Shown here: positions 1-64,000 of the stretch, piece by piece
Position numbering within the stretch: position 1 is the stretch's first letter
Layout: every line of letters starts with the position of its first letter
Origin: Synechococcus sp. PCC 7336
GTDB taxonomy: Bacteria > Cyanobacteriota > Cyanobacteriia > Thermostichales > PCC-7336
Assembly: GCF_000332275.1 (NCBI RefSeq)
Contig: NZ_CM001776.1
Span: 186,001 to 250,000 of the forward strand
Length of the DNA: 64,000 nt
Direction: 5' to 3'
Notes under the pieces: generated by a model
Database searches by the model: none
Seen by the model: the letters and a program-made list of their open reading frames with translations, nothing else
What the model was told of the DNA's origin: nothing
Translations under genes and position numbers: made by a program

Positions 1-458
1 CAGTCGCCGGTTTGAATCTGAAGGGCATGGAGGACTGTGACAGTTTGGGACTGCTGTTAGTCAAGACCTTTGAGGATTGCTGCGAAGCGGATCTGCGCCA
101 GCCCACGTTCGTGCTGGATTATCCGGTGGAAAACTCGCCGCTGGCTCGGGTGCATCGCTCTAAGCCCGGATTGGTGGAGCGGTTCGAGCTCTTCATTGTC
201 GGTCGCGAAACGGCAAATGGCTATTCGGAGTTGAACGATCCGCTCGATCAGCGCGCTCGCCTAGAAGCTCAGGCGGCCCTCAAAGCTGCTGGCAACGAAG
301 AAGCGCACTTTTTAGATGAGGACTTTGTCACGGCGATCGAACACGGCCTCCCCCCCACAATGGGTCTGGGGATTGGCATCGATCGCCTTTGCATGCTGCT
401 GACCGACTCCGCTAGCATCCGCGATGTTATCGCTTTCCCCCTCTTGCGCCCCGAGTAA
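1..458 (+). CDS. lysS: Lysyl-tRNA synthetase, C-terminal part (cut by window start)
   Basis: The frame is open from the first bases to a TAA at 456-458, giving about 150 residues of a class II aminoacyl-tRNA synthetase. The end carries class II motif 3 ([16 protein letters not shown]) followed by the closing [13 protein letters not shown] seen in bacterial LysRS. The segment [18 protein letters not shown] is also typical of LysRS, which charges tRNA-Lys in the cytosol. The family is about 500 residues long, so roughly two thirds of the gene lies upstream. It converges with the glycosylase gene, whose stop is only 4 bp away. Confidence 0.93.
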
Positions 459-462
459 GGAT

Positions 463-1125
463 TTACGCGGCAGTTCTGACAAACTCGCAGCGGCGTCTGA
501 GCGAGCAATCCCCGCATTTGGGCCGTTTGGCCTTACAAACCAGCGCTCCAAAATCCAGCAAGGCCAGGTTCCACCGATCCACACGCCGTTGTGGGGCGAC
601 AAGTTCCGCGAGGGCTTTGTAGTCGGGATCTCGTTGGGGCAAGCGCAGCAGCGGCAAGCCGAAAAAGCGACCGAGGATGCGAGCCACATTCACGTCTAAA
701 ACGGGCGTGCGCTGGCCGTGGGCACAGGCGCAGATGGCTTTGGCGGTATACGGTCCCACGCCGGGGAGCGCGAGTAGTTCCGTTTCGCGTTTGGGAATGC
801 GACTGCGATAGTCCTGAATGAGAAGATGGGCGGATTGGTGCAGGCGTTCGGCTCTAAACCGCAGCCCGAGGGGGGCCAACAGCCGTTCTAGCTCGGCTAC
901 GTCAGCTCGGGCGAGGCGATCGAGATTGGGGTATTGGACTAGAAAGCGATCGTAGATGGGCACAACGCGATCGGCGTCGGTTTTTTGCAACAAAAATTCG
1001 GCGATGAAAATTTTGTAAGGTTCGCGGGTTCGTCGCCAGGGAAAGTCTCTCGTATTGTATTTGGCCCAGGCTTTAATGTGATGCCGGAACCAGTTGAGTC
1101 GAGCAGCTGAGGGAGAGATGCCCAT
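463..1125 (-). CDS. Mig-type/MutY-related HhH-GPD DNA glycosylase with Fe-S cluster
   Basis: 220 residues of the endonuclease III superfamily of base-excision repair enzymes. Visible parts are the helix-hairpin-helix LPGVGPYTAKA at about 121-131, the conserved Asp in VLDVNVARILGR, and a C-terminal 4Fe-4S loop with spacing C-x6-C-x2-C-x5-C. A Tyr sits where EndoIII has its catalytic Lys (GVGPYT), and the N-terminal motif IAEFLLQKTDADRV resembles the archaeal G:T mismatch glycosylase Mig better than MutY. It is shorter than full MutY (about 350 aa) and lacks its C-terminal NUDIX-like domain. A role in removing T opposite G, or A opposite G, is inferred. The start is the ATG at 1123-1125; no strong ribosome site is seen. 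Confidence 0.8.
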   Translation of the reverse strand: MGISPSAARLNWFRHHIKAWAKYNTRDFPWRRTREPYKIFIAEFLLQKTDADRVVPIYDRFLVQYPNLDRLARADVAELERLLAPLGLRFRAERLHQSAHLLIQDYRSRIPKRETELLALPGVGPYTAKAICACAHGQRTPVLDVNVARILGRFFGLPLLRLPQRDPDYKALAELVAPQRRVDRWNLALLDFGALVCKAKRPKCGDCSLRRRCEFVRTAA

Positions 1126-1600
1126 CGAAGTCTACAACACTTTCCCCAAGCTTAATATACGTGAGGAATTTGCTCCCAAATACTTGTTAAAGATAAGGTG
1201 GCGGCGATCGCAGGCGGCAACACCACAATCTCAAATTATCATAAGCAAAGCTCTGGAAATCTGTCTAAAGGTTTAAGTTCAACTTCAACTTCACAACATT
1301 TCACATTGAGCGATCGCCAGTGTTGCTTGCAGTGCGGCTCACCGCTCGCTATAGCTCGGCTTGCGACAGCCGGCATTTTGTTTCCCCTCTTGTTGTCGTT
1401 GGTTTAAACTAGTTAGCGGTAGAGTCACACTTGCAGAATGGGGCGGCATTCAGCAACAGCTTACTGAGTAGCCTGTTGAAGTTTTGACGCTAGATCGAAA
1501 TGATTGTCTTCATTTGAACAACGCCTTGGCTTCGAACGTAATCTAGGGCTTTATGGATGTCTCGATCGACTCGTATTGATTAGAAGTAGACCGAATGATT
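1126..1600. other. Intergenic, no supported gene
   Basis: This stretch between the glycosylase and the minisatellite has only short open frames without family resemblance. It contains scattered GATCGC motifs and nothing I can call. Confidence 0.4.
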
Positions 1601-1721
1601 GAGAATGCCCAACTTGAGAATGTCCAACTTGAGAATATCCAACTTGCAGAATGTCCAACTTGAGAATGTCCAACTTGAGAATATCCAACTTGAGAATGTC
1701 CAACTTGAGAATGTCCAATGA
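1601..1721. repeat. 15-bp tandem repeat (minisatellite), about 8 units
   Basis: The unit GAGAATGTCCAACTT is repeated eight times head to tail. Units 3 and 6 carry GAGAATATCC, unit 4 is one base longer (16 bp), the first has GCCC and the last decays into TGA. Because 15 is a multiple of 3, both strands stay open over much of it, but no start signal or protein family supports coding. It lies upstream of the PEP-CTERM gene and could be in its 5' region. Confidence 0.9.
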
Positions 1722-1877
1722 GTTTCAAAGGAGTTAAATTACTGCTTTTTTAAATAATTGTTTGAGTTTTCTTGAGGAAAAAAACTGGCCATTTCCCCTT
1801 TAGCATATCTCTAGGGGTATGAGACCTAAGAACAAAGATGGGATTGATAATATCTCAGCGCCATTCTGTCTCCTGTC

Positions 1878-2942
1878 ATGCATCGGTTCCCTGCCTACGC
1901 CCAAACCACTCAACTTGTCGGCAGTCTCGCGATCGCCACTCTCCTCTCAACCCTTGCGATTCCGGCTCGGGCAGACAACCCTCTACCCCTGACAGAAGCC
2001 ACCGTCGATCGCGTGGTCAACGCAGTCACAGTTGAATTGCAACGGCAGCCCATCCGGCCTGCCAAAGTGAGCGATTTGCTCGTTCCAGAAGACAAGCTGG
2101 CAACGGCAGCGCAGGCACTCGCCCAGATGATTTTTAACGATGCCTCTCTCATTCGAGTGGGGCAAAATTCTTTATTTCAGTTTGTGCCTGCCGAACGTCA
2201 ACTTCAACTGAATGACGGGGAAATGGTGGTAGTCACACCTGTAGGGGCAGGTGGGGCCACAGTGGTAACACCTTCGGCAGTTGCTGCAGTGCAGGGCAGT
2301 TTGATCGCACTCAAAAGCGAGGAGCAGCAGGGGGACAATGTCCTGGAAGCGTTCACCTTCACCAGTGAGTTACAGCTCTACAATCGAGAGTTTCAGGAGA
2401 TTGGGCGCTTGCAGCCCGGAGAATTCGGGCTGGTGCGCAATGGCGTTTTGGAAGAAGTGCGGCTCTTCGATCGCTGCAGCGAGTTAGCTTCAAATCCTTT
2501 ATTGACAGGGCTTCACCCCGAGGACCTATCAATTGAACAGGAATCTGAAGCCGCCGCCGCAACCTTACGTCAAGAACGACAAATTATCGAGGCCCAACAG
2601 ATCTGCGATCCTTTACTCGAAACTATCGATCCCACCCAACCCGAAGTCCCGATTGCTGCAGGCACTGGCCTTTTATTTGCTCTTGTGGGTCCTTTTTTAG
2701 CCGGTGGCGATAGCTCTGGCGGGGAGTCTGTCATTGAGATAACTCCTTCCGATATGACAACTTCTAATGGGACAACTTCTAATGGGACAACTTCTAATGG
2801 GACAACTTCTTCTGATGGGAAACCACCTCTTCTAATCACTCCATCCACAGGTATTCCCGAACCCACTGCCGTGTTGGGCAGCCTGCTGGCTCTGGCTATC
2901 GGTGCTGCCATGAGGTACAGGCGATCCTCCTCCAAACGCTAG
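1878..2942 (+). CDS. Secreted FecR-like protein with C-terminal PEP-CTERM anchor signal
   Basis: 354 residues. The N-terminus (about 1-33) is a signal peptide ending near IPARA. Residues about 60-200 have the beta-rich pattern of FecR-type domains (SLIRVGQNSLFQF, LQPGEFGLVRNG), which usually sense or bind extracytoplasmic partners. A low-complexity TTSNG repeat (DNA 2757-2819) precedes the C-terminal sorting signal: IPEPTAVLGS, a hydrophobic helix LLALAIGAAM, then basic RYRRSSSKR. That is a PEP-CTERM tail, normally processed by an exosortase and linked to exopolysaccharide export. The start is the ATG at 1878 directly before the signal peptide. The function of the central part is unknown. Confidence 0.75.
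   Translation: MHRFPAYAQTTQLVGSLAIATLLSTLAIPARADNPLPLTEATVDRVVNAVTVELQRQPIRPAKVSDLLVPEDKLATAAQALAQMIFNDASLIRVGQNSLFQFVPAERQLQLNDGEMVVVTPVGAGGATVVTPSAVAAVQGSLIALKSEEQQGDNVLEAFTFTSELQLYNREFQEIGRLQPGEFGLVRNGVLEEVRLFDRCSELASNPLLTGLHPEDLSIEQESEAAAATLRQERQIIEAQQICDPLLETIDPTQPEVPIAAGTGLLFALVGPFLAGGDSSGGESVIEITPSDMTTSNGTTSNGTTSNGTTSSDGKPPLLITPSTGIPEPTAVLGSLLALAIGAAMRYRRSSSKR
2757..2819 (+). repeat. 15-bp in-frame coding repeat (TTSNG units)
   Basis: Three exact copies of ACAACTTCTAATGGG and one extended copy encode TTSNG-TTSNG-TTSNG-TTSSDG, a flexible linker just before the PEP-CTERM tail. In-frame repeat units of this kind commonly vary in copy number between strains. Confidence 0.9.
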
Positions 2943-3046
2943 CTAGCCCATCTATAGCCAACTAGTCTCAACTTTGCATATTTTGATGGAACCTTTCGGT
3001 CAGGCGTGGTTTGATGAAAGTGCTATGCGTCTGTGAGGAAATAGTC

Positions 3047-3268
3047 GTGGGAGAAGCCAAACGCCGCCAAGAGGAATTGGGCGAGAAATATGGCGAGCCC
3101 GATCTCGAACCCATTTGGCCCGGTGCCCCAGTGAATAAAGGGCAAATGAAACAGGTTTACGAGTTGACCACGCGCGGAGCCTGGATCGGGATTGGCGGCA
3201 TGGCCGTCTACTGGGTGGTGGTGAGAATTATCGGCCCCGTCTTTGGGTGGTGGCATATTTCGTCTTAA
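3047..3268 (+). CDS. DUF2839-family small membrane protein
   Basis: 73 residues from a GTG start at 3047, preceded by GAGGAA at 3035-3040 with good spacing. The N-terminus MGEAKRRQEELGEKYGE matches the MGEAKRR opening of the cyanobacterial DUF2839 family, which decides against the longer frame beginning at 3011. One membrane helix spans about residues 48-70 (WIGIGGMAVYWVVVRIIGPVF). Function unknown; the family is nearly confined to cyanobacteria. Confidence 0.8.
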   Translation: MGEAKRRQEELGEKYGEPDLEPIWPGAPVNKGQMKQVYELTTRGAWIGIGGMAVYWVVVRIIGPVFGWWHISS

Positions 3269-3313
3269 CCCCTCATCGTTCCAACACTATCCAAATCGCC
3301 GAACTGAACGCTT

Positions 3314-4285
3314 ATGACTGTCGCCGTTGATTCCCCCCCTGCCAAAAGAACCCCGCTCGTCCGTCTGGTAAACGGTTTATTGGCGATTCAGCCTCTCTAC
3401 AACTGGGCAAGGCAACAGGCCCGCGATCGGATGATTCGTCGAGCCGAGTCGATGGGGGTGGCGTGGCGCGATCGCACCGCCCAACTCAAAGCCCAAATTG
3501 GTCCCCAAGCCCTCGGCACGGGCACCCACTTATCCCCCGAATGGGCCAGTCTCTGGCAGCGCATCCGCAACCCCAACCTGGCCTACCCCAACTATTACCA
3601 GTCCCCCTTCCACGCCTATCCTGCAGGCAACCTCAGTTGGGACGCCGCCACAGAGGTAGAGGTGGCAGCCTATGCCGTTCACGCCGGGATTTGGCCCGAT
3701 GCGGGCGTGGAGGGCGATGCCCGCATGAGGGCCGCCTATCACGATATTGTGGCCGCCCAGTTACCGACTCCCCCGGTCGATGTGCTGGATTTGGGCTGCA
3801 GCGTCGGCATGAGTACATTTGCTCTGCAAGATCGCTTCCCTACAGCCGCTATGACTGGCCTGGATTTGTCCCCCTATTTCTTGGCGGTGGCCCAGCAGCG
3901 GGCCGATCGGCAACAGCGTCAGGTGCGCTGGCATCACGCGGCAGCCGAGGCCACCGGTTTACCCGACAATTCCTACGATCTCGTCTCCCTCTGCTTGGTG
4001 TGTCACGAGTTGCCCAGCACGGCCTCGCGGGCAGTGTTTGCCGAAGCCCACCGCCTACTGCGCCCTGGCGGCCACTTGGCCCTAATGGATATGAACCCCG
4101 ACAGCGAGGTGCATCGCAATATGCCCGCGTTTGTCTTGACATTGCTCAAGAGTACCGAGCCCTTTTTAGACGATTACTTTAGTTTCGATATTGCTTCGGC
4201 GATCGCCGAGGCCGGTTTTGAGACTCCCCATCAAGAGGCGAGTAGCCCCCGCCATCGCACGCTCGTGGCCCGCTGCCTCAAATGA
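3314..4285 (+). CDS. SAM-dependent class I methyltransferase
   Basis: 323 residues. SAM-binding motif I is at about 155-172 (VDVLDLGCSVGMSTFALQ), with an acidic end of strand 2 (GLDLSPYF), then LPDNSYDLVSLCLVCHEL and RLLRPGGHLALMDM, the later motifs of the Rossmann-fold methyltransferases. The N-terminal 130 residues contain a Tyr/Pro-rich segment (NPNLAYPNYYQSPFHAYP) that may bind the substrate. The substrate cannot be deduced. It begins 45 bp after the DUF2839 gene and may be co-transcribed with it. Confidence 0.85.
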   Translation: MTVAVDSPPAKRTPLVRLVNGLLAIQPLYNWARQQARDRMIRRAESMGVAWRDRTAQLKAQIGPQALGTGTHLSPEWASLWQRIRNPNLAYPNYYQSPFHAYPAGNLSWDAATEVEVAAYAVHAGIWPDAGVEGDARMRAAYHDIVAAQLPTPPVDVLDLGCSVGMSTFALQDRFPTAAMTGLDLSPYFLAVAQQRADRQQRQVRWHHAAAEATGLPDNSYDLVSLCLVCHELPSTASRAVFAEAHRLLRPGGHLALMDMNPDSEVHRNMPAFVLTLLKSTEPFLDDYFSFDIASAIAEAGFETPHQEASSPRHRTLVARCLK

Positions 4286-4490
4286 GGTTGCCGATGGGCG
4301 TTAAACCCGTTAAAGTCCATCGGCAGTGACCGCGATCGCAGCAAAAGAGCGATCGGATCGTCACACTGGAACTACTTTCGCCGCATCGAGCCATTGCTAG
4401 CGCCCTCAATTGCCTTGCCCTCGTTCCCCTTTCACGATCGCGCTGGCATTCATACGGGCTCGGTCGGGACTCACTAGCCTAACGCAGCGC

Positions 4491-5330
4491 ATGTCTACCC
4501 ACAGCCTCTACGCCATCCAAATCACAGACACCCACCTGTTTGCGCGGCCCCAAATGCAACTGTTGGGGGTCGATACCTCCCAGACGTTGCAGGGGGTGCT
4601 GGAGGCGATCGCCCAACTCCAACCGCCCCCCGATCTGCTCTTAGCAACCGGCGACCTATCGCAAGACGGCAGCCCCGAGTCCTACCAACGACTCCGCCAA
4701 GCCCTTGCCGCTTTGTCCATCGATACCTACTGGCTTCCCGGCAATCACGATTCGCTGCCTGCCATGGAAGCCGTTTTGGGAGCACCCCGCTGGGAAGCGG
4801 GAGAAAGACTGGGAGAAAGCGATCGCCTCTTGGCCGACAAAACCTTTGGGCGGGGCAACTGGCGCTTTATTCTGCTCAACTCGGCAGTACCCAAACAGGC
4901 GGGAGGTCATCTCGCTGTCGAGCAATTAGAGCGGCTGGAGCAGCAGTTGAGCGCGGCCTGCCATCAGGACCGGCACGTGCTGATTTGCTTGCACCATCCC
5001 CCCTTTTTAATAGAGTCGAAATGGCTAGATACCTCCACTCTGGCGAATCCAACCGAGCTGTTTGCCGTGCTGGATCGATTTGACTGCGTGCGTGCGGTCT
5101 TGTTCGGCCACGTCCATCAAGCCTGGAACTATACCCGGCGGGGGGTGAAATATCTGGCCTGTCCCTCCACTTGCGTTCAGTTTCAACCCCGTAGCGATCG
5201 CTTTTCGCTAGAGGCGATCGCCCCCGGAGTGCGCCAACTGTGGTTCTATCCCGACGGTCGCTTCGAGTCGAAGGTGCTGCGGGTGGAAGTGGCTGCCGCG
5301 ACTCCCGACGCCCTCGCCACTGGATATTAA
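4491..5330 (+). CDS. CpdA-like cyclic-nucleotide phosphodiesterase (metallophosphoesterase)
   Basis: 279 residues from ATG 4491. All four metal-binding motifs of calcineurin-like phosphoesterases are present: ITDTHL (D13, H15), GDLSQDG near 53, GNHD near 83 and GHVH near 206. The order and length fit the CpdA / 3',5'-cAMP phosphodiesterase class III branch. Cytoplasmic hydrolysis of a cyclic nucleotide is likely; other phosphodiester substrates are possible. An upstream in-frame start at 4410 exists, but the extra residues do not resemble the family. Confidence 0.82.
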   Translation: MSTHSLYAIQITDTHLFARPQMQLLGVDTSQTLQGVLEAIAQLQPPPDLLLATGDLSQDGSPESYQRLRQALAALSIDTYWLPGNHDSLPAMEAVLGAPRWEAGERLGESDRLLADKTFGRGNWRFILLNSAVPKQAGGHLAVEQLERLEQQLSAACHQDRHVLICLHHPPFLIESKWLDTSTLANPTELFAVLDRFDCVRAVLFGHVHQAWNYTRRGVKYLACPSTCVQFQPRSDRFSLEAIAPGVRQLWFYPDGRFESKVLRVEVAAATPDALATGY

Positions 5331-5454
5331 GTACAAGCGCAGGCCATCACAGGGGAATGGGGTTTGTATCCGGTTCGACTGAGGGGCAAGCGGGTAAGGT
5401 GGTCTATTGTGGGCTTATTGAAAAAAGCATGTTTCTAAACTAGGAAGGTCGAGC

Positions 5455-6774
5455 GTGAGTTGTCATTGGAAGCTTGGGATAGCGGCGGCGGCACTGGGAC
5501 TGAGCGGAATCTGGCTCGATTTCAGTCCTCCTATAGAGGTCGACAGCCGCCGCAATACAACCCTGTCAGCGATGTCAGCCTTGCCATCGCAATCTCCTAA
5601 GACATCACCCGAGACATCAGTGTTGGCGAGCGATCGCCTGCCGCAGCTGGTGGCGCAAAAAGTGGGGGGCAGCGCCGACGATCGCCCTGACGCCCAAGAC
5701 CGAGGCAGGCTCGCGATCGAAGGCAGTACATTGTTGTCTAACGGCAGTTTGGGCAATGGCTATCGACTTTCGGTCAGGAATGGCGATCGCATCGCGCTCG
5801 AACTGGACTCGGAGGACTTCGATACCTATTTGCGCGTGTTGGATCGCAACGGCGCAGTCGTAGTCGAAAACGACGATCGCTCCGACTTTAATTTCAACTC
5901 CCGCGTTTTTGAAACCTTCGAGCCGGGAGAATACGTTGTCCTGGTTTCCACCTACGGCGTTTTGCAACAGGGTCAATACACCCTCTCGGTCACGGGTGCA
6001 GACAGGCTGCGGGCGATCGATGCCCGCGATTTGCCCCTGGCCGGCAATACCGATCTACAACCCCTCGATATTGAAGCGGCGATCGCCGAGATGGCTTCGA
6101 GGGAAGCGGAAAATTCTGACTTAGAAGCTCGTTTTCGCAGCATTGTGCAGGTCTACATCGGCGTCAATACGGGGTCGGGCACCCTCTTGACAGACAAAGG
6201 ACTGTTGTTGACCAACTTTCACGTCTTAGCCGAGAGCGACAACTCGACCCAACCCTTGGACGAAACCATTTACATCGGTTTAGCCCTCCGCCCCGATCGC
6301 CCCGTTACCCCCTTGTTTCGCGGCACCATCAAACGAATGGCTCCCGAAGAGGATCTGGCATTGGTGCAAATTACCAGCGATCTGTTAGGCAATCCTCTCC
6401 CCGCCAATTTGCAATTCAATACGATTCCGTTAGGGGATGTGGACGGGGTTACCTTGGGGGAGCCGATTACTGTCTTGGGATTTCCTGGAACCACGGCCAT
6501 TCAGGCGGGGGGAGCATCTTACCTAACGCTGACTCAGGGGGTGGTGAGCGCCATTTTGTCGAGGGATGGCAAGCGCTACGATTTTTTGTCGGATGTGACA
6601 GTGAATGCGGGCAATTCAGGCGGCGCGACCTTGAATGCGAAGGGGGAGCTGATTGCGGTACCTTCGGGAACGGTGTCGGAAACCGGTCGCAGTCCCAGCG
6701 ATATTGACGAGGCTTCTGTATTGCGGGCAATCTCCACCATTCCCAGTGAATGGTTTTCCCTGATCGATCGCTAA
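5455..6774 (+). CDS. Secreted trypsin-like serine protease with PPC domain
   Basis: 439 residues from GTG 5455 with AGGAAG just upstream. A hydrophobic N-terminus (about 6-25) suggests export. Residues about 95-180 form a pre-peptidase C-terminal (PPC) domain (DSEDFDTYLRVLDRNGAVVVENDD). The protease domain follows with the triad His in LLTNFHVL (about 254), Asp in EEDLALVQI (about 299) and Ser in NAGNSGGATL (about 386). The layout resembles HhoA/DegP-type S1C proteases without a PDZ domain. A role in periplasmic or extracellular proteolysis is inferred. Confidence 0.85.
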   Translation: MSCHWKLGIAAAALGLSGIWLDFSPPIEVDSRRNTTLSAMSALPSQSPKTSPETSVLASDRLPQLVAQKVGGSADDRPDAQDRGRLAIEGSTLLSNGSLGNGYRLSVRNGDRIALELDSEDFDTYLRVLDRNGAVVVENDDRSDFNFNSRVFETFEPGEYVVLVSTYGVLQQGQYTLSVTGADRLRAIDARDLPLAGNTDLQPLDIEAAIAEMASREAENSDLEARFRSIVQVYIGVNTGSGTLLTDKGLLLTNFHVLAESDNSTQPLDETIYIGLALRPDRPVTPLFRGTIKRMAPEEDLALVQITSDLLGNPLPANLQFNTIPLGDVDGVTLGEPITVLGFPGTTAIQAGGASYLTLTQGVVSAILSRDGKRYDFLSDVTVNAGNSGGATLNAKGELIAVPSGTVSETGRSPSDIDEASVLRAISTIPSEWFSLIDR

Positions 6775-7354
6775 CAAGATCGAGGTCGAAGCCATCCCGA
6801 TCTTCCAAACGAACGAGATCCGAGTTTCAGATGGATTGACACCATGCCAGGAGCATGTCCCTGTAGGGGCGGGGTTTCCCCCCAGTGCAAGATCTGCCGC
6901 GCAAAATACGTCCGAATGCAATTGACCTATTTCCAATCATTCTCTCATTATTTCTGCGTGCGGAACGAATTTCATCATGTTGTCACTCCAAAAAGCCGAG
7001 TGGTATCAACAAAATTGACATAAAATACAATACACACCTGCACCAATTTAGAATAAAAAGTCCCCTAGCGAGCCATCTTTCTCCTTAAATAGGGCTTGTC
7101 CCTGCCAGAACGTTTGCTTGGCATATCCAATGGTGCCAAACGAGGAATTGCAACAAACCTCAATTTATTTATGACTAAAAAGTGTTCGTGAATGCAAGGT
7201 CAGGAAAGCTAATATTTTGTAGGTATAAACACAAGAGACCACGAGTCTCATAGTTGATATTACGGATTTTCTAAGATCGCGTCGCTACTATCATGTGAAG
7301 CAAGGCTCAGTCTGTGAGGTTGATTGACACTTCTGCGAGGTTAAATGACGCTTA
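6775..7354. other. Intergenic, 580 bp, with a short G/C palindrome
   Basis: No convincing gene. At about 6854-6882 there is CCCTGTAGGGGCGGGG followed by TTTCCCCCC, a short imperfect palindrome of a kind often scattered in cyanobacterial intergenic DNA. The rest is AT-rich and may contain the promoter of the membrane protein gene at 7355. Confidence 0.4.
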
Positions 7355-8278
7355 ATGAGTAGTCTTCTACGGATCGGTAGCGCTGCACAGTCTAAAGCAG
7401 CCCAAATTTTTGAGAATAATGAGTCAAAAATCTGGTGGCTTCTCAGGATGGGGGTATGCTGGGAATTCATTGGCCACGGAGCCTTTGGCGTAATCACCAA
7501 AAGTGGATGGCTCCCTTATTTTGCGGTATGGGGCATTCCAGAGTGGGCAGCTTGGCGACTGATGCCAATCGTTGGCACGATGGATATTGTGCTGGGATTG
7601 ATGGCTTTCTTTGCACCTAGAAAAGCTTTTTTGCTATTCATGGCAGCCTGGGGGTTGATGACGGCCTTTCTCAGACCGCTTGCCGGAGAGCCCGTCAGTG
7701 AGTTATTCGAGCGAAGCTATAACTACGGCATACCGTTTGCTGCCTTCTTGATGATTTGGTGGGATGTCAAGCGCCACGGATGGTTTCAATGGGTCAAAAA
7801 TATTCCAACTCTCAGTACAGAGCAATGGCGCTTTCTCAGGACTTTCCTACAGGTGACGATCGCGATCTACCTCATCGGCCACGGTATTTTTGGCGCAATT
7901 GATGGCAAGGCTGGCTTGGCGGGTCACTATGATGCTGTCGGTATTTCTGCCCTATTTGGCTCTACCCAGATGGCGATGATAACGATTGGCTGGTTTGAGG
8001 TTGTCCTGGGTGTCTCAGTTTTGTTGAAGCGATCGGCCCCACTGCTATTTTTCATCTGTGTGTGGAAAATGGCCTCAGAATCATTATTTATCTTCTCGGG
8101 TGCAACTTGGGGCATCTTTGAATTTATCGAGCGTGGAGCTAGCTACGCTGCTCCCCTTTCCTTGTATTTCGTGATGGCAACCATCGAAGAGCGCAAGTCT
8201 GGCTCAATTATGGCTGAAGGCAATACTGAAGATAATCTCGAACCGAGCGAACTCGACTCAGCTGAATCAGCCTCTTAA
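7355..8278 (+). CDS. Internally duplicated integral membrane protein, unknown function
   Basis: 307 residues with about eight predicted membrane helices. Two halves (about 28-135 and 165-275) align: each has a GHG-x-FG motif (EFIGHGAFG / YLIGHGIFG), a central helix pair (IVGTMDIVLGL / TIGWFEVVLGV), and an acidic E-x-FER motif followed by a Tyr- and Pro-containing helix (ELFERSYNYGIPF / EFIERGASYAAPL). The polar C-terminal tail (about 285-307) is acidic. The arrangement recalls DoxX-like membrane proteins, but I cannot assign it firmly. A strong terminator follows, and a type II NADH dehydrogenase gene lies downstream on the same strand. Confidence 0.7.
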   Translation: MSSLLRIGSAAQSKAAQIFENNESKIWWLLRMGVCWEFIGHGAFGVITKSGWLPYFAVWGIPEWAAWRLMPIVGTMDIVLGLMAFFAPRKAFLLFMAAWGLMTAFLRPLAGEPVSELFERSYNYGIPFAAFLMIWWDVKRHGWFQWVKNIPTLSTEQWRFLRTFLQVTIAIYLIGHGIFGAIDGKAGLAGHYDAVGISALFGSTQMAMITIGWFEVVLGVSVLLKRSAPLLFFICVWKMASESLFIFSGATWGIFEFIERGASYAAPLSLYFVMATIEERKSGSIMAEGNTEDNLEPSELDSAESAS

Positions 8279-8284
8279 AGAGAG

Positions 8285-8337
8285 TAGAGCCTTATCTCCT
8301 CATTCGTGCGGATGAGGGGACGGCTCTAATAATAATT
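8285..8337 (+). terminator. Rho-independent terminator after the duplicated membrane protein
   Basis: A hairpin pairs TAGAGCC (8285-8291) with GGCTCTA (8322-8328), and CCTCAT with ATGAGG inside. It is followed by an AT-rich run ending in TTTT, directly after the stop codon at 8278. Confidence 0.7.
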
Positions 8338-8530
8338 TTCCTGAAAAAAACTCAAAGATTATTTTTCTAGAAGGGACGTCAATCAAATAATAGCTCATCA
8401 GAAAGGTTCGCACTGAGGGTAAAGGATATTGCACCCCGATTTTCAATGACGAAGTTAATCCGAAACGCTCTGAGCATTTCAGCTATTGTAATGTCCTAGG
8501 CTTTTCGCCTCGATCGAGGAAAAGAAAGAG

Positions 8531-9862
8531 ATGAAAAGGCAACTTAAAGCCGTTGTTGTAGGTGCTGGCTTTGGTGGCATGCAAGCAGCTCAATCTCTAG
8601 CTAAACTGGGATTAGAGATCTTGTTGATCGATCGCAACAACTACAGTACCTTTATTCCTCTGCTCTATCAGGTGGCAGCCGCTCAGTTGGAACCCGAGCA
8701 GATTGCTTATCCCATTCGAACGTTAGTACGACATTCAACTAGCATTCGCTTTTTAATGGCTGAGGTTCACCACATCAATTTCTCCCGTCAGACGATCGAA
8801 ACCGAGGATGCTATTATCCCCTATGATTTTTTAGTATTGGCGACAGGCAGTCGAACCCAATTTCTGGGTGTTCCAGGAGCTGCACAATATGCATTATCGA
8901 TGAGAAATTTTGATGAAGCGATCGCGATCAGAAACCATATTTTGCAATGCTTCGAACGAGCAAATCGATCGTCAGATGCAAACCGTCGCCAACAACTACT
9001 GACATTTTCGATCGTCGGCGGTGGTCCCACAGGAATTGAGATGGCAGGGGCATTAGTGGAACTGAAGGGAGCATTGAGGCGAGACTACCCCGAACTCGAT
9101 TTCCAACAGATTCGAATTATCTTACTTCAGTCTGGCAATGCGATCCTGGCCGATCTCCCCCCTTCTTTGGGCCGCTATACCTTTCATAAACTGCGTCAGA
9201 AGGGTGTTGAGATTCAGCTCCAGGCTAGAGTCAGCCAAGTCACACCGACGAGCATACACTTACACTCTGGTATGGCGCTGCCAACAGCAACCGTGATTTG
9301 GACAGCGGGTCAGGAAGCTTCTATTCCCAGAACTTCAGCGGAGCTGAGAACTGCAGCCAAAGGGAAATTAGTCGTGTTGCCCACCCTGCAGTTGGAGTCT
9401 CACCCTAATGTTTATGTCATTGGAGACTCAGCCCACGTACTGCACCGAGGCAAGCCCTTGGCGGGGGTCGCGCCAGAAGCCTTGCAGCAAGGGGTTGCTG
9501 TAGCTCGCAACATCGCTCGACAGCTTGCGGGGAAAACGCCCAGACCTTTCCACTACTTTAACAAGGGGAGGCTGGCTATCATCGGTTGCTACTCGGGGGT
9601 GGGTCAAATTGGGCCATTCTCCCTGACGGGGTTTCTGCCGTGGCTGATGTGGCTAGTGGTCCATTTCATTTATCTGCCGGGTTTTCGCAGTCGATTACTA
9701 GTGTTGTTCAGTTGGCTGCATAATTACATCTTTCAAGATCGCGCTATCCGCCTAATATTGGGCTCTAGGAGCGATCGGAAAATCGTGCCCGAGAGAGCTG
9801 AGACTCTACGTCTTTCGTTGCCAAAACCTGGATTTGCACAAACTTCTAAGCGTTCCTCGTAG
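8531..9862 (+). CDS. ndh: Type II NADH dehydrogenase (NDH-2)
   Basis: 443 residues. A FAD-binding GxGxxG lies at 11-16 (VVVGAGFGGMQAA), a second dinucleotide fold near 160 (SIVGGGPTGIEMAG), and the FAD-closing motif VIGDSAHV near 297. The C-terminal 60 residues are hydrophobic and aromatic (LPWLMWLVVHFIYLPGF, LFSWLHNYIF), which anchors NDH-2 to the membrane. It oxidises NAD(P)H and reduces quinone without pumping protons. The start follows GAGGAAAAGAAAGAG, a good ribosome site. The 250 bp before it are free of genes and probably hold its promoter. Confidence 0.88.
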   Translation: MKRQLKAVVVGAGFGGMQAAQSLAKLGLEILLIDRNNYSTFIPLLYQVAAAQLEPEQIAYPIRTLVRHSTSIRFLMAEVHHINFSRQTIETEDAIIPYDFLVLATGSRTQFLGVPGAAQYALSMRNFDEAIAIRNHILQCFERANRSSDANRRQQLLTFSIVGGGPTGIEMAGALVELKGALRRDYPELDFQQIRIILLQSGNAILADLPPSLGRYTFHKLRQKGVEIQLQARVSQVTPTSIHLHSGMALPTATVIWTAGQEASIPRTSAELRTAAKGKLVVLPTLQLESHPNVYVIGDSAHVLHRGKPLAGVAPEALQQGVAVARNIARQLAGKTPRPFHYFNKGRLAIIGCYSGVGQIGPFSLTGFLPWLMWLVVHFIYLPGFRSRLLVLFSWLHNYIFQDRAIRLILGSRSDRKIVPERAETLRLSLPKPGFAQTSKRSS

Positions 9863-9895
9863 TGGAGGCTTGCCGAAGTCCAGTAGTTGTGGGAG

Positions 9896-10474
9896 TCAAG
9901 TCGATTCACGAACCCTAAGCCAAGCAAACAGTTGCGATCGCTTCAACTCTAAGCTTTTGGCAAACTCCGGCACTGGCAACAGTCCTTCATCTTCCTCATC
10001 AAACCCTTGAGGTTGCTGCCGAGCGCGATAAACTAGCACGATCTGCTCGTCGGGATCGACCAGCCACCCCAATTGAGTCCCGCCATCGAGGCAGTACAGC
10101 AGTTTTTTCGTGACGCGGGTGACCGACTGGCCGGGACTGAGGATTTCAATCGCCCAATCGGGCGCTGCCGCGAAGCTGTTGGCAATCGTTCCATCGGGAT
10201 TGCTGGGAAGTCGATCCCAAGTAAACACCGCAATGTCAGGAACAATCGAGCGTCCCCCAAACGTACAGCGCAGCTCGGGCAGGGCTAGAGCCGAGCGCTC
10301 CTTTTCGGTCACCCCATTAATAGCATTGGCCAATTTCAGTTGCAGGCGGCTGTGCTGTCCTTGGGGCATCAGCTTTTGCAGAATTTGACCGTCAATAAAT
10401 TCGCTGGCGGGCTCGGTTTCTGGCAGTGCGAGAAATTCTTCTACAGAGGTGGGTTGAGTTGGGGTTTGGACCAT
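9896..10474 (-). CDS. Uma2-family protein (DUF820), predicted PD-(D/E)XK nuclease fold
   Basis: 192 residues with the family landmarks SVEEFLALPET, SEFIDGQILQKLMP, a central VPDIAVFTWDR, WAIEILSPGQS and a C-terminal LGWLVDPDEQIVLVYR. The acidic and Lys residues (PDIAVF, EILS) occupy the nuclease active-site positions of the fold. Uma2 proteins are very abundant in cyanobacterial genomes and their biological role is unknown. Confidence 0.85.
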   Translation of the reverse strand: MVQTPTQPTSVEEFLALPETEPASEFIDGQILQKLMPQGQHSRLQLKLANAINGVTEKERSALALPELRCTFGGRSIVPDIAVFTWDRLPSNPDGTIANSFAAAPDWAIEILSPGQSVTRVTKKLLYCLDGGTQLGWLVDPDEQIVLVYRARQQPQGFDEEDEGLLPVPEFAKSLELKRSQLFAWLRVREST

Positions 10475-10522
10475 TACGATCGCTCCTGTGCTACAAGCAC
10501 CCTGCCCATCTTAACGGGTTGC

Positions 10523-11473
10523 TCAGTCGCCAGCGACGGCGATCGCGATCTTGCCCACAGTGTGTCCCCGCTCGCTGTGGGTATGGGCGGTGGCTACTTC
10601 TGAGAGTGGGTAGGTGCGATCGAGAATGGGGCGCAGGCGATCGCCTTCAATCCACTGTTTGAGATCGCTCAGATCGCTGTTGTTCGGGCGGGCCAAAATC
10701 GATCTGGCTTTGGGGCCGGGAAGCCATTCTCGTATCAATCCTTGCAAGACAGCACCAGGGGTGGGAAGGGTGGTAATGTATGTGCCTTTGGGGTGGAGGA
10801 TGGAGCGGCAACTGCTGAAGGACTGTTTGGCAACTGCGTCGAAGACAATGTCGTATGTCGTGTCTGTATGGGTGGTGAAGTCTTGCTGGGTATAGTCGAT
10901 CGCGCGATCGCAGCCCAGAGATTTGACGAACTCGATGTTTTTACTGCTGCAGACACCGGTGACGCGAGCGCCGAGGGCTTTGGCAATTTGGACGGCAAAG
11001 GTACCCACTCCCCCCGAAGCGCCGTTGATGAGAACGGTTTGCCCCGATTGCAGTTTTCCTTTATTGCGCAGAGCTTGAAGGGCTGTAGTTGCGGCCAGCG
11101 GTACTGCTGCTGCTGCTTCGTAGCTCAGATTTTTGGGCTTGAGAGCTGCATATTGGGCGGGGACTGCGACGTATTCGGCATAGGCTCCTGTCGCGAGACC
11201 GAGAAAGCCGTAGACTGAATCTCCCGGGCGAAATCCAGCTACAGTTTTGCCAACTGAGACCACCTCACCAGCGAAGTCGCTCCCCAACACCAGCGGCAGT
11301 CGGGAGCTGGGGAGCAGTTTGAACATCCCATTGCGGATTTTCCAATCGATCGGGTTGACGCTGGTGGCGCGAACTTTCACCAGTAAGTCATCCGGCTTTT
11401 GGGATGGAACGGGAATCTCTTCATACTGCAGAACATCTGCAGAACCATACTTGTGGATAACGATGGCTTTCAT
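10523..11473 (-). CDS. NAD(P)-dependent medium-chain dehydrogenase, quinone-reductase-like
   Basis: 316 residues from the ATG at 11471-11473, preceded on its strand by GGAGGAG at about 11483-11489. That favours this start over the longer frame to 11512. The coenzyme motif INGASGGVGTFAVQ is near residue 147, and the substrate half contains GSDFAGEVVSVG and LPLAATTALQAL. No zinc-binding Cys cluster is present, so it belongs to the zinc-independent quinone oxidoreductase branch. The substrate is unknown. Confidence 0.83.
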   Translation of the reverse strand: MKAIVIHKYGSADVLQYEEIPVPSQKPDDLLVKVRATSVNPIDWKIRNGMFKLLPSSRLPLVLGSDFAGEVVSVGKTVAGFRPGDSVYGFLGLATGAYAEYVAVPAQYAALKPKNLSYEAAAAVPLAATTALQALRNKGKLQSGQTVLINGASGGVGTFAVQIAKALGARVTGVCSSKNIEFVKSLGCDRAIDYTQQDFTTHTDTTYDIVFDAVAKQSFSSCRSILHPKGTYITTLPTPGAVLQGLIREWLPGPKARSILARPNNSDLSDLKQWIEGDRLRPILDRTYPLSEVATAHTHSERGHTVGKIAIAVAGD

Positions 11474-11615
11474 TGAGGCTTGCTCCTCCAAAGGTTGCTC
11501 GGGCTCCCACACAGGTGATTCCCATTCGCGTTTCAGCTAAGCCCACTGCCATTTTATTTCGGTTCCAGCCGACCCGTTTTCCGTCAGCTTCGCCGAAGAG
11601 TTGGGGCAGAGACTG

Positions 11616-12584
11616 TCAATCCACTACGCTCGATACGAACGGACTGCATGTCCCCCCCAAGCCATCCACGATCGCACAGGTGTTATATTCCAACATTCCT
11701 TGATAGCTTCCTTCTGGCGACCCCCGCCGACCAATGCCGTCAGCAATCAAGACGCGATCGGAAATCTCCACCCCCGCTTCTGACGCAACGACGCGCAAAA
11801 CGCGATCGTTGGTGGTCAATTCGGCAAATACAGTCGGCACCCCACTGGAGCGAATACTCTGCACGAGTTCGCGCACCCGCGCTGCCGTCGGTTCTTCCTC
11901 GGGGGACAGTCCCAACAGCGTTCCGGCCACCTCCAAGCCATAGGCGCGAGAGTAATAGCCCATCGCATCGTGAGTGGTTACGAGCAAGCGGCGATCGCTC
12001 GGAATTGTCTGAATCTGCTCCCCAATCCATTCATCCAACTGTTCGAGCTCCTGCAGCAGCCTGTCTGTTCTCGACCGGTACAAGTCAGCATGCTCGGGAG
12101 ATAGCTCGATCGACGTATCTCGCAGCAACTCCACCATGCGGATGCCGTTCTCCACATCGTGCCAAATGTGCGGATCGGGCACTTCTTCCCCTTCAATGCC
12201 CACCTCAATCAACTCTTGCACCGCCAACTCGTGAACGGGCACTTTTGGCGCAGGTGAATGGGTGGCTTGCACCATGCGGATGACGGAAGGTTCGAAATTC
12301 AGTCCGGCATACAGCACCGCATCTGCCAACTCGATCGCCTGTCTGTCCGATGGCGTGCCCTCGTAGGTGTGGGGATCGCGATCGAAGGCAATCAGGCAGT
12401 CGAGCTCGACCGTATCGCCAGCAATCTGTTCCGCCATATCGCACAGCACGCTGTAGGAGGCCACCAGCAACGGTTTCTCCGCATCGACTTGGGGCGATCG
12501 CCCGCAGCTTGCCAAGCCCAATCCCAACCCGATCGCCACTACTGCGGTCCACAGGCGATCGCGACTCGTCTCTGTTTGTCTCAT
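11616..12584 (-). CDS. mntC: Metal ABC transporter substrate-binding lipoprotein (Mn or Zn)
   Basis: A lipobox LASC puts the lipid-modified Cys at residue 27 of the ATG-started form (12582-12584). Cluster A-I (SBP family 9) ligands are visible: His in RDPHTYEG, His in PDPHIWHD, Glu in TVFAELTTN and Asp in LIADGIG. A His-His-Glu-Asp set and the absence of a His-rich loop favour manganese (MntC/PsaA type) over zinc. Two Cys near the C-terminus (YNTCAIV...GTCSP) could form the disulfide known in cyanobacterial MntC. It is divergent from the ATPase and permease genes. A TTG at 12605 is an alternative start. Confidence 0.8.
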   Translation of the reverse strand: MRQTETSRDRLWTAVVAIGLGLGLASCGRSPQVDAEKPLLVASYSVLCDMAEQIAGDTVELDCLIAFDRDPHTYEGTPSDRQAIELADAVLYAGLNFEPSVIRMVQATHSPAPKVPVHELAVQELIEVGIEGEEVPDPHIWHDVENGIRMVELLRDTSIELSPEHADLYRSRTDRLLQELEQLDEWIGEQIQTIPSDRRLLVTTHDAMGYYSRAYGLEVAGTLLGLSPEEEPTAARVRELVQSIRSSGVPTVFAELTTNDRVLRVVASEAGVEISDRVLIADGIGRRGSPEGSYQGMLEYNTCAIVDGLGGTCSPFVSSVVD

Positions 12585-12711
12585 CTCCAAGTTCTCAAAC
12601 CTCAATCAGTTGTATTCGGGCTCGAATGGGGAAATCTACCAACTCGATGGCTAACAGACATCCCAATCCCCAAACTGCCTTTCAGATAAACTCTACAGAG
12701 ATTGGGGTCAT

Positions 12712-12801
12712 TTTCACAATCATTTCATTTTTAGAGGGAAAATCGAGAATAAGTCTGATATGCTGTCAGCAAACACTGTTTCATATTCCTTTCATTTTTG
12801 G
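12712..12801. promoter_or_regulatory. Two 23-bp direct repeats in the divergent mnt promoter region
   Basis: Copy 1 (12712-12734) and copy 2 (12779-12801) match at 19 of 23 positions. Each starts TTTCA, contains the core TTTCATTTTT and ends in G. They are 67 bp apart between the divergent mntC and mntA starts. Copy 2 runs into the mntA ribosome site. The placement suggests a metal-responsive operator (a ManR-, Mur- or MntR-type regulator); the regulator itself is not in the window. Confidence 0.45.
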
Positions 12802-12810
12802 AGCGGAGTC

Positions 12811-13530
12811 GTGCTGCAAGTCAACCATCTCTCTGTCCGCTATCGCGGTATCCACGCTCTGGAGAACGTTCGGTTCTCGGTGGAGCCCGGTCGAGTCGTG
12901 GGTATTCTCGGCCCGAATGGGGCGGGGAAAAGTACGATGCTCAAGGCGATGTTGGGGTTGGTGGCTAGTGCAGAGGGTTCGGTATTGTTGGACGATCGCC
13001 CGCTGCACCAGCAGCGATCGCGGGTGGCATACGTGCCGCAGCAGTCGCAAATCGATTGGGATTATCCCATCACCGTCTGGAATTTTGTGATGACGGCTCA
13101 AACGGTGGATACGGGGATATTTCGGCGGCCCGGTCGGTCGGCGCGGTTGTTGGCCGCAGCGGCGTTGGAGCGGGTCGATGTGGCGGATTTGCGCGATCGG
13201 CCGATTAGCGATTTGTCGGGGGGGCAGCGGCAGCGGGTGTTTTTAGCTCGGGCGCTAGCGAAGCGAGCGGATGTATTTTTCCTGGACGAGCCGTTTACGG
13301 GGGTTGACCGCAAGACCGAGGATATTATTTTTGATATTTTTCGGGAGTTGAAGGCAGCGGCGAAAACATTGTTGGTGGTGCATCACGATTTGGGTGAAAG
13401 TCTGAACCATTACGATCGCCTGGTTTTGTTGAATAAATATTTGGTGGCAGTGGGAACTCGGCCCGAGGTGATGACGATTGATAATTTGGCTCGGGCTTAC
13501 GGGCAGCCATTACAGTTGGCAGCAGTTTAG
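12811..13530 (+). CDS. mntA: Metal ABC transporter ATP-binding protein
   Basis: 239 residues from GTG 12811, with GGAG at 12800-12803. The ATPase has Walker A LGPNGAGKST, Q-loop VPQQSQIDWDYP, signature LSGGQRQR, Walker B VFFLDEP and H-loop VVHHDL. The QIDWDYP Q-loop is characteristic of Mn/Zn/Fe (family 9) importers. It forms an operon with the permease gene 25 bp downstream and should pair with the lipoprotein encoded on the opposite strand. Confidence 0.87.
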   Translation: MLQVNHLSVRYRGIHALENVRFSVEPGRVVGILGPNGAGKSTMLKAMLGLVASAEGSVLLDDRPLHQQRSRVAYVPQQSQIDWDYPITVWNFVMTAQTVDTGIFRRPGRSARLLAAAALERVDVADLRDRPISDLSGGQRQRVFLARALAKRADVFFLDEPFTGVDRKTEDIIFDIFRELKAAAKTLLVVHHDLGESLNHYDRLVLLNKYLVAVGTRPEVMTIDNLARAYGQPLQLAAV

Positions 13531-13555
13531 TTGTTTCGCAAACCCAAATCTCACC

Positions 13556-14443
13556 ATGTCCTGGCTTCTCGACCCGCTCCAATTCGAATTCATGCGCACG
13601 GCGATCTCCATTGGCGTATTGCTCGGCATTCTCTGCTCGGTGGTGGGCAGCTTCATGCTGGTGCGGCAGATGGGGATGTTGGGGGATGCGATTTCCCATT
13701 CGGTGTTAGCGGGATTGCCCGTCGCATACGTGCTGGGGCTGCCCCTGTCTGTCGGGGCTGTGGTAGCGGGGGTGCTGAGTGCATTGATGCTGGCTTGGAT
13801 TGAGTCGCAGTCGAAACTCAAGATCGATACGGTCATGGCCTTGGTGCTCTCCTCGTTTTTGGCCATTGGGGTGACGTTGGTGTCGGTGTTGCCGGGGGCC
13901 GATCGGATCGATTTGATTCACATTCTGTTTGGCAATATTTTGGGGGTGAATCGTTCGGAACTCATTCTCACTGCGGCGATCGCCATCAGCATCCCGATTG
14001 TGACTGTTTTGTTTTATAAAGAGCTGCTCCTCTACAGCCTCGACCCCATCGGAGCCCAAGCCGCAGGTCTGCCCGTGCAGTGGTACTACGCCGGTACCAT
14101 CACTGCCATTACTCTCACGGTGGTCGCCAGCCTGCAAACCGTCGGCATCCTGCTCGTGATCGCCATGCTAGTCGGCCCCGCCATGACGGCTTACCTGCTC
14201 GTCAAAGAACTGCACGAAATGATGCTTGGCGGCGCCATTGTGGGGGCGATCGCCAGCGTTGCAGGCATGTACGCCAGCTACTATCTCGACATTCCCTCGG
14301 GGGCGGCGATCGTCTTGGTTGTTTTCAGCCTCTTCTTCCTTGCTTTTTTGTTCAGCCCCAGCCAAGGACTCCTCACCCAACCCGGCAGTCGCCAGCGTGC
14401 CCTCAAACTCTTACAAGGTCTGGCAATCTGGACGAACCGCTAA
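13556..14443 (+). CDS. mntB: Metal ABC transporter permease
   Basis: 295 residues from ATG 13556. It is a very hydrophobic protein of the ABC-3 permease family with eight or nine helices. Family landmarks include MLGDAISHSVLAG, an IHILFGNILG segment and SLQTVGILLVIAMLVGPAMTAYLL. It completes a Mn2+ (or Zn2+) importer with the neighbouring ATPase and lipoprotein. Confidence 0.87.
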   Translation: MSWLLDPLQFEFMRTAISIGVLLGILCSVVGSFMLVRQMGMLGDAISHSVLAGLPVAYVLGLPLSVGAVVAGVLSALMLAWIESQSKLKIDTVMALVLSSFLAIGVTLVSVLPGADRIDLIHILFGNILGVNRSELILTAAIAISIPIVTVLFYKELLLYSLDPIGAQAAGLPVQWYYAGTITAITLTVVASLQTVGILLVIAMLVGPAMTAYLLVKELHEMMLGGAIVGAIASVAGMYASYYLDIPSGAAIVLVVFSLFFLAFLFSPSQGLLTQPGSRQRALKLLQGLAIWTNR

Positions 14444-14498
14444 CCTGCAGGATTGCCTCTCATCGATTCAATCAGTTAAACAGGCTCATCGGTTCTGA

Positions 14499-14684
14499 CT
14501 ATGCTATTTTTGACTCAAGGTACCAACAAAGCAGAGCTCTAGTTTTGAAGTTTTCAAAGTTTCTAAAGCCATCGCCCAATCTTTTAATCAGTTTAAGCTT
14601 GTTGTTGATTCCTTCAACTATACCGCTGCTTGTTTTCTGGTCAGAGTAACCACAGATCTCTCCACAAACTCTATCCAATGCCAA
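14499..14684 (-). pseudogene. ISL3-family transposase C-terminal remnant
   Basis: The frame reads SSGIVEGINNKLKLIKR followed by GFRNFENFKTRALLCW, the conserved C-terminal block of ISL3-type transposases. No upstream catalytic domain or terminal repeats remain, so this is a relic of an insertion sequence in the gap between mntB and the histidine kinase gene. A short tandem duplication (TAGATGCCACATTGG twice) lies at about 14741-14771. Confidence 0.7.
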
Positions 14685-14952
14685 GCCGTCTCGACATCGC
14701 TACAGGCGATCGCCAATTCAGAGCGACTTAGAGAACTTCTAGATGCCACATTGGTAGATGCCACATTGGAAGCAACCCACCTAGTAGATTTCCAGCAAAA
14801 CCTCGGAAACGATCGTCAAGTGCATTCTCATACTGGATCGTTGGGGTTGGGGGCGATCGCCAAATCGCTGTCCCCAATGCAACTGAGAAATGTCAGAATA
14901 CAAAAGGCGTTTCTGAAGTATTGCAAACGCTGCTGCGCACCATCGATCGAGG

Positions 14953-16902
14953 TTGCAGATATTGCCTGCCAAACGATCTAAGTCCCAATCTCGGCCCCCT
15001 CGAACTTCGCTACTGGCCGATTTGCTAGAGGCGCAGCCTCAAGTTCGACCGCAAGTGTACTTCAAGTCATCCCTCGTTGCCCTCAGCCATGCCCTTGAGG
15101 ATCTGGTGCTGTCAGAACAGGGGGATGCCCTCGTATTGGCCAGCTTTCAGCAAGAACGGTATTACCGCCAAGAAGCCTCCCGCTACGATCGCATTAGTGC
15201 CATTGCCCGTCAGGTCTACGTTCTCGCCGTTCCAGATACCCAATTTCATGCCAAAGAGGTGCCCTACGAGCGCGTCGCCCTCGATCGCGACGATCCGCTG
15301 ACCAACGAGTGGCATGTCGTAATTGTCGATCGCAGTTTCGCCACCTGCTTGGTCTGTGTCGAGAAACCGATCGAGTCAGCGATGGACGCAGTGCGCCAGT
15401 TTGAAGGGTTTTGGACCTTCGATCGCGAAATTGCGATCGAGGCTGCCCAACTGCTACTCGCTAAAGTGGAGGTGTATCGCCCCGACCTCTCCGAGAGCAT
15501 CGCTGCCACTCAAGCGGAGTTGCGCGGGCTCAAATCCGGCCTGTCAGCCGCAGATCGCCACCCCCAAGATCCATTCTCGCAACGTCTGATGATGTATCTG
15601 CAGGCGGGGCAATACAAACTGCAGCGGGCTTATAAAGCCATTCAGAAAAAGGAGCAGCGGGAGCGATTGCTCAATCGCATCGTCACCGCCATCCGCCGAT
15701 CGCTCGAAGTGAAGGACATTTTTAATGTTGCCGTGCAGGAATTGGGACAGGGGTTGGGTAGCTGCCGCTGTCTGCTATATCGCTGCTCTGAAGAGCGGGA
15801 TGAAGTGGAGATCGAAAGCGAATTTACCCAACCCGGCATTTCCGCACTCCTGGGTCACCTGTGGCCTGTCAGGAACAATCCCCTGCTCTCAAACGCGCTT
15901 CAACAGGGAGAAGCGGTCCAGTCGGAGGCGCGATCGGAGCGACTGCCACCACGCCTGAGGGATCTGTGGAAAACCTGGCAGATTCGGGAGTGGCTGGCGG
16001 TCCCCGTGCTCTATCAAGGGCGCTTGTTGGGGGCGATCGAGCTGCATCGGTGCGAGGATGGCAATCGAGGAGGCCCTTCGCAATCGGCTTGGCCCGAGAC
16101 TGAAGTGGAGCTGGTCAAAGCGGTGGCCGTCCAAATTGGCGTTGCTCTGATTCAAGCAGAAGCCTATGAAAACCTGAATGACCTCAACCAGCAGTTGGAG
16201 GAACTCGATCGGGCCAAGAGCGATCTGATTGCTGTTACCGGGCACGAATTGCGCACTCCTCTATCCACGATTCAGGTGTGTTTGGAATCCCTTGCCAGTG
16301 AACCGGAGATGGAGCCCGAAATCCGGCAGGTGATGCTCGATACTGCCATCCAAGATGCCGAGCGCTTGCGCAGGCTGGTGCAAGACTTTCTCACCCTATC
16401 TCGCCTAGAGAGCGGTCGGGTGGAATGGCACATCGAGCTGCTCCCCCCACAAGAATGTATCGATCTCGCCCTCAGCAGCATTGCTCGCCTCGAAAACTCC
16501 CCTCAGATTCAATTGAACGTGCCCGACGAGCTGCCCCTCGTTGTGGCCGATGGCGAATGGCTGGTGGAAGTATTGCGACAACTGCTGGAAAATGCCTGCA
16601 AATTTACGCCCAGTGACGGTCGCATTGAGGTTTCTGCCTCGCTGGCAGGCGATCGCGTGCAATTTACAGTGGCGGATACGGGCAGGGGCATCGAAGGCGA
16701 TCGCCTGCAACAAATTTTTGAGCGGCTCTATCAAGCGGAGCGATCGCTCCGCCGGACAGTCGGGGGGGTGGGGGTAGGGCTGGCCATTAGCCGCCAAATT
16801 GTCGAGTCAATGGGGGGTCGTATTTGGGCGGAGTCCGACGGAGCCGATCGCGGCAGCCGCTTTCATTTCACCATCCCGATCTCTAGCAATTCGGCTGGCT
16901 AG
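14953..16902 (+). CDS. DICT-GAF sensor histidine kinase
   Basis: About 649 residues. The N-terminal 150 residues match the DICT sensory domain (SLLADLLEAQPQVRPQVYFKSSLVALSHALEDLVL). A GAF domain covers about 235-400, and a coiled linker leads to HisKA with the phospho-acceptor His in GHELRTPLSTIQ near 430. The ATPase part follows: LLENACKFTP (N box), VADTGRGI (G1) and GGVGVGLAISR (G2). It is soluble and likely senses a cytoplasmic signal. No response regulator is adjacent. The TTG start at 14953 is uncertain; translation may begin a little downstream. Confidence 0.83.
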   Translation: MQILPAKRSKSQSRPPRTSLLADLLEAQPQVRPQVYFKSSLVALSHALEDLVLSEQGDALVLASFQQERYYRQEASRYDRISAIARQVYVLAVPDTQFHAKEVPYERVALDRDDPLTNEWHVVIVDRSFATCLVCVEKPIESAMDAVRQFEGFWTFDREIAIEAAQLLLAKVEVYRPDLSESIAATQAELRGLKSGLSAADRHPQDPFSQRLMMYLQAGQYKLQRAYKAIQKKEQRERLLNRIVTAIRRSLEVKDIFNVAVQELGQGLGSCRCLLYRCSEERDEVEIESEFTQPGISALLGHLWPVRNNPLLSNALQQGEAVQSEARSERLPPRLRDLWKTWQIREWLAVPVLYQGRLLGAIELHRCEDGNRGGPSQSAWPETEVELVKAVAVQIGVALIQAEAYENLNDLNQQLEELDRAKSDLIAVTGHELRTPLSTIQVCLESLASEPEMEPEIRQVMLDTAIQDAERLRRLVQDFLTLSRLESGRVEWHIELLPPQECIDLALSSIARLENSPQIQLNVPDELPLVVADGEWLVEVLRQLLENACKFTPSDGRIEVSASLAGDRVQFTVADTGRGIEGDRLQQIFERLYQAERSLRRTVGGVGVGLAISRQIVESMGGRIWAESDGADRGSRFHFTIPISSNSAG

Positions 16903-16928
16903 CTGGAGGGGAGATCGCTAAACCGCCA

Positions 16929-17714
16929 CTAGAACTGACGGCGGGAGAAAACGAGAACGGCGATCGCCAGTAGCGCAGTGGCATAGCAAACGCTGTAAAG
17001 GGCCGAGAACCCCAATTCGGCAGGAGAGGGAAGCTGGGCGTAGATGGCGTCGTTTTTGAGGTTGAGCCGAGTCAGATCGGGCAGGATTAAAAATAAACCC
17101 TGGAGCAGTCGGCGCATCCCGATACTCTCTATATTCTGGGCAAACTGCAGCAGCGTGTGGCTGAGATGGCCCATCACATAAAGAGCCAGCGTCAGCAGCG
17201 TGGCTAAGAGTGAAGAGGTGATGACCCCAAACATAATCGCAGCCCCAGCCATCACCAAGAGCTCTAGAAAGACGAATGCGACGGCCAGCGCCAGAGACCC
17301 AAATGGGACATCTCCACCCAAGACAGTGGCGCTCCCCAAATAAATCGGCAGCATGACGGCCAGTAATGCAGAGATCGTCACAGCTAAACCAATATGCTTG
17401 CCGACGATTAACTCGCCTCGGTTAATTGGCTTGGCCACGAGCAGATACACGGTCTTTTTCTCGACCTCTTTGTTCATCAGACCGGCGCCAATAAAGACAG
17501 CCACGACCAGTCCGATGATGTTAATTCCGGCTAAACCGAGGTTGAGTACGACTGGCACGTGAGCCCCGTTGGCAATTTCGGGAATGAGCGTCACAGCGCC
17601 AGCCATGATGGCGGCGAACAGCAGGATGAGATAGAGAACCTTGTCTCGAACAGTCTCTCGAAACACATTGTGGGCGATCGCCCAGACCCGGGTTCCACTT
17701 AAGACAGCGCTCAT
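16929..17714 (-). CDS. ABC-2 type transporter permease
   Basis: 261 residues with six membrane helices and the family segment MNKEVEKKTVYLLVAKPINRGE between helices 2 and 3, typical of ABC-2 permeases related to NosY/GldF. No ATPase gene lies next to it, so the partner must be encoded elsewhere. The substrate is unknown. It is convergent with the histidine kinase gene and divergent from purS. Confidence 0.78.
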   Translation of the reverse strand: MSAVLSGTRVWAIAHNVFRETVRDKVLYLILLFAAIMAGAVTLIPEIANGAHVPVVLNLGLAGINIIGLVVAVFIGAGLMNKEVEKKTVYLLVAKPINRGELIVGKHIGLAVTISALLAVMLPIYLGSATVLGGDVPFGSLALAVAFVFLELLVMAGAAIMFGVITSSLLATLLTLALYVMGHLSHTLLQFAQNIESIGMRRLLQGLFLILPDLTRLNLKNDAIYAQLPSPAELGFSALYSVCYATALLAIAVLVFSRRQF

Positions 17715-17817
17715 GATGGCAGTTGTTGTCTCCTGATAGTGTTGGATAGGGGACAGCCAGTAAAGTCTGCGTCCCGCAATAAAGCTTTAAAGTAGTAATG
17801 ACAGTTTTCCCACTTTT

Positions 17818-18084
17818 ATGGAATTTTCAGCTCGTATTGTCGTCAGCCTGCGTCCGTCCGTCCTCGATCCTGCCGGAACTGCGGTGCAGCATAGCTTGCA
17901 CCAACTGGGATACGACTCTGTCAGCGGGGTGCGGATTGGCAAATACATTACGCTCGATCTCGCCGCCGCCGATGAAACTGCCGCGCGGGAGCAGTTAGCG
18001 GTGATGTGCGATCGCCTACTGGCCAATCCCGTCATCGAAAATTACGACATCGAACTCACCCCTGTTGCCGCCCCCATTGCTTGA
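17818..18084 (+). CDS. purS: Phosphoribosylformylglycinamidine synthase subunit PurS
   Basis: 88 residues with the PurS pattern VSLRPSVLDPAGTAVQHSLHQLGYDSVSGVRIGKY and the closing NPVIENYDIEL. PurS bridges PurQ and PurL in the multi-subunit FGAM synthase of purine synthesis. purQ follows 52 bp downstream, so the two are almost certainly co-transcribed. Confidence 0.92.
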   Translation: MEFSARIVVSLRPSVLDPAGTAVQHSLHQLGYDSVSGVRIGKYITLDLAAADETAAREQLAVMCDRLLANPVIENYDIELTPVAAPIA

Positions 18085-18136
18085 AGTCTCTCGGGCGCAA
18101 GTGAGGTCTTTGCAAGATTAGAGGAGATCGCTAGCG

Positions 18137-18862
18137 ATGGGTCAGTGTAAGTTCGGCATTATTGTGTTTCCCGGTTCCAATTGCGATCGCGATGTGGCCA
18201 CGGTGACGCGCGGCCTGTTGGGCTGTCCCACCCGATTGATTTGGCACCAAGATACAGATCTGAGCGATATCGATGTGGTGGTGTTGCCGGGGGGGTTTAG
18301 CTACGGCGACTATTTGCGCTGTGGAGCGATCGCGCATTTTTCGCCCGCGATGCAGGCGGTCAAGGCGCATGCCGAGCGCGGTGGCTTCGTGCTGGGCATT
18401 TGCAATGGCTGGCAAATTTTGCTCGAATCCGGGCTGTTGCCGGGGGCGTTGATTCGCAATCGCGATCTGCAGTTTATTTGCGAACGGGTGGGGTTGCGAT
18501 TGGAACGCAGCGATTCGATTTGGACTCGACAGTACGCACCGGGTCAACAGGTGACGCTGCCCATTGCCCACGGCGAAGGCAGCTATTACTGCGACGACGA
18601 GACCTTGAAATCGCTGGAAGCAAACAACCAAATTGTCTGGCGCTATTGCGATCGCGGCAATGGCGTTGACAACCCAAATGGGTCGGTGGGGGCGATCGCC
18701 GGCATCTGCAATCGGGCGGGAAATGTATTGGGCATGATGCCCCATCCCGAGCGAGCGGTCGAGTCGATCCTCAATCGCGGCGAACCCGGCCAGTGTGACG
18801 GGCTGCCACTGTGGCAGAGCATTGTGGCGGCTGTAGATGCGGCTAAGTTAGCCGCCGCGTGA
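18137..18862 (+). CDS. purQ: Phosphoribosylformylglycinamidine synthase glutaminase subunit PurQ
   Basis: 241 residues of a class I glutamine amidotransferase. The nucleophile Cys is in GICNGWQIL near residue 88, and the His-Glu pair in MPHPERA near 202. The opening GIIVFPGSNCDRDV is diagnostic for PurQ. It supplies ammonia to PurL in purine synthesis. Confidence 0.94.
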   Translation: MGQCKFGIIVFPGSNCDRDVATVTRGLLGCPTRLIWHQDTDLSDIDVVVLPGGFSYGDYLRCGAIAHFSPAMQAVKAHAERGGFVLGICNGWQILLESGLLPGALIRNRDLQFICERVGLRLERSDSIWTRQYAPGQQVTLPIAHGEGSYYCDDETLKSLEANNQIVWRYCDRGNGVDNPNGSVGAIAGICNRAGNVLGMMPHPERAVESILNRGEPGQCDGLPLWQSIVAAVDAAKLAAA

Positions 18863-18922
18863 AGGAATTGCAGGAGGCGCGACAACTTTCGGTAGAGTGG
18901 GTTCTGGAGTTGTGGTGCTGCC

Positions 18923-19831
18923 ATGCAATCCTGCGTTCTCAATGCCCCCGGCAAGATTAATCTCTACCTCGAAATCACAGGCGATCGCCCCGATGGCTAT
19001 CACCGTGTGGTGATGGTGCTGCAGAGTGTAGAACTGAGCGATCGCGTTCGTCTCACACTGAAGGGAAATGAGATTCGCTTGCGCTGCGAGCATCCCGACG
19101 TGCCGCATAACGAGAGCAACTTAGCCTATCAGGCGGCAGCGCTGTTGCAAGAGCGGACGGGACAAGAGGGAGGCGTCGAGATTGCGATCGAAAAGCAGAT
19201 TCCGGTGGGGGCGGGGATGGCAGGGGGATCGACTGACGCTGCCGCCGTGCTTGTCGGGCTCAATCAACTGTGGAATTTGGGATTGACGCTGCAGGAACTG
19301 CAAGCTTTGGGGTCAGAGTTGGGCTCCGATATCCCCTTTTGCGTCCACGGGGGCACCATGCTGGCGATCGGTCGGGGGGAAAAACTCTCGCCACTGCCAG
19401 ACTTACAGCCTATTGCCGCGCTCTTGGGCAAGCATCGCGACCTCTCAGTCTCGACGGCTTGGGCCTATACCCACTACAAGACTGCCGCAAAACGCGATCG
19501 CGGTCCCATTAGTGCCATGCTGTCGGCGATCGCCCATCAAGACGCTGCCGAGATCGGTCGCTATCTCTATAACGATTTAGAGTCTGTGGTGTTGCCCTAC
19601 TACCCGCAGGTGGCGCAGTTGAAGGCAACGCTTCAGCAAGCGGGTGGATTTGGAGCCACAATGTCCGGCTCGGGGCCAACGGTGTTTGCCCTCTTGCCCT
19701 CGATCGAGCTAGCCAAAGCCCTCCAGGCTAACTTGGCTGCAGCTCATCCCGAGATTGCATTTTGGGTGACCCAGACCAGTCCAGCGGGGATTTCGATGGT
19801 AGAAAACACGCCGGTCTCTCCACCTGCCTAG
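18923..19831 (+). CDS. ispE: 4-diphosphocytidyl-2-C-methyl-D-erythritol kinase
   Basis: 302 residues of the GHMP kinase family. N-terminal APGKINLYLEITGDRPDGYH and the ATP loop PVGAGMAGGSTDAAA at about 93-107 identify IspE. It phosphorylates CDP-ME in the MEP isoprenoid pathway, which feeds carotenoids, phytol and quinones. The C-terminal GGFGATMSGSGPTVFALL is motif 3. Confidence 0.94.
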   Translation: MQSCVLNAPGKINLYLEITGDRPDGYHRVVMVLQSVELSDRVRLTLKGNEIRLRCEHPDVPHNESNLAYQAAALLQERTGQEGGVEIAIEKQIPVGAGMAGGSTDAAAVLVGLNQLWNLGLTLQELQALGSELGSDIPFCVHGGTMLAIGRGEKLSPLPDLQPIAALLGKHRDLSVSTAWAYTHYKTAAKRDRGPISAMLSAIAHQDAAEIGRYLYNDLESVVLPYYPQVAQLKATLQQAGGFGATMSGSGPTVFALLPSIELAKALQANLAAAHPEIAFWVTQTSPAGISMVENTPVSPPA

Positions 19832-19930
19832 CGGAGCGAGGGCAATATTCGAGCGAGATCCGGCTAAACCACCGATTTCAGCTAAACCACTAACAAGGCT
19901 CGCTACAATGAGACACATTCGTTTGAGAGG

Positions 19931-21706
19931 ATGTGGCCATTGCCTCCAACTAACGCGGGCGAGATCGCACTGTCGCTAGACTTTGCCGGAACGTGGGATG
20001 TGGCGATTGTCGGTAGCGGGGCAGCAGGGCTGTATGCTGCTTTGAGTTTTCCCTCCGATTGGCGCGTCCTCCTCCTCACCAAAGAAACTCTGCCCACCTC
20101 CTCTAGCAGTTGGGCTCAAGGGGGGATTGCGGCGGTCACCGAACCGGACGATTCCCCTCAACTGCATGCTGCCGATACCCTGCGAGCTGGCGTCGGCTTG
20201 TGCGAGCCCGCCGCTGTCGAGGTGTTAGTGCGAGAGGCAAGCGATCGCATTGAAGAATTATTGCGCTGGGGCGTGGAGTTCGATCGGGCTCGACAGCAGG
20301 GGACGCCCCCCCCCAACCTGGGCAAATTCCCCTATCGCTTGGCAGTCACTTTAGAAGCGGCCCATTCCCGCCGCAGGGTGCTGCACGTTGCCGATGCCAC
20401 GGGTAAAGCGTTGGTGCAGCGGCTGCTGGCTCGCGTGCTAGACGCTGAAAATATTACGGTTTGGGAGCGATCGCAAGCGATCGATCTGTGGATGGCAGAC
20501 GGTCGGTGTTGCGGGTTCTACGGTTTGCAGTGGGACGAATCAAAGCAGCACCCTCGCGCCTATTGCGTCCGAGCGGGAGCCACCGTGCTGGCCACCGGAG
20601 GCGCGGGCCAACTGTACACCCATACCACCAATCCCCCGTCTAGCACTGGCGACGGTCAGGCGATCGCCTGGAGAGCGGGAGCGGCACTGCGGGATCTCGA
20701 ATTCGTGCAATTTCACCCAACAGCCTTGATGGCTCCCGGCGCGCCGCGCTTTCTGATTAGCGAAGCGGTGCGGGGGGAAGGGGCGTATGCGATCGATGCT
20801 CGAGGGGAGCGGTTTTTGTTTCACTACCATCCCGATGGGGAGTTAGCCCCGCGAGATGTGGTCAGTCGCGCCATTTTTCGCCACCTACAGCAGCGATCGC
20901 CCGACGAACCCGATTGGGTGTGGCTGGATATGCGCCATCTCGATCCGAAAACCATCCGCCATCGCTTCCCCACCATTGCGACTGTATGCCGGAGCTACGG
21001 CATTGATGTCTATACTCAACCGGTGCCTGTGGCTCCCGCTGCCCACTATTGGATGGGAGGCGTTGAAACGGACTTGTGGGGACGCACCACGATCGATCGG
21101 CTTTATGCCGTGGGAGAAGTTGCCAGCACGGGGGTACACGGTGCCAATCGTCTGGCTAGCAATTCTTTGCTCGAATGTTTGGTCTTTGCCCATCGCCTGG
21201 CCGCAGCCATTGTGGCCGCCGACTGTCGGGCAGCAAACCTAGCCCCTCTGCCCCTGCCGAATATGCCGCTCATTCCGCTAGATCTGGCCGACCCCGATGG
21301 CAGGACGCGATCGCTGGCAACCCTCATGTGGGATGCAGCTGGCATTTGTCGCCATGCCAAATGCTTGCAGTCTGCCCTAGCAGAATTGCAGCAATGGTCC
21401 AGTCAAACCGCTAGTTCCCTGCTCCTATCGGCAGACACAGTTCTGCAACCCCTAGCCAACATCCGTCTCTACCGCAGTTTAGAGTTGCGCAACTTAATGG
21501 CGATCGCTCGACTCGTGCTCGCCAGTGCAGCGTTTCGTCGAGAAAGTCGCGGCGGCCACTATCGGGATGATTTCCCCCGCACCGACGATCTCCAGTGGCA
21601 GGTCCATACTCGCGCGATCGGCAGCGAGCCTGCCGCAGCTCCCCTAGCAACAGCTACTCCCAGCAGCCAGACTTCTCCTTCTTCCACCCTTTCGCCCAAG
21701 CCCTAA
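19931..21706 (+). CDS. nadB: L-aspartate oxidase
   Basis: 591 residues. FAD site VAIVGSGAAGLYAAL lies near residue 25, with SSSSWAQGGIAAV, DLEFVQFHPTAL, RGEGAYAIDARGERF and HYWMGGVETDLWGRT as in NadB. It oxidises aspartate to iminoaspartate, the first step of de novo NAD synthesis. It is somewhat longer than E. coli NadB (540 aa), with an Ala/Ser/Pro-rich tail after about 565. A terminator follows. Confidence 0.93.
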   Translation: MWPLPPTNAGEIALSLDFAGTWDVAIVGSGAAGLYAALSFPSDWRVLLLTKETLPTSSSSWAQGGIAAVTEPDDSPQLHAADTLRAGVGLCEPAAVEVLVREASDRIEELLRWGVEFDRARQQGTPPPNLGKFPYRLAVTLEAAHSRRRVLHVADATGKALVQRLLARVLDAENITVWERSQAIDLWMADGRCCGFYGLQWDESKQHPRAYCVRAGATVLATGGAGQLYTHTTNPPSSTGDGQAIAWRAGAALRDLEFVQFHPTALMAPGAPRFLISEAVRGEGAYAIDARGERFLFHYHPDGELAPRDVVSRAIFRHLQQRSPDEPDWVWLDMRHLDPKTIRHRFPTIATVCRSYGIDVYTQPVPVAPAAHYWMGGVETDLWGRTTIDRLYAVGEVASTGVHGANRLASNSLLECLVFAHRLAAAIVAADCRAANLAPLPLPNMPLIPLDLADPDGRTRSLATLMWDAAGICRHAKCLQSALAELQQWSSQTASSLLLSADTVLQPLANIRLYRSLELRNLMAIARLVLASAAFRRESRGGHYRDDFPRTDDLQWQVHTRAIGSEPAAAPLATATPSSQTSPSSTLSPKP

Positions 21707-21717
21707 TTGGGATTGAA

Positions 21718-21745
21718 AAAGCACCCCGCAGTGTAGGGGTGCTTT
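21718..21745 (+). terminator. nadB terminator hairpin
   Basis: Perfect 10-bp stem AAAGCACCCC / GGGGTGCTTT with an 8-base loop, 12 bp after the nadB stop. The A-rich left flank and T-ending right arm could serve both strands, since a minus-strand small ORF ends at 21778. Confidence 0.85.
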
Positions 21746-21777
21746 AAATAATATGGAGCTTGTTCGATTCCCGGGGC

Positions 21778-21954
21778 TCAACCCTCTGCCATAGGGCTGG
21801 CGGGCCCTAGTCCTAGAAGCTCAACCAAAAGATTAGCCCGTTCTTTATTGGCATCAGAGAGAACGGCAGACCGAATCACTTCTGCTTCGGTAGAGGTCAG
21901 CCCATCTGCCATCAATGCCTGTTTAACAACCGGTTTGATTGACTTAAAATCCAT
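21778..21954 (-). CDS. Small hypothetical protein, 58 aa
   Basis: An ATG at 21952-21954 (complement) opens 58 codons ending with TGA at 21778-21780. The product starts MDFKSIKPVVKQALMADGLT and continues with a charged, helix-prone segment STEAEVIRSAVLSDANKERANLLVELLG. It looks like a compact helical protein (weakly TerB-like acidic ADG motif), but no family is recognised. It stops just before the shared terminator at 21718-21745, which supports a real transcript. Confidence 0.5.
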   Translation of the reverse strand: MDFKSIKPVVKQALMADGLTSTEAEVIRSAVLSDANKERANLLVELLGLGPASPMAEG

Positions 21955-22078
21955 GCTAGAGATAGCCTCATTTGACTACCGCCTCAGTATGGCCCAGAGC
22001 CCTCAAAATGGCCGTATCTTTGAATACCGATCGCGCGAAAGAGCTATGGTTCAATGGCACCATTTGCTCGTTTGGAGA

Positions 22079-22393
22079 TTATTCTGTGGCTAGGCTGGGC
22101 AGCCAATTGCGAAACTCGTCTTTGCGGAAGACGCGAGGCCGCGATCGCGGCCCAAACCGAATCAGGCTGGGCAATCCGTATTTGCCGATATGGGATTGAA
22201 GCCAGTTGGTAATCCGAGTTTTGCCATCTGTCGGCATTTCAGATTGAAAGTGACTGTACATCAGCAGGAGCTGGTTGCTCGACTGCAAAGGCGCATTAGC
22301 TTCGATTAGCTTTGGCAAAACAGTGGCAGGGGTACGAGACGGGGTTCTTTTTGAATCTCTAGAATTTCGGTAAATTTTCCGACTGCGAGGCAT
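22079..22393 (-). CDS. Hypothetical protein, 104 aa
   Basis: The frame encodes a basic N-terminus (MPRSRKIYRNSRDSKRTPSRT) and a C-terminal part WLQSHIGKYGLPSLIRFG, then a basic RPRVFRKDEFRNWLP, which looks like a small nucleic-acid-binding helical domain. It lies upstream of and parallel to the 58-aa ORF at 21778-21954. No family is recognised. Confidence 0.45.
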   Translation of the reverse strand: MPRSRKIYRNSRDSKRTPSRTPATVLPKLIEANAPLQSSNQLLLMYSHFQSEMPTDGKTRITNWLQSHIGKYGLPSLIRFGPRSRPRVFRKDEFRNWLPSLATE

Positions 22394-22895
22394 AAGTTAA
22401 AGTCCTAAGGATTGAGTTTACAGTAACTAGGTCTTCCAGGTGGAGCGTACGAGCACCCGCAGCGAGAGTGAATGTGGGGTGCGGGACAGCAGACCGAGCG
22501 TCAAGTGTATGTTGGTTAGAGCGTATGTTGGTTAGAGCGTCGGAGATAAACAAAATAGGCACGAACAATTGCTGTGCGGGGATTCGTTCGGACAATACAG
22601 ATAGCTGGCCTATTGCCTATTGCTATCGAGCTATATCGCCAGGAGAAAAGCAGCTAGTCGCTCTTTACTGCAACTGCAGGCTGATTCAGAGATAGCTTTG
22701 ACAAAACCTGGCAGGACACTAAACTCAAACATACCCTTGTGTGACCTGGGTTACCCACATTATGCAGCCCAATGGCCAATTCTGCCACTGGCCGAGATTG
22801 ATTGACAGAATTTCCCCAAGGAAGCCCTCTTTCTTGATAGCTTCGAAATAGGACGCGACTGGGAAGATTGCAATACATCATCAAGGAGATTGGCT
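22394..22895. other. Intergenic, no supported gene
   Basis: About 500 bp with only short frames. A 16-bp direct duplication (TATGTTGGTTAGAGCG twice) lies near 22507-22540. The end, AAGGAG at 22883-22888, is the ribosome site of the pentapeptide gene. Confidence 0.4.
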
Positions 22896-23681
22896 GTGGC
22901 CGATGCCCGACTGATAGCCTTCCTCAAACAAAGCATGGCTGATTCCAATGGGGCCGGCCCATACACTCGAAGCAATCGCCGCATCAGGGGGAGAGCTCTC
23001 TCATCGCTGGACTTGCAGGGGGCTGATTTGCAGGGGGCTGATTTGCGGGGGACCAATTTGCGGGGGGCCAATTTGACAGGGGCAAATCTCAGCAGCGCTC
23101 GGGCGATCGGTGCCGATTTGCGGGGAGCCTGTTTGTTGGAGGCCGATCTGGCCCTCACTCAGCTAGAAGAGGCACGCTTGGAGGGAAGTCTGCTGGCTGG
23201 GGTCAATGCGGTGGGGGCGAATTTTAGCCGCGCGCAGCTTCGCAATGTCGATTTGAGCGATGCCAATGGGATTGGGGCCAGTTTTCGGCAGGCAGATTTG
23301 CGAGATGCCGATTTGAGTGGAACCGTGCTGCAGCGGGCCGATCTGAGCGATGCGATTTTGATTGCAGCGGTGCTTTGCCAGACAGATTTGAGTCGGGCCA
23401 ATTTGTTCGAGGCAGAACTGATTGCTGCCGACCTCCACAGCGCTCAACTCTGTCGGACCAATTTGACTGGCGCTCACCTATTGAATGCCTGTCTGTTTCG
23501 TGCCAATCTCGCTCAGGCGGATTTGTTCGGGGCTGATTTGCGCGGTGCCGACTTGCGACGAGCGAATTTGCAGGGCGCAAATTTGGAAAATGCCTGTTTG
23601 CAAGATACAAAACTCAGGCCGTCCGATCGCCGACAGATCGTTGTCTCGGTTCCCCAAGAGAATTTCTTCCCCGAAGAATAG
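22896..23681 (+). CDS. Pentapeptide-repeat protein
   Basis: 261 residues from GTG 22896, chosen because AAGGAG at 22883-22888 is spaced correctly for it; the TTG at 22890 would be too close. Nearly the whole protein consists of A(D/N)LxX repeats (LQGADLQGADLRGTNLRGANL and many more), which fold into a right-handed quadrilateral beta-helix. There is no extra domain, membrane helix or signal peptide. Such proteins are numerous in cyanobacteria and mostly without known function; DNA mimicry is known for a few relatives only. Confidence 0.88.
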   Translation: MADARLIAFLKQSMADSNGAGPYTRSNRRIRGRALSSLDLQGADLQGADLRGTNLRGANLTGANLSSARAIGADLRGACLLEADLALTQLEEARLEGSLLAGVNAVGANFSRAQLRNVDLSDANGIGASFRQADLRDADLSGTVLQRADLSDAILIAAVLCQTDLSRANLFEAELIAADLHSAQLCRTNLTGAHLLNACLFRANLAQADLFGADLRGADLRRANLQGANLENACLQDTKLRPSDRRQIVVSVPQENFFPEE

Positions 23682-23829
23682 TATTCGAGCTGCAGTCTTC
23701 GAGTCTTTGTGTGGGAACACTCATCTCGACATTTGTCGGCAAGCGCACAGATTGCGGATACAGCTATCGCATTTGAGATAAGATACGATGACAGCATTTG
23801 ATAAGATTTCAAGTTTAAAGGATAGAGCA

Positions 23830-24390
23830 ATGCTGAAACAGTGTGTTTTAGCTAGCATCGCAGTAGGATTTTTACACCCTGCGATCGCTCGCGCTTACGG
23901 CGAACCTAGAATTGTCCCCGACCATTCGTTTTATTTCAGTAACGACAACTTAGACCGCCATCCTCAGGCAACCGTAGTGAAGGTGTTGAGTGGCACCACT
24001 GTCTTAGTTCAAGTGGAGGGGGAACTAGAACTGCGGGAGATTCAGTTGGCAGGGTTGGAAAATTTGGCCGCATTAGCCCCCAGTATCGAGCAGGAGGCGA
24101 TCGGCAGAATTGAAGGGGCTCTTCTGCACCGGATCGTTCGGCTCGAAGGCGATACCTTCCAACGTACCCCCGAGGGAACGGGAGCGGTTCAAGCCTATGT
24201 TTGGCTGAATGGGCTGCAAATGAATGAAGAATTAGTGCGTGCCGGTCTCGCAGTGGTCGACCGGACCAACCACAACATCAAGCACGACAACTTTTTGCGG
24301 GGAGTACAGAGCGAAGCGAGAGCAGACCAGATCGGGATTTGGTCCCCGAATGCAGAGTTGGCCACCGAAGCCCAGATTTGGGAGGAATAG
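23830..24390 (+). CDS. Secreted SNase-like protein lacking nuclease catalytic residues
   Basis: 186 residues from ATG 23830 with AAAGGA upstream. A signal peptide ends near IARAYG. Residues about 55-180 follow the staphylococcal-nuclease fold: ATVVKVLSGTTVLVQ, IQLAGLENL in place of (V)RLAGIDAPE, AYVWLNGLQMNEELVRAGLAVV and QIGIWSP. The Arg and Glu of the catalytic loop are replaced (Gln and Ala by my alignment), and the second Arg (from YGR) is also absent. It is therefore probably not an active thermonuclease and may bind a ligand instead. Confidence 0.65.
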   Translation: MLKQCVLASIAVGFLHPAIARAYGEPRIVPDHSFYFSNDNLDRHPQATVVKVLSGTTVLVQVEGELELREIQLAGLENLAALAPSIEQEAIGRIEGALLHRIVRLEGDTFQRTPEGTGAVQAYVWLNGLQMNEELVRAGLAVVDRTNHNIKHDNFLRGVQSEARADQIGIWSPNAELATEAQIWEE

Positions 24391-24519
24391 GCTGCGGCAT
24401 TTCTCCCGAACGCAGTTCTTGCAAGTGGCGTCTGTACCAATGGCGATCGCCCCCCTGTGCGAGCAGTTGAAGGACTAAGATGGAGTGCGGACACCCATCG
24501 ATTTGAAGAAATAGTAGCC

Positions 24520-26331
24520 ATGTCGGATTCAGCAGAAGAAAGCAGACCCATCCCGCTGCCGCGCACCAGTGAATCGGAAGACCTGCACCGCATCCGACAC
24601 ACCACTTCCCACGTGTTGGCAATGGCCGTTCAGCGGTTGTTTCCCAAGGCTCAAGTTACCATCGGTCCTCCCACGGACTACGGTTTCTACTACGACTTCG
24701 ACGTTCCCACCCCCTTCGAGACCGCCGATCTGAAGAAAATCAAAAAGGAGATGGTGGCGATTCTCAAGCAAGGTCTGCCCGTCACCCGCGAAGAAGTTCC
24801 CCGCGAAGAAGCCAAACGCCGCATCGAAGACCTCGGCGAACCCTATAAACTGGAAATCCTGGCCGACATCCCGGAAGGGGAGGCCATCAGCATTTACCAC
24901 CTCGGCGATCGATGGTGGGATTTGTGTGCCGGACCCCATGTAGAAACCACCAAGGACATCAACCCCAAATCTTTCGATCTCCTCTCTGTGGCTGGAGCCT
25001 ACTGGCGCGGCGACGAAACCAAAGCCCAACTGCAGCGCATTTACGGCACCGCTTGGGAAACCCCCGAGCAGCTTCGGGCTTATAAAGCGCGTTTAGAAGA
25101 AGCCAAAAAACGCGATCATCGCAAACTGGGTAAAGAGCTCGGCCTATTTCTGTTCGCCGATGAAGTGGGTCCCGGCTTGCCGCTGTGGACCCCGAAAGGG
25201 ACGATTCTGCGTTCCATCCTGGAGGACTATCTCAAACAAGAGCAGATCGAGCGGGGTTATTTGCCCGTCACGACTCCCCACATTGCCCGCGTCGATCTGT
25301 TCAAAACCTCCGGTCACTGGCAGAACTATAAGGACGACATGTTCCCTCTGATGGCGGAAGACGACGAGGCACGCCAACAGGAATTGGGGTTTGTCATGAA
25401 ACCCATGAACTGTCCCTTCCACATTCAGATCTACAAAAACGAACTGCGCTCTTACCGCGATTTGCCCATGCGTCTGGCGGAGTTCGGTACAGTCTATCGC
25501 TACGAGCAGTCGGGCGAATTGGGGGGGCTCACGCGGGTGCGGGGCTTTACGGTGGATGATTCCCACCTATTTGTTACTCCCGAGCAGCTCGATGAAGAGT
25601 TCATCAAAGTGGTGGATCTGATCCTCAGTGTGTTCGATAAACTGGGACTGAAAGATTTCAGCGCCCGTCTCAGCTTCCGCGATCCCGATTCCGATAAATA
25701 TTTGGGCTCTGACGAAGCTTGGGAAAAAGCGCAGGGGGCCATTCGTCGGGCCGTGCAAAAACTGGAGATGCCCTATTTCGAGGCAGAAGGGGAAGCTGCA
25801 TTTTACGGTCCCAAGCTCGACTTTATTTTTAGGGACGTGCTCGATCGCGAGTGGCAGCTCGGGACCGTGCAAGTGGATTATCAACTGCCCGAGCGTTTCG
25901 ACCTGGAATACATGGCCGAAGATGGCCTGCGCAAGCGTCCCGTTATGATTCACCGAGCGCCGTTTGGTTCGCTAGAACGACTGGTTGGGATTTTGATCGA
26001 GCAATATGCTGGCGATTTTCCATTTTGGTTAGCTCCCGAACAAGCCCGCATTTTGCCGATTTCAGACCAATTCTTGGCCTATGCCGAGTCCGTTCGCCAG
26101 ACGTTAGCGAGTTCGAGAATTCGCGTTGCTGTGGATGCAGCCTCCGATCGCCTCGGCAAAAAGATTCGCAATGCCGAAAAGGCCAAAATCCCTTACATGT
26201 TAGTGGTGGGGGCTGACGAGCAAGAAAGCCAAACCGTGGCGGTGCGATCGCGCAAGGGAGGGGATATCGGCTCGGTTCAGCTCGACAATCTAGTAGAAAA
26301 ACTTCGGCAACTCTCTGATAGCTCTCAGTGA
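24520..26331 (+). CDS. thrS: Threonyl-tRNA synthetase
   Basis: 603 residues from ATG 24520. It begins at the N2 editing domain (HRIRHTTSHVLAMAVQRLFP), so the N-terminal TGS domain of E. coli ThrRS is absent, as is common in cyanobacteria. Zinc/threonine site MKPMNCPFHIQIY near 296, class II motif 2 (RYEQSGELGGLTRVRGFTVDD), motif 3 (PVMIHRAPFGSLERLVGIL) and the anticodon-binding domain (SDQFLAYAESVRQTL) follow in order. The editing-site signature HTTSHVL and LCAGPHV is intact. Confidence 0.94.
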   Translation: MSDSAEESRPIPLPRTSESEDLHRIRHTTSHVLAMAVQRLFPKAQVTIGPPTDYGFYYDFDVPTPFETADLKKIKKEMVAILKQGLPVTREEVPREEAKRRIEDLGEPYKLEILADIPEGEAISIYHLGDRWWDLCAGPHVETTKDINPKSFDLLSVAGAYWRGDETKAQLQRIYGTAWETPEQLRAYKARLEEAKKRDHRKLGKELGLFLFADEVGPGLPLWTPKGTILRSILEDYLKQEQIERGYLPVTTPHIARVDLFKTSGHWQNYKDDMFPLMAEDDEARQQELGFVMKPMNCPFHIQIYKNELRSYRDLPMRLAEFGTVYRYEQSGELGGLTRVRGFTVDDSHLFVTPEQLDEEFIKVVDLILSVFDKLGLKDFSARLSFRDPDSDKYLGSDEAWEKAQGAIRRAVQKLEMPYFEAEGEAAFYGPKLDFIFRDVLDREWQLGTVQVDYQLPERFDLEYMAEDGLRKRPVMIHRAPFGSLERLVGILIEQYAGDFPFWLAPEQARILPISDQFLAYAESVRQTLASSRIRVAVDAASDRLGKKIRNAEKAKIPYMLVVGADEQESQTVAVRSRKGGDIGSVQLDNLVEKLRQLSDSSQ

Positions 26332-26511
26332 TGCCGCTCCCTTTCCGCTCTAAGACTGCCTACCCAAAACTGGTTGAAAGTCTTACTGTGATTAGATCGA
26401 TACTAGATAGTCTTCCGCCGGGATGGGAGCGGGCTTTGACGAGATCGATATCCGCACTCGCGTCCCGCCCGTCTACCCCTAAAAACAAGTGCTGGCGAAT
26501 GCGATCGTCTT

Positions 26512-26751
26512 TTAACTGGTTTTGTGATTGATTTCCCGCAATTGATCGTAAATTTTAAAAGCCAGCAAAACCAGTTCGCAATAAACTCTCACCAGAATCG
26601 GACCGAAGAGTATTAGCCCCAATCCAGGAACTGGTCGGCCATTAACAATAGCAGCCAAGCCTCCAATAACAACAAAAATAAGAGAAAGCCAAAAAATAAT
26701 TTCGACAATAATTGGCGTGATAAACACTCGAAATCTTAAAAAGTCACTCAC
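26512..26751 (-). CDS. DUF4282-family small membrane protein
   Basis: 79 residues from GTG 26749-26751, with GGGAGG upstream on its strand. The pattern DFLRFRVFITPIIVEIIFWLS, a second helix, then LFGPILVRVYCELVLLAFKIYDQLREI matches DUF4282. Two or three membrane helices; function unknown. The gene is AT-rich compared with thrS. Confidence 0.72.
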   Translation of the reverse strand: MSDFLRFRVFITPIIVEIIFWLSLIFVVIGGLAAIVNGRPVPGLGLILFGPILVRVYCELVLLAFKIYDQLREINHKTS

Positions 26752-27069
26752 TCTAACCTCCCTAGGTCCAGCTGGGTTCTTTGATATGTTTAAGAATCAA
26801 TCCAAATTCTATAGGAACGATACACAGACTTGGATGGATAGGTGACAAATAGATAGATTTCCTGATATTTCCTTATAGAAAAAACCATAAATTTATATTC
26901 TGGGACTGCTTTTAGCCCGGTATTGTTTCTCTTGGATGGTAACCGCTCACCTTCCCCCCTTCAATGCTGCTTCCCAGATTAAGGCAGTCGCCATAAATCT
27001 CAGCGATTCTTGAACAGTGTATAGCCTGTTTATGGCTCATACTTTGCCTATCAGACAACGGCTAGCCAG
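26752..27069. other. Intergenic, nothing recognised
   Basis: About 320 bp, AT-rich on its left side, without an open frame of note or a recognisable repeat. It separates the DUF4282 gene from the remnants of mobile elements. Confidence 0.4.
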
Positions 27070-27224
27070 ATGGCTCGACTGAGCAAAGCAGACCTGGAAC
27101 AAATGGGAGAAGATTATTTTCGTTCTCTCGACCCAGAGCGTTTAGTGGAAGTGGCCGAGAACCTGCACGGGTTAGCTGTCGAGCAGTTAGAAAAGCTTGA
27201 GCAAACCTCTCAAACGAGCAGGTT
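27070..27224 (+). pseudogene. IS66-like transposase N-terminal remnant
   Basis: An ATG at 27070 encodes MARLSKADLEQMGEDYFRSL and PERLVEVAENLHGLAVEQLEKLEQ, the start of cyanobacterial IS66-type transposases. It breaks off after about 50 residues exactly where the antisense group II intron sequence begins. Only the N-terminus remains, so one mobile element has been cut by, or recombined with, the other. Confidence 0.6.
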
Positions 27225-27476
27225 GATACGTGTCCTCCAATAGGGATTGGCCGATTGTGGGCCAATGCTTTCGGGCGTAGGCGGGGGAAGTCCTCTAAGC
27301 TCATCCCGTCACTGCCGGGTGCGCCTTGGTTGGACTTCACACGCTGCCATGCCTGTCGGACAATTGGCGCTCTCCGCAACTCGACCCATCAGGTTCAAGC
27401 CTAAGGCTGGCTGTATGCCGTAACGCCAGTCCGCATCTCCCCCGCTCGGGTTCATTGACACGCCTGAGTTCGTCAT
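27225..27476 (-). pseudogene. Group II intron reverse transcriptase, frameshifted N-terminal fragment
   Basis: From ATG 27474-27476 with AAGGAGG upstream, three consecutive frames give MTNSGVSMNPSG...LNLMGRVAESAN, then RQAWQRVKSNQGAPGSDGM and SLEDFP, then YARKHWPTIGQSLLEDTY. Together they form the N-terminus of a group IIC-type maturase/RT, with shifts near 27372 and 27280. The protein stops before the RT catalytic YADD region, so there is no functional maturase. Confidence 0.75.
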
Positions 27477-27971
27477 GGCTCCTCCTTATGCGACACTGTT
27501 CGGTCCTTCACTGCGACAGCAGCTACTATGACCTCTGCTGACTTCTGCCCAATGCGGCTGCTGTTGCCAACAGTCGTGCTGTCTGAGTCTCCGTAGGGTC
27601 CGGTGGTTTCCCCATCTCTTTCGCGATGGACCTCAGTCCGACTCCCATAGATTCCCTGACTGCCCTCGGACAGACCTGCCCGGATAAGAACGTGAACTGT
27701 CCCTGCAACCGCGCCATTTACCGTGTCCTTTGAACCAGAGGGCTTCGTTGTGTGGTGCCAACTTGCCCCAAGAATCTCGGCCTTCTATGACGTTTCTGTT
27801 CGTCGGCTCGCAGTTTTGCCGCTGGCTTCCTTCAGACATTTCCTCGCGGAAACACCCTTGCCTTAAGCTAGTCGTTGTTGTCTCTCGGCTCCTATGACTT
27901 TCGAGCATTTGGACTCTGGTTCTCCGACAGGGGAATTTCACCCCATGAGTTCACGCCCATGTCGGGCGTAC
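27225..27971 (-). mobile_element. Truncated group II intron (group IIC-attC type), 5' part
   Basis: On the minus strand the sequence begins GTACGCCCGACATGGGCG and continues with GAACTCATGGGGTGAAATTC, the recognisable 5' end of a bacterial group II intron of the GTGCGCCC class. A reverse-transcriptase ORF starts about 500 bp downstream. The intron's 5' boundary falls inside the inverse core site of an attC. The 3' half (rest of the RT, domains V and VI) is missing; the element ends against a transposase remnant near 27225. It cannot splice as it stands. Confidence 0.8.
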
Positions 27972-28056
27972 ACCCTTCACTGCAGCGGATGCTTGGCAAA
28001 ACTATTGCTCTTCGTTGAGAGTGGATCTAGCACCGCTAACCTCAAGGCCGTTAGAT
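27972..28056 (+). other. Integron attC site 1, interrupted at its inverse core site
   Basis: The right end is a core site GTTAGAT (GTTRRRY) at 28050-28056, preceded by CCGCTAACCTCAAGGCC. The left arm ACCCTTCACTGCAGCGG begins directly at the intron boundary, and AGCGG pairs with CCGCT. Aligned with the intact attC at 29347-29421, only the first bases of the inverse core (GCCTA) are lost, replaced by the intron. This is the attC normally joined to the cassette to its left. Confidence 0.8.
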
Positions 28057-28121
28057 GGTACAGCTAAGCAGAGGCGATGTAAGCGTTCCTGAATCCGTGA
28101 CGAACCATAAGTTTGCAGCAA

Positions 28122-28505
28122 ATGAACGAAGCAGAAAGAGAGGCGGGTCTTGCCGTAACGCCTGGTTATAGATACGCCGAGAAAGTGGGGAACCAGTTAT
28201 TCGTTGCTGGCCAAGTCCCGCATAATGCAGACGGACAGCTTATCGGTATAGACGATCCCCACGCTCAATCGCGCCAGTGCTTGGACAATCTACTAAAACT
28301 ACTAGCAGTTCATGGCTACTCGGTCGCAGATATACGGCAGCTAGTTATTTACGTAGTAGGACAGCGCTCTAATCTTGTTCAAGCATGGGCGGCTGTGGAG
28401 GAAAAGTTTAGTGAGGGAGTTCCGCCTGCCACATTGCTTGGGGTCACAACATTGGGTCACGAGGGGCAACTTGTAGAAATTGATGCGACAGCGATCGAAA
28501 CGTAG
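28122..28505 (+). CDS. RidA/YjgF-family protein (cassette gene)
   Basis: 127 residues from ATG 28122; a TTG at 28113 is an alternative. Family landmarks: AVTPGYRYAEKVGNQLFVAGQVP, DPHAQSRQCLDNLLKLLAVHGYSVADIRQLVIYVV and PPATLLGVTTLGHEGQLVEIDATAI. RidA-type enzymes hydrolyse reactive enamine/imine intermediates. The conserved Arg of canonical RidA (SRVCVEIAR-type end) is not present, so it belongs to a divergent subgroup. The gene lies between two attC-like sites in cassette orientation. Confidence 0.82.
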   Translation: MNEAEREAGLAVTPGYRYAEKVGNQLFVAGQVPHNADGQLIGIDDPHAQSRQCLDNLLKLLAVHGYSVADIRQLVIYVVGQRSNLVQAWAAVEEKFSEGVPPATLLGVTTLGHEGQLVEIDATAIET

Positions 28506-28599
28506 AGACAGAATTACGTTGTCACTCCTGTAGAAATTATGTTCAAAAATGGATACGTCAGAGTTCTCGGCCACGTCGCTAGCCTCAAGGGCGTTAGGT
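28500..28599 (+). other. Degenerate integron attC-like site 2
   Basis: The right half GTCGCTAGCCTCAAGGGC plus core site GTTAGGT (28593-28599) matches the right halves of attC sites 1 and 3. A matching inverse core (ACCTAAC) is not found upstream, so the left half is decayed or rearranged. A second GTTAGGT lies at 28652-28658. Confidence 0.5.
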
Positions 28600-28702
28600 C
28601 TTTTGTCCTCGTAGCGAAAACATCGCCGGCAGCAAATCGGGGAGAATAGAGGTTAGGTCGCAGCGCAGGAACCGTGACCGTAGCCTAGGAAGGATCGCCC
28701 TC

Positions 28703-29287
28703 ATGCAAACCCTAACTTTCGAGCTACCTCGAGATATCACCCTTCACGTCACTGATGCAGAATTCGCGGCGATCGCAGCAGCCAACCGCGACTTACGACT
28801 GGAACGGACCGCAGATGGAGAGCTAATCGTGAATCCCCCTACAGGGAGCGAGTCGAGTAGACGCAATATCAGCATCACATCCCAGCTCTGGATTTGGGCT
28901 GAGGCCAACGAAGATTTAGGCGTTGCTTTCGAGTCTTCTGGTGGCTTTAAGCTGCCGAGTGGAGCGACTCGCGCTGCAGATGCCTCCTGGGTGAGTCGCG
29001 AGCGCTGGGATGCTCTGACTCAAGAAGAAAAGGAAGGCTTTGCTCCTCTGTGCCCCGATTTCGTGGCTGAATTGCGCTCTAAGAGCGATAGCCTCTCCAC
29101 GTTACAAGACAAGATGCGCAATTTTATGAGTAATGGCGCTCGTCTTGGCTGGCTTATCGATCCGCAAAACCAGCGAGTAGAGATTTACCGTAGAGGTCAG
29201 GAAGTCGAGATTTTGGAGCAGCCCAAGCAGCTTTCTGGAGAAGATGTGCTGTCCGGCTTTACCCTAAGTCTGCGAGGCATCTTGTAG
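28703..29287 (+). CDS. Uma2-family protein (cassette gene)
   Basis: 194 residues with AGGAAGGA upstream. Landmarks of Uma2/DUF820 are LRLERTADGELIVNPPTGSES, ATRAADASWVSRERW, FAPLCPDFVAELRSKSDSL and ARLGWLIDPQNQRVEIYR. The PDFVAELRS motif supplies nuclease-fold active-site positions. The protein differs strongly from the Uma2 protein at 9896-10474. An intact attC follows 59 bp after the stop, the layout of a gene cassette. Confidence 0.85.
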   Translation: MQTLTFELPRDITLHVTDAEFAAIAAANRDLRLERTADGELIVNPPTGSESSRRNISITSQLWIWAEANEDLGVAFESSGGFKLPSGATRAADASWVSRERWDALTQEEKEGFAPLCPDFVAELRSKSDSLSTLQDKMRNFMSNGARLGWLIDPQNQRVEIYRRGQEVEILEQPKQLSGEDVLSGFTLSLRGIL

Positions 29288-29346
29288 GGGGCTGCAATCA
29301 CAGGCTCCTCTTGCTACATTCAGAGTGCTGCAGTTTTGGGTCGGCT

Positions 29347-29421
29347 GCCTAACCCTTCATCGCAGCGGATGCTTGGCTAAACTGTCTTTATCTAGCGCCG
29401 CTAACCTCAAGGCCGTTAGGC
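29347..29421 (+). other. Integron attC site 3, intact, 75 bp
   Basis: Inverse core R'' GCCTAAC at 29347-29353 is the exact reverse complement of core R' GTTAGGC at 29415-29421. Inside, L'' AGCGG pairs with L' CCGCT, and CCTT next to R'' pairs with AAGG near R'. Length, symmetry and the GTTRRRY/RYYYAAC cores fit attC sites; recombination would cut G^TTAGGC. Confidence 0.88.
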
Positions 29422-29522
29422 GTCAAGCACGTTCGGAATTTTAGGAATCCTTTGAACCAAATGTATAGGGTGGAAATGTGCTTATACTAAACTAATGCAC
29501 GGAAACATGAAAGCTGAGAGCT

Positions 29523-29990
29523 ATGGCGTCAAAGTTTGATATAGAAATTCAGTTGCATTTTGAAGGCAGACAGTTTTCATCCGATGAAAAGCTTGTAGAT
29601 TCCAGAAAAGTTTTGAAATTACTGGATATTCTTGAAGCTGCTGTATACGATTCAGATCGTAGTTATGTAGACCGTGCAGCAAGAGCTTTCCTAACAGATA
29701 TCAGGCCAGTGGTGAGAGATGCTTGTCTCGAACGTTTGCGTCATTATCGTCATCAGCGACTGCTATTAGAAGAAGCCCGTCTTGGTTCACTCGCTCTTAT
29801 GAGTTTTATCGCTGGTGTCTCGTATTTTGTTATAGAAAAAACAATTGGTGAATCATTCGCTGAGGGTTACCGCGACAGTGAGTTTCATAGACGCCTTACG
29901 GAGTTCTTTCGTCGGTTGATTGATGAAAAGACTTTGAAAATTGTCGAAAGCGTTAGGCGCTTACTCAATTCCCGAAAATTTCAAGCTTAG
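29523..29990 (+). CDS. Hypothetical protein, 155 aa (cassette gene), perhaps truncated by TAG
   Basis: Starts at ATG 29523. The product is charged and mostly helical (DSRKVLKLLDILEAAVYDSD, VRDACLERLRHYRHQRLLLEEARLGSL) with one short hydrophobic stretch LGSLALMSFIAGVSYFVIEK at about 97-116 that could be a membrane helix. No family is recognised. The frame stops with TAG at 29988-29990, and the very next codon is GTG in the same frame, followed by 40 more open codons. The gene may therefore be a longer one with an amber mutation. Confidence 0.6.
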   Translation: MASKFDIEIQLHFEGRQFSSDEKLVDSRKVLKLLDILEAAVYDSDRSYVDRAARAFLTDIRPVVRDACLERLRHYRHQRLLLEEARLGSLALMSFIAGVSYFVIEKTIGESFAEGYRDSEFHRRLTEFFRRLIDEKTLKIVESVRRLLNSRKFQA

Positions 29991-30116
29991 GTGAGAGCTT
30001 TACCGGCAACAGATGAGTCTCCAAATATTATTGTGATTGATATTCCCCCTGACCAAACACTAGAAGGTAGACAGGAGCCTCAGCCGTTAGGAGAAGCACT
30101 TAACGATCGGCTATAG
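29991..30116 (+). other. In-frame continuation or 41-aa small ORF after the TAG
   Basis: GTG at 29991 opens 41 codons in the frame of the preceding gene and ends with TAG at 30114-30116. The residues (SPNIIVIDIPPDQTLEGRQ and so on) look protein-like. It is either the lost C-terminus of the 155-aa protein or a separate tiny ORF. Confidence 0.35.
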
Positions 30117-30174
30117 TGGTACAAGCGCTTACGCGTTGTGCCGGTATTTGATTTCATCGGATTTCTATATCTCT

Positions 30175-30216
30175 GGTCGGTCGAACCAAACTCGGTTTTC
30201 GGGTGTTCGACCGACC
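30175..30216. repeat. Perfect 12-bp inverted repeat (hairpin)
   Basis: GGTCGGTCGAAC at 30175-30186 pairs exactly with GTTCGACCGACC at 30205-30216 around an 18-base loop. There is no T-run, so it is not a classic terminator. It could be a regulatory hairpin upstream of the antitoxin gene or a relic of a small element. Confidence 0.7.
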
Positions 30217-30288
30217 TTCAGTAAAAGGTATATTTCAATACTCATATTTAGCTGGACAATTGAAGTAGCTGTTAAATAGGGTGAGAAC

Positions 30289-30549
30289 GTGAATATCAGC
30301 ATAGAGCTACCTCCAGATCTAGAAAATGAGCTATCTACTGAGGCATCTCAGCTCAAGTTGCCTTTAGGGGAATATATCTTGCGTGTCCTCTTGTTTCGGC
30401 CCTTTCTCCAAAATCCTCCCAAGACAGGGGTAGAACTCGTTGCCTATTGGGAAAGCGTCGGGGTAGTTGGTTCCCGACCTGATATACCGGATAGTCAGGA
30501 ACATGCTCGTAGGTTGCGCCAGGATGCTGAACATCGCAGGCAAGCTTAG
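30289..30549 (+). CDS. VapB-like antitoxin
   Basis: 86 residues. The N-terminus MNISIELPPDLENELSTEASQLKLPLGEYILRVL has the short strand plus two helices of ribbon-helix-helix antitoxins. The C-terminal tail is polar, as expected for a toxin-binding region. It precedes a PIN-domain toxin start by 7 bp, the usual vapBC arrangement. Type II antitoxin is inferred from both. Confidence 0.7.
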   Translation: MNISIELPPDLENELSTEASQLKLPLGEYILRVLLFRPFLQNPPKTGVELVAYWESVGVVGSRPDIPDSQEHARRLRQDAEHRRQA

Positions 30550-30556
30550 GTGGCAT

Positions 30557-30736
30557 ATGTATCTTGTCGATACCGATATCATGATTGATATTCAGCGGAG
30601 TTATGCACCTGCGCTTGCTTGGTTTGCCTCTCTAGGAGAACTGCCAAATATTCCTGGATTCGTGGTGATGGAGCTGATTCAGGATGCTCAGAACAAGCAG
30701 CAGGTCCGTAAAGTCCTACAAATGGTAGCTTGTTAG
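30557..30736 (+). pseudogene. VapC PIN-domain toxin, truncated after about 58 residues
   Basis: From ATG 30557 the product MYLVDTDIMIDIQRSYAPAL carries the first PIN-domain acidic residues, and FVVMELIQDA supplies the conserved Glu. The reading frame ends at 30734-30736 after KVLQMVAC. PIN toxins of this type have about 130-140 residues; the C-terminal half with the remaining active-site Asp residues is absent. A MITE-like element begins 15 bp after the stop, so insertion or deletion truncated it. It should not be an active RNase. Confidence 0.75.
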
Positions 30737-30751
30737 ATGACAATGAGCCTG

Positions 30752-31174
30752 GGCTCTTGCCAACTTTTGATGCTGCTGGCGAAATTCATATTCCGAAACA
30801 TTGGCCATTTGTCTAGATGCCTGTGGCCCCCTTCCCCTAACCCCTACCCCCAACTTTGGGGGCAGGGGAACAAGGCCCCGTAAGGATTTTCGGCTGTTTC
30901 TCCCCTCTCCCAAACTTACGGCTGACGCCACGCTTCGCGAGGGGAGAGGGGCCGGGGGTGAGGGCCATGCAGAGGACTTGCACCATGCCAATATTTCTAA
31001 ATGTTAAATTGGCCAGCAGTATCACTTTTGGCGATTATCACTGTTGGACGAGAATGTTTGTCTTCAATTTTATAGAGAAGGGGGCTGTCAACCCCGATTT
31101 CTGGTTTCTATCCGCTCGAAATCGTCAGTATATTGACGGGTTATTTTCCAGATCGCCAAAAGTTGGCAAGAGCC
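30752..31174. mobile_element. MITE-like element with 18-bp perfect terminal inverted repeats
   Basis: GGCTCTTGCCAACTTTTG at 30752-30769 occurs as its exact reverse complement at 31157-31174, bounding 423 bp with no transposase. Inside lie a partial copy of the dispersed G/C-rich repeat and a short palindromic stretch near 31080-31110. This is the structure of a non-autonomous element or the relic of an IS. Target-site duplications are not evident. Confidence 0.65.
30834..30972. repeat. Partial copy of the dispersed G/C-rich repeat
   Basis: The segment shares TTTCTCCCCTCTCCC, GACGCCACGCTTCGCGAGG and GAGGGGCCGGGGGTGAGGGC with the copies at 43116 and 60419, but its outer ends differ. It sits inside the MITE-like element. 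Confidence 0.65.
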
Positions 31175-31224
31175 AATGGTACTTGACATTTAATACTCTG
31201 TGCTAGCAAAAGTTCAGAGAGCTG

Positions 31225-31374
31225 ATGGAGATTATGAAAGACAAAGTTTCTACGCCAGCAGTGAAGGAGTTAATTGACGATCTGGAAAAATATAGAGGTT
31301 CCTTAGATAAGCTAAAAGATAATTCTGAAATCAAACGTAAAGTCAAGGCATTGAAGAAAATTATTGCGTCGTAG
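31225..31374 (+). CDS. Small lysine-rich protein, 49 aa
   Basis: ATG 31225 to TAG 31372-31374, preceded by AGAGAG. The product MEIMKDKVSTPAVKELIDD, LEKYRGSLDKLKDNSEIKRK, VKALKKIIAS is a single charged helix or coiled coil. It lies between the MITE-like element and a second toxin-antitoxin pair. No family is recognised; codon composition and frame integrity suggest a real gene. Confidence 0.45.
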   Translation: MEIMKDKVSTPAVKELIDDLEKYRGSLDKLKDNSEIKRKVKALKKIIAS

Positions 31375-31395
31375 TTTTACAGGATGAGATGTTTC

Positions 31396-31632
31396 ATGGT
31401 GAACATAAATGTTGATGAAATCCAGCGAGATCCGCTAAAGTACTTGCGACAAGTAGAAGCAGGCGAAACTCTTGTAATTGTGCGCTTTAATCAACCAATT
31501 GCCGAGCTTAGACCTATTGCCAGTAATCAGCAATTGCGACCATTTGGTTTGTGTGCAGGTGAGTTTACCGTTCCAGATGATTTTGATTCGCCCTGGCAAG
31601 GGGATCTGCTGAATGCATTTGAGGGCAAATGA
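31396..31632 (+). CDS. Phd/YefM-like antitoxin
   Basis: 78 residues from ATG 31396, with AGGATGAG at 31380-31387. The sequence MVNINVDEIQRDPLKYLRQVEAGETLVIVRFNQPIAELRPI matches the Phd/YefM fold, and the C-terminal LCAGEFTVPDDFDSP is the toxin-binding tail often found with PIN toxins in cyanobacteria. Its stop overlaps the toxin start (ATGA at 31629-31632), implying translational coupling. Confidence 0.8.
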   Translation: MVNINVDEIQRDPLKYLRQVEAGETLVIVRFNQPIAELRPIASNQQLRPFGLCAGEFTVPDDFDSPWQGDLLNAFEGK

Positions 31633-32012
31633 GAGTTCTGCTAGATACGCATATCTTTTTATGGTTCATTAGTGGCGATATCCAGCTATTAAACGATATT
31701 CAGGATGCTATCCGCGATCCGAGCAACGAAGTCTATCTGAGTTCAGTTTCGATTTGGGAAGCGATTGTTAAGTATCAGCTGGGTCAGTTGCCTCTGCCGG
31801 AACATCCTGGAACGTATTTACCCAAACAACGGGATCTTCAGTAGATTGCCAGTATTACTCTTGATGAAAGTAGCGTGGGTCAATTGGCTGAACTGCCGCC
31901 ATTACATCGCGATCCATTTGATAGAATGCTTATCTGTCAAGCCTTACAAAATGGTTTGACCATCGCGACTGTAGACGCAGCAGTTCGTGCCTACTCAATC
32001 AGTGTCTTGTAG
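31629..32012 (+). pseudogene. PIN-domain toxin interrupted by an in-frame TAG
   Basis: The frame from ATG 31629 reads MRVLLDTHIFLWFISGD, SSVSIWEAIVKYQLGQLPLP, then TAG at codon 72 (31842-31844), and continues in the same frame with ITLDESSVGQLAELPPLHRD, PFDRMLICQAL and LTIATVDAAVRAYSISVL to TAG 32010-32012. The complete 127-residue protein would have all PIN motifs (D5, E in WEA, HRDPFDRML, TVD). Only one base separates it from a full toxin gene. It pairs with the Phd-like antitoxin and ends 7 bp before an attC. Confidence 0.85.
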
Positions 32013-32019
32013 CAGCGCC

Positions 32020-32105
32020 GCCCAACACTGTGTTGGTGCGGACGTTACAGAGGGTGTCAGTGAGAGTTCGAGGTTATCTGCCGCCGCACAACTTCATCGT
32101 TAGAC
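32020..32105 (+). other. Integron attC site 4, 86 bp
   Basis: R'' GCCCAAC at 32020-32026 and R' GTTAGAC at 32099-32105 obey RYYYAAC/GTTRRRY. Inside, GTTGGTGCGG pairs with CCGCACAAC over 9 bp with a single unpaired G, the extrahelical base that directs strand choice in attC recombination. It follows the toxin stop by 7 bp, as expected at the end of a toxin-antitoxin cassette. Its sequence differs from sites 1-3 and resembles Vibrio-type attC in the GTTGGTGCGG block. Confidence 0.85.
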
Positions 32106-32282
32106 AACCTGGAAATTGTTGCATCAGTGTTGACAATCGGTCAGATTTTGAGAACTTCATCTAAAATGAGAGATATCGGGATTCTTGACGAAAACGATAA
32201 TCATTCTTGTAAATTCTAGTTTAAAAACAAAGTCTAGATAAGTTATTATCAGACCAGCTTGTTCTCGACGCGTCAGCATGTC

Positions 32283-34262
32283 ATGAATTCAGATACCCGC
32301 AGCCAAAACCATTCCTGTAGCAGTTGCGGTCGCGACGACAGTGCCCGCGAGGAGGGCGATCTCGGTCATACCCACGCCCATAATCACGAGCATAGTTTTG
32401 AACTCGATCTAAAATTAGAAGTACTTACCCTGGCAGCAGTCACGCTCCTATTGACCCTCGGGTTGATTTACCAAGAGGCACTACACAACACCCCTTTCTT
32501 CTTCGGTGAATATATAGTCTTTCTGACTGCATATCTTCTCAGCGGCTGGAATGTTCTTTATGCAGCCATTCGCAATCTTTATCGGGGAATTGTCTTTGAC
32601 GAAAATTTTTTAATGGCGGTGGCAACCCTGGGGGCGATCGCCATCCACCAACTACCCGAAGCGGTCGCCGTCATGCTGTTTTTCAAACTGGGAGAGCTGC
32701 TGCAAGGGACTGCCGTCAGCCGGTCCCGACGTTCCATTCGAGCATTATTGGACGTTCAGCCCAGTTTTGCCAACCTCGAACGGGCCGATGGAACTTCGCA
32801 GCGAGTCGCGCCTAACACAGTTCGAGTCGGCGATATTGTCACGATCCGCCCCGGCGAAAAAATCCCCTTGGATGGCGATATCCTGCGCGGCCACTCTCGA
32901 GTCGATACCTCTGCCCTGACCGGCGAATCCATCCCCCGTTCCGTTCGGGCTGGCGATGCCGTGCTTGCCGGGATGCTCAATCAGTCGGGGGCGATCGCGA
33001 TCCGCGTGACGAAGCCCTACAGCGATTCCTCCATCACCAAGATGATGGACTTGGTGGAACGGGCGGGCAGCCGCAAAGCGCCCACCGAGCAATTTATCAG
33101 TCGCTTTGCCCGATGGTATACTCCCGCAGTCGTCGCGATCGCCGTCGCCACAGCAGTATTGCCCCCACTGCTGTGGCCGGGGGCCGAGTTCTCTCAATGG
33201 GTGTATCGCGCTCTCGTCATGCTGGTGATTTCCTGTCCCTGCGGCCTGGTTATCAGCATTCCTCTGGGCTACTTTGGCGGAGTGGGCGGTGCGGCGCGGC
33301 GCGGAATTTTGGTGAAGGGCTCCGCTTTCCTAGATGTGTTAGCTGCTGTCAAGGTCGTTGTGTTCGATAAGACCGGCACGCTGACAGAAGGCACATTCGA
33401 GGTTTCGCAGATTGTGCCGCAGGGGGATCTCACTGAGGCAGAACTCTTGGAGCTAGCGGCCCGCATTGAGGCTCAATCCAATCATCCCGTGGCTGCATCG
33501 ATTCGAGCTGCTTACGGGCAACCCCTGTCTGCTAACGGGCTCGGCTCCTATCGAGAGATTGCCGGATACGGCGTGCGCGCTAAGTTACAAGGGCAAGAGG
33601 TGCTGGCTGGGAGCGATCGCCTGCTCCATCTGGAGAACATCGATCGCGATGTCTGCAATGTGGGCGGTACGGCAGTCCATATCGCGATCGATCGCGTTTA
33701 TGCCGGCTATATCGCCATCGACGATCGCATCAAATCCGATGCGGCAGAGGCGATTCGTGCCCTCAAGTCGATGGGGGTGGAGCGAGTGGTGCTGTTGAGT
33801 GGCGATCGCCGTTCGGTGGCCGAACGAGTTGCAAAAGCCCTTGGGATCGATGAAGTGGTGGCCGACCTCCTGCCGGAAGGCAAACTTGCAGCCCTCGAAC
33901 AGATTCTGGCAAGGGATTTAGGCCCAGCGAAAGTGGCGATGGTGGGTGACGGCATTAACGACGCCCCTGCCCTCGCTCGGGCCGATGTGGGCTTAGCGAT
34001 GGGGGGATTGGGGTCGGATGCCGCGATTGAAACGGCTGATGTGACGATTCTGACAGATTCCCCCAGAAAAGTGGCCGAGGCGATCGCGATCGGTCGCAAG
34101 ACCCTGCGCATTGTTTGGCAGAATATTGCGTTTGCCCTCGGGGTGAAAGTCATCTTCGTCTTGCTGGGGGCGATCGGGATTGCCACTTTGTGGGAAGCTG
34201 TGTTTGCCGATGTCGGCGTTGCTTTGTTAGCGATTCTCAATGCGACTCGCGTCTTGAGATAA
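32283..34262 (+). CDS. Zn/Cd/Pb-exporting P1B-type ATPase
   Basis: 659 residues from ATG 32283. The N-terminus has no HMA domain but a Cys/His-rich stretch (HSCSSCG, HTHAHNHEH) that can bind metal. The membrane CPC motif ISCPCGLVIS near 317 and the phosphorylation motif DKTGT near 361 define a P1B-2 ATPase (ZntA/ZiaA/CadA group). TGES, HP in SNHPVAASI and GDGINDAPAL are present. It exports divalent soft metals from the cytosol. A partial Fur/Zur-like palindrome (GATAATCATT) lies upstream at about 32199; its role is doubtful. It abuts the cassette array but is in normal core-like sequence. Confidence 0.88.
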   Translation: MNSDTRSQNHSCSSCGRDDSAREEGDLGHTHAHNHEHSFELDLKLEVLTLAAVTLLLTLGLIYQEALHNTPFFFGEYIVFLTAYLLSGWNVLYAAIRNLYRGIVFDENFLMAVATLGAIAIHQLPEAVAVMLFFKLGELLQGTAVSRSRRSIRALLDVQPSFANLERADGTSQRVAPNTVRVGDIVTIRPGEKIPLDGDILRGHSRVDTSALTGESIPRSVRAGDAVLAGMLNQSGAIAIRVTKPYSDSSITKMMDLVERAGSRKAPTEQFISRFARWYTPAVVAIAVATAVLPPLLWPGAEFSQWVYRALVMLVISCPCGLVISIPLGYFGGVGGAARRGILVKGSAFLDVLAAVKVVVFDKTGTLTEGTFEVSQIVPQGDLTEAELLELAARIEAQSNHPVAASIRAAYGQPLSANGLGSYREIAGYGVRAKLQGQEVLAGSDRLLHLENIDRDVCNVGGTAVHIAIDRVYAGYIAIDDRIKSDAAEAIRALKSMGVERVVLLSGDRRSVAERVAKALGIDEVVADLLPEGKLAALEQILARDLGPAKVAMVGDGINDAPALARADVGLAMGGLGSDAAIETADVTILTDSPRKVAEAIAIGRKTLRIVWQNIAFALGVKVIFVLLGAIGIATLWEAVFADVGVALLAILNATRVLR

Positions 34263-34331
34263 AGGGCTTGCGCTCAAAGAGAACGCCAATTGAGCAAAAC
34301 ATCTCCAAAACATTGAGCGCCCTGACGATCG

Positions 34332-34937
34332 CTAGCGACTATAGCGTTCTTCAGCAAAGGGTTCGCCTCGACGGTGGTAACCATTGCGCTCCCAGAAGCC
34401 CAGTTGTTCTTCCGTCAAAAACTCAATTGCGTTAATCCACTTGGCGCTCTTCCAAGCATAGAGGTGGGGCACTAACGTGCGCACCGGGCCGCCGTGTTCT
34501 GCAGGCAGGGGTTCGCCCTCTAGCCTGTGGACGATGTAATTCTCCTCGCGCAGAAAATCAGCCAGCGACAGATTGGTGGTGTAGTCGCTATAGCAATGCT
34601 GCATGACATAATTGGCCTTGGGGGAGATTTGGACGAGCTCGAGTAGCTCCGTCAGCTTGACCCCCGTCCATGTCACATCTAGTTTGGACCAGCGGGTAAC
34701 GCAGTGAAAGTCAGCCGCAAACGTCTCTTGAGGCATCGCCAGCAGCTCGTCGTAGTTAACGATCGCCTCTTCCCCCTCGATCGCCCCATAGATGCGCAGT
34801 TGCCATGCTTGGGGAGTGACTGAGGGCGTCGGACCGTAAGTCAAGACGGGAAAGCCTTGGGCGAGATGTTGACCGGGGGGAACGCGATCGCGATTGGGGG
34901 TGTCGGGAGTAACTTTCTGGAAGAACTTGCCAATCAT
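34332..34937 (-). CDS. Sulfite-oxidase-like molybdopterin oxidoreductase
   Basis: 201 residues. The Mo-coordinating Cys is C79 in ADFHCVTRWS, followed by WTGVKLTELLEL, HCYSDYTTNLSLADF, HGGPVRTLVPHLYAWKSAKW and GYHRRGEPF, the order of the YedY/sulfite oxidase catalytic fold. No signal peptide or heme domain is seen, so it is a stand-alone cytoplasmic enzyme. The physiological substrate of this short subfamily is not known. Confidence 0.85.
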   Translation of the reverse strand: MIGKFFQKVTPDTPNRDRVPPGQHLAQGFPVLTYGPTPSVTPQAWQLRIYGAIEGEEAIVNYDELLAMPQETFAADFHCVTRWSKLDVTWTGVKLTELLELVQISPKANYVMQHCYSDYTTNLSLADFLREENYIVHRLEGEPLPAEHGGPVRTLVPHLYAWKSAKWINAIEFLTEEQLGFWERNGYHRRGEPFAEERYSR

Positions 34938-35089
34938 GCCAGAGCCTAGCGAGTGTCGCCTCGATCGTACCAGTTGGGCCAGTTTCTAGACCCCAGTCCA
35001 ACGGTGGCATTCCTGCCGGGAAAAGCTACTCTAGAACAAAGTCGATCCCCAGCTCAACTCATTTTGTAAGAGGATACCCAGCTTTCCCA

Positions 35090-35707
35090 ATGTATTCTGA
35101 CGATCTGCGGTCTCGCGTGATGGACTGGCTGGAGGCAAACGTGCCCCGCCCGCGCTTGCGACATATTGCAGGTGTCGAGGCAACTGCCCGAGATTGGTCT
35201 CGGCTGTACGGCTTGGATGAAGAGCGCGCCGGTTGGGCGGGGTTATTGCACGACTTAGCAAAATACTTTCCCGACGATCGCCTGCTCGACATCGCTCGTG
35301 CGGAAGGCTTGGATATCGATTCTGCCTACGAGACCCTGCCGCACCTACTCCATGCCGAAGTGGGGGCGATTGAGGCTCGCGATCGCTTTGGCGTTGACGA
35401 TCCGGCCATTTTAGATGCGATTCGCCACCACACCTGCGGTAGCCCCGGCATGAGTCCCCTCAGTTGCGTTGTGTTTTTAGCAGACAGCTTAGAACCGAAT
35501 CGCGGACAGTCAGAGTGCCTGCAGGCTATGCGTCGGCTGGCCGAGACTCACTTATATCGAGCCGTGGTGGCTGTCTGCGATGAATCGATCGCGTTTCTGC
35601 GATCGCGCCAACAGCCGATCCACCCTCGCACCGTGCAGGCGAGAAACTGGTTTTTGCACCATCTTGCAGAATCCCCCTTACCCATCATTCAGGAGACTGT
35701 AGCTTGA
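35090..35707 (+). CDS. yqeK: YqeK-type HD-domain phosphohydrolase (symmetric Ap4A hydrolase)
   Basis: 205 residues. HD-domain metal ligands are H25 in RLRHIAGVE, H54-D55 in GLLHDLAKY, and H in AIRHHTCG, with D in FLADSLEPNR. The spacing and the LxHxxGV start match YqeK, which splits diadenosine tetraphosphate. Its stop overlaps the rsfS start, the conserved yqeK-rsfS order. Confidence 0.88.
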   Translation: MYSDDLRSRVMDWLEANVPRPRLRHIAGVEATARDWSRLYGLDEERAGWAGLLHDLAKYFPDDRLLDIARAEGLDIDSAYETLPHLLHAEVGAIEARDRFGVDDPAILDAIRHHTCGSPGMSPLSCVVFLADSLEPNRGQSECLQAMRRLAETHLYRAVVAVCDESIAFLRSRQQPIHPRTVQARNWFLHHLAESPLPIIQETVA

Positions 35708-36141
35708 TCGGACAATCCTTCGAATCCTCTAACCCCATCCTCGGGACTGTCACAGCTCTGGGCGATCCCACCCTTGAGGACAGCCAAGCCCTTGCCCTCA
35801 CCGCAGCTCAAACCGCTGACGATCGCCAAGGAGGCAATATTGTCTGTCTCAATGTTGGGGGGGTGTCAATTCTGGCGGATTTCTTTTTGTTTGTCAGCGG
35901 CTATTCCACCACGCAGGTGAGGGCGATCGCCAGTGCCATTAAAGACACAGTGTTAGAGCAGCACGGACGTCTGCCAGACCGCATCGAAGGGTTACAAGCG
36001 GGCACTTGGATTTTGCTCGATTACGGCGATGTCATCGTTCACGTACAACTGGACTCCGAACGGGAGTTTTACGACCTAGAAGCCTTTTGGGCACATGCCC
36101 CTCGGGTGGAGTTAGCTCTAGATCCACAGGTCCCAAGTTAG
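35704..36141 (+). CDS. rsfS: Ribosome silencing factor RsfS
   Basis: 145 residues if started at TTG 35704, which overlaps the yqeK stop (TTGA). The core ADFFLFVSGYSTTQVRAIASAI, EGLQAGTWILLDYGDVIVHV and FYDLEAFWAHAP is diagnostic for RsfS, which binds L14 on the large ribosomal subunit and blocks subunit joining under starvation. The first 30 residues are not conserved, so a later start is possible. Confidence 0.9.
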   Translation: MIGQSFESSNPILGTVTALGDPTLEDSQALALTAAQTADDRQGGNIVCLNVGGVSILADFFLFVSGYSTTQVRAIASAIKDTVLEQHGRLPDRIEGLQAGTWILLDYGDVIVHVQLDSEREFYDLEAFWAHAPRVELALDPQVPS

Positions 36142-36357
36142 TTGGTTAGGGCTGTACCGCGTTAAGTTGGCGGCGATCGATAGAGTTCCGTCATAACATC
36201 TGGGCTGTTGGATCGCCTCTCATGGCAGATCTAGATAGCGAAAGGAAACTTAGAATTGTAGTACTGACTCAAGCTACGATCTCGGTTGAGTCTGTAACCA
36301 CGGGTGCAATCGCCTCAGTCAAAATAGAAGGAAAACTGCTGAAATGAGGTCAAACTT
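36142..36357. other. Intergenic; contains start signals of the next gene
   Basis: No gene is seen in these 216 bp. TGAGG near 36344 is a suitable ribosome site for the ATG at 36358. Confidence 0.4.
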
Positions 36358-36633
36358 ATGACAGCTCGACAACCTCGATATAGCAAAGAAGAATTTGCTC
36401 GACGTGGTGATGAGATCTATGAAACTCAGGTGCGATCGCAGGTCGAAGCCGGTAATCATGGGAGGATCGTAGCGATCGACATTGAAACTGGGGATTTTGA
36501 GGTTGCAGATGACATACTGCCTGCAACCAACCGCCTATTCGAACGTCTCCCAAACGCTCAACCTTGGATTGTTCGCATCGGACATCGAGCTGTCCATCGC
36601 GTTGGTTCGCGGGGCCTCAAACAATCCGTCTGA
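36358..36633 (+). CDS. Conserved cyanobacterial hypothetical protein, 91 aa
   Basis: The sequence MTARQPRYSKEEFARRGDEI, then GNHGRIVAIDIETGDFEVAD, then WIVRIGHRAVHRVGSRG is a compact domain I associate with many cyanobacterial genomes. There it is typically followed by a retropepsin-like protein gene. Here the next frame starts at 36633, overlapping the stop (TGATG), and is a broken version of that partner. Function unknown; possibly the antitoxin-like or chaperone half of the pair. Confidence 0.65.
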   Translation: MTARQPRYSKEEFARRGDEIYETQVRSQVEAGNHGRIVAIDIETGDFEVADDILPATNRLFERLPNAQPWIVRIGHRAVHRVGSRGLKQSV

Positions 36634-36850
36634 TGCAAGGTGTGGTGAATACAAGCTGTGAGGCGACAATTTCGCTGGTCGCTAGCGGGGCACCTTGGGC
36701 GATGGTAACGAAGTAACTTTTGAGATTTATGCAGCAAAGGTTATCTGGGATGGTGAATATCACGATATTCCCGTTAATGAAGCTGAACTGGACAGTGATA
36801 AGTTTTTTCATCCCAACGGACTCCGAGAATCACCCGGCGTAGCCCTGTAG
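36633..36850 (+). pseudogene. Retropepsin-like (clan AA) protein with internal deletion and frameshift
   Basis: Starting at ATG 36633, the frame gives MQGVVNTSCEATISLVASG, the N-terminus of single-domain clan AA aspartic proteases. The central part with the catalytic DTG is missing. In another frame the C-terminal part follows: DGNEVTFEIYAAKVIWDGEY, HDIPVNEAELDSD, ending with TAG at 36848-36850. The gene has therefore lost its active site and is decayed. Confidence 0.6.
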
Positions 36851-36865
36851 GCAAAGGTTGTGATG

Positions 36866-37234
36866 TCAGGGGGATTTGTTGGCAAGGAATGTAAAGTCAA
36901 GCGCACGACTTGCTCCAGTCGGATAACCATGCTGGTGGGGTAAGGTTCGGAACCAGCGAGGAAATCGATGCACATGGTCATGGCCCAGCAGCCAATTCCC
37001 CCACTTTTGGCACAGTGCTTCCACACTCCAGGCGCTTGAGTGAAATAAGTGGAGGGCCTGATGGTAGTACTTTTCCCCCACTCCAAGCATATTCAGATAG
37101 CTGGTGATTGCGGGCGCTTGGCTCGATAACAAGATTCCCCACATCAACAACACAAACCACTCGAACGTGGCTTGACGGCTAAAGACCGAACGCAGTTCTG
37201 CTAAGATTTGCTCAATTCGGCGATAGAGTTCCAT
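36866..37234 (-). pseudogene. Transposase N-terminal remnant
   Basis: MELYRRIEQILAELRSVFSR and QATFEWFVLLMWGILLSSQ, then SYLNMLGVGEKYYHQALHLFHSS and ALCQKWGNWLL, match the N-terminus of a cyanobacterial IS4-type transposase. The frame loses similarity after about residue 90 and no DDE catalytic region remains. It lies between the decayed retropepsin gene and the NERD-helicase gene, a hotspot of accessory DNA. Confidence 0.6.
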
Positions 37235-37391
37235 AATTTAACTGGCTGAGTGTACTTTAGCCAGTCTGAAACATTCTCATGGCTTTGACGATTGGGAGTG
37301 TTCTTTTTCTGGCTTAAGTATAAATACTTGCCGCCGAGTGCTCGCCGCCAAAGAGAACTTTGCACTGTCCAGTAGTCATTATGGAAATAGT

Positions 37392-39575
37392 ATGTCAAAA
37401 GGTAAGTTTCAGAATTATGATCCCCTTAATCCAAACACGGCAGAAAGAAAGCTTTGGGAGTGCCTTAAAAAGACATTTCAGAATGATCCATGTGTAGTCT
37501 ACTTCAGGTATCCAATTTTCAAACGGACAGGTAATCTAAACAGAGAGCCCGATGTTATCTTTATGCATAGGGAATTAGGGTTGTGGGTACTTGAGTGCAA
37601 AGGGTGTCGTATCGCCAACATTAAAAGTATCGAAGGGCATCAGTGGAAAATGAACAGTTGGCATAGAGAAGAGGAGTTGCCTATACTACAAGCTCAAGAT
37701 GGCATGTATGCAATAAGTGCAAAACTAAATGAACGTAGAGAAACTAGAAGCTTAGTCTCATCTCACTATAGAGTTGTCTTACCTTTTGTTAAAGCTCAAG
37801 AATGGAAAGATAAGGGATTTTCTGACCTACCTTGTACTCATGGAGTTATCCTGCTAGAAGACGATCTTAAATCATCAGTTCTACGAGAAAAGCTTCAGTT
37901 AGGTTCTCAAGAACATCCCCAACCCCCCCTATCAGACGATCAGTGGCAAAACATAATTACTTTGCTAGGCGGCTCACTTCCAAAACAGGAACCTCGTGCT
38001 ATACCCACAGGAACACCACCCGAAAATCCTGTCCGAGTTATTAAGGATCTAGAGTCCCGTCTTCATTTTCTGGACAATCAACAGCAAAAGGTGGCTTTTG
38101 AGGTTCCAGATGGGCCTCAGCGTGTCAGAGGATTGGCAGGAACAGGGAAAACAGTTCTGTTTGCAAAGAGAGCAGCAAAAATTCATGCAGCGCACCCTGA
38201 ATGGAAAATAGCTTTTGTTTTCTTCACACGGGCACTTTACGACCAAATCATATGCCTAATAAGTCTTTATTATCGTGAAATGGTTAGGCAAGATGAAGGA
38301 GATGTAGAGCCAGACTGGCATACTTTGCAAGTACTACACGCTTGGGGAGCACAGGAACGCAACGGTTTCTATCGAAACCTGGCGCAAAAGTCAGGAATAC
38401 GTCCTATGAGTGTGAATAATGTCAAACAAAGCCTTGGACGTTCTTGCTCCCCGTCAGAAGCTTTTGAATACATCTGCAACTCTTTAGAAAAACAAGTAGA
38501 AAATATACCTGTACTTTTCGATGCTATTTTAATAGATGAAGGACAGGATTTACCCCCATCATTTTATCGATTAGCTTATAAAAGCTTATCAGATCCCAGA
38601 CGACTTTACTGGGCGTATGATGAAGCACAGGGGATTGGGACTCTTACTGTACCTCGTCCTTTGCAGATATTCGGACTTAATTCAGACAATAAACCAGTAG
38701 TAGATTTAGGTGGAAACAAACTTCCAGATGGAACAATAACTAGTCCTACCTACAAAGGAGGACATCGTAAGGCACATAATCTAAACCGATGCTATCGAAT
38801 ACCTAAAATGATCCTCATGGCTGCCCACGCTATTAATATGGGCTTACTACGACAAGAAGGTTGTTTACAAGGGGTAAGTAATAAAGGAGATTGGGAAGCA
38901 CTAGGCTACACCGTTCTGGATGGAGATTTCTCAGATGCAAGTGTCAAAGCTGGTAAAACAGTCACGATTACTCGTGAGATCGAGAACAGTCCTCACCCAA
39001 TAGACAACGATGATTTCTCTCCAAAAGATGCTTTAGGCTCACCTTTACTCATTCAGACCTTCTCAGACGAGTCAGAAGAGCAGGAATGGGTAGCCGAACA
39101 AATAGAGAAAGATCTGAAGCTGGGCTTCGATCCTTGGGACTTGATGATTACTTGCCCCACTGGTGACAAAGAAAAACAGTACTTTGAAGCGATGAAAGAT
39201 AAACTTTCAAGACGAGGTGTTCGAAGCATTATTGCAGGTGTTGATACAGAGAAAGATATCTTTCGTGAAGACAAGTGTGTCACGATCGCAACTATTTCTC
39301 GATCAAAGGGCAATGAGTCGTGGAAGGTTTATGCTTGCAGATTTCATTGTTCAACCCAACCAATAGATTGGAAAGGAGAGTCAGAATTACAGAAGCGAAA
39401 CGAAGCTTTTGTTGCACTTACACGAGCGCGTGTCTGGTGTGTTGTAACTGGGGTTGATGGTGTAAGCTCAATTTTTGAAGAATTGAGATCTATTATTCAG
39501 CAGTATCCAGATGTGACATTCAAATCCTTCAATAAGTCTTCTTTGAAAAGGATTAATGATGAAGACCTTGAGTAG
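37392..39575 (+). CDS. NERD domain-UvrD-like helicase fusion protein
   Basis: 727 residues from ATG 37392. The N-terminal part (about 10-150) has the NERD nuclease-like core EPDVIFMHRELGLWVLECKG (Asp and E-x-K positions). A superfamily 1 helicase follows: Walker A RGLAGTGKTVLF near 246, Walker B LIDEGQD near 383, and motif VI VALTRAR near 673. The gene is visibly AT-rich and lacks the GCGATCGC motif that is frequent in neighbouring core genes. It lies next to a transposase remnant, suggesting transfer. NERD-helicases occur in DNA repair and in candidate phage-defence loci; which applies here is open. Confidence 0.78.
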   Translation: MSKGKFQNYDPLNPNTAERKLWECLKKTFQNDPCVVYFRYPIFKRTGNLNREPDVIFMHRELGLWVLECKGCRIANIKSIEGHQWKMNSWHREEELPILQAQDGMYAISAKLNERRETRSLVSSHYRVVLPFVKAQEWKDKGFSDLPCTHGVILLEDDLKSSVLREKLQLGSQEHPQPPLSDDQWQNIITLLGGSLPKQEPRAIPTGTPPENPVRVIKDLESRLHFLDNQQQKVAFEVPDGPQRVRGLAGTGKTVLFAKRAAKIHAAHPEWKIAFVFFTRALYDQIICLISLYYREMVRQDEGDVEPDWHTLQVLHAWGAQERNGFYRNLAQKSGIRPMSVNNVKQSLGRSCSPSEAFEYICNSLEKQVENIPVLFDAILIDEGQDLPPSFYRLAYKSLSDPRRLYWAYDEAQGIGTLTVPRPLQIFGLNSDNKPVVDLGGNKLPDGTITSPTYKGGHRKAHNLNRCYRIPKMILMAAHAINMGLLRQEGCLQGVSNKGDWEALGYTVLDGDFSDASVKAGKTVTITREIENSPHPIDNDDFSPKDALGSPLLIQTFSDESEEQEWVAEQIEKDLKLGFDPWDLMITCPTGDKEKQYFEAMKDKLSRRGVRSIIAGVDTEKDIFREDKCVTIATISRSKGNESWKVYACRFHCSTQPIDWKGESELQKRNEAFVALTRARVWCVVTGVDGVSSIFEELRSIIQQYPDVTFKSFNKSSLKRINDEDLE

Positions 39576-39704
39576 TAAATTCCGAAACTCCCATTCAGTT
39601 ATTAGCTACCCATTGTAAACACAGTATAACAAATTACTGTACCCGACCATATTCTAGACTTGGCCTAATCATCCAAGGCATTTGGCGGCAGGTGAGTTCA
39701 ATCG

Positions 39705-40769
39705 TTAACGAACTTCAGACTGGGGCATCTCGTACCCCAGTTGACTGGCAATCGGTTCTACTGCCTGCTGTAGGCTGACAAGATCCGCAGCAGTTACCGC
39801 TTGGCTATCCCTGCGCTCAATCCCCTTCACCGTGCTGCGCTGCTGCAATGTGCGATCGATCTCCAGCCCTAGAAACGATTCCAAATCGTCCAGATCGAGC
39901 CTGTCCGCAGCTAGATCTTCGTACTTCAAGACCCGTCCATTAACGCGATCGCCCTGGGCCAAGTACCCCTCCAGCAAGCGCTTCCAATGGCGACCGAAAC
40001 GCTCGGGGGTATCGATCGGCTGGTTCGGCCAGACATCGTACCAACAATCGTGGGGCCACAGATCGTACCAATCGAAGCGGCGGTAGGACAGATAAGCGCG
40101 GTAGGGGTTGCGATACAAGAATAAGAATTTAGCGCTGGGAAACAGCCACTGCAGGTAGATGGCAAAGTCAATCTCCCAACGCACCTCTTTCACCCCCCAG
40201 CGATGAATGCCGCGAGATCGAGCGGGCGCTTCGAATAGGGTCTTGAAAAAGGCAATATGGGCCTGTTTGAGATCGGCCATTTCGGGGTAGAGATTGGCCA
40301 CCCATCCCCCCGCTAAATCGCTGGGGTCGCTCCCTTTAGAGAACTGTTCGTTCGCGAAGGAATTGGCATCGGGAAAGCGATGGGTGATGGCCCTGAGGGG
40401 GGCAGCGAGATTGGCGATCGCCCCCGCGTGCCCGTAAGGTTCCCCCCAGATCAGCAGATCGCCAGAGGACATCAACATCCGTTGCAGCAGGGTAGACCCC
40501 GATCGCCAGCCCGCCGAGAAAATAAAAATGGGTTCGGTGTCAGTACAGGCGGGCAAATCGGGCCAGCGTTTCGAGATAACGGCGATCGCCTCGGCTAGAG
40601 AGGGAGCTATCTGGGTGGCTTGTGCTTGACGAATGGCTCCATCGGGGGTGCCGCGCAGGCTAGCGAGGGTGCTGCGAACCGTGCGAAAGGGCGATCGCGA
40701 CACCAACCAGCGCAACGGCGGCTTGACATGGCGATCGAACCAGGGGTTTTGCCTGATGGAATTCATCAC
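39705..40769 (-). CDS. Sulfotransferase-family protein, 354 aa
   Basis: The PAPS 5'-phosphosulfate loop is IFSAGWRSGSTLLQRML at about 83-99, and the 3'-phosphate site is FLFLYRNPYRAYLSYRRF near 215-232. The remainder has the alpha/beta pattern of sulfotransferases. A Trp/Tyr-rich segment (FDWYDLWPHDCWYDVWPNQP) may bind a sugar acceptor. It is the first of three sulfotransferases around a polysaccharide export set, so a glycan acceptor is likely. Confidence 0.82.
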   Translation of the reverse strand: MMNSIRQNPWFDRHVKPPLRWLVSRSPFRTVRSTLASLRGTPDGAIRQAQATQIAPSLAEAIAVISKRWPDLPACTDTEPIFIFSAGWRSGSTLLQRMLMSSGDLLIWGEPYGHAGAIANLAAPLRAITHRFPDANSFANEQFSKGSDPSDLAGGWVANLYPEMADLKQAHIAFFKTLFEAPARSRGIHRWGVKEVRWEIDFAIYLQWLFPSAKFLFLYRNPYRAYLSYRRFDWYDLWPHDCWYDVWPNQPIDTPERFGRHWKRLLEGYLAQGDRVNGRVLKYEDLAADRLDLDDLESFLGLEIDRTLQQRSTVKGIERRDSQAVTAADLVSLQQAVEPIASQLGYEMPQSEVR

Positions 40770-40803
40770 ACCGACTCCTCGCTCCTCTGGTCAATCGAAA
40801 TTC

Positions 40804-42132
40804 TCACGAAATTCCGGCCTCCACCTTGTCTTGCAAGGGGTCCGCTGGCTCGCCAGTTGCGGCCTCTTGTCGAGCCAACATCCGCACCAGCATCCACAGC
40901 CCGATCGCCAACAGCGCATCCGAAGCCAAACTGGAGCCTATTGCTCCCCGCCAGCTAAACAGCGGAATCCACCAAAGGTTCAGCCCCGCATTGAAGATCG
41001 CGATCCCCACCTGCATCGCCGTCCGCATTCCTTGAAAGCCAGCTCCTGTGAGGGTGTCGGCAGCAAAAAAATGCAGCGTCCGCAATAAGGGAATAACTGC
41101 CAGCCAGCGCACGACATTCACCACACCGGCATAGTCCTCTCCCAAAATAAAGGGCACGAGCGGAGCGCCGAACAATAGGACGAGGCTGACGATCGCACTG
41201 TATCCACTAGCAATGGGCAGCAGTCGCGCGGCCAAGGCCAAACTGCCGCGAATGCCCGACTCCCCCTGTTGGAAAAACTTGGCATAAGCCACAGCGGTAA
41301 TGGCCATGACGGGGGTGAAGGCAATCTCCACCAAGCGATAGCCTGCGGCATAAGCCCCTGTCGCTGACAGTGTGCCGAGCTTGGCCAGCATCGCTTTATC
41401 GATGTTGTTGTAAATGGTTTGGGAGGACAGCCCCACCGAAAAATAGAAGCCCCGCAGTACTTCTGCCCGAATAGCAGCCAAGTCTAGGGCTGGAGCGCCC
41501 AGTTGGGTGTGAACGAGGCCGAGGCCGATTGCCGTCACCACTGCTGCAGAGGCACAGAAAATTTGTCCCCACAACTCCAAATTATCCGTTTGACCCAAGC
41601 TGATGAAGATGAGGGCTGCCACCAGATTTCTCATCCGCAAGAAGGTGTTGAGGACTGCCGTGATTTTCAATCGCTGCAAAGCTTGAAAAGCTCGACCGGC
41701 AATGGTGGTGAGGCGATCGAACAGAAGCTGCGAAATGGCGACATACAGAACCAAGACGATTGGCAAGCTGTCTGGCAGAATCCAGCGGGCGATCGCCACA
41801 ATCGCCACCACCCACACCGTTCCTAAGCAGGCGGTCACCAGTAGTGCATTGCCCCAAGCCTGCCGAAAGCTGGCGGGATTGCGAGACACATTGCGGACCA
41901 GAATATTCGGCCATCCCCAACTGGCAAACGGCACCACTGTCCACACCAGCGCCAGGATAGCCATGAAGCCACCGTACTTTGTAGGACCCAGCGTGCGCGT
42001 AATCGCCACAAAATAAAACGACTGAATCGCGATCTGCAGCCCCCGCGCTAACAGCATCCACAGGGTATTGCGCACCATCTTTTTGCCCGAGAGGCGCTGT
42101 CCAAACTGCTGTAGCCGTCGGAATGCATTCAT
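40804..42132 (-). CDS. Wzx-like polysaccharide flippase
   Basis: 442 residues with 12 or more membrane helices. The start KKMVRNTLWMLLARGLQIAIQSFYFVAITRTLGPTKYG is typical of oligosaccharide flippases of the MOP superfamily, and central LRGFYFSVGLSSQTIYNNIDKAMLAKL supports it. It would flip undecaprenyl-linked repeat units to the periplasm. It lies 34 bp from the sulfotransferase gene downstream in the same direction, so an operon is likely. Confidence 0.85.
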   Translation of the reverse strand: MNAFRRLQQFGQRLSGKKMVRNTLWMLLARGLQIAIQSFYFVAITRTLGPTKYGGFMAILALVWTVVPFASWGWPNILVRNVSRNPASFRQAWGNALLVTACLGTVWVVAIVAIARWILPDSLPIVLVLYVAISQLLFDRLTTIAGRAFQALQRLKITAVLNTFLRMRNLVAALIFISLGQTDNLELWGQIFCASAAVVTAIGLGLVHTQLGAPALDLAAIRAEVLRGFYFSVGLSSQTIYNNIDKAMLAKLGTLSATGAYAAGYRLVEIAFTPVMAITAVAYAKFFQQGESGIRGSLALAARLLPIASGYSAIVSLVLLFGAPLVPFILGEDYAGVVNVVRWLAVIPLLRTLHFFAADTLTGAGFQGMRTAMQVGIAIFNAGLNLWWIPLFSWRGAIGSSLASDALLAIGLWMLVRMLARQEAATGEPADPLQDKVEAGIS

Positions 42133-42184
42133 GTGGGGATTGCCAAAATCTCGCCGACTGACCGAGCGGGCTGGAGCAGCGGCA

Positions 42185-42904
42185 CTATTCCATATACGCT
42201 CTCAAGAAGGGGTATCGGCGCATGCTATCGTAATTGGCGATCGCGTCCCTGATATCGTCAGAGGCGATCTTGCGATAGCCCGCCGAAAAATCAAACCCTT
42301 TGCTGACGGGAGTGGCGCCCAGATAATCGAAGATTTGTCCGAACGTCGCTTCCGGTTGCTCTAACAGGTCTTCGTAAAACACCTGCAGATAGTTGCCGGA
42401 CATGGCTTGGGTAAAGCGAATGAGTCGATAGGATTGCAGCCAGTACTTAAACGCCATCCACTGCAACTTACCCAAATCGAACCACTTTTTCGAGTTGCTG
42501 TCCCCGTCCAGGTTTTTGAGATTGCTTTCCCACTTGCCCCGCTCGATCGCCATGTAGGCAGAAGCGGCCTGCTTGAGCTTGTTTTTGCGCAACAGCATGA
42601 CAATTTTGAGTTCTTCGGGGGCTTGGCGATCGCCGGGGATTGCCGCGATCGCCCGCTGCAAGTGTCGGGGGCTGAGTTTGTACTTAAAGGGATTGATCGT
42701 AGCCCCAACAATTGCTTGGTTAGGGCCTGCAGGATTGGGCAAGCGGGTGGCGAAATGGTCTGTCAAAGATGCCATTTTAGTCTGGAGATCGGCGTCTTTG
42801 ACGGAGTTGAGGACTTCGTTGACACAGGTTATATCGCTGTGGCTATCCAGAACTTTACCCAACATTGTCGAGCCGGTTCTGGGTAGCTTGAGGACCAAAA
42901 ACAT
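42185..42904 (-). CDS. Sulfotransferase-family protein, 239 aa
   Basis: MFLVLKLPRTGSTMLGKVLD at the N-terminus is the PAPS loop; IVMLLRKNKLKQAASAYMAI near 100 is the 3'-phosphate site; LQVFYEDLLEQPEATFGQIFDYLG is the conserved C-terminal helix region. It is shorter than the other two sulfotransferases here. It lies 52 bp upstream of the flippase gene on the same strand. Confidence 0.82.
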   Translation of the reverse strand: MFLVLKLPRTGSTMLGKVLDSHSDITCVNEVLNSVKDADLQTKMASLTDHFATRLPNPAGPNQAIVGATINPFKYKLSPRHLQRAIAAIPGDRQAPEELKIVMLLRKNKLKQAASAYMAIERGKWESNLKNLDGDSNSKKWFDLGKLQWMAFKYWLQSYRLIRFTQAMSGNYLQVFYEDLLEQPEATFGQIFDYLGATPVSKGFDFSAGYRKIASDDIRDAIANYDSMRRYPFLRAYME

Positions 42905-43115
42905 ATTGGGCGCACCTGCAGAGTTGAGAGGAGCAATCGCGCGGGCTGAGCACTCCCTGAGTCGGATCGAGTGTTCCCAAGTGAACCGGTTCGCTTACGT
43001 GCGAATGGCAGTAGACAAACGGGAACAAACAAGAAGGCAACTGGCGATCGCCATTTGCCAGTCGGGTAAGCTGAGGCATTAGACCAGATCCCGCAGGCTC
43101 CTTTCTCCTTCAACC

Positions 43116-43281
43116 ACATCAGTTCGACAAGTGCCTATCCCCCATCCCCCCCTCGCAAAGCATGACGTCAACCGTAACTTTCGAGTCAGCGAAAGACCAG
43201 CCAAGATTTGCGGCTGTTTCTCCCCTCTCCCTAGGGAGAGGGGCCGGGGGTGAGGGCAATGCAGAGCCATCGAACTCAGGT
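43116..43281. repeat. Dispersed about 167-bp repeat, full copy
   Basis: This copy is the reverse complement of the one at 60419-60586, with shared blocks CCTGAGTTCGATGGCTCTG, CCCTCACCCCCGGCCCCTC and AGCCGCAAATCTTG at matching spacings. Its ends (ACATCAGTTCGACAAG and the reverse complement of ACCTGAGTTCGATGGC) are imperfect inverted repeats, as in MITE-type elements. It lies directly upstream of the polymerase gene. Confidence 0.75.
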
Positions 43282-43288
43282 TTCACCC

Positions 43289-44656
43289 ATGACTCAGGCG
43301 CGCTCGTTCCAGTCTGCCCCGTCCGGCTTTGCTCGATATCTAGCTTGGTTTGAAGAGCTCTACTGCATCTTTTGCTTGCTCTTTTTTGCCGGAGCCTTCA
43401 CCCTCACAGTGCGCCAAACCCTCGGCGTGCCAGTCACGAGCGGCGATCCGCTCACCACCCTGCTGAATGTTGTCACGCTGGTCGCGACAATGGCCTTAGT
43501 GGCGCTGCGCTACCGACGAGTCATTCAGATGGCCAAACGCGGCCTACTCCTCTGGCTGTTCGTTGGATTCTGCTGCCTCTCAGTTCTGTGGTCTCGCGAC
43601 CCCGATTTTACGATCGACCAGTCCATCACATTGCTGCGGGTGACGCTATTTGGTCTCTATTTCGCTGCTCGCTATACGCTAGCCGAGCAACTGCGCCTGC
43701 TGGCTCGGACGGCCTGCATTGTGGTGGTAGGCAGTTTGCTCTATGGGGTGGCCTTGCCCAGCTATGGCGTAACGGGTCGAGGAGGAGAACTCACCGATCA
43801 AGCCCTGCGGCATTTGGGGGCGTGGCGCGGTTTGTTCGTCCATAAAAACGTCCTGGGACGGGTATTGGGATTGTGTACCGTGGTGCTGTTCTTGCAGGCT
43901 CGGCAAGGGGGGAGGCGGGCTTGGATGTTTTGGCTGGTTTGGGGTTTGACTGGCATTTTGGCGGTGGGCTCGCAATCGAAAACGGCGATCGCCATGTACG
44001 TCTCGCTGTCGACGTTACTGGCTCTAGCGAGCACTTTGCGCTGGAAATTTGTCCTATCCGTGCCAGTCTGGCTGACGGCGATCGCCATCAGCTTCTGCCT
44101 GGTAGCACTGCTGCTCTACAACTTCGAGACGATCTTGGAGCTGGCCGGACGCGATGCCACCCTCAGCGGTCGCACAAAGTTATGGACGGCGGCCATGACT
44201 CAACTGTTCCACAGACCGCTGCTGGGTTATGGCTACAGTGCCTTCTGGCGGGCGGACAGTCAGCCGATGTTGGCCCTTTGGTTCGAGGCGGGCTTCGATC
44301 CGCGCAACGGCCATAACGGATTTTTGGATCTGGCCTTGGAGTTGGGCTCGATCGGATTGCTGAGCTTTTTCCTTACCTTTGCGGTGACGGCAGGGCGATC
44401 GCTCCTGTGGGCCTTGCGCAGTCGCGATGCCGTCGGACTTTACCCCCTCGGTTTGCTGGCCTATATGGTGGCAGCCAATCTCAGCGAGAGCCCGCTACTT
44501 CAGCACAATCTGATGTGGACGCTGTATGTGGCGAGCAGCTTGACTGTTTGCACCCGATCGCAGTGGCGCTCTGCGCCTGGGAGAGAGCCTCAGACAGGAT
44601 CGCCTTTGCCCCTGCCGAACCCTGAGGTTAAGAGTCAACCCACTGCACTCACATAG
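43289..44656 (+). CDS. Wzy-like O-antigen polymerase/ligase
   Basis: 455 residues from ATG 43289, chosen because codons before it belong to the dispersed repeat. The protein has about ten helices and the O-antigen-ligase family region RGLFVHKNVLGRVLGLCTVV, GSQSKTAIAMYVSL, FHRPLLGYGYSAFW and GHNGFLDLALELGSIGL. It would polymerise polysaccharide repeat units in the periplasmic face of the membrane. Its last 22 bp overlap the convergent sulfotransferase gene. Confidence 0.83.
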   Translation: MTQARSFQSAPSGFARYLAWFEELYCIFCLLFFAGAFTLTVRQTLGVPVTSGDPLTTLLNVVTLVATMALVALRYRRVIQMAKRGLLLWLFVGFCCLSVLWSRDPDFTIDQSITLLRVTLFGLYFAARYTLAEQLRLLARTACIVVVGSLLYGVALPSYGVTGRGGELTDQALRHLGAWRGLFVHKNVLGRVLGLCTVVLFLQARQGGRRAWMFWLVWGLTGILAVGSQSKTAIAMYVSLSTLLALASTLRWKFVLSVPVWLTAIAISFCLVALLLYNFETILELAGRDATLSGRTKLWTAAMTQLFHRPLLGYGYSAFWRADSQPMLALWFEAGFDPRNGHNGFLDLALELGSIGLLSFFLTFAVTAGRSLLWALRSRDAVGLYPLGLLAYMVAANLSESPLLQHNLMWTLYVASSLTVCTRSQWRSAPGREPQTGSPLPLPNPEVKSQPTALT

Positions 44657-45432
44657 CGTTCGTAAGGGCTCGATCGCAATGCCGCCTTCAATTCCTCGTG
44701 ATTCTCCAGCATGTCTTCGAGGCGAGTGGGCATCAGCTTGACGAGAGTGGCGCTGGCTGGTGTAGAAGGCAGGTCGAGAAAATCGCAAATGCGATCGACG
44801 GTGTGCTGGTGGCAAGCGGCGTTTTGCAAATCTGCCTCGTAGGTCAGAGCCAGATGGGGAATATCCTGCAGCAACCGTTGCTCGTATGCCGCCAGCCGCT
44901 CGCTACCGGCAATCCAGTCCAACACTGCCTCCACATCGACGTGCCAGCGCCGATATTCGAACCGGCCTCGTTCCGCTGAATGGTGAAACTGCCGCCGCTG
45001 GCGACTGTGCAGATTGGAGAGGGCGTGGTAGAGCAAATTGCGGCGGGTGAGATAAATCAGCCGATAGCCGCGATCGGACAACTCCCGCAAGAATTGCTCT
45101 CGGTTCGATAGCGGCTGGACTCGCTTGAGCTGATAGCTGAGGAGCTTAAACCCGTACACCGGTTGGCTGCAGCGGGAGGCACAGACATCGACGTGTAGGT
45201 GGGGCAAGGGCACGGCACGGTGCAAAATTTCGTTGTCGCAGTGAATGCCCTCCACCGAACCCATCAGGTTGACGAGGAGGGTACTGCCGGAGCGCCCCCG
45301 CCCAAAGATCGCAAATCGATGCTCGGGTAGTGGCAGGCGCAACGGCGACAAATAGCGAGGATAGTCCCACATCAACAATCGCAGGGATCGGGTTGCTTTG
45401 CGGGCGGCAGACGGAAAGGGGGGCAAACTCAT
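44635..45432 (-). CDS. Sulfotransferase-family protein, 265 aa
   Basis: PAPS loop FAIFGRGRSGSTLLVNLM at about 41-58, and 3'-phosphate site YRLIYLTRRNLLYHALSNLHS near 123-143. Other family features include LALTYEADLQ and the C-terminal charged helix. Its gene overlaps the 3' end of the polymerase gene convergently. With 39705 and 42185 it makes three sulfotransferases in 6 kb. Confidence 0.82.
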   Translation of the reverse strand: MSLPPFPSAARKATRSLRLLMWDYPRYLSPLRLPLPEHRFAIFGRGRSGSTLLVNLMGSVEGIHCDNEILHRAVPLPHLHVDVCASRCSQPVYGFKLLSYQLKRVQPLSNREQFLRELSDRGYRLIYLTRRNLLYHALSNLHSRQRRQFHHSAERGRFEYRRWHVDVEAVLDWIAGSERLAAYEQRLLQDIPHLALTYEADLQNAACHQHTVDRICDFLDLPSTPASATLVKLMPTRLEDMLENHEELKAALRSSPYERYVSAVG

Positions 45433-45638
45433 GACAGATTTATGGGTAGATTCGCAGCCCAGCTTTGCTAGGAGCGACAGCGCCCAGTTTTGCTAGGAGC
45501 GATCGCGCAAACAGGTCTCCGTTCGTAAAATACCCGCTCGAAGACTCAACGCCACGGCAACGCGAACTAGGATAGCCTCGCCATCCTTCCCGTCTCTCTG
45601 TTCCCTGCTTCCACAGGCCACTATTCGATCGCGCCATC

Positions 45639-47855
45639 ATGGACCCCCAGCCCCCAGCCTTTTCCCCCCAAACGCTCGAACCCGATCTGCCCGTCGATCC
45701 CGAATTGCTCTGGCTGGCTTGTCGGCGCAACTGGCTACCCGCGCTGTCAGCGTTTGGAATTGTGGTGGGATTGGTGGCAGTCGCAATAGCGCTTCGTCCG
45801 GCCACCTACTCGGCGACCGGGAAACTTTTATTCCGCATCGATCCAACCCCTCTGCTCACTGGCATTCGCATCGAAAGCAGCGAACTCACTTCTCTAGCCG
45901 TACAGAACAATCCGCTGGTGACCGAAACTACCATACTGCAATCCGGGCCGCTGCTCGCCCAATCCATCGCCGCTCTGGACCTGCGCACTGAGGAGGGGGA
46001 GTTGCGCTCGGCAAAATTTCTGCAAGAGCGGCTGGAGGTGAAGCAGGCGGGGAGCGCCGACATCTTGGAGTTGACCTATACAGGCCGCGATCCCGAGGCC
46101 GCAGCAGCGATCGTCAATCGCCTGATGGCCCTCTACATCAACAACACCGTCGAGCGCGGTCGCAATGAAGCCATTACCGCCAGAGAATTTCTCGCCACCC
46201 AAATCCCAGCCACCGAAGCCGCTCTAAGGGAAGCCGAAGAACGCCTGCGTCAATTCCGCGAAGCCCGAGGCGTGGTGGATCTCGAAGAAGAAGCCAAGTC
46301 TGCTGTGGAGGTTGTGGCAGAGCTCGATCGCATCTTGGCCGAAGGGGAGGGACGACTGGCGAGCGTCTTCTCCCGGATTGCGGAACTGGAGGCGCAATTG
46401 GACATGAGCGTCGAGAAGGCGATCGCCGTCAGTAGCGTCAGTCAAGCGCCGGGAATTCAAACGGTGTTGGAGGAACTGCAGTCGGTAGAAACGAGCCTTT
46501 CCGTCAATTTGACCCGATTTCAACCGGACAGCCCTACGGTTGTCTCCCTGCAGGGGCGTGCCACAGCCCTGAGGCAATTGCTGCAGTCGCGGGTACGGGA
46601 ATTGACCGGCGTATCGGTGCAGATAGGAATTGAGGACTTGCAGGCGGGCGATCTGGAACGGGCGCTGATTGAAGAGCTGGCGGGCCTAGAAGCCGAGCGC
46701 TTGGGCCTCAGTAGCAACCTCAATGCGATTCGATCCAACCGCGCCAAGATTTTGCAACGGGCTAACAGCCTACCCGGCCTAGAACAGGAGCAACAGCAAT
46801 TCGAGCGGGAATTGGAGGCTATCCAAACCACTTACGAAAACCTGCTGGCTCGCCGCGAACAATTAGTCGTGGCCGAAAACCAAGGCATCGTCAACGCCAG
46901 CATTTTGGAATCAGCCCGCGTTCCCCTCAAGCCCAGCACTGACAAAACTTCGATTCTATTGGGGCTGACGGGGATCGTGTTTGGAGGCTTGGCGGCAGTC
47001 GCGACCGCGTTCGTACGGGAGGTGGCCGATCGCTCGATCAAAACCTCAAAAGGGGTGCGGGAGATTTTTAGCGGTTATCTCAGTCTCGGCACTATTCCCG
47101 CCTTTTCTCGGGCCCGCAAGTCGCTGCCCGATCGCACTGCCCTTACCTTACCCCTGCGGGATGCCCCCAACGCTCCCTTAAGCGAGATGTACCGCAAACT
47201 GCAGACCAATCTAGAGTTGCAAACCGCGATCGATCGCCCCACCACTGTCACCCTTGCCAGCTCCGTCCCTGGCGAGGGAAAATCCACCATTGCAGCCAAT
47301 CTCGCTATGGCTGTAGCAGAGCTGGGCCGCAGAGTTCTGCTCGTCGATGCTGACTTGCGCAATCCCTCCCAAGCGGCCCTCTGGGAACTGTCCGCCGGTC
47401 CCGGTCTCGTAGAGGCGATCTCGGGGAAATGTCATCTAGCCGATGCGTTGCAGACGGTGCAACCCTACTTAGACATCCTGCCTGCGGGGCAACTGGCTGC
47501 CAACCCCACCAGCTTGCTACAGTCTCGCAGCTGGTCGGCCCTGTTACAGCAGGCTGCCGAACAGTATGACTTCATCGCGATCGATACTCCCCCCCTAGCT
47601 GTTGCCGCCGATGCCTTGATTGTCGGCCATCTCAGCGATGGCATTTTAATGGTGGCGCGACCGGGCAGCCTCGACAGCAGCAGCGCGATCGCCGCTAAAA
47701 CCGCCCTAAGCCAATCGAACCAAACCGTTCTCGGTGTGGTGCTAAATGCGATCGACGCCGCTAGTGCGATCGACAGTAGTTTCGAGCAATTACAGCGCTA
47801 CTATGCCAGTTCCACCTACAAGCTCCGACCGGCCCTGCCGCCGCCAGGCAGCTGA
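45639..47855 (+). CDS. Wzc-like polysaccharide co-polymerase with tyrosine-kinase domain
   Basis: 738 residues. An N-terminal Wzz domain (helix at about 35-52), long periplasmic coiled coils (about 190-430), a second helix near 435-455, then a BY-kinase domain: Walker A SSVPGEGKSTIAANLA near 541, Walker A' VLLVDADLRNPSQ, and Walker B DFIAIDTPPL. The C-terminal tail has only a few Tyr (QRYYASSTYK) compared with Wzc of E. coli. It controls chain length and export in Wzx/Wzy-dependent polysaccharide systems. Confidence 0.88.
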   Translation: MDPQPPAFSPQTLEPDLPVDPELLWLACRRNWLPALSAFGIVVGLVAVAIALRPATYSATGKLLFRIDPTPLLTGIRIESSELTSLAVQNNPLVTETTILQSGPLLAQSIAALDLRTEEGELRSAKFLQERLEVKQAGSADILELTYTGRDPEAAAAIVNRLMALYINNTVERGRNEAITAREFLATQIPATEAALREAEERLRQFREARGVVDLEEEAKSAVEVVAELDRILAEGEGRLASVFSRIAELEAQLDMSVEKAIAVSSVSQAPGIQTVLEELQSVETSLSVNLTRFQPDSPTVVSLQGRATALRQLLQSRVRELTGVSVQIGIEDLQAGDLERALIEELAGLEAERLGLSSNLNAIRSNRAKILQRANSLPGLEQEQQQFERELEAIQTTYENLLARREQLVVAENQGIVNASILESARVPLKPSTDKTSILLGLTGIVFGGLAAVATAFVREVADRSIKTSKGVREIFSGYLSLGTIPAFSRARKSLPDRTALTLPLRDAPNAPLSEMYRKLQTNLELQTAIDRPTTVTLASSVPGEGKSTIAANLAMAVAELGRRVLLVDADLRNPSQAALWELSAGPGLVEAISGKCHLADALQTVQPYLDILPAGQLAANPTSLLQSRSWSALLQQAAEQYDFIAIDTPPLAVAADALIVGHLSDGILMVARPGSLDSSSAIAAKTALSQSNQTVLGVVLNAIDAASAIDSSFEQLQRYYASSTYKLRPALPPPGS

Positions 47856-47892
47856 GCTAAAGTGCGTCTCAGCCTAGATCCCTAGCTGTTCC

Positions 47893-47949
47893 AACCTGAG
47901 TTCGATGGCTCTGTATGGCCCTCACCCCCGGCCCCTCTCCACCTGCGAC
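47893..47949. repeat. Truncated copy of the dispersed repeat
   Basis: AACCTGAGTTCGATGGCTCTG and CCCTCACCCCCGGCCCCTC repeat the left third of the 60419-60586 copy in the same orientation, then similarity stops abruptly at about 47940. Confidence 0.75.
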
Positions 47950-47952
47950 AAC

Positions 47953-48231
47953 TTAAGATGTCGGGCAAGCTGCCAAGGAGTCGTTAAAGAAGAATAACGG
48001 GCTACTCCGCATCTGGTCCGGGAAAGGAGCAATAATCAGCTTTTTCTGGGGTTTTCGTTGTCGTTTGACAATCCCTAAATCTTGATTTTCAGGAGCAGCA
48101 AAATATTTGATGGGATCTTGGGCCAGCCCTTTCTGGCGAGCCACAGAGAAAGGGTACAGACCTCGATAAATCATCTCTAGTGAAATGCTCTGGAAGGGTA
48201 AAGAGAGTTCATCAGCTACCGCATCAGACAC
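47953..48231 (-). CDS. Doubtful small ORF, 92 aa
   Basis: An open frame with some protein-like segments (SLEMIYRGLYPFSVARQKGL, APENQDLGIVKRQRKPQKK) but no recognisable family. It may be a fragment of a larger lost gene. It lies directly after the truncated dispersed repeat. Confidence 0.3.
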   Translation of the reverse strand: MSDAVADELSLPFQSISLEMIYRGLYPFSVARQKGLAQDPIKYFAAPENQDLGIVKRQRKPQKKLIIAPFPDQMRSSPLFFFNDSLAACPTS

Positions 48232-48440
48232 AGGTATCAGATCTTCTGTTTAACGAGCAGATGGGCGATCTTGAGGCTTAAGCCCTGAAACCATTATGTT
48301 TGAGATTCAACGAACTGGAAAAATCCTCAAAACCTTAACAAATAGGGGGGTGTGAGATCTAGTACCTGTTCGAAATGCTACTGACGACTGGCCAGTTTGC
48401 CTCAGAACAAAATATTATTTTTTTTTTTTTACTCTCTCGA

Positions 48441-49571
48441 TTACACGAAATCTGCTTCTGTCTCTCGCGAGGGATCGATCGGCTGCAAACGCCTTTTAAA
48501 TTCTTCCACTAACTCTTCCTTTGTCCTGATTTTTTGCCCCACATTTAGATAACGATCGGCCAATTGTTCGAGCTGTCCATTTAAGACTAACCTTCCAACT
48601 TGACCCGAGCCGATATTTGTAAATATAAAACCATCCTGTTCGGCATAGTTGGCAATTCGACTCTGAAAATACTTTGGGAGACAATGCCATGGTATACCGG
48701 GATTCTCGTGATGCTCAATATGATATCCATCATTGAAGTTGAGAGAATTTGTTGAAGTATTGATGCAAGTGTAGGTTGATTTGTAGATATTTTCAGGATC
48801 GTCTGGATCGACAAAAATATGTTGTTTCCAGTTTCCCTCCATGAGTGCAAATGATAAGATTGTGGTTGGTAAAATAAACACAAAAAGTGTTGCGATTGGT
48901 CGTAATTGAAAGAGGTAGTAGATACTGATAAAAAAGATTAGTGTACCCACTAGACAACGAGTAGCAACCTTATAGCGTTTTTGCTGTATAAGATGATAGG
49001 GAAGCTCAAACCATATTAAAAACACGTATCGAAGCATATATTTCAGATGCTCGAGCTTGGAGTCTCTTTGATATGGCATCGTCGAGCTGACATCATGGGG
49101 TATTACATTATTTTCGCAATGATGCATTGCTATGTGGTGAGCGTAGTAAGTCCATAACGGCATCCCAAATAAGTTACACAAAATACTTGTATTTATATGC
49201 TTTAAAAAATTCCATTTCCGATTAAATATTGGTGTATGCGTGGAATAATGAAATGCTAATATAAACGAGCGAGCATGAATGAACAAATTGAAAAGTACAT
49301 AGAATAATCCTAAAAAAGATGTAAAAAAGTCAGGCACTCTTCCGTCTAAAGCATACAAGGCTATAGCTAGAGGAACAGTTGTTAGAAGAATATCAATCAT
49401 CACATAAACAATGAATATATTTTTTTCCTCTTTCCCTTTTAGTATATTTATGGCGATCCATTTACTTATTCCATTGGGTAGTGCAAAGAAGTGTTCATTT
49501 CGAGATTGCTCTAAGTCGAGTTGATTTATCTCTAAATCCATCTCCGATTTCGTACCCACTTGATTTTCCAC
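48441..49571 (-). CDS. Membrane fatty-acid-desaturase-like protein, AT-rich
   Basis: 376 residues. The histidine boxes for a di-iron site are HYSTH, HHIAMHH and DGYHIEHHENPG, spaced around four membrane helices as in membrane desaturases and hydroxylases. Substrate and regioselectivity are unknown. The DNA is clearly AT-rich, with ATA and AAA codons and no GCGATCGC, unlike desC next to it, suggesting acquisition from another organism. The start is GTG 49569-49571; a downstream ATG (MDLEINQL) is an alternative. Confidence 0.82.
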   Translation of the reverse strand: MENQVGTKSEMDLEINQLDLEQSRNEHFFALPNGISKWIAINILKGKEEKNIFIVYVMIDILLTTVPLAIALYALDGRVPDFFTSFLGLFYVLFNLFIHARSFILAFHYSTHTPIFNRKWNFLKHINTSILCNLFGMPLWTYYAHHIAMHHCENNVIPHDVSSTMPYQRDSKLEHLKYMLRYVFLIWFELPYHLIQQKRYKVATRCLVGTLIFFISIYYLFQLRPIATLFVFILPTTILSFALMEGNWKQHIFVDPDDPENIYKSTYTCINTSTNSLNFNDGYHIEHHENPGIPWHCLPKYFQSRIANYAEQDGFIFTNIGSGQVGRLVLNGQLEQLADRYLNVGQKIRTKEELVEEFKRRLQPIDPSRETEADFV

Positions 49572-49710
49572 CTCGAAACCCCAATTGAATAATCACTTTG
49601 TCAGGTAGTTCGTGAAGTTTATTTTTGACGCTCTCTGTACTGTCTCGAGGCATTGTCAAATCGATTTATTACGCTTACTTTTAGTAATGACATGTTGCTG
49701 GTTCTTATCG

Positions 49711-49748
49711 CCAAAAGCGCATGTAGACGAAGCTACATGCGCTTTTGG
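49711..49748. terminator. Perfect 16-bp inverted repeat, probable terminator downstream of desC
   Basis: CCAAAAGCGCATGTAG at 49711-49726 pairs exactly with 49733-49748 around a 6-base loop. It lies 21 bp past the desC stop on the minus strand, and the stem ends in AAAAG/CTTTT. A U-run directly after the stem is short, so termination efficiency is uncertain. Confidence 0.6.
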
Positions 49749-49768
49749 GATAGGGCTTATGGTTGAGA

Positions 49769-50635
49769 TTAACCGTGGAGAGCCCCATCCGTCTCCAGCC
49801 GAGGGGGCATCACCACTTTGGTTGCCAACCCCAACCCCTGCAACAGCCGAATCGCCCACCAAGTGGAATCGATTTGCCACCACTTCCAACCTGCAGGTGC
49901 AACCCTGGGATGGGCGTGGTGATTGTTGTGCCAGCCTTCACCATAGGTCAGCAGCGCTGCCCACCACAGATTGCGGGAATTATCGCGGGTGTCAAAGGAG
50001 CGATTGCCCCACATGTGGGTGGCAGAATTAATAAACCAAGTGGAATGCCACAAAACCACTGTGCGCAGGAAAATGCCGTAGACCACAAACGACCATCCCC
50101 CCGCCAGGTAGAGCAGTCCTGCAAGTGGCAGTTGCAAGAGGAGGAAATTTCGATTGAGCCAGCGGTAATAGCGATCGCGGCATAAGTCAGACGCAAACTT
50201 CATATAGAACTGGTTCGAAAAACTCTCCTGATGGGGATACAGCATCCACAGCATGTGGCTCCACCAAAACCCGCGCTTGGCCGAATAGGGGTCTTTGTCG
50301 ATATCTTCAGTAAAGGCGTGGTGTTGGCGATGGCCTGCCACCCAAAAAATAGGGCCGCCCTGTAGGGCGAGTGCCCCAATGGTCGCAATAATGTATTCCA
50401 ACCATTTGGGTACCTGAAAGCTGCGATGGGTCAACAGCCGGTGATATCCCAAACAAATGCCGATGCTGCCCAACAGCCAATGAAGAAAAACAGTTAGGGC
50501 CAGAGCCGGCCAGGAAAAGCAAAAGAATGATAGCAGCGCCAAACTGTGAATCGCAGCCATAAAGGCTACCATTGTCCAATTGAGCGGTAACGGCTGACTG
50601 CCCTCAGGGGCAGTTGCGGGGGATGATTGTGTCAT
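49769..50635 (-). CDS. desC: Delta-9 acyl-lipid desaturase
   Basis: 288 residues from the ATG at 50633-50635, preceded by GGAGAG. The three His boxes of the DesC/stearoyl type are GYHRLLTHRSF, VAGHRQHHAFTE and GEGWHNNHHAHPR. Four membrane helices are evident. It introduces the first double bond in membrane-lipid acyl chains, important at low temperature. A divergent TetR-type regulator begins 157 bp away, which suggests control of this gene. Confidence 0.9.
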   Translation of the reverse strand: MTQSSPATAPEGSQPLPLNWTMVAFMAAIHSLALLSFFCFSWPALALTVFLHWLLGSIGICLGYHRLLTHRSFQVPKWLEYIIATIGALALQGGPIFWVAGHRQHHAFTEDIDKDPYSAKRGFWWSHMLWMLYPHQESFSNQFYMKFASDLCRDRYYRWLNRNFLLLQLPLAGLLYLAGGWSFVVYGIFLRTVVLWHSTWFINSATHMWGNRSFDTRDNSRNLWWAALLTYGEGWHNNHHAHPRVAPAGWKWWQIDSTWWAIRLLQGLGLATKVVMPPRLETDGALHG

Positions 50636-50791
50636 GAAACTCTCCAACAAAGCACAACTGCAGCATCCCTGACGCAGCCCTGGAATGGAGGTGCTGCTAG
50701 AGGCGTTGAGTTGCATGTATGCAAGTATTGCTTACACTAGAACCGTAACAGGTTTTTCGAAGTGATGCAAGTTAGACTTGCATTTAGTTGA

Positions 50792-52015
50792 ATGAGTCGA
50801 ACCTCCTCACGCGATCGCCTAATTCGAGCAGCGCGCAAACTGTATGCCCAGCAAGGGATTACGGAGACGACTGCCAAACAAATTGCCGAGCTGGCCGAGG
50901 TGAATGAAGTCACCCTGTTCCGACAGTTTGGCAGCAAAGATGGCTTGCTTTTGGCGTTACTAGACGATCCCACTGTTTTCGAGCAGTTGCGAGAACTGCT
51001 CGGTCCCCAAGCGATCCAACCCCGAGACGCCGTACGAGCGCTGCAAGACTATGCCCGAACCCACTTAGATCTGCTCGAACAAGTCCCAGAATTTATCCGA
51101 TCGCTGATCGGCGAGTCCAGCCACTATCCAGAAGAAAATCGGCAAGCATTGGTGCGCAGTATCGCCCAGATCGATCGCTATACCAGCCAATATCTGGCTG
51201 CAGTTCAGCAGGCACAGCCCATTCTAAAAGACATCCCCGTGCAGACATTGGCGAGTCTGCTCAACTGCGTGTTATTGGGGTATGCCGTCTTGGGGTTTAC
51301 GAGTGGCTCCCATAGTTTGTGGGGCGATCGCGAAGCCTTCCTCGCCGACGTCATCCACTTGCTGACATTAGATTCATTGCCTTCCGACCCCAGTTCGGAG
51401 GTCCTGGAGCAGCTTAAATCGACTGAACGAGGCGTCATCGCCGATCTGCCAGCCAATCTCGTCAAAGATATTTTGCAGCGGGCGAAAAAACGCGGTTCAC
51501 AGGACTATGCGCTAGCTTATGTCGCCTTTGCGACGGGTGCGAGCGCAGCCGAAATCTCCGCCCTCGAACGCTGGCACTACATTAACAATCCTCCTCAACA
51601 CCTATTGCAAATCGCTCAAGGGGCCGTGCGGCAGGTGCCGATGAACCAATGGGTGATGGGTCAGCGATATGGGTCGAATACGCGCAATCCTCTGACCCAA
51701 TGGCTGAGCGGTCGCAAAGATGAGTGGCAGGCGATGTTTTTTACTGAGGAGGGGAATCCCGCTTCAGCCGTCGATATTCAGGCCCGGTGGAGGGCGATCG
51801 TAGAAGGGCTGCTGACCCCTCAGGGAATGGCTCCTACACTCGAACAGGCGCGACAGACTTGGTGTGTAGATATGTTGATGCGCGGTGTCGGGGTAAACGA
51901 TTTGGCGCTCTTGGCCGGTCGCGATGCCGAAGATTTAGAACCCTACGCGAGGCGGGCAGCGGAAAAGGCGGCACTGGAGCGGGCTATGCAGTTGGATATG
52001 AAAGGCGATCGCTGA
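50792..52015 (+). CDS. TetR-type regulator fused to a degenerate tyrosine-recombinase domain
   Basis: 407 residues. Residues about 8-56 are a TetR HTH (RLIRAARKLYAQQGITETTAKQIAELAEVNEVTLFRQFGSKDGLL), followed by an effector-like helical region to about 200. The rest (about 225-405) has the order of a tyrosine recombinase catalytic domain: AFATGASAAEISAL for TGLRxSEL, QARQTWCVDMLMRGVGVNDLALLAGRD for LRHTFATHLLxxGVxxxxxQxLLGH, and EPYARRAAEKA for the Tyr box. The first Arg and the His residues are replaced, so catalysis is unlikely. It is divergent from desC, probably its regulator. Confidence 0.72.
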   Translation: MSRTSSRDRLIRAARKLYAQQGITETTAKQIAELAEVNEVTLFRQFGSKDGLLLALLDDPTVFEQLRELLGPQAIQPRDAVRALQDYARTHLDLLEQVPEFIRSLIGESSHYPEENRQALVRSIAQIDRYTSQYLAAVQQAQPILKDIPVQTLASLLNCVLLGYAVLGFTSGSHSLWGDREAFLADVIHLLTLDSLPSDPSSEVLEQLKSTERGVIADLPANLVKDILQRAKKRGSQDYALAYVAFATGASAAEISALERWHYINNPPQHLLQIAQGAVRQVPMNQWVMGQRYGSNTRNPLTQWLSGRKDEWQAMFFTEEGNPASAVDIQARWRAIVEGLLTPQGMAPTLEQARQTWCVDMLMRGVGVNDLALLAGRDAEDLEPYARRAAEKAALERAMQLDMKGDR

Positions 52016-52068
52016 GTTGCAAGGGTTTGAGATAAACGCAAGTGATGCTTGCAGTCACGACGGCTTCG

Positions 52069-52665
52069 CTACCGTCGCTCGGGATGGCCGTCATTGCCAA
52101 AAATATCGACTTCTCGCTCGCCCTCTCGCTCCAACTCGCTCACATAGCCGCAGTTGGCCTCTGGCAAGGCATCGCAATAACTGACGTAGGGTTTGATATC
52201 GAGGACGGGGGTGTTGTCCAGCAGGTCGATGCCTTCCACCTGCAGTGCAGAAGCTTCCACCTGCAAGAGTTTGACAGCACTCAATCCGATGGGATTGGGG
52301 CGATGGGGGGCGCGAGTGGCGAGGGTGCCCCGGCGGATTTTGGGGCCGCGCGGGGGGATGACGGTGGGGTTCCAGTGGCGGTTGAGATGCAGCCAGGAAA
52401 TCACCCAGAGGTAGTCGAAGCCGTCGAGATCTTTGAGGGCGATCGCCGGAACGAGGTTGGGAAACAGTTCGATTTGGGCGATCGCGGGGGTGTAATCTTC
52501 GGGCTGTGCTTTTAGACGAGATTGACGGGGGGTGCCGTGGCGTTCGGTGTAGGGCGATCGCACGACACCGATGGGGTGCAGCGAGATCGCGCTGGGAAAT
52601 TCAGTAGCTTGGATGTAGTCTTTGGGCGGGAGTTTGGGCATCTGCGGGCAAACCGTGAGTGGCAA
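52069..52665 (-). CDS. trmO: tRNA (N6-threonylcarbamoyladenosine-37) methyltransferase TrmO
   Basis: 198 residues. HPIGVVRSPYTERHGTPRQS near the start, RGTLATRAPHRPNPIGLSAV in the middle and VLDIKPYVSYCDA define the TrmO/TsaA fold, which methylates t6A37 in tRNA using SAM. Its start is 10 bp downstream of the cobalamin adenosyltransferase stop, in the same direction, so they may share a transcript. Confidence 0.9.
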   Translation of the reverse strand: MPLTVCPQMPKLPPKDYIQATEFPSAISLHPIGVVRSPYTERHGTPRQSRLKAQPEDYTPAIAQIELFPNLVPAIALKDLDGFDYLWVISWLHLNRHWNPTVIPPRGPKIRRGTLATRAPHRPNPIGLSAVKLLQVEASALQVEGIDLLDNTPVLDIKPYVSYCDALPEANCGYVSELEREGEREVDIFGNDGHPERR

Positions 52666-52675
52666 TGCGATCGAA

Positions 52676-53824
52676 CTAGTAATCTACCCCTCGCTTCAGA
52701 TCGGCCCCTTGCTCTGCATAATGCTTGTGGCAGACCATCTCGGAGTGAACCGTCGCCAAATCGAAATAGGGCAAAGAATCGTGGCAGCGCCCCGTAATAA
52801 TCACCTCCGTATCCCGAGGCTTGCGCAGTAGTGCCTGCACAATCGGGTCGGGCTCCAGTAATTCCAGATCCACCGTCGGATTCAGTTCGTCCAAAATAAT
52901 GGTTTTATACAAGCCAGAGGCGATCGCCGCCTTGGCCAACTCCCAGCCGCGTTCGGCCTCGACGTAGTCAATTTCCTGCTGCTTGCCCCGCCACACAATC
53001 GCATCTCGACCGCAGCGCTGGTGATCTACTAAGTGGGGATAAATCTCCCGCAAAGCTCGAATGGCAGCATCTTCGGTATAGCCTGCCCCCCCCTTGAGCC
53101 ACTGCATAATCAAGACGCGGTGGGAAAGGTCTTTGCTAATGCCCCGACCGATCGCCTGCAGCGCTCGTCCCAAAGCGCTGGTGGATTTTCCCTTGCCGGC
53201 CCCTGTGTAAATCTCGATGCCGCTAAAGGGATGCGCCGCACCATTGCCATTGGTTGCGGAGGGCGTCTCTACTGCCCGCACCCGACGCATTTCGGAATGT
53301 AGGTCGGCCAGCTCGATAATGGCTTGGGGTGCCCCCCGTCCGGTGACAATCACCTCCATCGCGTGCGGCTTGCGCTTGAGGGTGGCGACCACTTCATCGA
53401 CTGGCAACAAGCCCAAATCGAGAATGGGATTGAGTTCGTCTAACACCACCACTGAATAGAAGCCCGAAGCGAGTGCCCCTTTGGCCACATCCCAGCCGCG
53501 ACGGGCCTCTTGGCGATCGAACTTGGTAATCTCGTCCGGGCCAAAAAATTCGCCGCGCCCGGTGCGCAACTGGTCGATTAGGTGGGGAAAGCCCCGCTGC
53601 AATGCCTCGATCGCCGAATCTTCTGCATACTGACGACCCGGCCCTTTCAAAAACCGCATCAACAACACTCGGCTGGGCACCCGATCTTCAATCCCTAAGC
53701 CAATCGAGCGCAAGACCACCCCGAGGGCTGCCTGGGATTTTCCCTTGCCCTCGCCATCGTAAACGTGGATTTGTCCCCGGCGGCGGTTTTGAGACTGAGC
53801 GGTGAGAATACCAATATCGGCCAT
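52676..53824 (-). CDS. Tandem-domain cob(I)yrinic acid a,c-diamide adenosyltransferase
   Basis: 382 residues from ATG 53822-53824; the frame continues upstream to 53929. Two BtuR/CobO domains follow each other: P-loop GEGKGKSQAA with VVLDELNPIL and EVIVTGRGAP, then GAGKGKSTSA with IILDELNPTV and EVIITGRCHD. BtuR-type enzymes transfer adenosyl from ATP to corrinoids. Duplicated forms of this length occur in cyanobacteria. Both Walker motifs are intact in each half. Confidence 0.85.
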   Translation of the reverse strand: MADIGILTAQSQNRRRGQIHVYDGEGKGKSQAALGVVLRSIGLGIEDRVPSRVLLMRFLKGPGRQYAEDSAIEALQRGFPHLIDQLRTGRGEFFGPDEITKFDRQEARRGWDVAKGALASGFYSVVVLDELNPILDLGLLPVDEVVATLKRKPHAMEVIVTGRGAPQAIIELADLHSEMRRVRAVETPSATNGNGAAHPFSGIEIYTGAGKGKSTSALGRALQAIGRGISKDLSHRVLIMQWLKGGAGYTEDAAIRALREIYPHLVDHQRCGRDAIVWRGKQQEIDYVEAERGWELAKAAIASGLYKTIILDELNPTVDLELLEPDPIVQALLRKPRDTEVIITGRCHDSLPYFDLATVHSEMVCHKHYAEQGADLKRGVDY

Positions 53825-54108
53825 CGGACCTGCCATCCCTCTGCGTTCATCGATCCTACTAACCCCTTTGCTGGCCGTTATATCGGCTCCCGCAGCAAAG
53901 TTAGCGCGCTTCACCCCCAGCATAGCCACATCCCCTTCAAAACCGGGTTCGTTTATAGAGCAACTTTATGTATCTACCTATGCTGAATCTCGCTCGGGCA
54001 AATCTACCTAGTCTGTCAGGCTTTTGCGATCGCAGGTGCAGGCAAATGCAGCATTGGTGCTCGTAGAGTGGCAGAATGGGGAGCGGTTGGCTAGTTGGCA
54101 GGCAAAGA

Positions 54109-55038
54109 ATGCGTATCCTTGCATTGGTTCCCGGCGATGTTAGCGAGCAGATTCTGTTCTTTCCCGCGCTGCAGGCTTTGCGGGAGCGGTACCCCAGCGC
54201 CAAGATTCACGCGATTGTCGAGCCCCAGGCAATGGCAGCCTACGAGGTCTGTGCCTCGGTCGATGCGGTGATGCCGTTTGGCTTTAAAGAATCCCTCAGC
54301 CTCGCTGACCTGGGAGATTTGCTGGGTCGCATGCGGGATACCTATTACGATGTGGCGATTGTGCTCGGTGACGATGCCTGGTTGCGATTTTTTGTCTGGC
54401 TGTCCGGCATTCCCAAACGGGTGGGTTACCGGGGCAAAGCCAATTTCTTGCTGACGGACGCGATCGCCCCTCCCTCCGGTCAATACGCGGCCAGTGCCTA
54501 CTGCGATCTCCTGCAAGCATTGGGCCTTTCTGCCACCTCTCCCCTCCCCCAAATCCGCTTGAAGAAAGTAGACCTCAGCTGGGCCGAACGGGAACGCGAT
54601 CGCCTGTTGGGTAAAACAGATCGAGATTACCTCCTGCTCTATCCGGGCAGCGAGTATCCGGTATCGAGTTGGGTAAAGATTGCCAAAATTTTCTTTGAGA
54701 AGCGACCCGAGTTGCCGGTTGTTGTCATTGTCGGCCCAGAAGAGGAGGACGTTGTCGAGCAATTTAAGGCGGATGCGCCGGATTTACCGGTGATGCGTCC
54801 TGCAGGGGTGGGGGAATTTGCGGCGGCGATTGCTGGAGCCTCTTTGCTACTAGCGCCTGACAGTGCCCCCCTGCAGCTAGCTGTGGCTACCCAAACGCCG
54901 GTTGTCGGTTTATTCGGTTCTAGCGATCCGGCCAGAGAATTGCCCGCTGAAGGGCCGTTCCGCGCGGTGCGATCGAACAATGGCAAGCTCTCTTCCATTA
55001 CTGCCGAACAGGCGATCGAAGCCGTCTTCCCTAGTTAG
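54109..55038 (+). CDS. Glycosyltransferase family 9 (heptosyltransferase-like)
   Basis: 309 residues from ATG 54109. MRILALVPGDVSEQILFFPALQALRERYPSAKI at the N-terminus, LLLYPGSEYPVSSWVKIAKIFFEKRP in the middle, and ASLLLAPDSAPLQLAVATQTPVVGLFGSSDP at the C-terminus are the GT9 nucleotide-sugar motifs. It probably transfers a sugar to lipopolysaccharide or another surface glycan; the exact donor is unknown. Confidence 0.85.
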   Translation: MRILALVPGDVSEQILFFPALQALRERYPSAKIHAIVEPQAMAAYEVCASVDAVMPFGFKESLSLADLGDLLGRMRDTYYDVAIVLGDDAWLRFFVWLSGIPKRVGYRGKANFLLTDAIAPPSGQYAASAYCDLLQALGLSATSPLPQIRLKKVDLSWAERERDRLLGKTDRDYLLLYPGSEYPVSSWVKIAKIFFEKRPELPVVVIVGPEEEDVVEQFKADAPDLPVMRPAGVGEFAAAIAGASLLLAPDSAPLQLAVATQTPVVGLFGSSDPARELPAEGPFRAVRSNNGKLSSITAEQAIEAVFPS

Positions 55039-55159
55039 CAAATCAGATAGGGCGATCTGAATGGAGTCTCTCCCTCTTTTGTCATATTGGGACTCAAAGA
55101 GGGATATAAAAGTGACAGTTAGGGTAAAATATAAAATCAAGATACTAGTATTGACAAAG

Positions 55160-55435
55160 ATGAAGAACTACTTATCACTAGTCAAAAACTGGGGTAGGCG
55201 AAAAAAACTAGGGACTGATGCGAAGTCCTCCCGAAGGGAGCGAGAGCCTGGTAGGTATTTCACGTACAACAAGGTCTTAAGTATCAGCAGAAACATAAGC
55301 GCTAGCGGCAAGGCCGAATATATATCCCCCCGCTTATCTATTTTTGCGAGTGGTGGGAGAGCTAGATCTGGTGCTGAAATCAAGGAAGCATACATGAAAG
55401 CCTCTCGGAAGCTAGAAAAGCCATGCCAGAAATAG
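55160..55435 (+). CDS. Doubtful ORF, 91 aa, upstream of the 165-aa gene
   Basis: ATG 55160 opens a basic, Ser-rich frame (SRREREPGRYFTYNKVLSIS, RNISASGKAEYISPRLSIFA) that ends inside the next gene with a 13-bp overlap. No ribosome site is clear and no family is known. The opposite strand is also open over 55168-55518, so coding potential is uncertain. Confidence 0.3.
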   Translation: MKNYLSLVKNWGRRKKLGTDAKSSRREREPGRYFTYNKVLSISRNISASGKAEYISPRLSIFASGGRARSGAEIKEAYMKASRKLEKPCQK

Positions 55436-55920
55436 AGCATGACTGCGTTTACGAAAAGCTGGTTGAAAATAAGAATGACATACTTGGCATCTTTGCTTAC
55501 TCGATATACAAGAGGCAAGAAGTTGAGTATCTCAGAAGCTTTGAAGAAAAGAAAGGTCGCCCTCTACAGCCTCAAGATATGCGCGATTTTCGCGAGCTAT
55601 GCAGTAGTGATACTCAGCTCGATCTCTACAAATCTCAAGCTATTCGGCTGTCTCAAAACTTTTTGGACGAGGCTCTGGCTGAAGATCTAGAGGAACGAGA
55701 AGTACAATACTCAGAGCGAATCCATGCTGAATTATCAAAGATAAAGACAGGTTTTTGGATGGGTGCAGCACAAAGCTTATTTGGTTCAGTATTGTTCGTG
55801 ATTTTCGTTGGCTTCATCGCATTCTTTTCCTGGAGTTATGGGAGGGGATTAGAAGATACCATCGAATCTATTTTTGATGTTGAAATCATACCTAGACAGC
55901 CTGTTATTCCCTCTGAATAA
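55423..55920 (+). CDS. Hypothetical protein with C-terminal membrane helix, 165 aa
   Basis: The N-terminal 125 residues are charged and helical (VYEKLVENKNDILGIFAYSIYKRQEVEYL, SQNFLDEALAEDLEEREV). A single helix at about 120-140 (AAQSLFGSVLFVIFVGFIAFFSWSYG) anchors it with a short acidic tail. It is AT-rich relative to GT9 upstream and lacks GCGATCGC motifs. No family is recognised with certainty; membrane-tethered effector or accessory function is possible but unproven. Confidence 0.6.
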   Translation: MPEIEHDCVYEKLVENKNDILGIFAYSIYKRQEVEYLRSFEEKKGRPLQPQDMRDFRELCSSDTQLDLYKSQAIRLSQNFLDEALAEDLEEREVQYSERIHAELSKIKTGFWMGAAQSLFGSVLFVIFVGFIAFFSWSYGRGLEDTIESIFDVEIIPRQPVIPSE

Positions 55921-56009
55921 TCCTTTTTCGATTTTGCTAAATTCGCGGAGATCGGTGCATCGTGGCAAAACTTCTAGGACTGCCCCTGTAGTGGTAGGGG
56001 TCTAAGGCG

Positions 56010-56162
56010 TTGGGATGGGTGGCCATTGGCGGGGCGATCGCCCTCATTTTTGCCAGCGGTGCTGTGATTCTGCGACCCACCAGTCTGTGGCAATTTTTTG
56101 TCTCTTTCCTGGCTTTCACTGGCGGCTACGAACTCTTCACCAAAGGGAAAATTCGTCTGTAG
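56010..56162 (+). CDS. Small conserved cyanobacterial membrane protein, 50 aa
   Basis: TTG 56010 with TAAGG directly upstream opens 50 codons to TAG 56160-56162. The product LGWVAIGGAIALIFASGAVI, LRPTSLWQFFVSFLAFTGGY, ELFTKGKIRL has two membrane helices. Its WQFxxSFLAFTGGY...KGKIRL end resembles a small protein I recognise from many cyanobacteria. Function unknown. The start codon could also be GTG 56019. Confidence 0.6.
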   Translation: MGWVAIGGAIALIFASGAVILRPTSLWQFFVSFLAFTGGYELFTKGKIRL

Positions 56163-56476
56163 AGCAATCTACTGCCTGCACGGCGGGCAGCTTGCGATAT
56201 CGTAATAAAGGTGGGGCCATCCCGCCATGATGGGAATTGTTGTTTTTGCCTTAGGCTCTGCAGTTGACATCGCGGGCTGGACCGGTCGCCTCAGCTCCGA
56301 GGGAGACAAGACTAGAGTTAATCTCACCAAACATGCCTTCTAAGCCAAGATAGGGAACCCTCCTCCTGCTGTTGCGAACGAGCTACCATCGGGAACAGTA
56401 TATAGAGACCCACGCTGGGTTTGCGTTTAGAATCGGCAAGAGACGAGAGTTTCCCCCTGCAGTTTGAGGAATCGAG
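56163..56476. other. Intergenic, nothing firm
   Basis: A 38-codon frame from ATG 56227 to TAA 56341 (MMGIVVFALGSAVDIAGWTG) is too short and unsupported to call. The region likely holds the promoter of the TPR gene. Confidence 0.35.
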
Positions 56477-57370
56477 ATGAATTGGAACCCGATGAAGCCC
56501 GCGATCGCCGCCAGCTTATTGGTCTTGGGCACAGTCCTCAACATCCCTGCCGTTTCTGCCCAGGTTCTACAGCGAACGACGGTTCCCAATCCTCAACTCT
56601 TAGAGCATCAAGGACTGCAACTGGCTGGCGATGCTTTGCGTCTGGCTCAATTCGGCCAAACAGAGGCGGCGATCGGCCGGATTGAATTGGCGGCTCAACT
56701 CAGCCCCAACAACCCCGATATTCTGACTGTGCTGGGGCGGCTTTATCTGCAGGAAGGAGAGTATAACCGTGCTATTGCCACCTTCAACCGTGCCCGTCCC
56801 CTCGCCCCGCAGAGCCCCGACCTGCTACTCTCTCTCGGATCGGCCTACGTGCGCCAAGGGAGTTACTTTGCTGCCTTAGATGCCCTCAATCGCGGTTTGG
56901 CCATCGAACCCGACAGCCTCAGCGGTCTATTCGATTTGGGCAACACCCACCTCCTGCTCGAAAATTACGATCGGGCACTCGAGGCTTACGAGCGATCGCT
57001 GGAAATCGATGCTGAATTTTGGCCCTCCATCAACAACATCGGCCTGTTGGAATACCAGCGGGGGAATCTAGACCTGGCGATCGACAAGTTTGAAGCGAGT
57101 ATCGCCATTGACGACACTGCTGCCGAACCTTTACTTGCCTTAGCCACTGCCCTCTACATTCAAGGGGAAACCGAGCGGGCGATCGAACTGGGGGCGCGGG
57201 CCATGCAACTGGACTTTACCTACGGCAACCTGCAAACCCTGCGGGATAACCTTTGGGGCGAAGCCCTCATCCGGGACGTTCGGGTGCTCTTGGGGACTGA
57301 AGCGGTGCGAGATGCCCTCAACCAGGCGCGCGCGGATAGCCAGTTGCAAGAGCTGGATGGAACGTTTTAG
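56477..57370 (+). CDS. Exported tetratricopeptide-repeat protein
   Basis: 297 residues. A signal peptide at 1-28 (ending PAVSAQ) is followed by about five TPR units (LTVLGRLYLQEGEYNRAIATFNRARPLAPQ, LLLSLGSAYVRQGSYFAALDALNRGLAIEP, and so on). TPR proteins serve as scaffolds; the partner is unknown. The gene lies just upstream of kaiA on the same strand, with 162 bp between. Confidence 0.85.
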   Translation: MNWNPMKPAIAASLLVLGTVLNIPAVSAQVLQRTTVPNPQLLEHQGLQLAGDALRLAQFGQTEAAIGRIELAAQLSPNNPDILTVLGRLYLQEGEYNRAIATFNRARPLAPQSPDLLLSLGSAYVRQGSYFAALDALNRGLAIEPDSLSGLFDLGNTHLLLENYDRALEAYERSLEIDAEFWPSINNIGLLEYQRGNLDLAIDKFEASIAIDDTAAEPLLALATALYIQGETERAIELGARAMQLDFTYGNLQTLRDNLWGEALIRDVRVLLGTEAVRDALNQARADSQLQELDGTF

Positions 57371-57484
57371 GGAGATTGGACGGTTGCAGCTTCGCTCTCT
57401 TGCGAGCTCTATGACTCTCGACCGACTGCCTAATGCTCGGTAAGGGTTATGCAGACTGCATTCGAGCTTGTATGCTACCAAATG

Positions 57485-57490
57485 TATACT
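57485..57490 (+). promoter_or_regulatory. Candidate -10 element upstream of kaiA
   Basis: TATACT at 57485-57490, 43 bp before the kaiA GTG, is a good -10 hexamer in an AT-rich stretch. A matching -35 box is not evident, so this is tentative. Confidence 0.3.
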
Positions 57491-57532
57491 ATCGATAAGA
57501 TAAGTTAACAATGCTCTTTTGGTGGCTACTCA

Positions 57533-58453
57533 GTGTCCCCACCCCCTCTACGCGTCTGTCTCTACCAATCCGATCGAGCATTCTTCCCATCGGCTGACAA
57601 GGGTGGCTGGAAGGCTCAGTTGCAGTCCGAGCCTTTTGATTTGAAGGAATTTGGCGAAGCCAAGTCGCTCTCGTGCCACCTGCAGGGGGGCAGCGAGCTC
57701 GTTGACTGTCTCGTCCTCGTCTCCGAAGAGCTCGGCACCATTGCTGCTGTCGGCGATTTGCTGGTGGAACGAGGACTGTTTTTGCCGACAATTGTCATTG
57801 CTGCAGCCACCTCCCCAACGGCCTGCAATTTAACCGATCGCAAGGCTGGTGCCGTCTATCACAAAGCTGTTTCCATGATGTTAGTGTCGTCAGCCGAGCA
57901 ATTAGCCCAAGTCAATTGGGTGGAGGAGATCGAACGGGCGATCGCCCTGTTTTTGCAGCAATCCCCCAATGGCGTGCGGCTAGATCCCCATCCAACCCCC
58001 GCCCCCAATCAGATACGGCAGCAACAACGCCGACTGGCAGAAAAGCTGCAGGAGCGGCTAGGGTATGCAGGTGTCTATTACAAGCGCGATACCGACCGGT
58101 TCTACCGCCACCTGCCTGCGGAGGAGCAACAGGAATTGATGGCACGCCTGGAAACGTTGTATCGCGGCATTGTCTTGGAGTACTTTCAAGCCCCCGATCG
58201 CGTCAATCCGCTGATTGATGAATTTGCCGCCCTCGCTTTTTTGGCGGACTTGAGTGTGTCGCAAGTGCTGGAATTGCACATGCAGCTCATGGATAATTTT
58301 GCCAAGCAGCTCAAGCTAGAGGGACGTAGTGAGGAGATTGTCTTGGACTATCGCATTACCCTAATTGATGCGATCGCTCATTTGAGCGAAATGTACCGGC
58401 GATCGATTCCCCGATCGCCTCAAACCGCTCGGCAGCAGGGGGATAGGCCGTGA
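57533..58453 (+). CDS. kaiA: Circadian clock protein KaiA
   Basis: 306 residues from GTG 57533. The N-terminal half (about 1-150) is the pseudo-receiver domain, and the C-terminal half is the KaiC-binding four-helix bundle ([73 protein letters not shown]). KaiA stimulates KaiC autophosphorylation by binding its C-terminal tail. It is full length, somewhat longer than the 284-residue S. elongatus protein. Its stop overlaps the kaiB start (GTGA). Confidence 0.95.
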
Positions 58454-58773
58454 ATACTCCTCGCAAAGCTTACGTGCTCAAACTCTACGTTGCTGGCCGA
58501 ACGACCAATTCGGTTCGTGCCATCCGTACTCTACAGGACATTCTGGAAACTGAATTCCAGGGGGTCTACAGTCTCAAGGTGATCGACGTGGTTAAAAATC
58601 CGCGTTTGGCCGAAGAGGACAAGATTTTGGCCACACCCACATTAGCTAAGATTTTGCCACCGCCAGTCCGTAAAATCATTGGGGATCTATCCGATCGCGA
58701 AAAGGTGCTGATCGGCCTCGACCTCCTCTACGAAGAGCTTGAGGACATCAGCTATATCGAGGAGGACGTTTAA
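58450..58773 (+). CDS. kaiB: Circadian clock protein KaiB
   Basis: 107 residues from GTG 58450, overlapping the kaiA stop. [45 protein letters not shown] and [36 protein letters not shown] are diagnostic. KaiB is a fold-switching protein that binds the KaiC CI ring and sequesters KaiA at night. kaiC begins 1 bp after its stop. Confidence 0.97.
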
Positions 58774-58774
58774 G

Positions 58775-60397
58775 ATGAACAGTCCCAACCCACCGTCTTC
58801 ACCCCAGAACGATGCTGCGAGCTCTCTGGCAGAACCTCGAACTCAGGTCTATCCTCAAAATCTGTATCCCAGCGAGGTTTATAAAAAAGGTATCCCTAAA
58901 ATTCGCTCGGCCATTGAGGGCTTTGACGATATCAGTCACGGTGGCTTGCCCATCGGACGCACTACCCTCGTCAGCGGCACCTCCGGCACGGGCAAAACGT
59001 TGTTCTGCGTGCAGTTTATCTATAACGGCATCACGCAGTTTAACGAACCGGGAATTATTGTCACCTTTGAAGAATCTCCCGCAGACATTATCAAAAATGC
59101 TTACAGTTTTGGCTGGGACCTGCAAGAGTTGATCGATCGCGACAAGCTCTTCATTCTCGACGCCTCTCCCGACCCCGAAGGCTACGAGGTCTCGGGAGCA
59201 TTCGACCTATCGGCCTTAATCGAGCGGATTCAGTACGCGATCGCAAAATATAAGGCCAAACGGGTGGCAGTCGATACGGTGACGGCGGTTTTCCATCAAT
59301 ACGATGCTTCCGATGTGGTGCGTCGGGAATTATTTCGACTGACAGCCCGCCTCAAGAAGTGCGATGTCACCACTGTCATGAGTACCGAACGGATCGAAGA
59401 GTATGGGGCGATCGCCCGCTTTGGGGTGGAAGAATTCGTCTCCGATAATGTTGTGATTGTGCGCAACGTGCTGGAAGGAGAAAAGCGTCGCCGCACTATC
59501 GAGATTTTGAAGCTGCGCGGCACGACTCACATGAAGGGAGAATATCCCTTCACCATGACCCACGAGGGCATCAATATCTTCCCACTGGGGGCAATGCAAC
59601 TAACACAGCGCTCTTCCAACGTGCGTGTCTCTTCGGGGGTTCCCAAGTTGGATGAAATGTGTGGGGGTGGGTTTTTCCGCGATTCCATCATCTTGGCAAC
59701 GGGAGCCACAGGCACGGGCAAAACTTCGCTGGTCTCGAAATTTTTGGAAGAGGGCTGCAAGCAGAAGGAAAAAGCGATTCTGTTTGCTTATGAAGAATCG
59801 CGCGCGCAGCTATCGCGCAACGCCTCCTCTTGGGGCATCGATCTCGAAGCGATGGAGAAGAGTGGCTTGCTCAAGATTATTTGCGCCTATCCCGAATCCG
59901 CCGGACTCGAAGATCACCTGCAGATCATTAAGTCGCAGATCGCCCACTTCAAACCCAAACGATTGGCGATCGACTCTCTCTCTGCCCTAGCTCGCGGTGT
60001 CAGCTCCAATGCCTTTCGTCAGTTTGTCATTGGCGTGACGGGGTTTGCCAAACAAGAAGAGATCACGGGCTTCTTTACCAATACCACCGATCAATTCATG
60101 GGCTCCCATTCCATCACGGAATCCCATATCTCCACCATTACCGACACCATTATCCTGTTGCAATATGTCGAAATTCGTGGCGAAATGTCGCGGGCCGTCA
60201 ACGTCTTTAAGATGCGCGGCTCCTGGCACGACAAGGGCATTCGCGAATATATCATCAGCGATCGCGGTGCAGAAATTAAAGACTCCTTCCGTGGCTTCGA
60301 AGGGATCATCAGTGGTTCGCCCACCCGCATCGAGTTCAACGAAAAGAACGAACTGTCTCGCATCGTTCGCGGCGTTCAGCCCATAGAGGATGATTGA
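58775..60397 (+). CDS. kaiC: Circadian clock ATPase/kinase KaiC
   Basis: 540 residues from ATG 58775. CI has Walker A GTSGTGKT and the catalytic Glu pair in VTFEESP; CII has GATGTGKT and FAYEESR. The phosphorylation site is ESHISTITDT with Ser453 and Thr454, equivalent to Ser431/Thr432 of S. elongatus, and Thr448 equivalent to Thr426. The N-terminus is about 22 residues longer than in S. elongatus (MNSPNPPSSPQNDAASSLAE before the conserved PKIRSAIEGFDD). The C-terminal tail needed for KaiA binding (ELSRIVRGVQ) is present. Confidence 0.97.
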   Translation: MNSPNPPSSPQNDAASSLAEPRTQVYPQNLYPSEVYKKGIPKIRSAIEGFDDISHGGLPIGRTTLVSGTSGTGKTLFCVQFIYNGITQFNEPGIIVTFEESPADIIKNAYSFGWDLQELIDRDKLFILDASPDPEGYEVSGAFDLSALIERIQYAIAKYKAKRVAVDTVTAVFHQYDASDVVRRELFRLTARLKKCDVTTVMSTERIEEYGAIARFGVEEFVSDNVVIVRNVLEGEKRRRTIEILKLRGTTHMKGEYPFTMTHEGINIFPLGAMQLTQRSSNVRVSSGVPKLDEMCGGGFFRDSIILATGATGTGKTSLVSKFLEEGCKQKEKAILFAYEESRAQLSRNASSWGIDLEAMEKSGLLKIICAYPESAGLEDHLQIIKSQIAHFKPKRLAIDSLSALARGVSSNAFRQFVIGVTGFAKQEEITGFFTNTTDQFMGSHSITESHISTITDTIILLQYVEIRGEMSRAVNVFKMRGSWHDKGIREYIISDRGAEIKDSFRGFEGIISGSPTRIEFNEKNELSRIVRGVQPIEDD

Positions 60398-60418
60398 GGC
60401 TGCTGTGTAACCTGCACA

Positions 60419-60586
60419 ACCTGAGTTCGATGGCTCTGCGTGCCCTCACCCCCGGCCCCTCTCCCTGGGAAGAGGGGAGCAATAGCCGCAAATCTTGACT
60501 GGATTTTGTTCTTCTGGCCCAAAGTTATGGTTGATGCCACGCTTCGCAAGGGGGGATGGGAGCCCAGACGCTTGTCGAACTGACGT
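60419..60586. repeat. Dispersed about 167-bp repeat, full copy
   Basis: Ends ACCTGAGTTCGATGGC and (reverse complement) ACGTCAGTTCGACAAGC are imperfect inverted repeats. The interior contains CCCTCACCCCCGGCCCCTC, an AGCCGCAAATCTTG block and CCACGCTTCGCAAGG. The inverted full copy is at 43116-43281; partial copies are at 30834 and 47893. It lies between kaiC and the nuclease-like gene. Confidence 0.75.
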
Positions 60587-60646
60587 TGCACAAAGCGCGA
60601 GAGCTTGGGTTTGATAGCATAGGCACAAACCTGTACGTTCGTCTCT

Positions 60647-61285
60647 ATGTCACTTGCGATTACTGAGGCTATTACGACTCTCGCCGAAGCAGAACGACGC
60701 TTTAATCTAGCGCGAACTGAAGATGAAACGTTTTTCTCAGAATGGCAGGCGGATTTACCGACACTTGCGATCGCCGAGCAGGTAGCTCTGGATGAATTGC
60801 GACGGCGATATTTATATCAACGGTCTGCAGGGCAGTTATTAGAAGGAACTGTCACGCTATTATTAGCTTCTCCATTGCTAGCAATTGCAGGTTTTTACGA
60901 CCCACCGTTTAAGGTACGGGCAGAGAACTCGGTGCAGTTGACGCTGGAGGATGGGGAAGAGGTATTGAAAGGGCGAATAGATGTGCTGGTGTTGTTCGAT
61001 CGGCTGTGGGTAATTGTCTTGGAGTCGAAGAAAACAGCATTGTCAGTTTGGGCGGCTTTGCCCCAAACGCTTGCTTATCTCGTGGCAAACCCTCAGCCCG
61101 CACAACCCAGCTTTGGCATGCTGACCAATGGGGATGACATTTTATTTGTAAAACTGGCGCAACGGTCACACCGGAACTATGCGCTTTCGCGCGTGTTTGC
61201 ACCGTTTACCTCAAATCGAGAGCTCTACACTGTTTTGCAGATCTTGAAGTGCATCGGTCGGGAAATCGGAGAGAAAGCGAGCTAG
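60647..61285 (+). CDS. HsdR-N-like restriction-nuclease-fold protein
   Basis: 212 residues. The PD-(D/E)XK core is LKGRIDVLVLFDRLWVIVLESKK at about 105-127 (Asp, then E-x-K), flanked by helices as in the N-terminal nuclease domain of type I restriction subunit R. There is no helicase or methylase domain and no adjacent hsdM/hsdS, so it is a stand-alone relative. Similar single-domain proteins are common in cyanobacteria. Confidence 0.75.
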   Translation: MSLAITEAITTLAEAERRFNLARTEDETFFSEWQADLPTLAIAEQVALDELRRRYLYQRSAGQLLEGTVTLLLASPLLAIAGFYDPPFKVRAENSVQLTLEDGEEVLKGRIDVLVLFDRLWVIVLESKKTALSVWAALPQTLAYLVANPQPAQPSFGMLTNGDDILFVKLAQRSHRNYALSRVFAPFTSNRELYTVLQILKCIGREIGEKAS

Positions 61286-61305
61286 GCAATCGCCTTTCGA
61301 GGCCG

Positions 61306-63018
61306 TTAGGCTCGTTCAGAATTTGAGGCTACGCCTGAAGCGCTAGAAGATTCCAAGCTGCAGCTCTGCGGTTCGCAGTCTGAGAGCGGAATCTGGACGG
61401 TAAACTTCGAGCCTACATTCAGTTGACTCGTAAAGTGCAGACTCCCCTTGTGAAGGTCTACGCATCTCTGGGCAATGCTCAAGCCCAAGCCCGTGCCTCC
61501 TGACGGATCGACATTGTTGGCACGGAAAAAGCGATCGAACAGGTAGGGTTGTTCTTCTTTGGGAATTCCAATACCTTCATCTTTGACTTCAAAGACTGCC
61601 ATATCCTGCGAGCAGTCAACCCTGAAGTAGACCGTCGAACCTGCAGGGGAATATTTGATTGCGTTAGACAGTAGATTGATGAGAATATGATGCAGCAAAC
61701 GCTTGTCGAGCCATAGGTCTCGACCGCACTGATGCACCGACAGTTGGATATTATGCTGCTTGCTATCGAACGAACGAACCTCTTCTAAAAGCTCGCGGCA
61801 AAGCTGTTTGAGATTGACTCTAGTGAGCTCGAGTTCGAGTGCTTCAGCATCGGCACTCTCAATCAATAACATTTCATCAATAATTTCCCCCATGCGAGTA
61901 CTCGCCAGACAAACTCGCTCGATATAGCTATCGACTTTCTCTGTTGCCAGCTCTTGCTTTCGGGTCTGCAGTAGTTTGCTAGCCATCTTAATAATCGTAA
62001 TGGGCGTTCTCAGTTCGTGCGAGATGGTTGAGATCGTCCGAGATCTGAGACTATTGAGCTCCCGTTCTTGAGCGAGCTGATATCGTATCTCGGCATCGGT
62101 GCGCTCGTATTTGCGAATACGCTGTTCTCGATCCTGGATGGCATCAGTCATGAGCTTCAGCATTTTTGCCAGGACATTAATTTCATCTGGAAAGAGTCCC
62201 GTATCCGATAACTCCGAACTACTTTGGTAATTGCCATCTGCAACCTTCTCAGAAAGATGGGTGAGTGAAGTAATTTTTCGAGTGACTCTTCCAGAGAAAA
62301 TGTAGACTAAGCAGATGGTCAGGCCATAGGTGGGGAAGAAACTGAAAAGGGCAGATTTGAGCAATTCCCGGCGGATACGAGCGACATAATCGGCTTTGAT
62401 ATCTACTCCAAGTATGCCAACCACTGTCCCATCGTTGTCTTTAAGGGGGACGTATGCAGACATCCAACTGCCCCATTCATCCGAATAAAGCGGTCGGTGG
62501 GTGGTCTCTCCCGAATGATAGGCTTGCAGGGAGAACTCTGAGGGAGAATCGGGTTCTAGAAAGCGAAGTCCATTGTCAGGCTCGTCAATTAATAGCGAAT
62601 CCACTAGATAAACAATCTCTATTTTTCCTGGCTGAACGGCAGTTTCTCCGATCCGCCGACTGTTTTCAACTGGACCGATCGCATAACTGTAAGGGTAGAC
62701 AATCGGATCGAGTTGTCGAATGGTGCGAAACCATTCCAATTGCATTTGGTATCTCAGATCGTTGGAAAACCCCTCGCTGTTTCGCTCTCCTTCGCGATAC
62801 AAAGATAACATCGCCTCTACATCGATGCCTGCAGCAGTTCCTTCCGCCGTATCGATCAGATGCTCCCGTATATTGTCAACGACTCGGGCAGAAATGAAGT
62901 GATAGTAAAGAGTATAAGAACTGCCGAAGAGCACTCCAAAGGTAATGGTTACCCCTAAAGCAATCTTGGTTCGCAACTTGACAAATCGGCTGAAATATCC
63001 CGGCATCTTGATTGTCAT
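61306..63018 (-). CDS. Membrane-bound sensor histidine kinase
   Basis: 570 residues. Helices at about 12-34 and 233-253 flank an extracytoplasmic Cache-like sensor domain (DEWGSWMSAYVPLKDNDGTVVGILGVDIKADYV). A HAMP region leads to HisKA with TISHELRTPITI near 333, then INLLSNAIKYSP (N box), VKDEGIGIPKEEQPYLFDRFF and GGTGLGLSIAQ. The signal is unknown and no response regulator is encoded beside it. Confidence 0.87.
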   Translation of the reverse strand: MTIKMPGYFSRFVKLRTKIALGVTITFGVLFGSSYTLYYHFISARVVDNIREHLIDTAEGTAAGIDVEAMLSLYREGERNSEGFSNDLRYQMQLEWFRTIRQLDPIVYPYSYAIGPVENSRRIGETAVQPGKIEIVYLVDSLLIDEPDNGLRFLEPDSPSEFSLQAYHSGETTHRPLYSDEWGSWMSAYVPLKDNDGTVVGILGVDIKADYVARIRRELLKSALFSFFPTYGLTICLVYIFSGRVTRKITSLTHLSEKVADGNYQSSSELSDTGLFPDEINVLAKMLKLMTDAIQDREQRIRKYERTDAEIRYQLAQERELNSLRSRTISTISHELRTPITIIKMASKLLQTRKQELATEKVDSYIERVCLASTRMGEIIDEMLLIESADAEALELELTRVNLKQLCRELLEEVRSFDSKQHNIQLSVHQCGRDLWLDKRLLHHILINLLSNAIKYSPAGSTVYFRVDCSQDMAVFEVKDEGIGIPKEEQPYLFDRFFRANNVDPSGGTGLGLSIAQRCVDLHKGSLHFTSQLNVGSKFTVQIPLSDCEPQSCSLESSSASGVASNSERA

Positions 63019-63089
63019 GTTTTACTGCCACGGATTCAGGATGTTATAGGGCGAACGAGATGCTGGACTTGCCAGTGGTGTTCGAGCGC

Positions 63090-63210
63090 GACCTCTGCAG
63101 ACAAAATGCTCAGTCGAGATTGAAAACACAACCCACTGACAAGATCCTAGCCATTTTCAACATCGACCTATGCAAGCAGAAGGCTCAGTCGAGATTGAAA
63201 ATACAACCCA
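63090..63210. repeat. Two-copy 46-bp direct repeat, 75-bp period
   Basis: Copies at 63090-63135 and 63165-63210 share an exact GCTCAGTCGAGATTGAAAA core followed by ACA/ACCCA, with several mismatches on the left side. They lie upstream of the sensor-kinase start and downstream of the kamA-type stop, so they could be regulatory sites. Only two copies exist. Confidence 0.6.
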
Positions 63211-63258
63211 GAGGCTACTTCAGGATTCAAGCTCCTTGGAGAGATGGAGATTCAGATC

Positions 63259-64000
63259 TTACGCAGTTGGCGAAGGAACCGCCAATTCCTCTGCCTCCAC
63301 AGGGGGCCAGTGTAGAACTTTCCTCTCATAATTTTCAACGATGTATTCACTGGGGGCTGTTTGCACGACCTTTTGCTCGTGTAAAGGTACTTTGCCCAAC
63401 TCAGTTGTTAAAATATATTCTGGCACGGCAAAGCCTGTGGTGTATCCTTTAAGATTATTCATAATTTCGCGACCCTTTTCGATGCTGGTGGCGAAGTGAG
63501 AGACTCCTGTCACATTATCGCAATGGTAGAGGTAATAGGGGCGCACGCGAATTTTTAGCAATCCAGTACAGAGGGCACGCATAGTTTCTGTGTCGTCGTT
63601 AATGCCCTTGAGCAGTACAGTTTGGTTTTGTACGGGAATGCCGTGTCGCAACAGGCGATCGCAGGCAGCAGCGGCCTCTGGAGTAATCTCTTTGGGATGG
63701 TTGAAATGGGTGTTGAGCCAGATGGGATGATATTTCTCTAACATCTGGCAGAGTTCATCTGTGATGCGCTGGGGTAACAGCACGGGATAGCGGCTGCCGA
63801 TGCGGACGATCTCGACATGCGGAATCTCCCGCAGCCGAGAAATGATGAATTCCAAGCGCAGGTCGTCGTAGGTGAGCGGGTCTCCCCCTGTGAGCAGGAC
63901 ATCTCGAATTTCGGGATGGCTGGCAATGTAATCAAAATCTGCTTCCCAGGAGAGTGCTTCGCTGCGCTCGAAATAAGTGCCCCCAACGTCAGTGGTGTGA
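63259..64000 (-). CDS. KamA-family radical SAM aminomutase (start outside window)
   Basis: The reading frame enters from beyond 64000 and ends with TAA at 63259-63261. DVLLTGGDPLTYDDL, RIGSRYPVLLPQRI, WLNTHFNHPKEITPEA, NQTVLLKGINDD and VRPYYLYHCDNVTGVSHF match the lysine 2,3-aminomutase family, which uses SAM, a 4Fe-4S cluster and PLP. The radical SAM Cys motif lies upstream, outside the window. Lysine, glutamate or EpmB-type substrates cannot be separated from this part. Confidence 0.87.
   Translation of the reverse strand, partial: HTTDVGGTYFERSEALSWEADFDYIASHPEIRDVLLTGGDPLTYDDLRLEFIISRLREIPHVEIVRIGSRYPVLLPQRITDELCQMLEKYHPIWLNTHFNHPKEITPEAAAACDRLLRHGIPVQNQTVLLKGINDDTETMRALCTGLLKIRVRPYYLYHCDNVTGVSHFATSIEKGREIMNNLKGYTTGFAVPEYILTTELGKVPLHEQKVVQTAPSEYIVENYERKVLHWPPVEAEELAVPSPTA

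Follow-up and report, generated by a model that had tools for sequence, protein, structure and literature searches.

A decayed group IIC-attC intron in an integron attC site of the cyanobacterium Synechococcus sp. PCC 7336

Introduction

What kind of element interrupts an attC site in a cassette array of Synechococcus sp. PCC 7336, and does its position reflect target choice or chance? The locus lies in a window of 64,000 nucleotides (positions 186,001 to 250,000 of contig NZ_CM001776.1; the host genome is one contig of 5.07 Mb, here G000:C1). The element in the window is termed copy 1, its sister copies in the same genome copies 2–5. Copy 1 is almost certainly a decayed group IIC-attC intron. 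Integrons in Cyanobacteria are already known (PMC2426708). The site, strand, and TTGT/T consensus of group IIC-attC introns are established (PMC7923331, PMC4424553)—the latter, IBS1/IBS3, being a majority consensus that is typical rather than defining. The open-access literature, with most subscription papers lying outside it, yielded no report joining cyanobacterial integrons with attC-inserting introns. Copy 1 is a degenerate example of a known element; the cyanobacterial clade and the apparent shift of EBS1 are modest additions.

The intron fragment in the window

The features of the locus are the following (window positions):

26939–27218, plus strand: IS66-like element, left 280 nt, fused to the intron; 94% identity to two genomic copies
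27216–27971, minus strand: 5′ fragment of a group IIC intron, 756 nt; 98% identity to copy 2
27216–27476, minus strand: reverse transcriptase (RT) fragment, ATG at 27476, approximately the first 90 amino acids; two 1-nt insertions relative to copy 2
27503–27578, minus strand: group-II-D1D4-1 (RF01998), Rfam 58.9 bits
27689–27853, minus strand: domain I region, group-II-D1D4-3 (RF02001), Rfam 126.2 bits
27747–27762, minus strand: EBS1 hairpin GTTG-GCACCACA-CAAC, with EBS1 = ACCA at 27753–27756
27954–27971, minus strand: intron 5′ end GTACGCCCGACATGGGCG; introns inserted in attC in other cyanobacteria, and those in the blaIMP-4 and arr-2 integrons, start identically
27972–28051, plus strand: attC remnant missing just the outer part of R″; attC model R1, E 3e-15, model positions 8–85
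28113–28505, plus strand: cassette ORF of the RidA/L-PSP family, next after the remnant; PF01042, E 1.3e-16
28703–29287, plus strand: cassette ORF of the Uma2 family; PF05685, E 1.7e-41
29347–29421, plus strand: intact attC of the same family, GCCTAAC ... GTTAGGC; R1, E 1.1e-18

Copy 1 retains domains I–III, the beginning of domain IV, and the initial portion of the RT, and it lacks the remaining RT and domains V/VI. The original prediction, made from the letters of this stretch, had set its extent at 27225–27985, which is corrected here to 27216–27971. It had also described a lost 3′ half and an RT with two frameshifts, and both are borne out: the intron stops in the junction with the IS66-like element (27216–27218, an overlap of 3 nt), and comparison with copy 2 locates the two 1-nt insertions at about 27360–27364 and 27283–27287. 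A 2-nt deletion relative to copy 2 lies in the RNA part. The proposed comparison with domain I models gave matches to both RF02001 and RF01998 (the E-values of the two group II matches are 1.5e-25 and 5e-08). These values, together with the four sibling insertions that the genome also contains, put the match far beyond chance. Copy 1 is presumably immobile, and its antisense position and the loss of domains V/VI would rule out splicing from cassette transcripts.

The two genomic copies of the IS66-like element, at G000:C1:3494102 and 2678358, match each other over 1727 nt. The element presumably belongs to IS66, judging by the N terminus of its transposase; Pfam returned no match.

The attC remnant and the insertion point

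The attC model R1 was built from ten sites of the host genome, several of them adjoining integron integrase genes; aligned, the ten have invariant TAAC and GTTAGG ends. Genome-wide, R1 finds 44 sites in the host, and 26 and 28 in two other cyanobacteria. A scan for R and L boxes alone was dropped for calling attC sites as too weak. The remnant beside copy 1 (G000:C1:213972–214051) is matched by R1 from model position 8 onward, and this match opens precisely at the border with the intron; the model positions before it, among them those for the TA of TAAC, have no counterpart on the remnant's side of the intron. The intron 5′ end at 27971 directly adjoins ACCCTTCACTGCAGCGG at 27972, and the predicted start of the intron exactly at the left arm of the attC is confirmed. 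The intact copy that the prediction had used for comparison, at 29347, is a genuine site, and its bottom strand folds with R″ and R′ paired. The bottom strand of the remnant alone folds no better than shuffled sequences (z −0.20), which is expected since R″ is gone, and its folding was hence not used as evidence.

The insertion had been placed inside the TAAC of the inverse core. For copy 1 this stands as far as the 5′ edge, which lies at the inverse core; the full TA|AC split is visible only in the siblings and relatives, the 3′ junction of copy 1 being lost. The intron is on the minus strand and the cassettes on the plus strand, hence in opposite orientation. Both this orientation and the position, GT|T in R″ of the bottom strand, match the published TTGT/T target, as expected from the antisense target choice of group IIC-attC introns.

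The sites are very similar to one another, with a mean identity of 76%, and in this they resemble a repeat family: the intron might have targeted another dispersed palindromic repeat rather than attC. This is highly improbable given the canonical RYYYAAC/GTTRRRY ends and the L boxes, the site clusters adjoining integron integrase genes (TIGR02249, 380.9 bits; cut-off 265), and the cassette ORFs between the sites. The reading as integron attC sites, for which the intron had been put forward as independent support, is indeed confirmed by it as a separate, inserting element.

Class and kinship

The RT tree comprises 88 RTs from a genome scan, plasmid references, and cyanobacterial genomes. A quick preliminary tree served to define its two sides, which a tree with fuller support values then put to the test: 48 of the 88 RTs fall on the side where attC insertions predominate and 40 on a terminator-dominated side, with a split support of 100/99. 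Since what is left of the RT in copy 1 is broken and too short for a tree, copy 1 was placed by its 5′ RNA and the RT placement was made through copy 2. The RT of copy 2 lies within the attC side in a clade with L030, L031, L034, and L035 (support 100/100); the tree of the 5′ RNA has the same split (support 99) and places copy 1 nearest to copy 2, L034, L035, and L031. The clustering with attC-inserting introns that was anticipated for the RT is therefore found in the sister copy, and the RNA of copy 1 agrees with it. The pair RF02001/RF01998 also matches the introns of the blaIMP-4 and arr-2 integrons, whereas RF02005 is the match of L013, a group II intron of the host that is unrelated to copy 1.

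The introns of the blaIMP-4 and arr-2/rmtF integrons (L020, L021) are like those of the host in the GTACGCCC start, the two Rfam matches, the side of the RT tree, the insertion at GT|T of the bottom-strand R″, the antisense orientation, and the position of the EBS1 loop. S.ma.I2, a group IIC-attC intron compared from literature descriptions, has the same likenesses. The introns of clinical integrons differ in having RTs that are only 47–50% identical; the host copy resides on a cyanobacterial chromosome, and copy 1 is truncated. UHB.F1, from a soda-lake metagenome, is likewise a truncated IIC-attC intron; it lies antisense within a cassette array and has a frameshifted RT (PMC7923331). It lacks its 5′ part whereas copy 1 lacks its 3′ part, and it is not described as cyanobacterial (PMC7923331). 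The closest relatives, with RTs 70–80% identical, are those of Leptolyngbyaceae SM1_4_3 (L034), Leptolyngbya sp. FACHB-321 (L035), G215 (L030), and G296 (L031), which share the clade and the insertion in attC. In two of these cyanobacteria both edges lie in R″: GCCTA|AC for L030 and GT|TAGCC for L031. This extends attC-inserting introns to Cyanobacteria, with five genomes in one clade. L030 (G215:C45) has a long open RT frame and a large deletion in the RNA part upstream of the RT.

Class C introns are able to use other hairpins and the same RT family has terminator-type members, so copy 1 might be an ordinary terminator-targeting group IIC intron lying beside an attC by chance. Terminator-type introns share the class C ribozyme and the RT, but they insert after poly-T terminators, have other EBS1 sequences, and occupy the opposite side of the tree. 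The RT and RNA trees give the attC side, poly-T is absent upstream of the insertion of copy 1, and the siblings and cyanobacterial relatives sit at the same attC base. By these the chance placement is already refuted, and it keeps next to no probability. The class of the intron as IIC-attC, its site, its orientation, and the kinship of its RT and RNA are demonstrated. Points against this classification are the missing 3′ junction and the incomplete IBS1/EBS1 pairing of copy 1, the untidy 3′ exon of copy 2, and the dependence of the RT placement on copy 2.

Sister copies in the same genome

Copy 2 (G000:C1:939423–941358, 1936 nt) is 98% identical to copy 1 in the match at 940612–941371. It carries the RT with one frameshift near the C terminus, domain V, and the end ...CTATCCCGAT. 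Its protein stops, frameshifted, shortly after the maturase region, a region absent in copy 1. Downstream of copy 2 the 3′ exon reads TTTGC, which departs from a clean R″. The attC of this copy continues in frame into an aminoglycoside 3-N-acetyltransferase-like fragment (AAC(3)-I-like, by eye; L011 16282–16620, G000:C1 about 941.3–941.6 kb), in the manner of a junction at a secondary site, GTTAT.

Copies 3–5 are 5′-truncated and consist of 3′ ends only (G000:C1, about 1136.9 kb, 4528.0 kb, and 2589.0 kb). They break attC sites of a cassette without an obvious ORF at one identical base: a query of this cassette plus its attC stops at base 103 of 128 in all three, giving ACCTA|AC, and more than 10 uninterrupted copies match through to position 128 and represent the empty site. 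The family hence comprises five copies in the genome, all in one attC family and at the same base where the edge is checkable; the 3′ edge of copy 2 is untidy. An attC remnant at G000:C1:4806075–4806154, which also covers R1 positions 8–85, was rejected as a sixth insertion, there being no intron adjoining it.

The ORF-less cassette measures about 180 nt (a 102-nt body plus attC) and occurs in about 25 copies with a mean column identity of 90%, in tandem in several clusters (G000:C1 933297, 933477, 933657, 2575391, 2575571, 2581418, 2581598, and others; L154–L168). In 8 other genomes of the order it is absent. Vibrionaceae are reported to have gene-less cassettes that carry promoters (PMC11014356).

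Copies 3–5 have in common a flank of approximately 102 nt whose end coincides with the cassette boundary G|TTAGG, as would be left if the introns had spread as passengers of a moving cassette through integrase-driven shuffling instead of by their own retrotransposition. This flank is the abundant ORF-less cassette itself, with 27 matches, for which reason passenger spread of copies 3–5 is set aside; in addition, the flanks are far more divergent than the introns, and such a route is improbable. The intron parts differ by 0.5–1.4% and the cassette bodies by 7–13% (Fisher p 0.004 to 5e-5). Because intron divergence is below that of the cassette bodies, the comparison points to separate insertions of copies 3–5 after the cassettes had diverged, although gene conversion may have contributed to the likeness of the introns. 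Because one attC family is present in this genome both as many empty sites and as several filled ones, the host offers a natural test set for target choice by the intron and for whether EBS1 follows the sequence of the host attC.

Pairing of EBS1 with the target

Target choice in these introns is reportedly covered by the key papers of Quiroga (2008), Quiroga and Centron (2009), and Leon and Roy (2009), to which PMC4424553 refers. EBS1 was taken as bases 3–6 of GCNNNNNA, and this loop was tested by pairing with IBS1 in the 51 introns whose hairpin is distinct. In copies 1 and 2, EBS1 was assigned by homologous position in the RF02001 alignment, as the automatic pick took the wrong hairpin. A loop with GAACAGAAAC was dropped as the seat of EBS1, this motif being constant across attC-type and terminator-type introns. 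In the attC type, 3.59 pairs form compared with 3.18 for shuffled partners (p 0.0002, a generous value as related introns are not independent). In the terminator type, 3.55 pairs form compared with 2.07, none of 5000 shuffles being as good, again among related, non-independent introns.

The bottom-strand IBS1 of copy 1 is GGGT and not the usual TTGT—a point missed in the original prediction—and that of copy 2 is TGGT, so that neither has the TTGT/T consensus. The EBS1 sequence ACCA forms 4 of 4 pairs with TGGT and 3 of 4 with GGGT, compared with the ACAA/TTGT of the clinical type. Other members of the attC side vary as well (IBS1 GGGT, TAGT, and GTGT), several with a matching EBS1, and the cyanobacterial relatives have a different EBS1: ACAC, ACAA, or ACTA. 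Among the 30 top-scoring attC sites of the host, the top-strand IBS1 letters are ACCA in 8, TGGT thus being the commonest IBS1 variant of the host, ACCC in 6, and ACAA in 6; in the two other cyanobacteria ACAA, which corresponds to the usual TTGT target, is commonest at attC. These small numbers suggest that EBS1 may have evolved to fit the TGGT/GGGT attC variants of the host. A further reading, possible but somewhat short of probable, is that EBS1 in the cyanobacterial IIC-attC clade was retuned to an attC variant made dominant by amplification of the ORF-less cassette, the retroelement thereby tracking the evolution of its host sites.

Proposed route of insertion and neighbouring elements

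In the proposed mechanism, a presumably endonuclease-less intron ribonucleoprotein would recognize the folded bottom strand of the host attC by its hairpin and by the 4-nt IBS1/EBS1 pairing. Reverse splicing, whose chemistry is inferred, would then take place between GT and TRRRY of the bottom-strand R″. Insertion in this strand would therefore leave the intron antisense to the cassettes. Copy 1 would later have lost its 3′ part in a rearrangement that involved the IS66-like element.

Three integron integrase genes or remnants are present in the host: G000:C1:927338–928277 (split between two frames), 2574022–2575093 (in pieces), and 4251138–4251437 (N-terminal part only). At window positions 30733–31193, a 37-nt inverted repeat (81%) flanks a G+C-rich repeat; similar sequence lies beside copies 3 and 4, and this is perhaps a MITE-like element.
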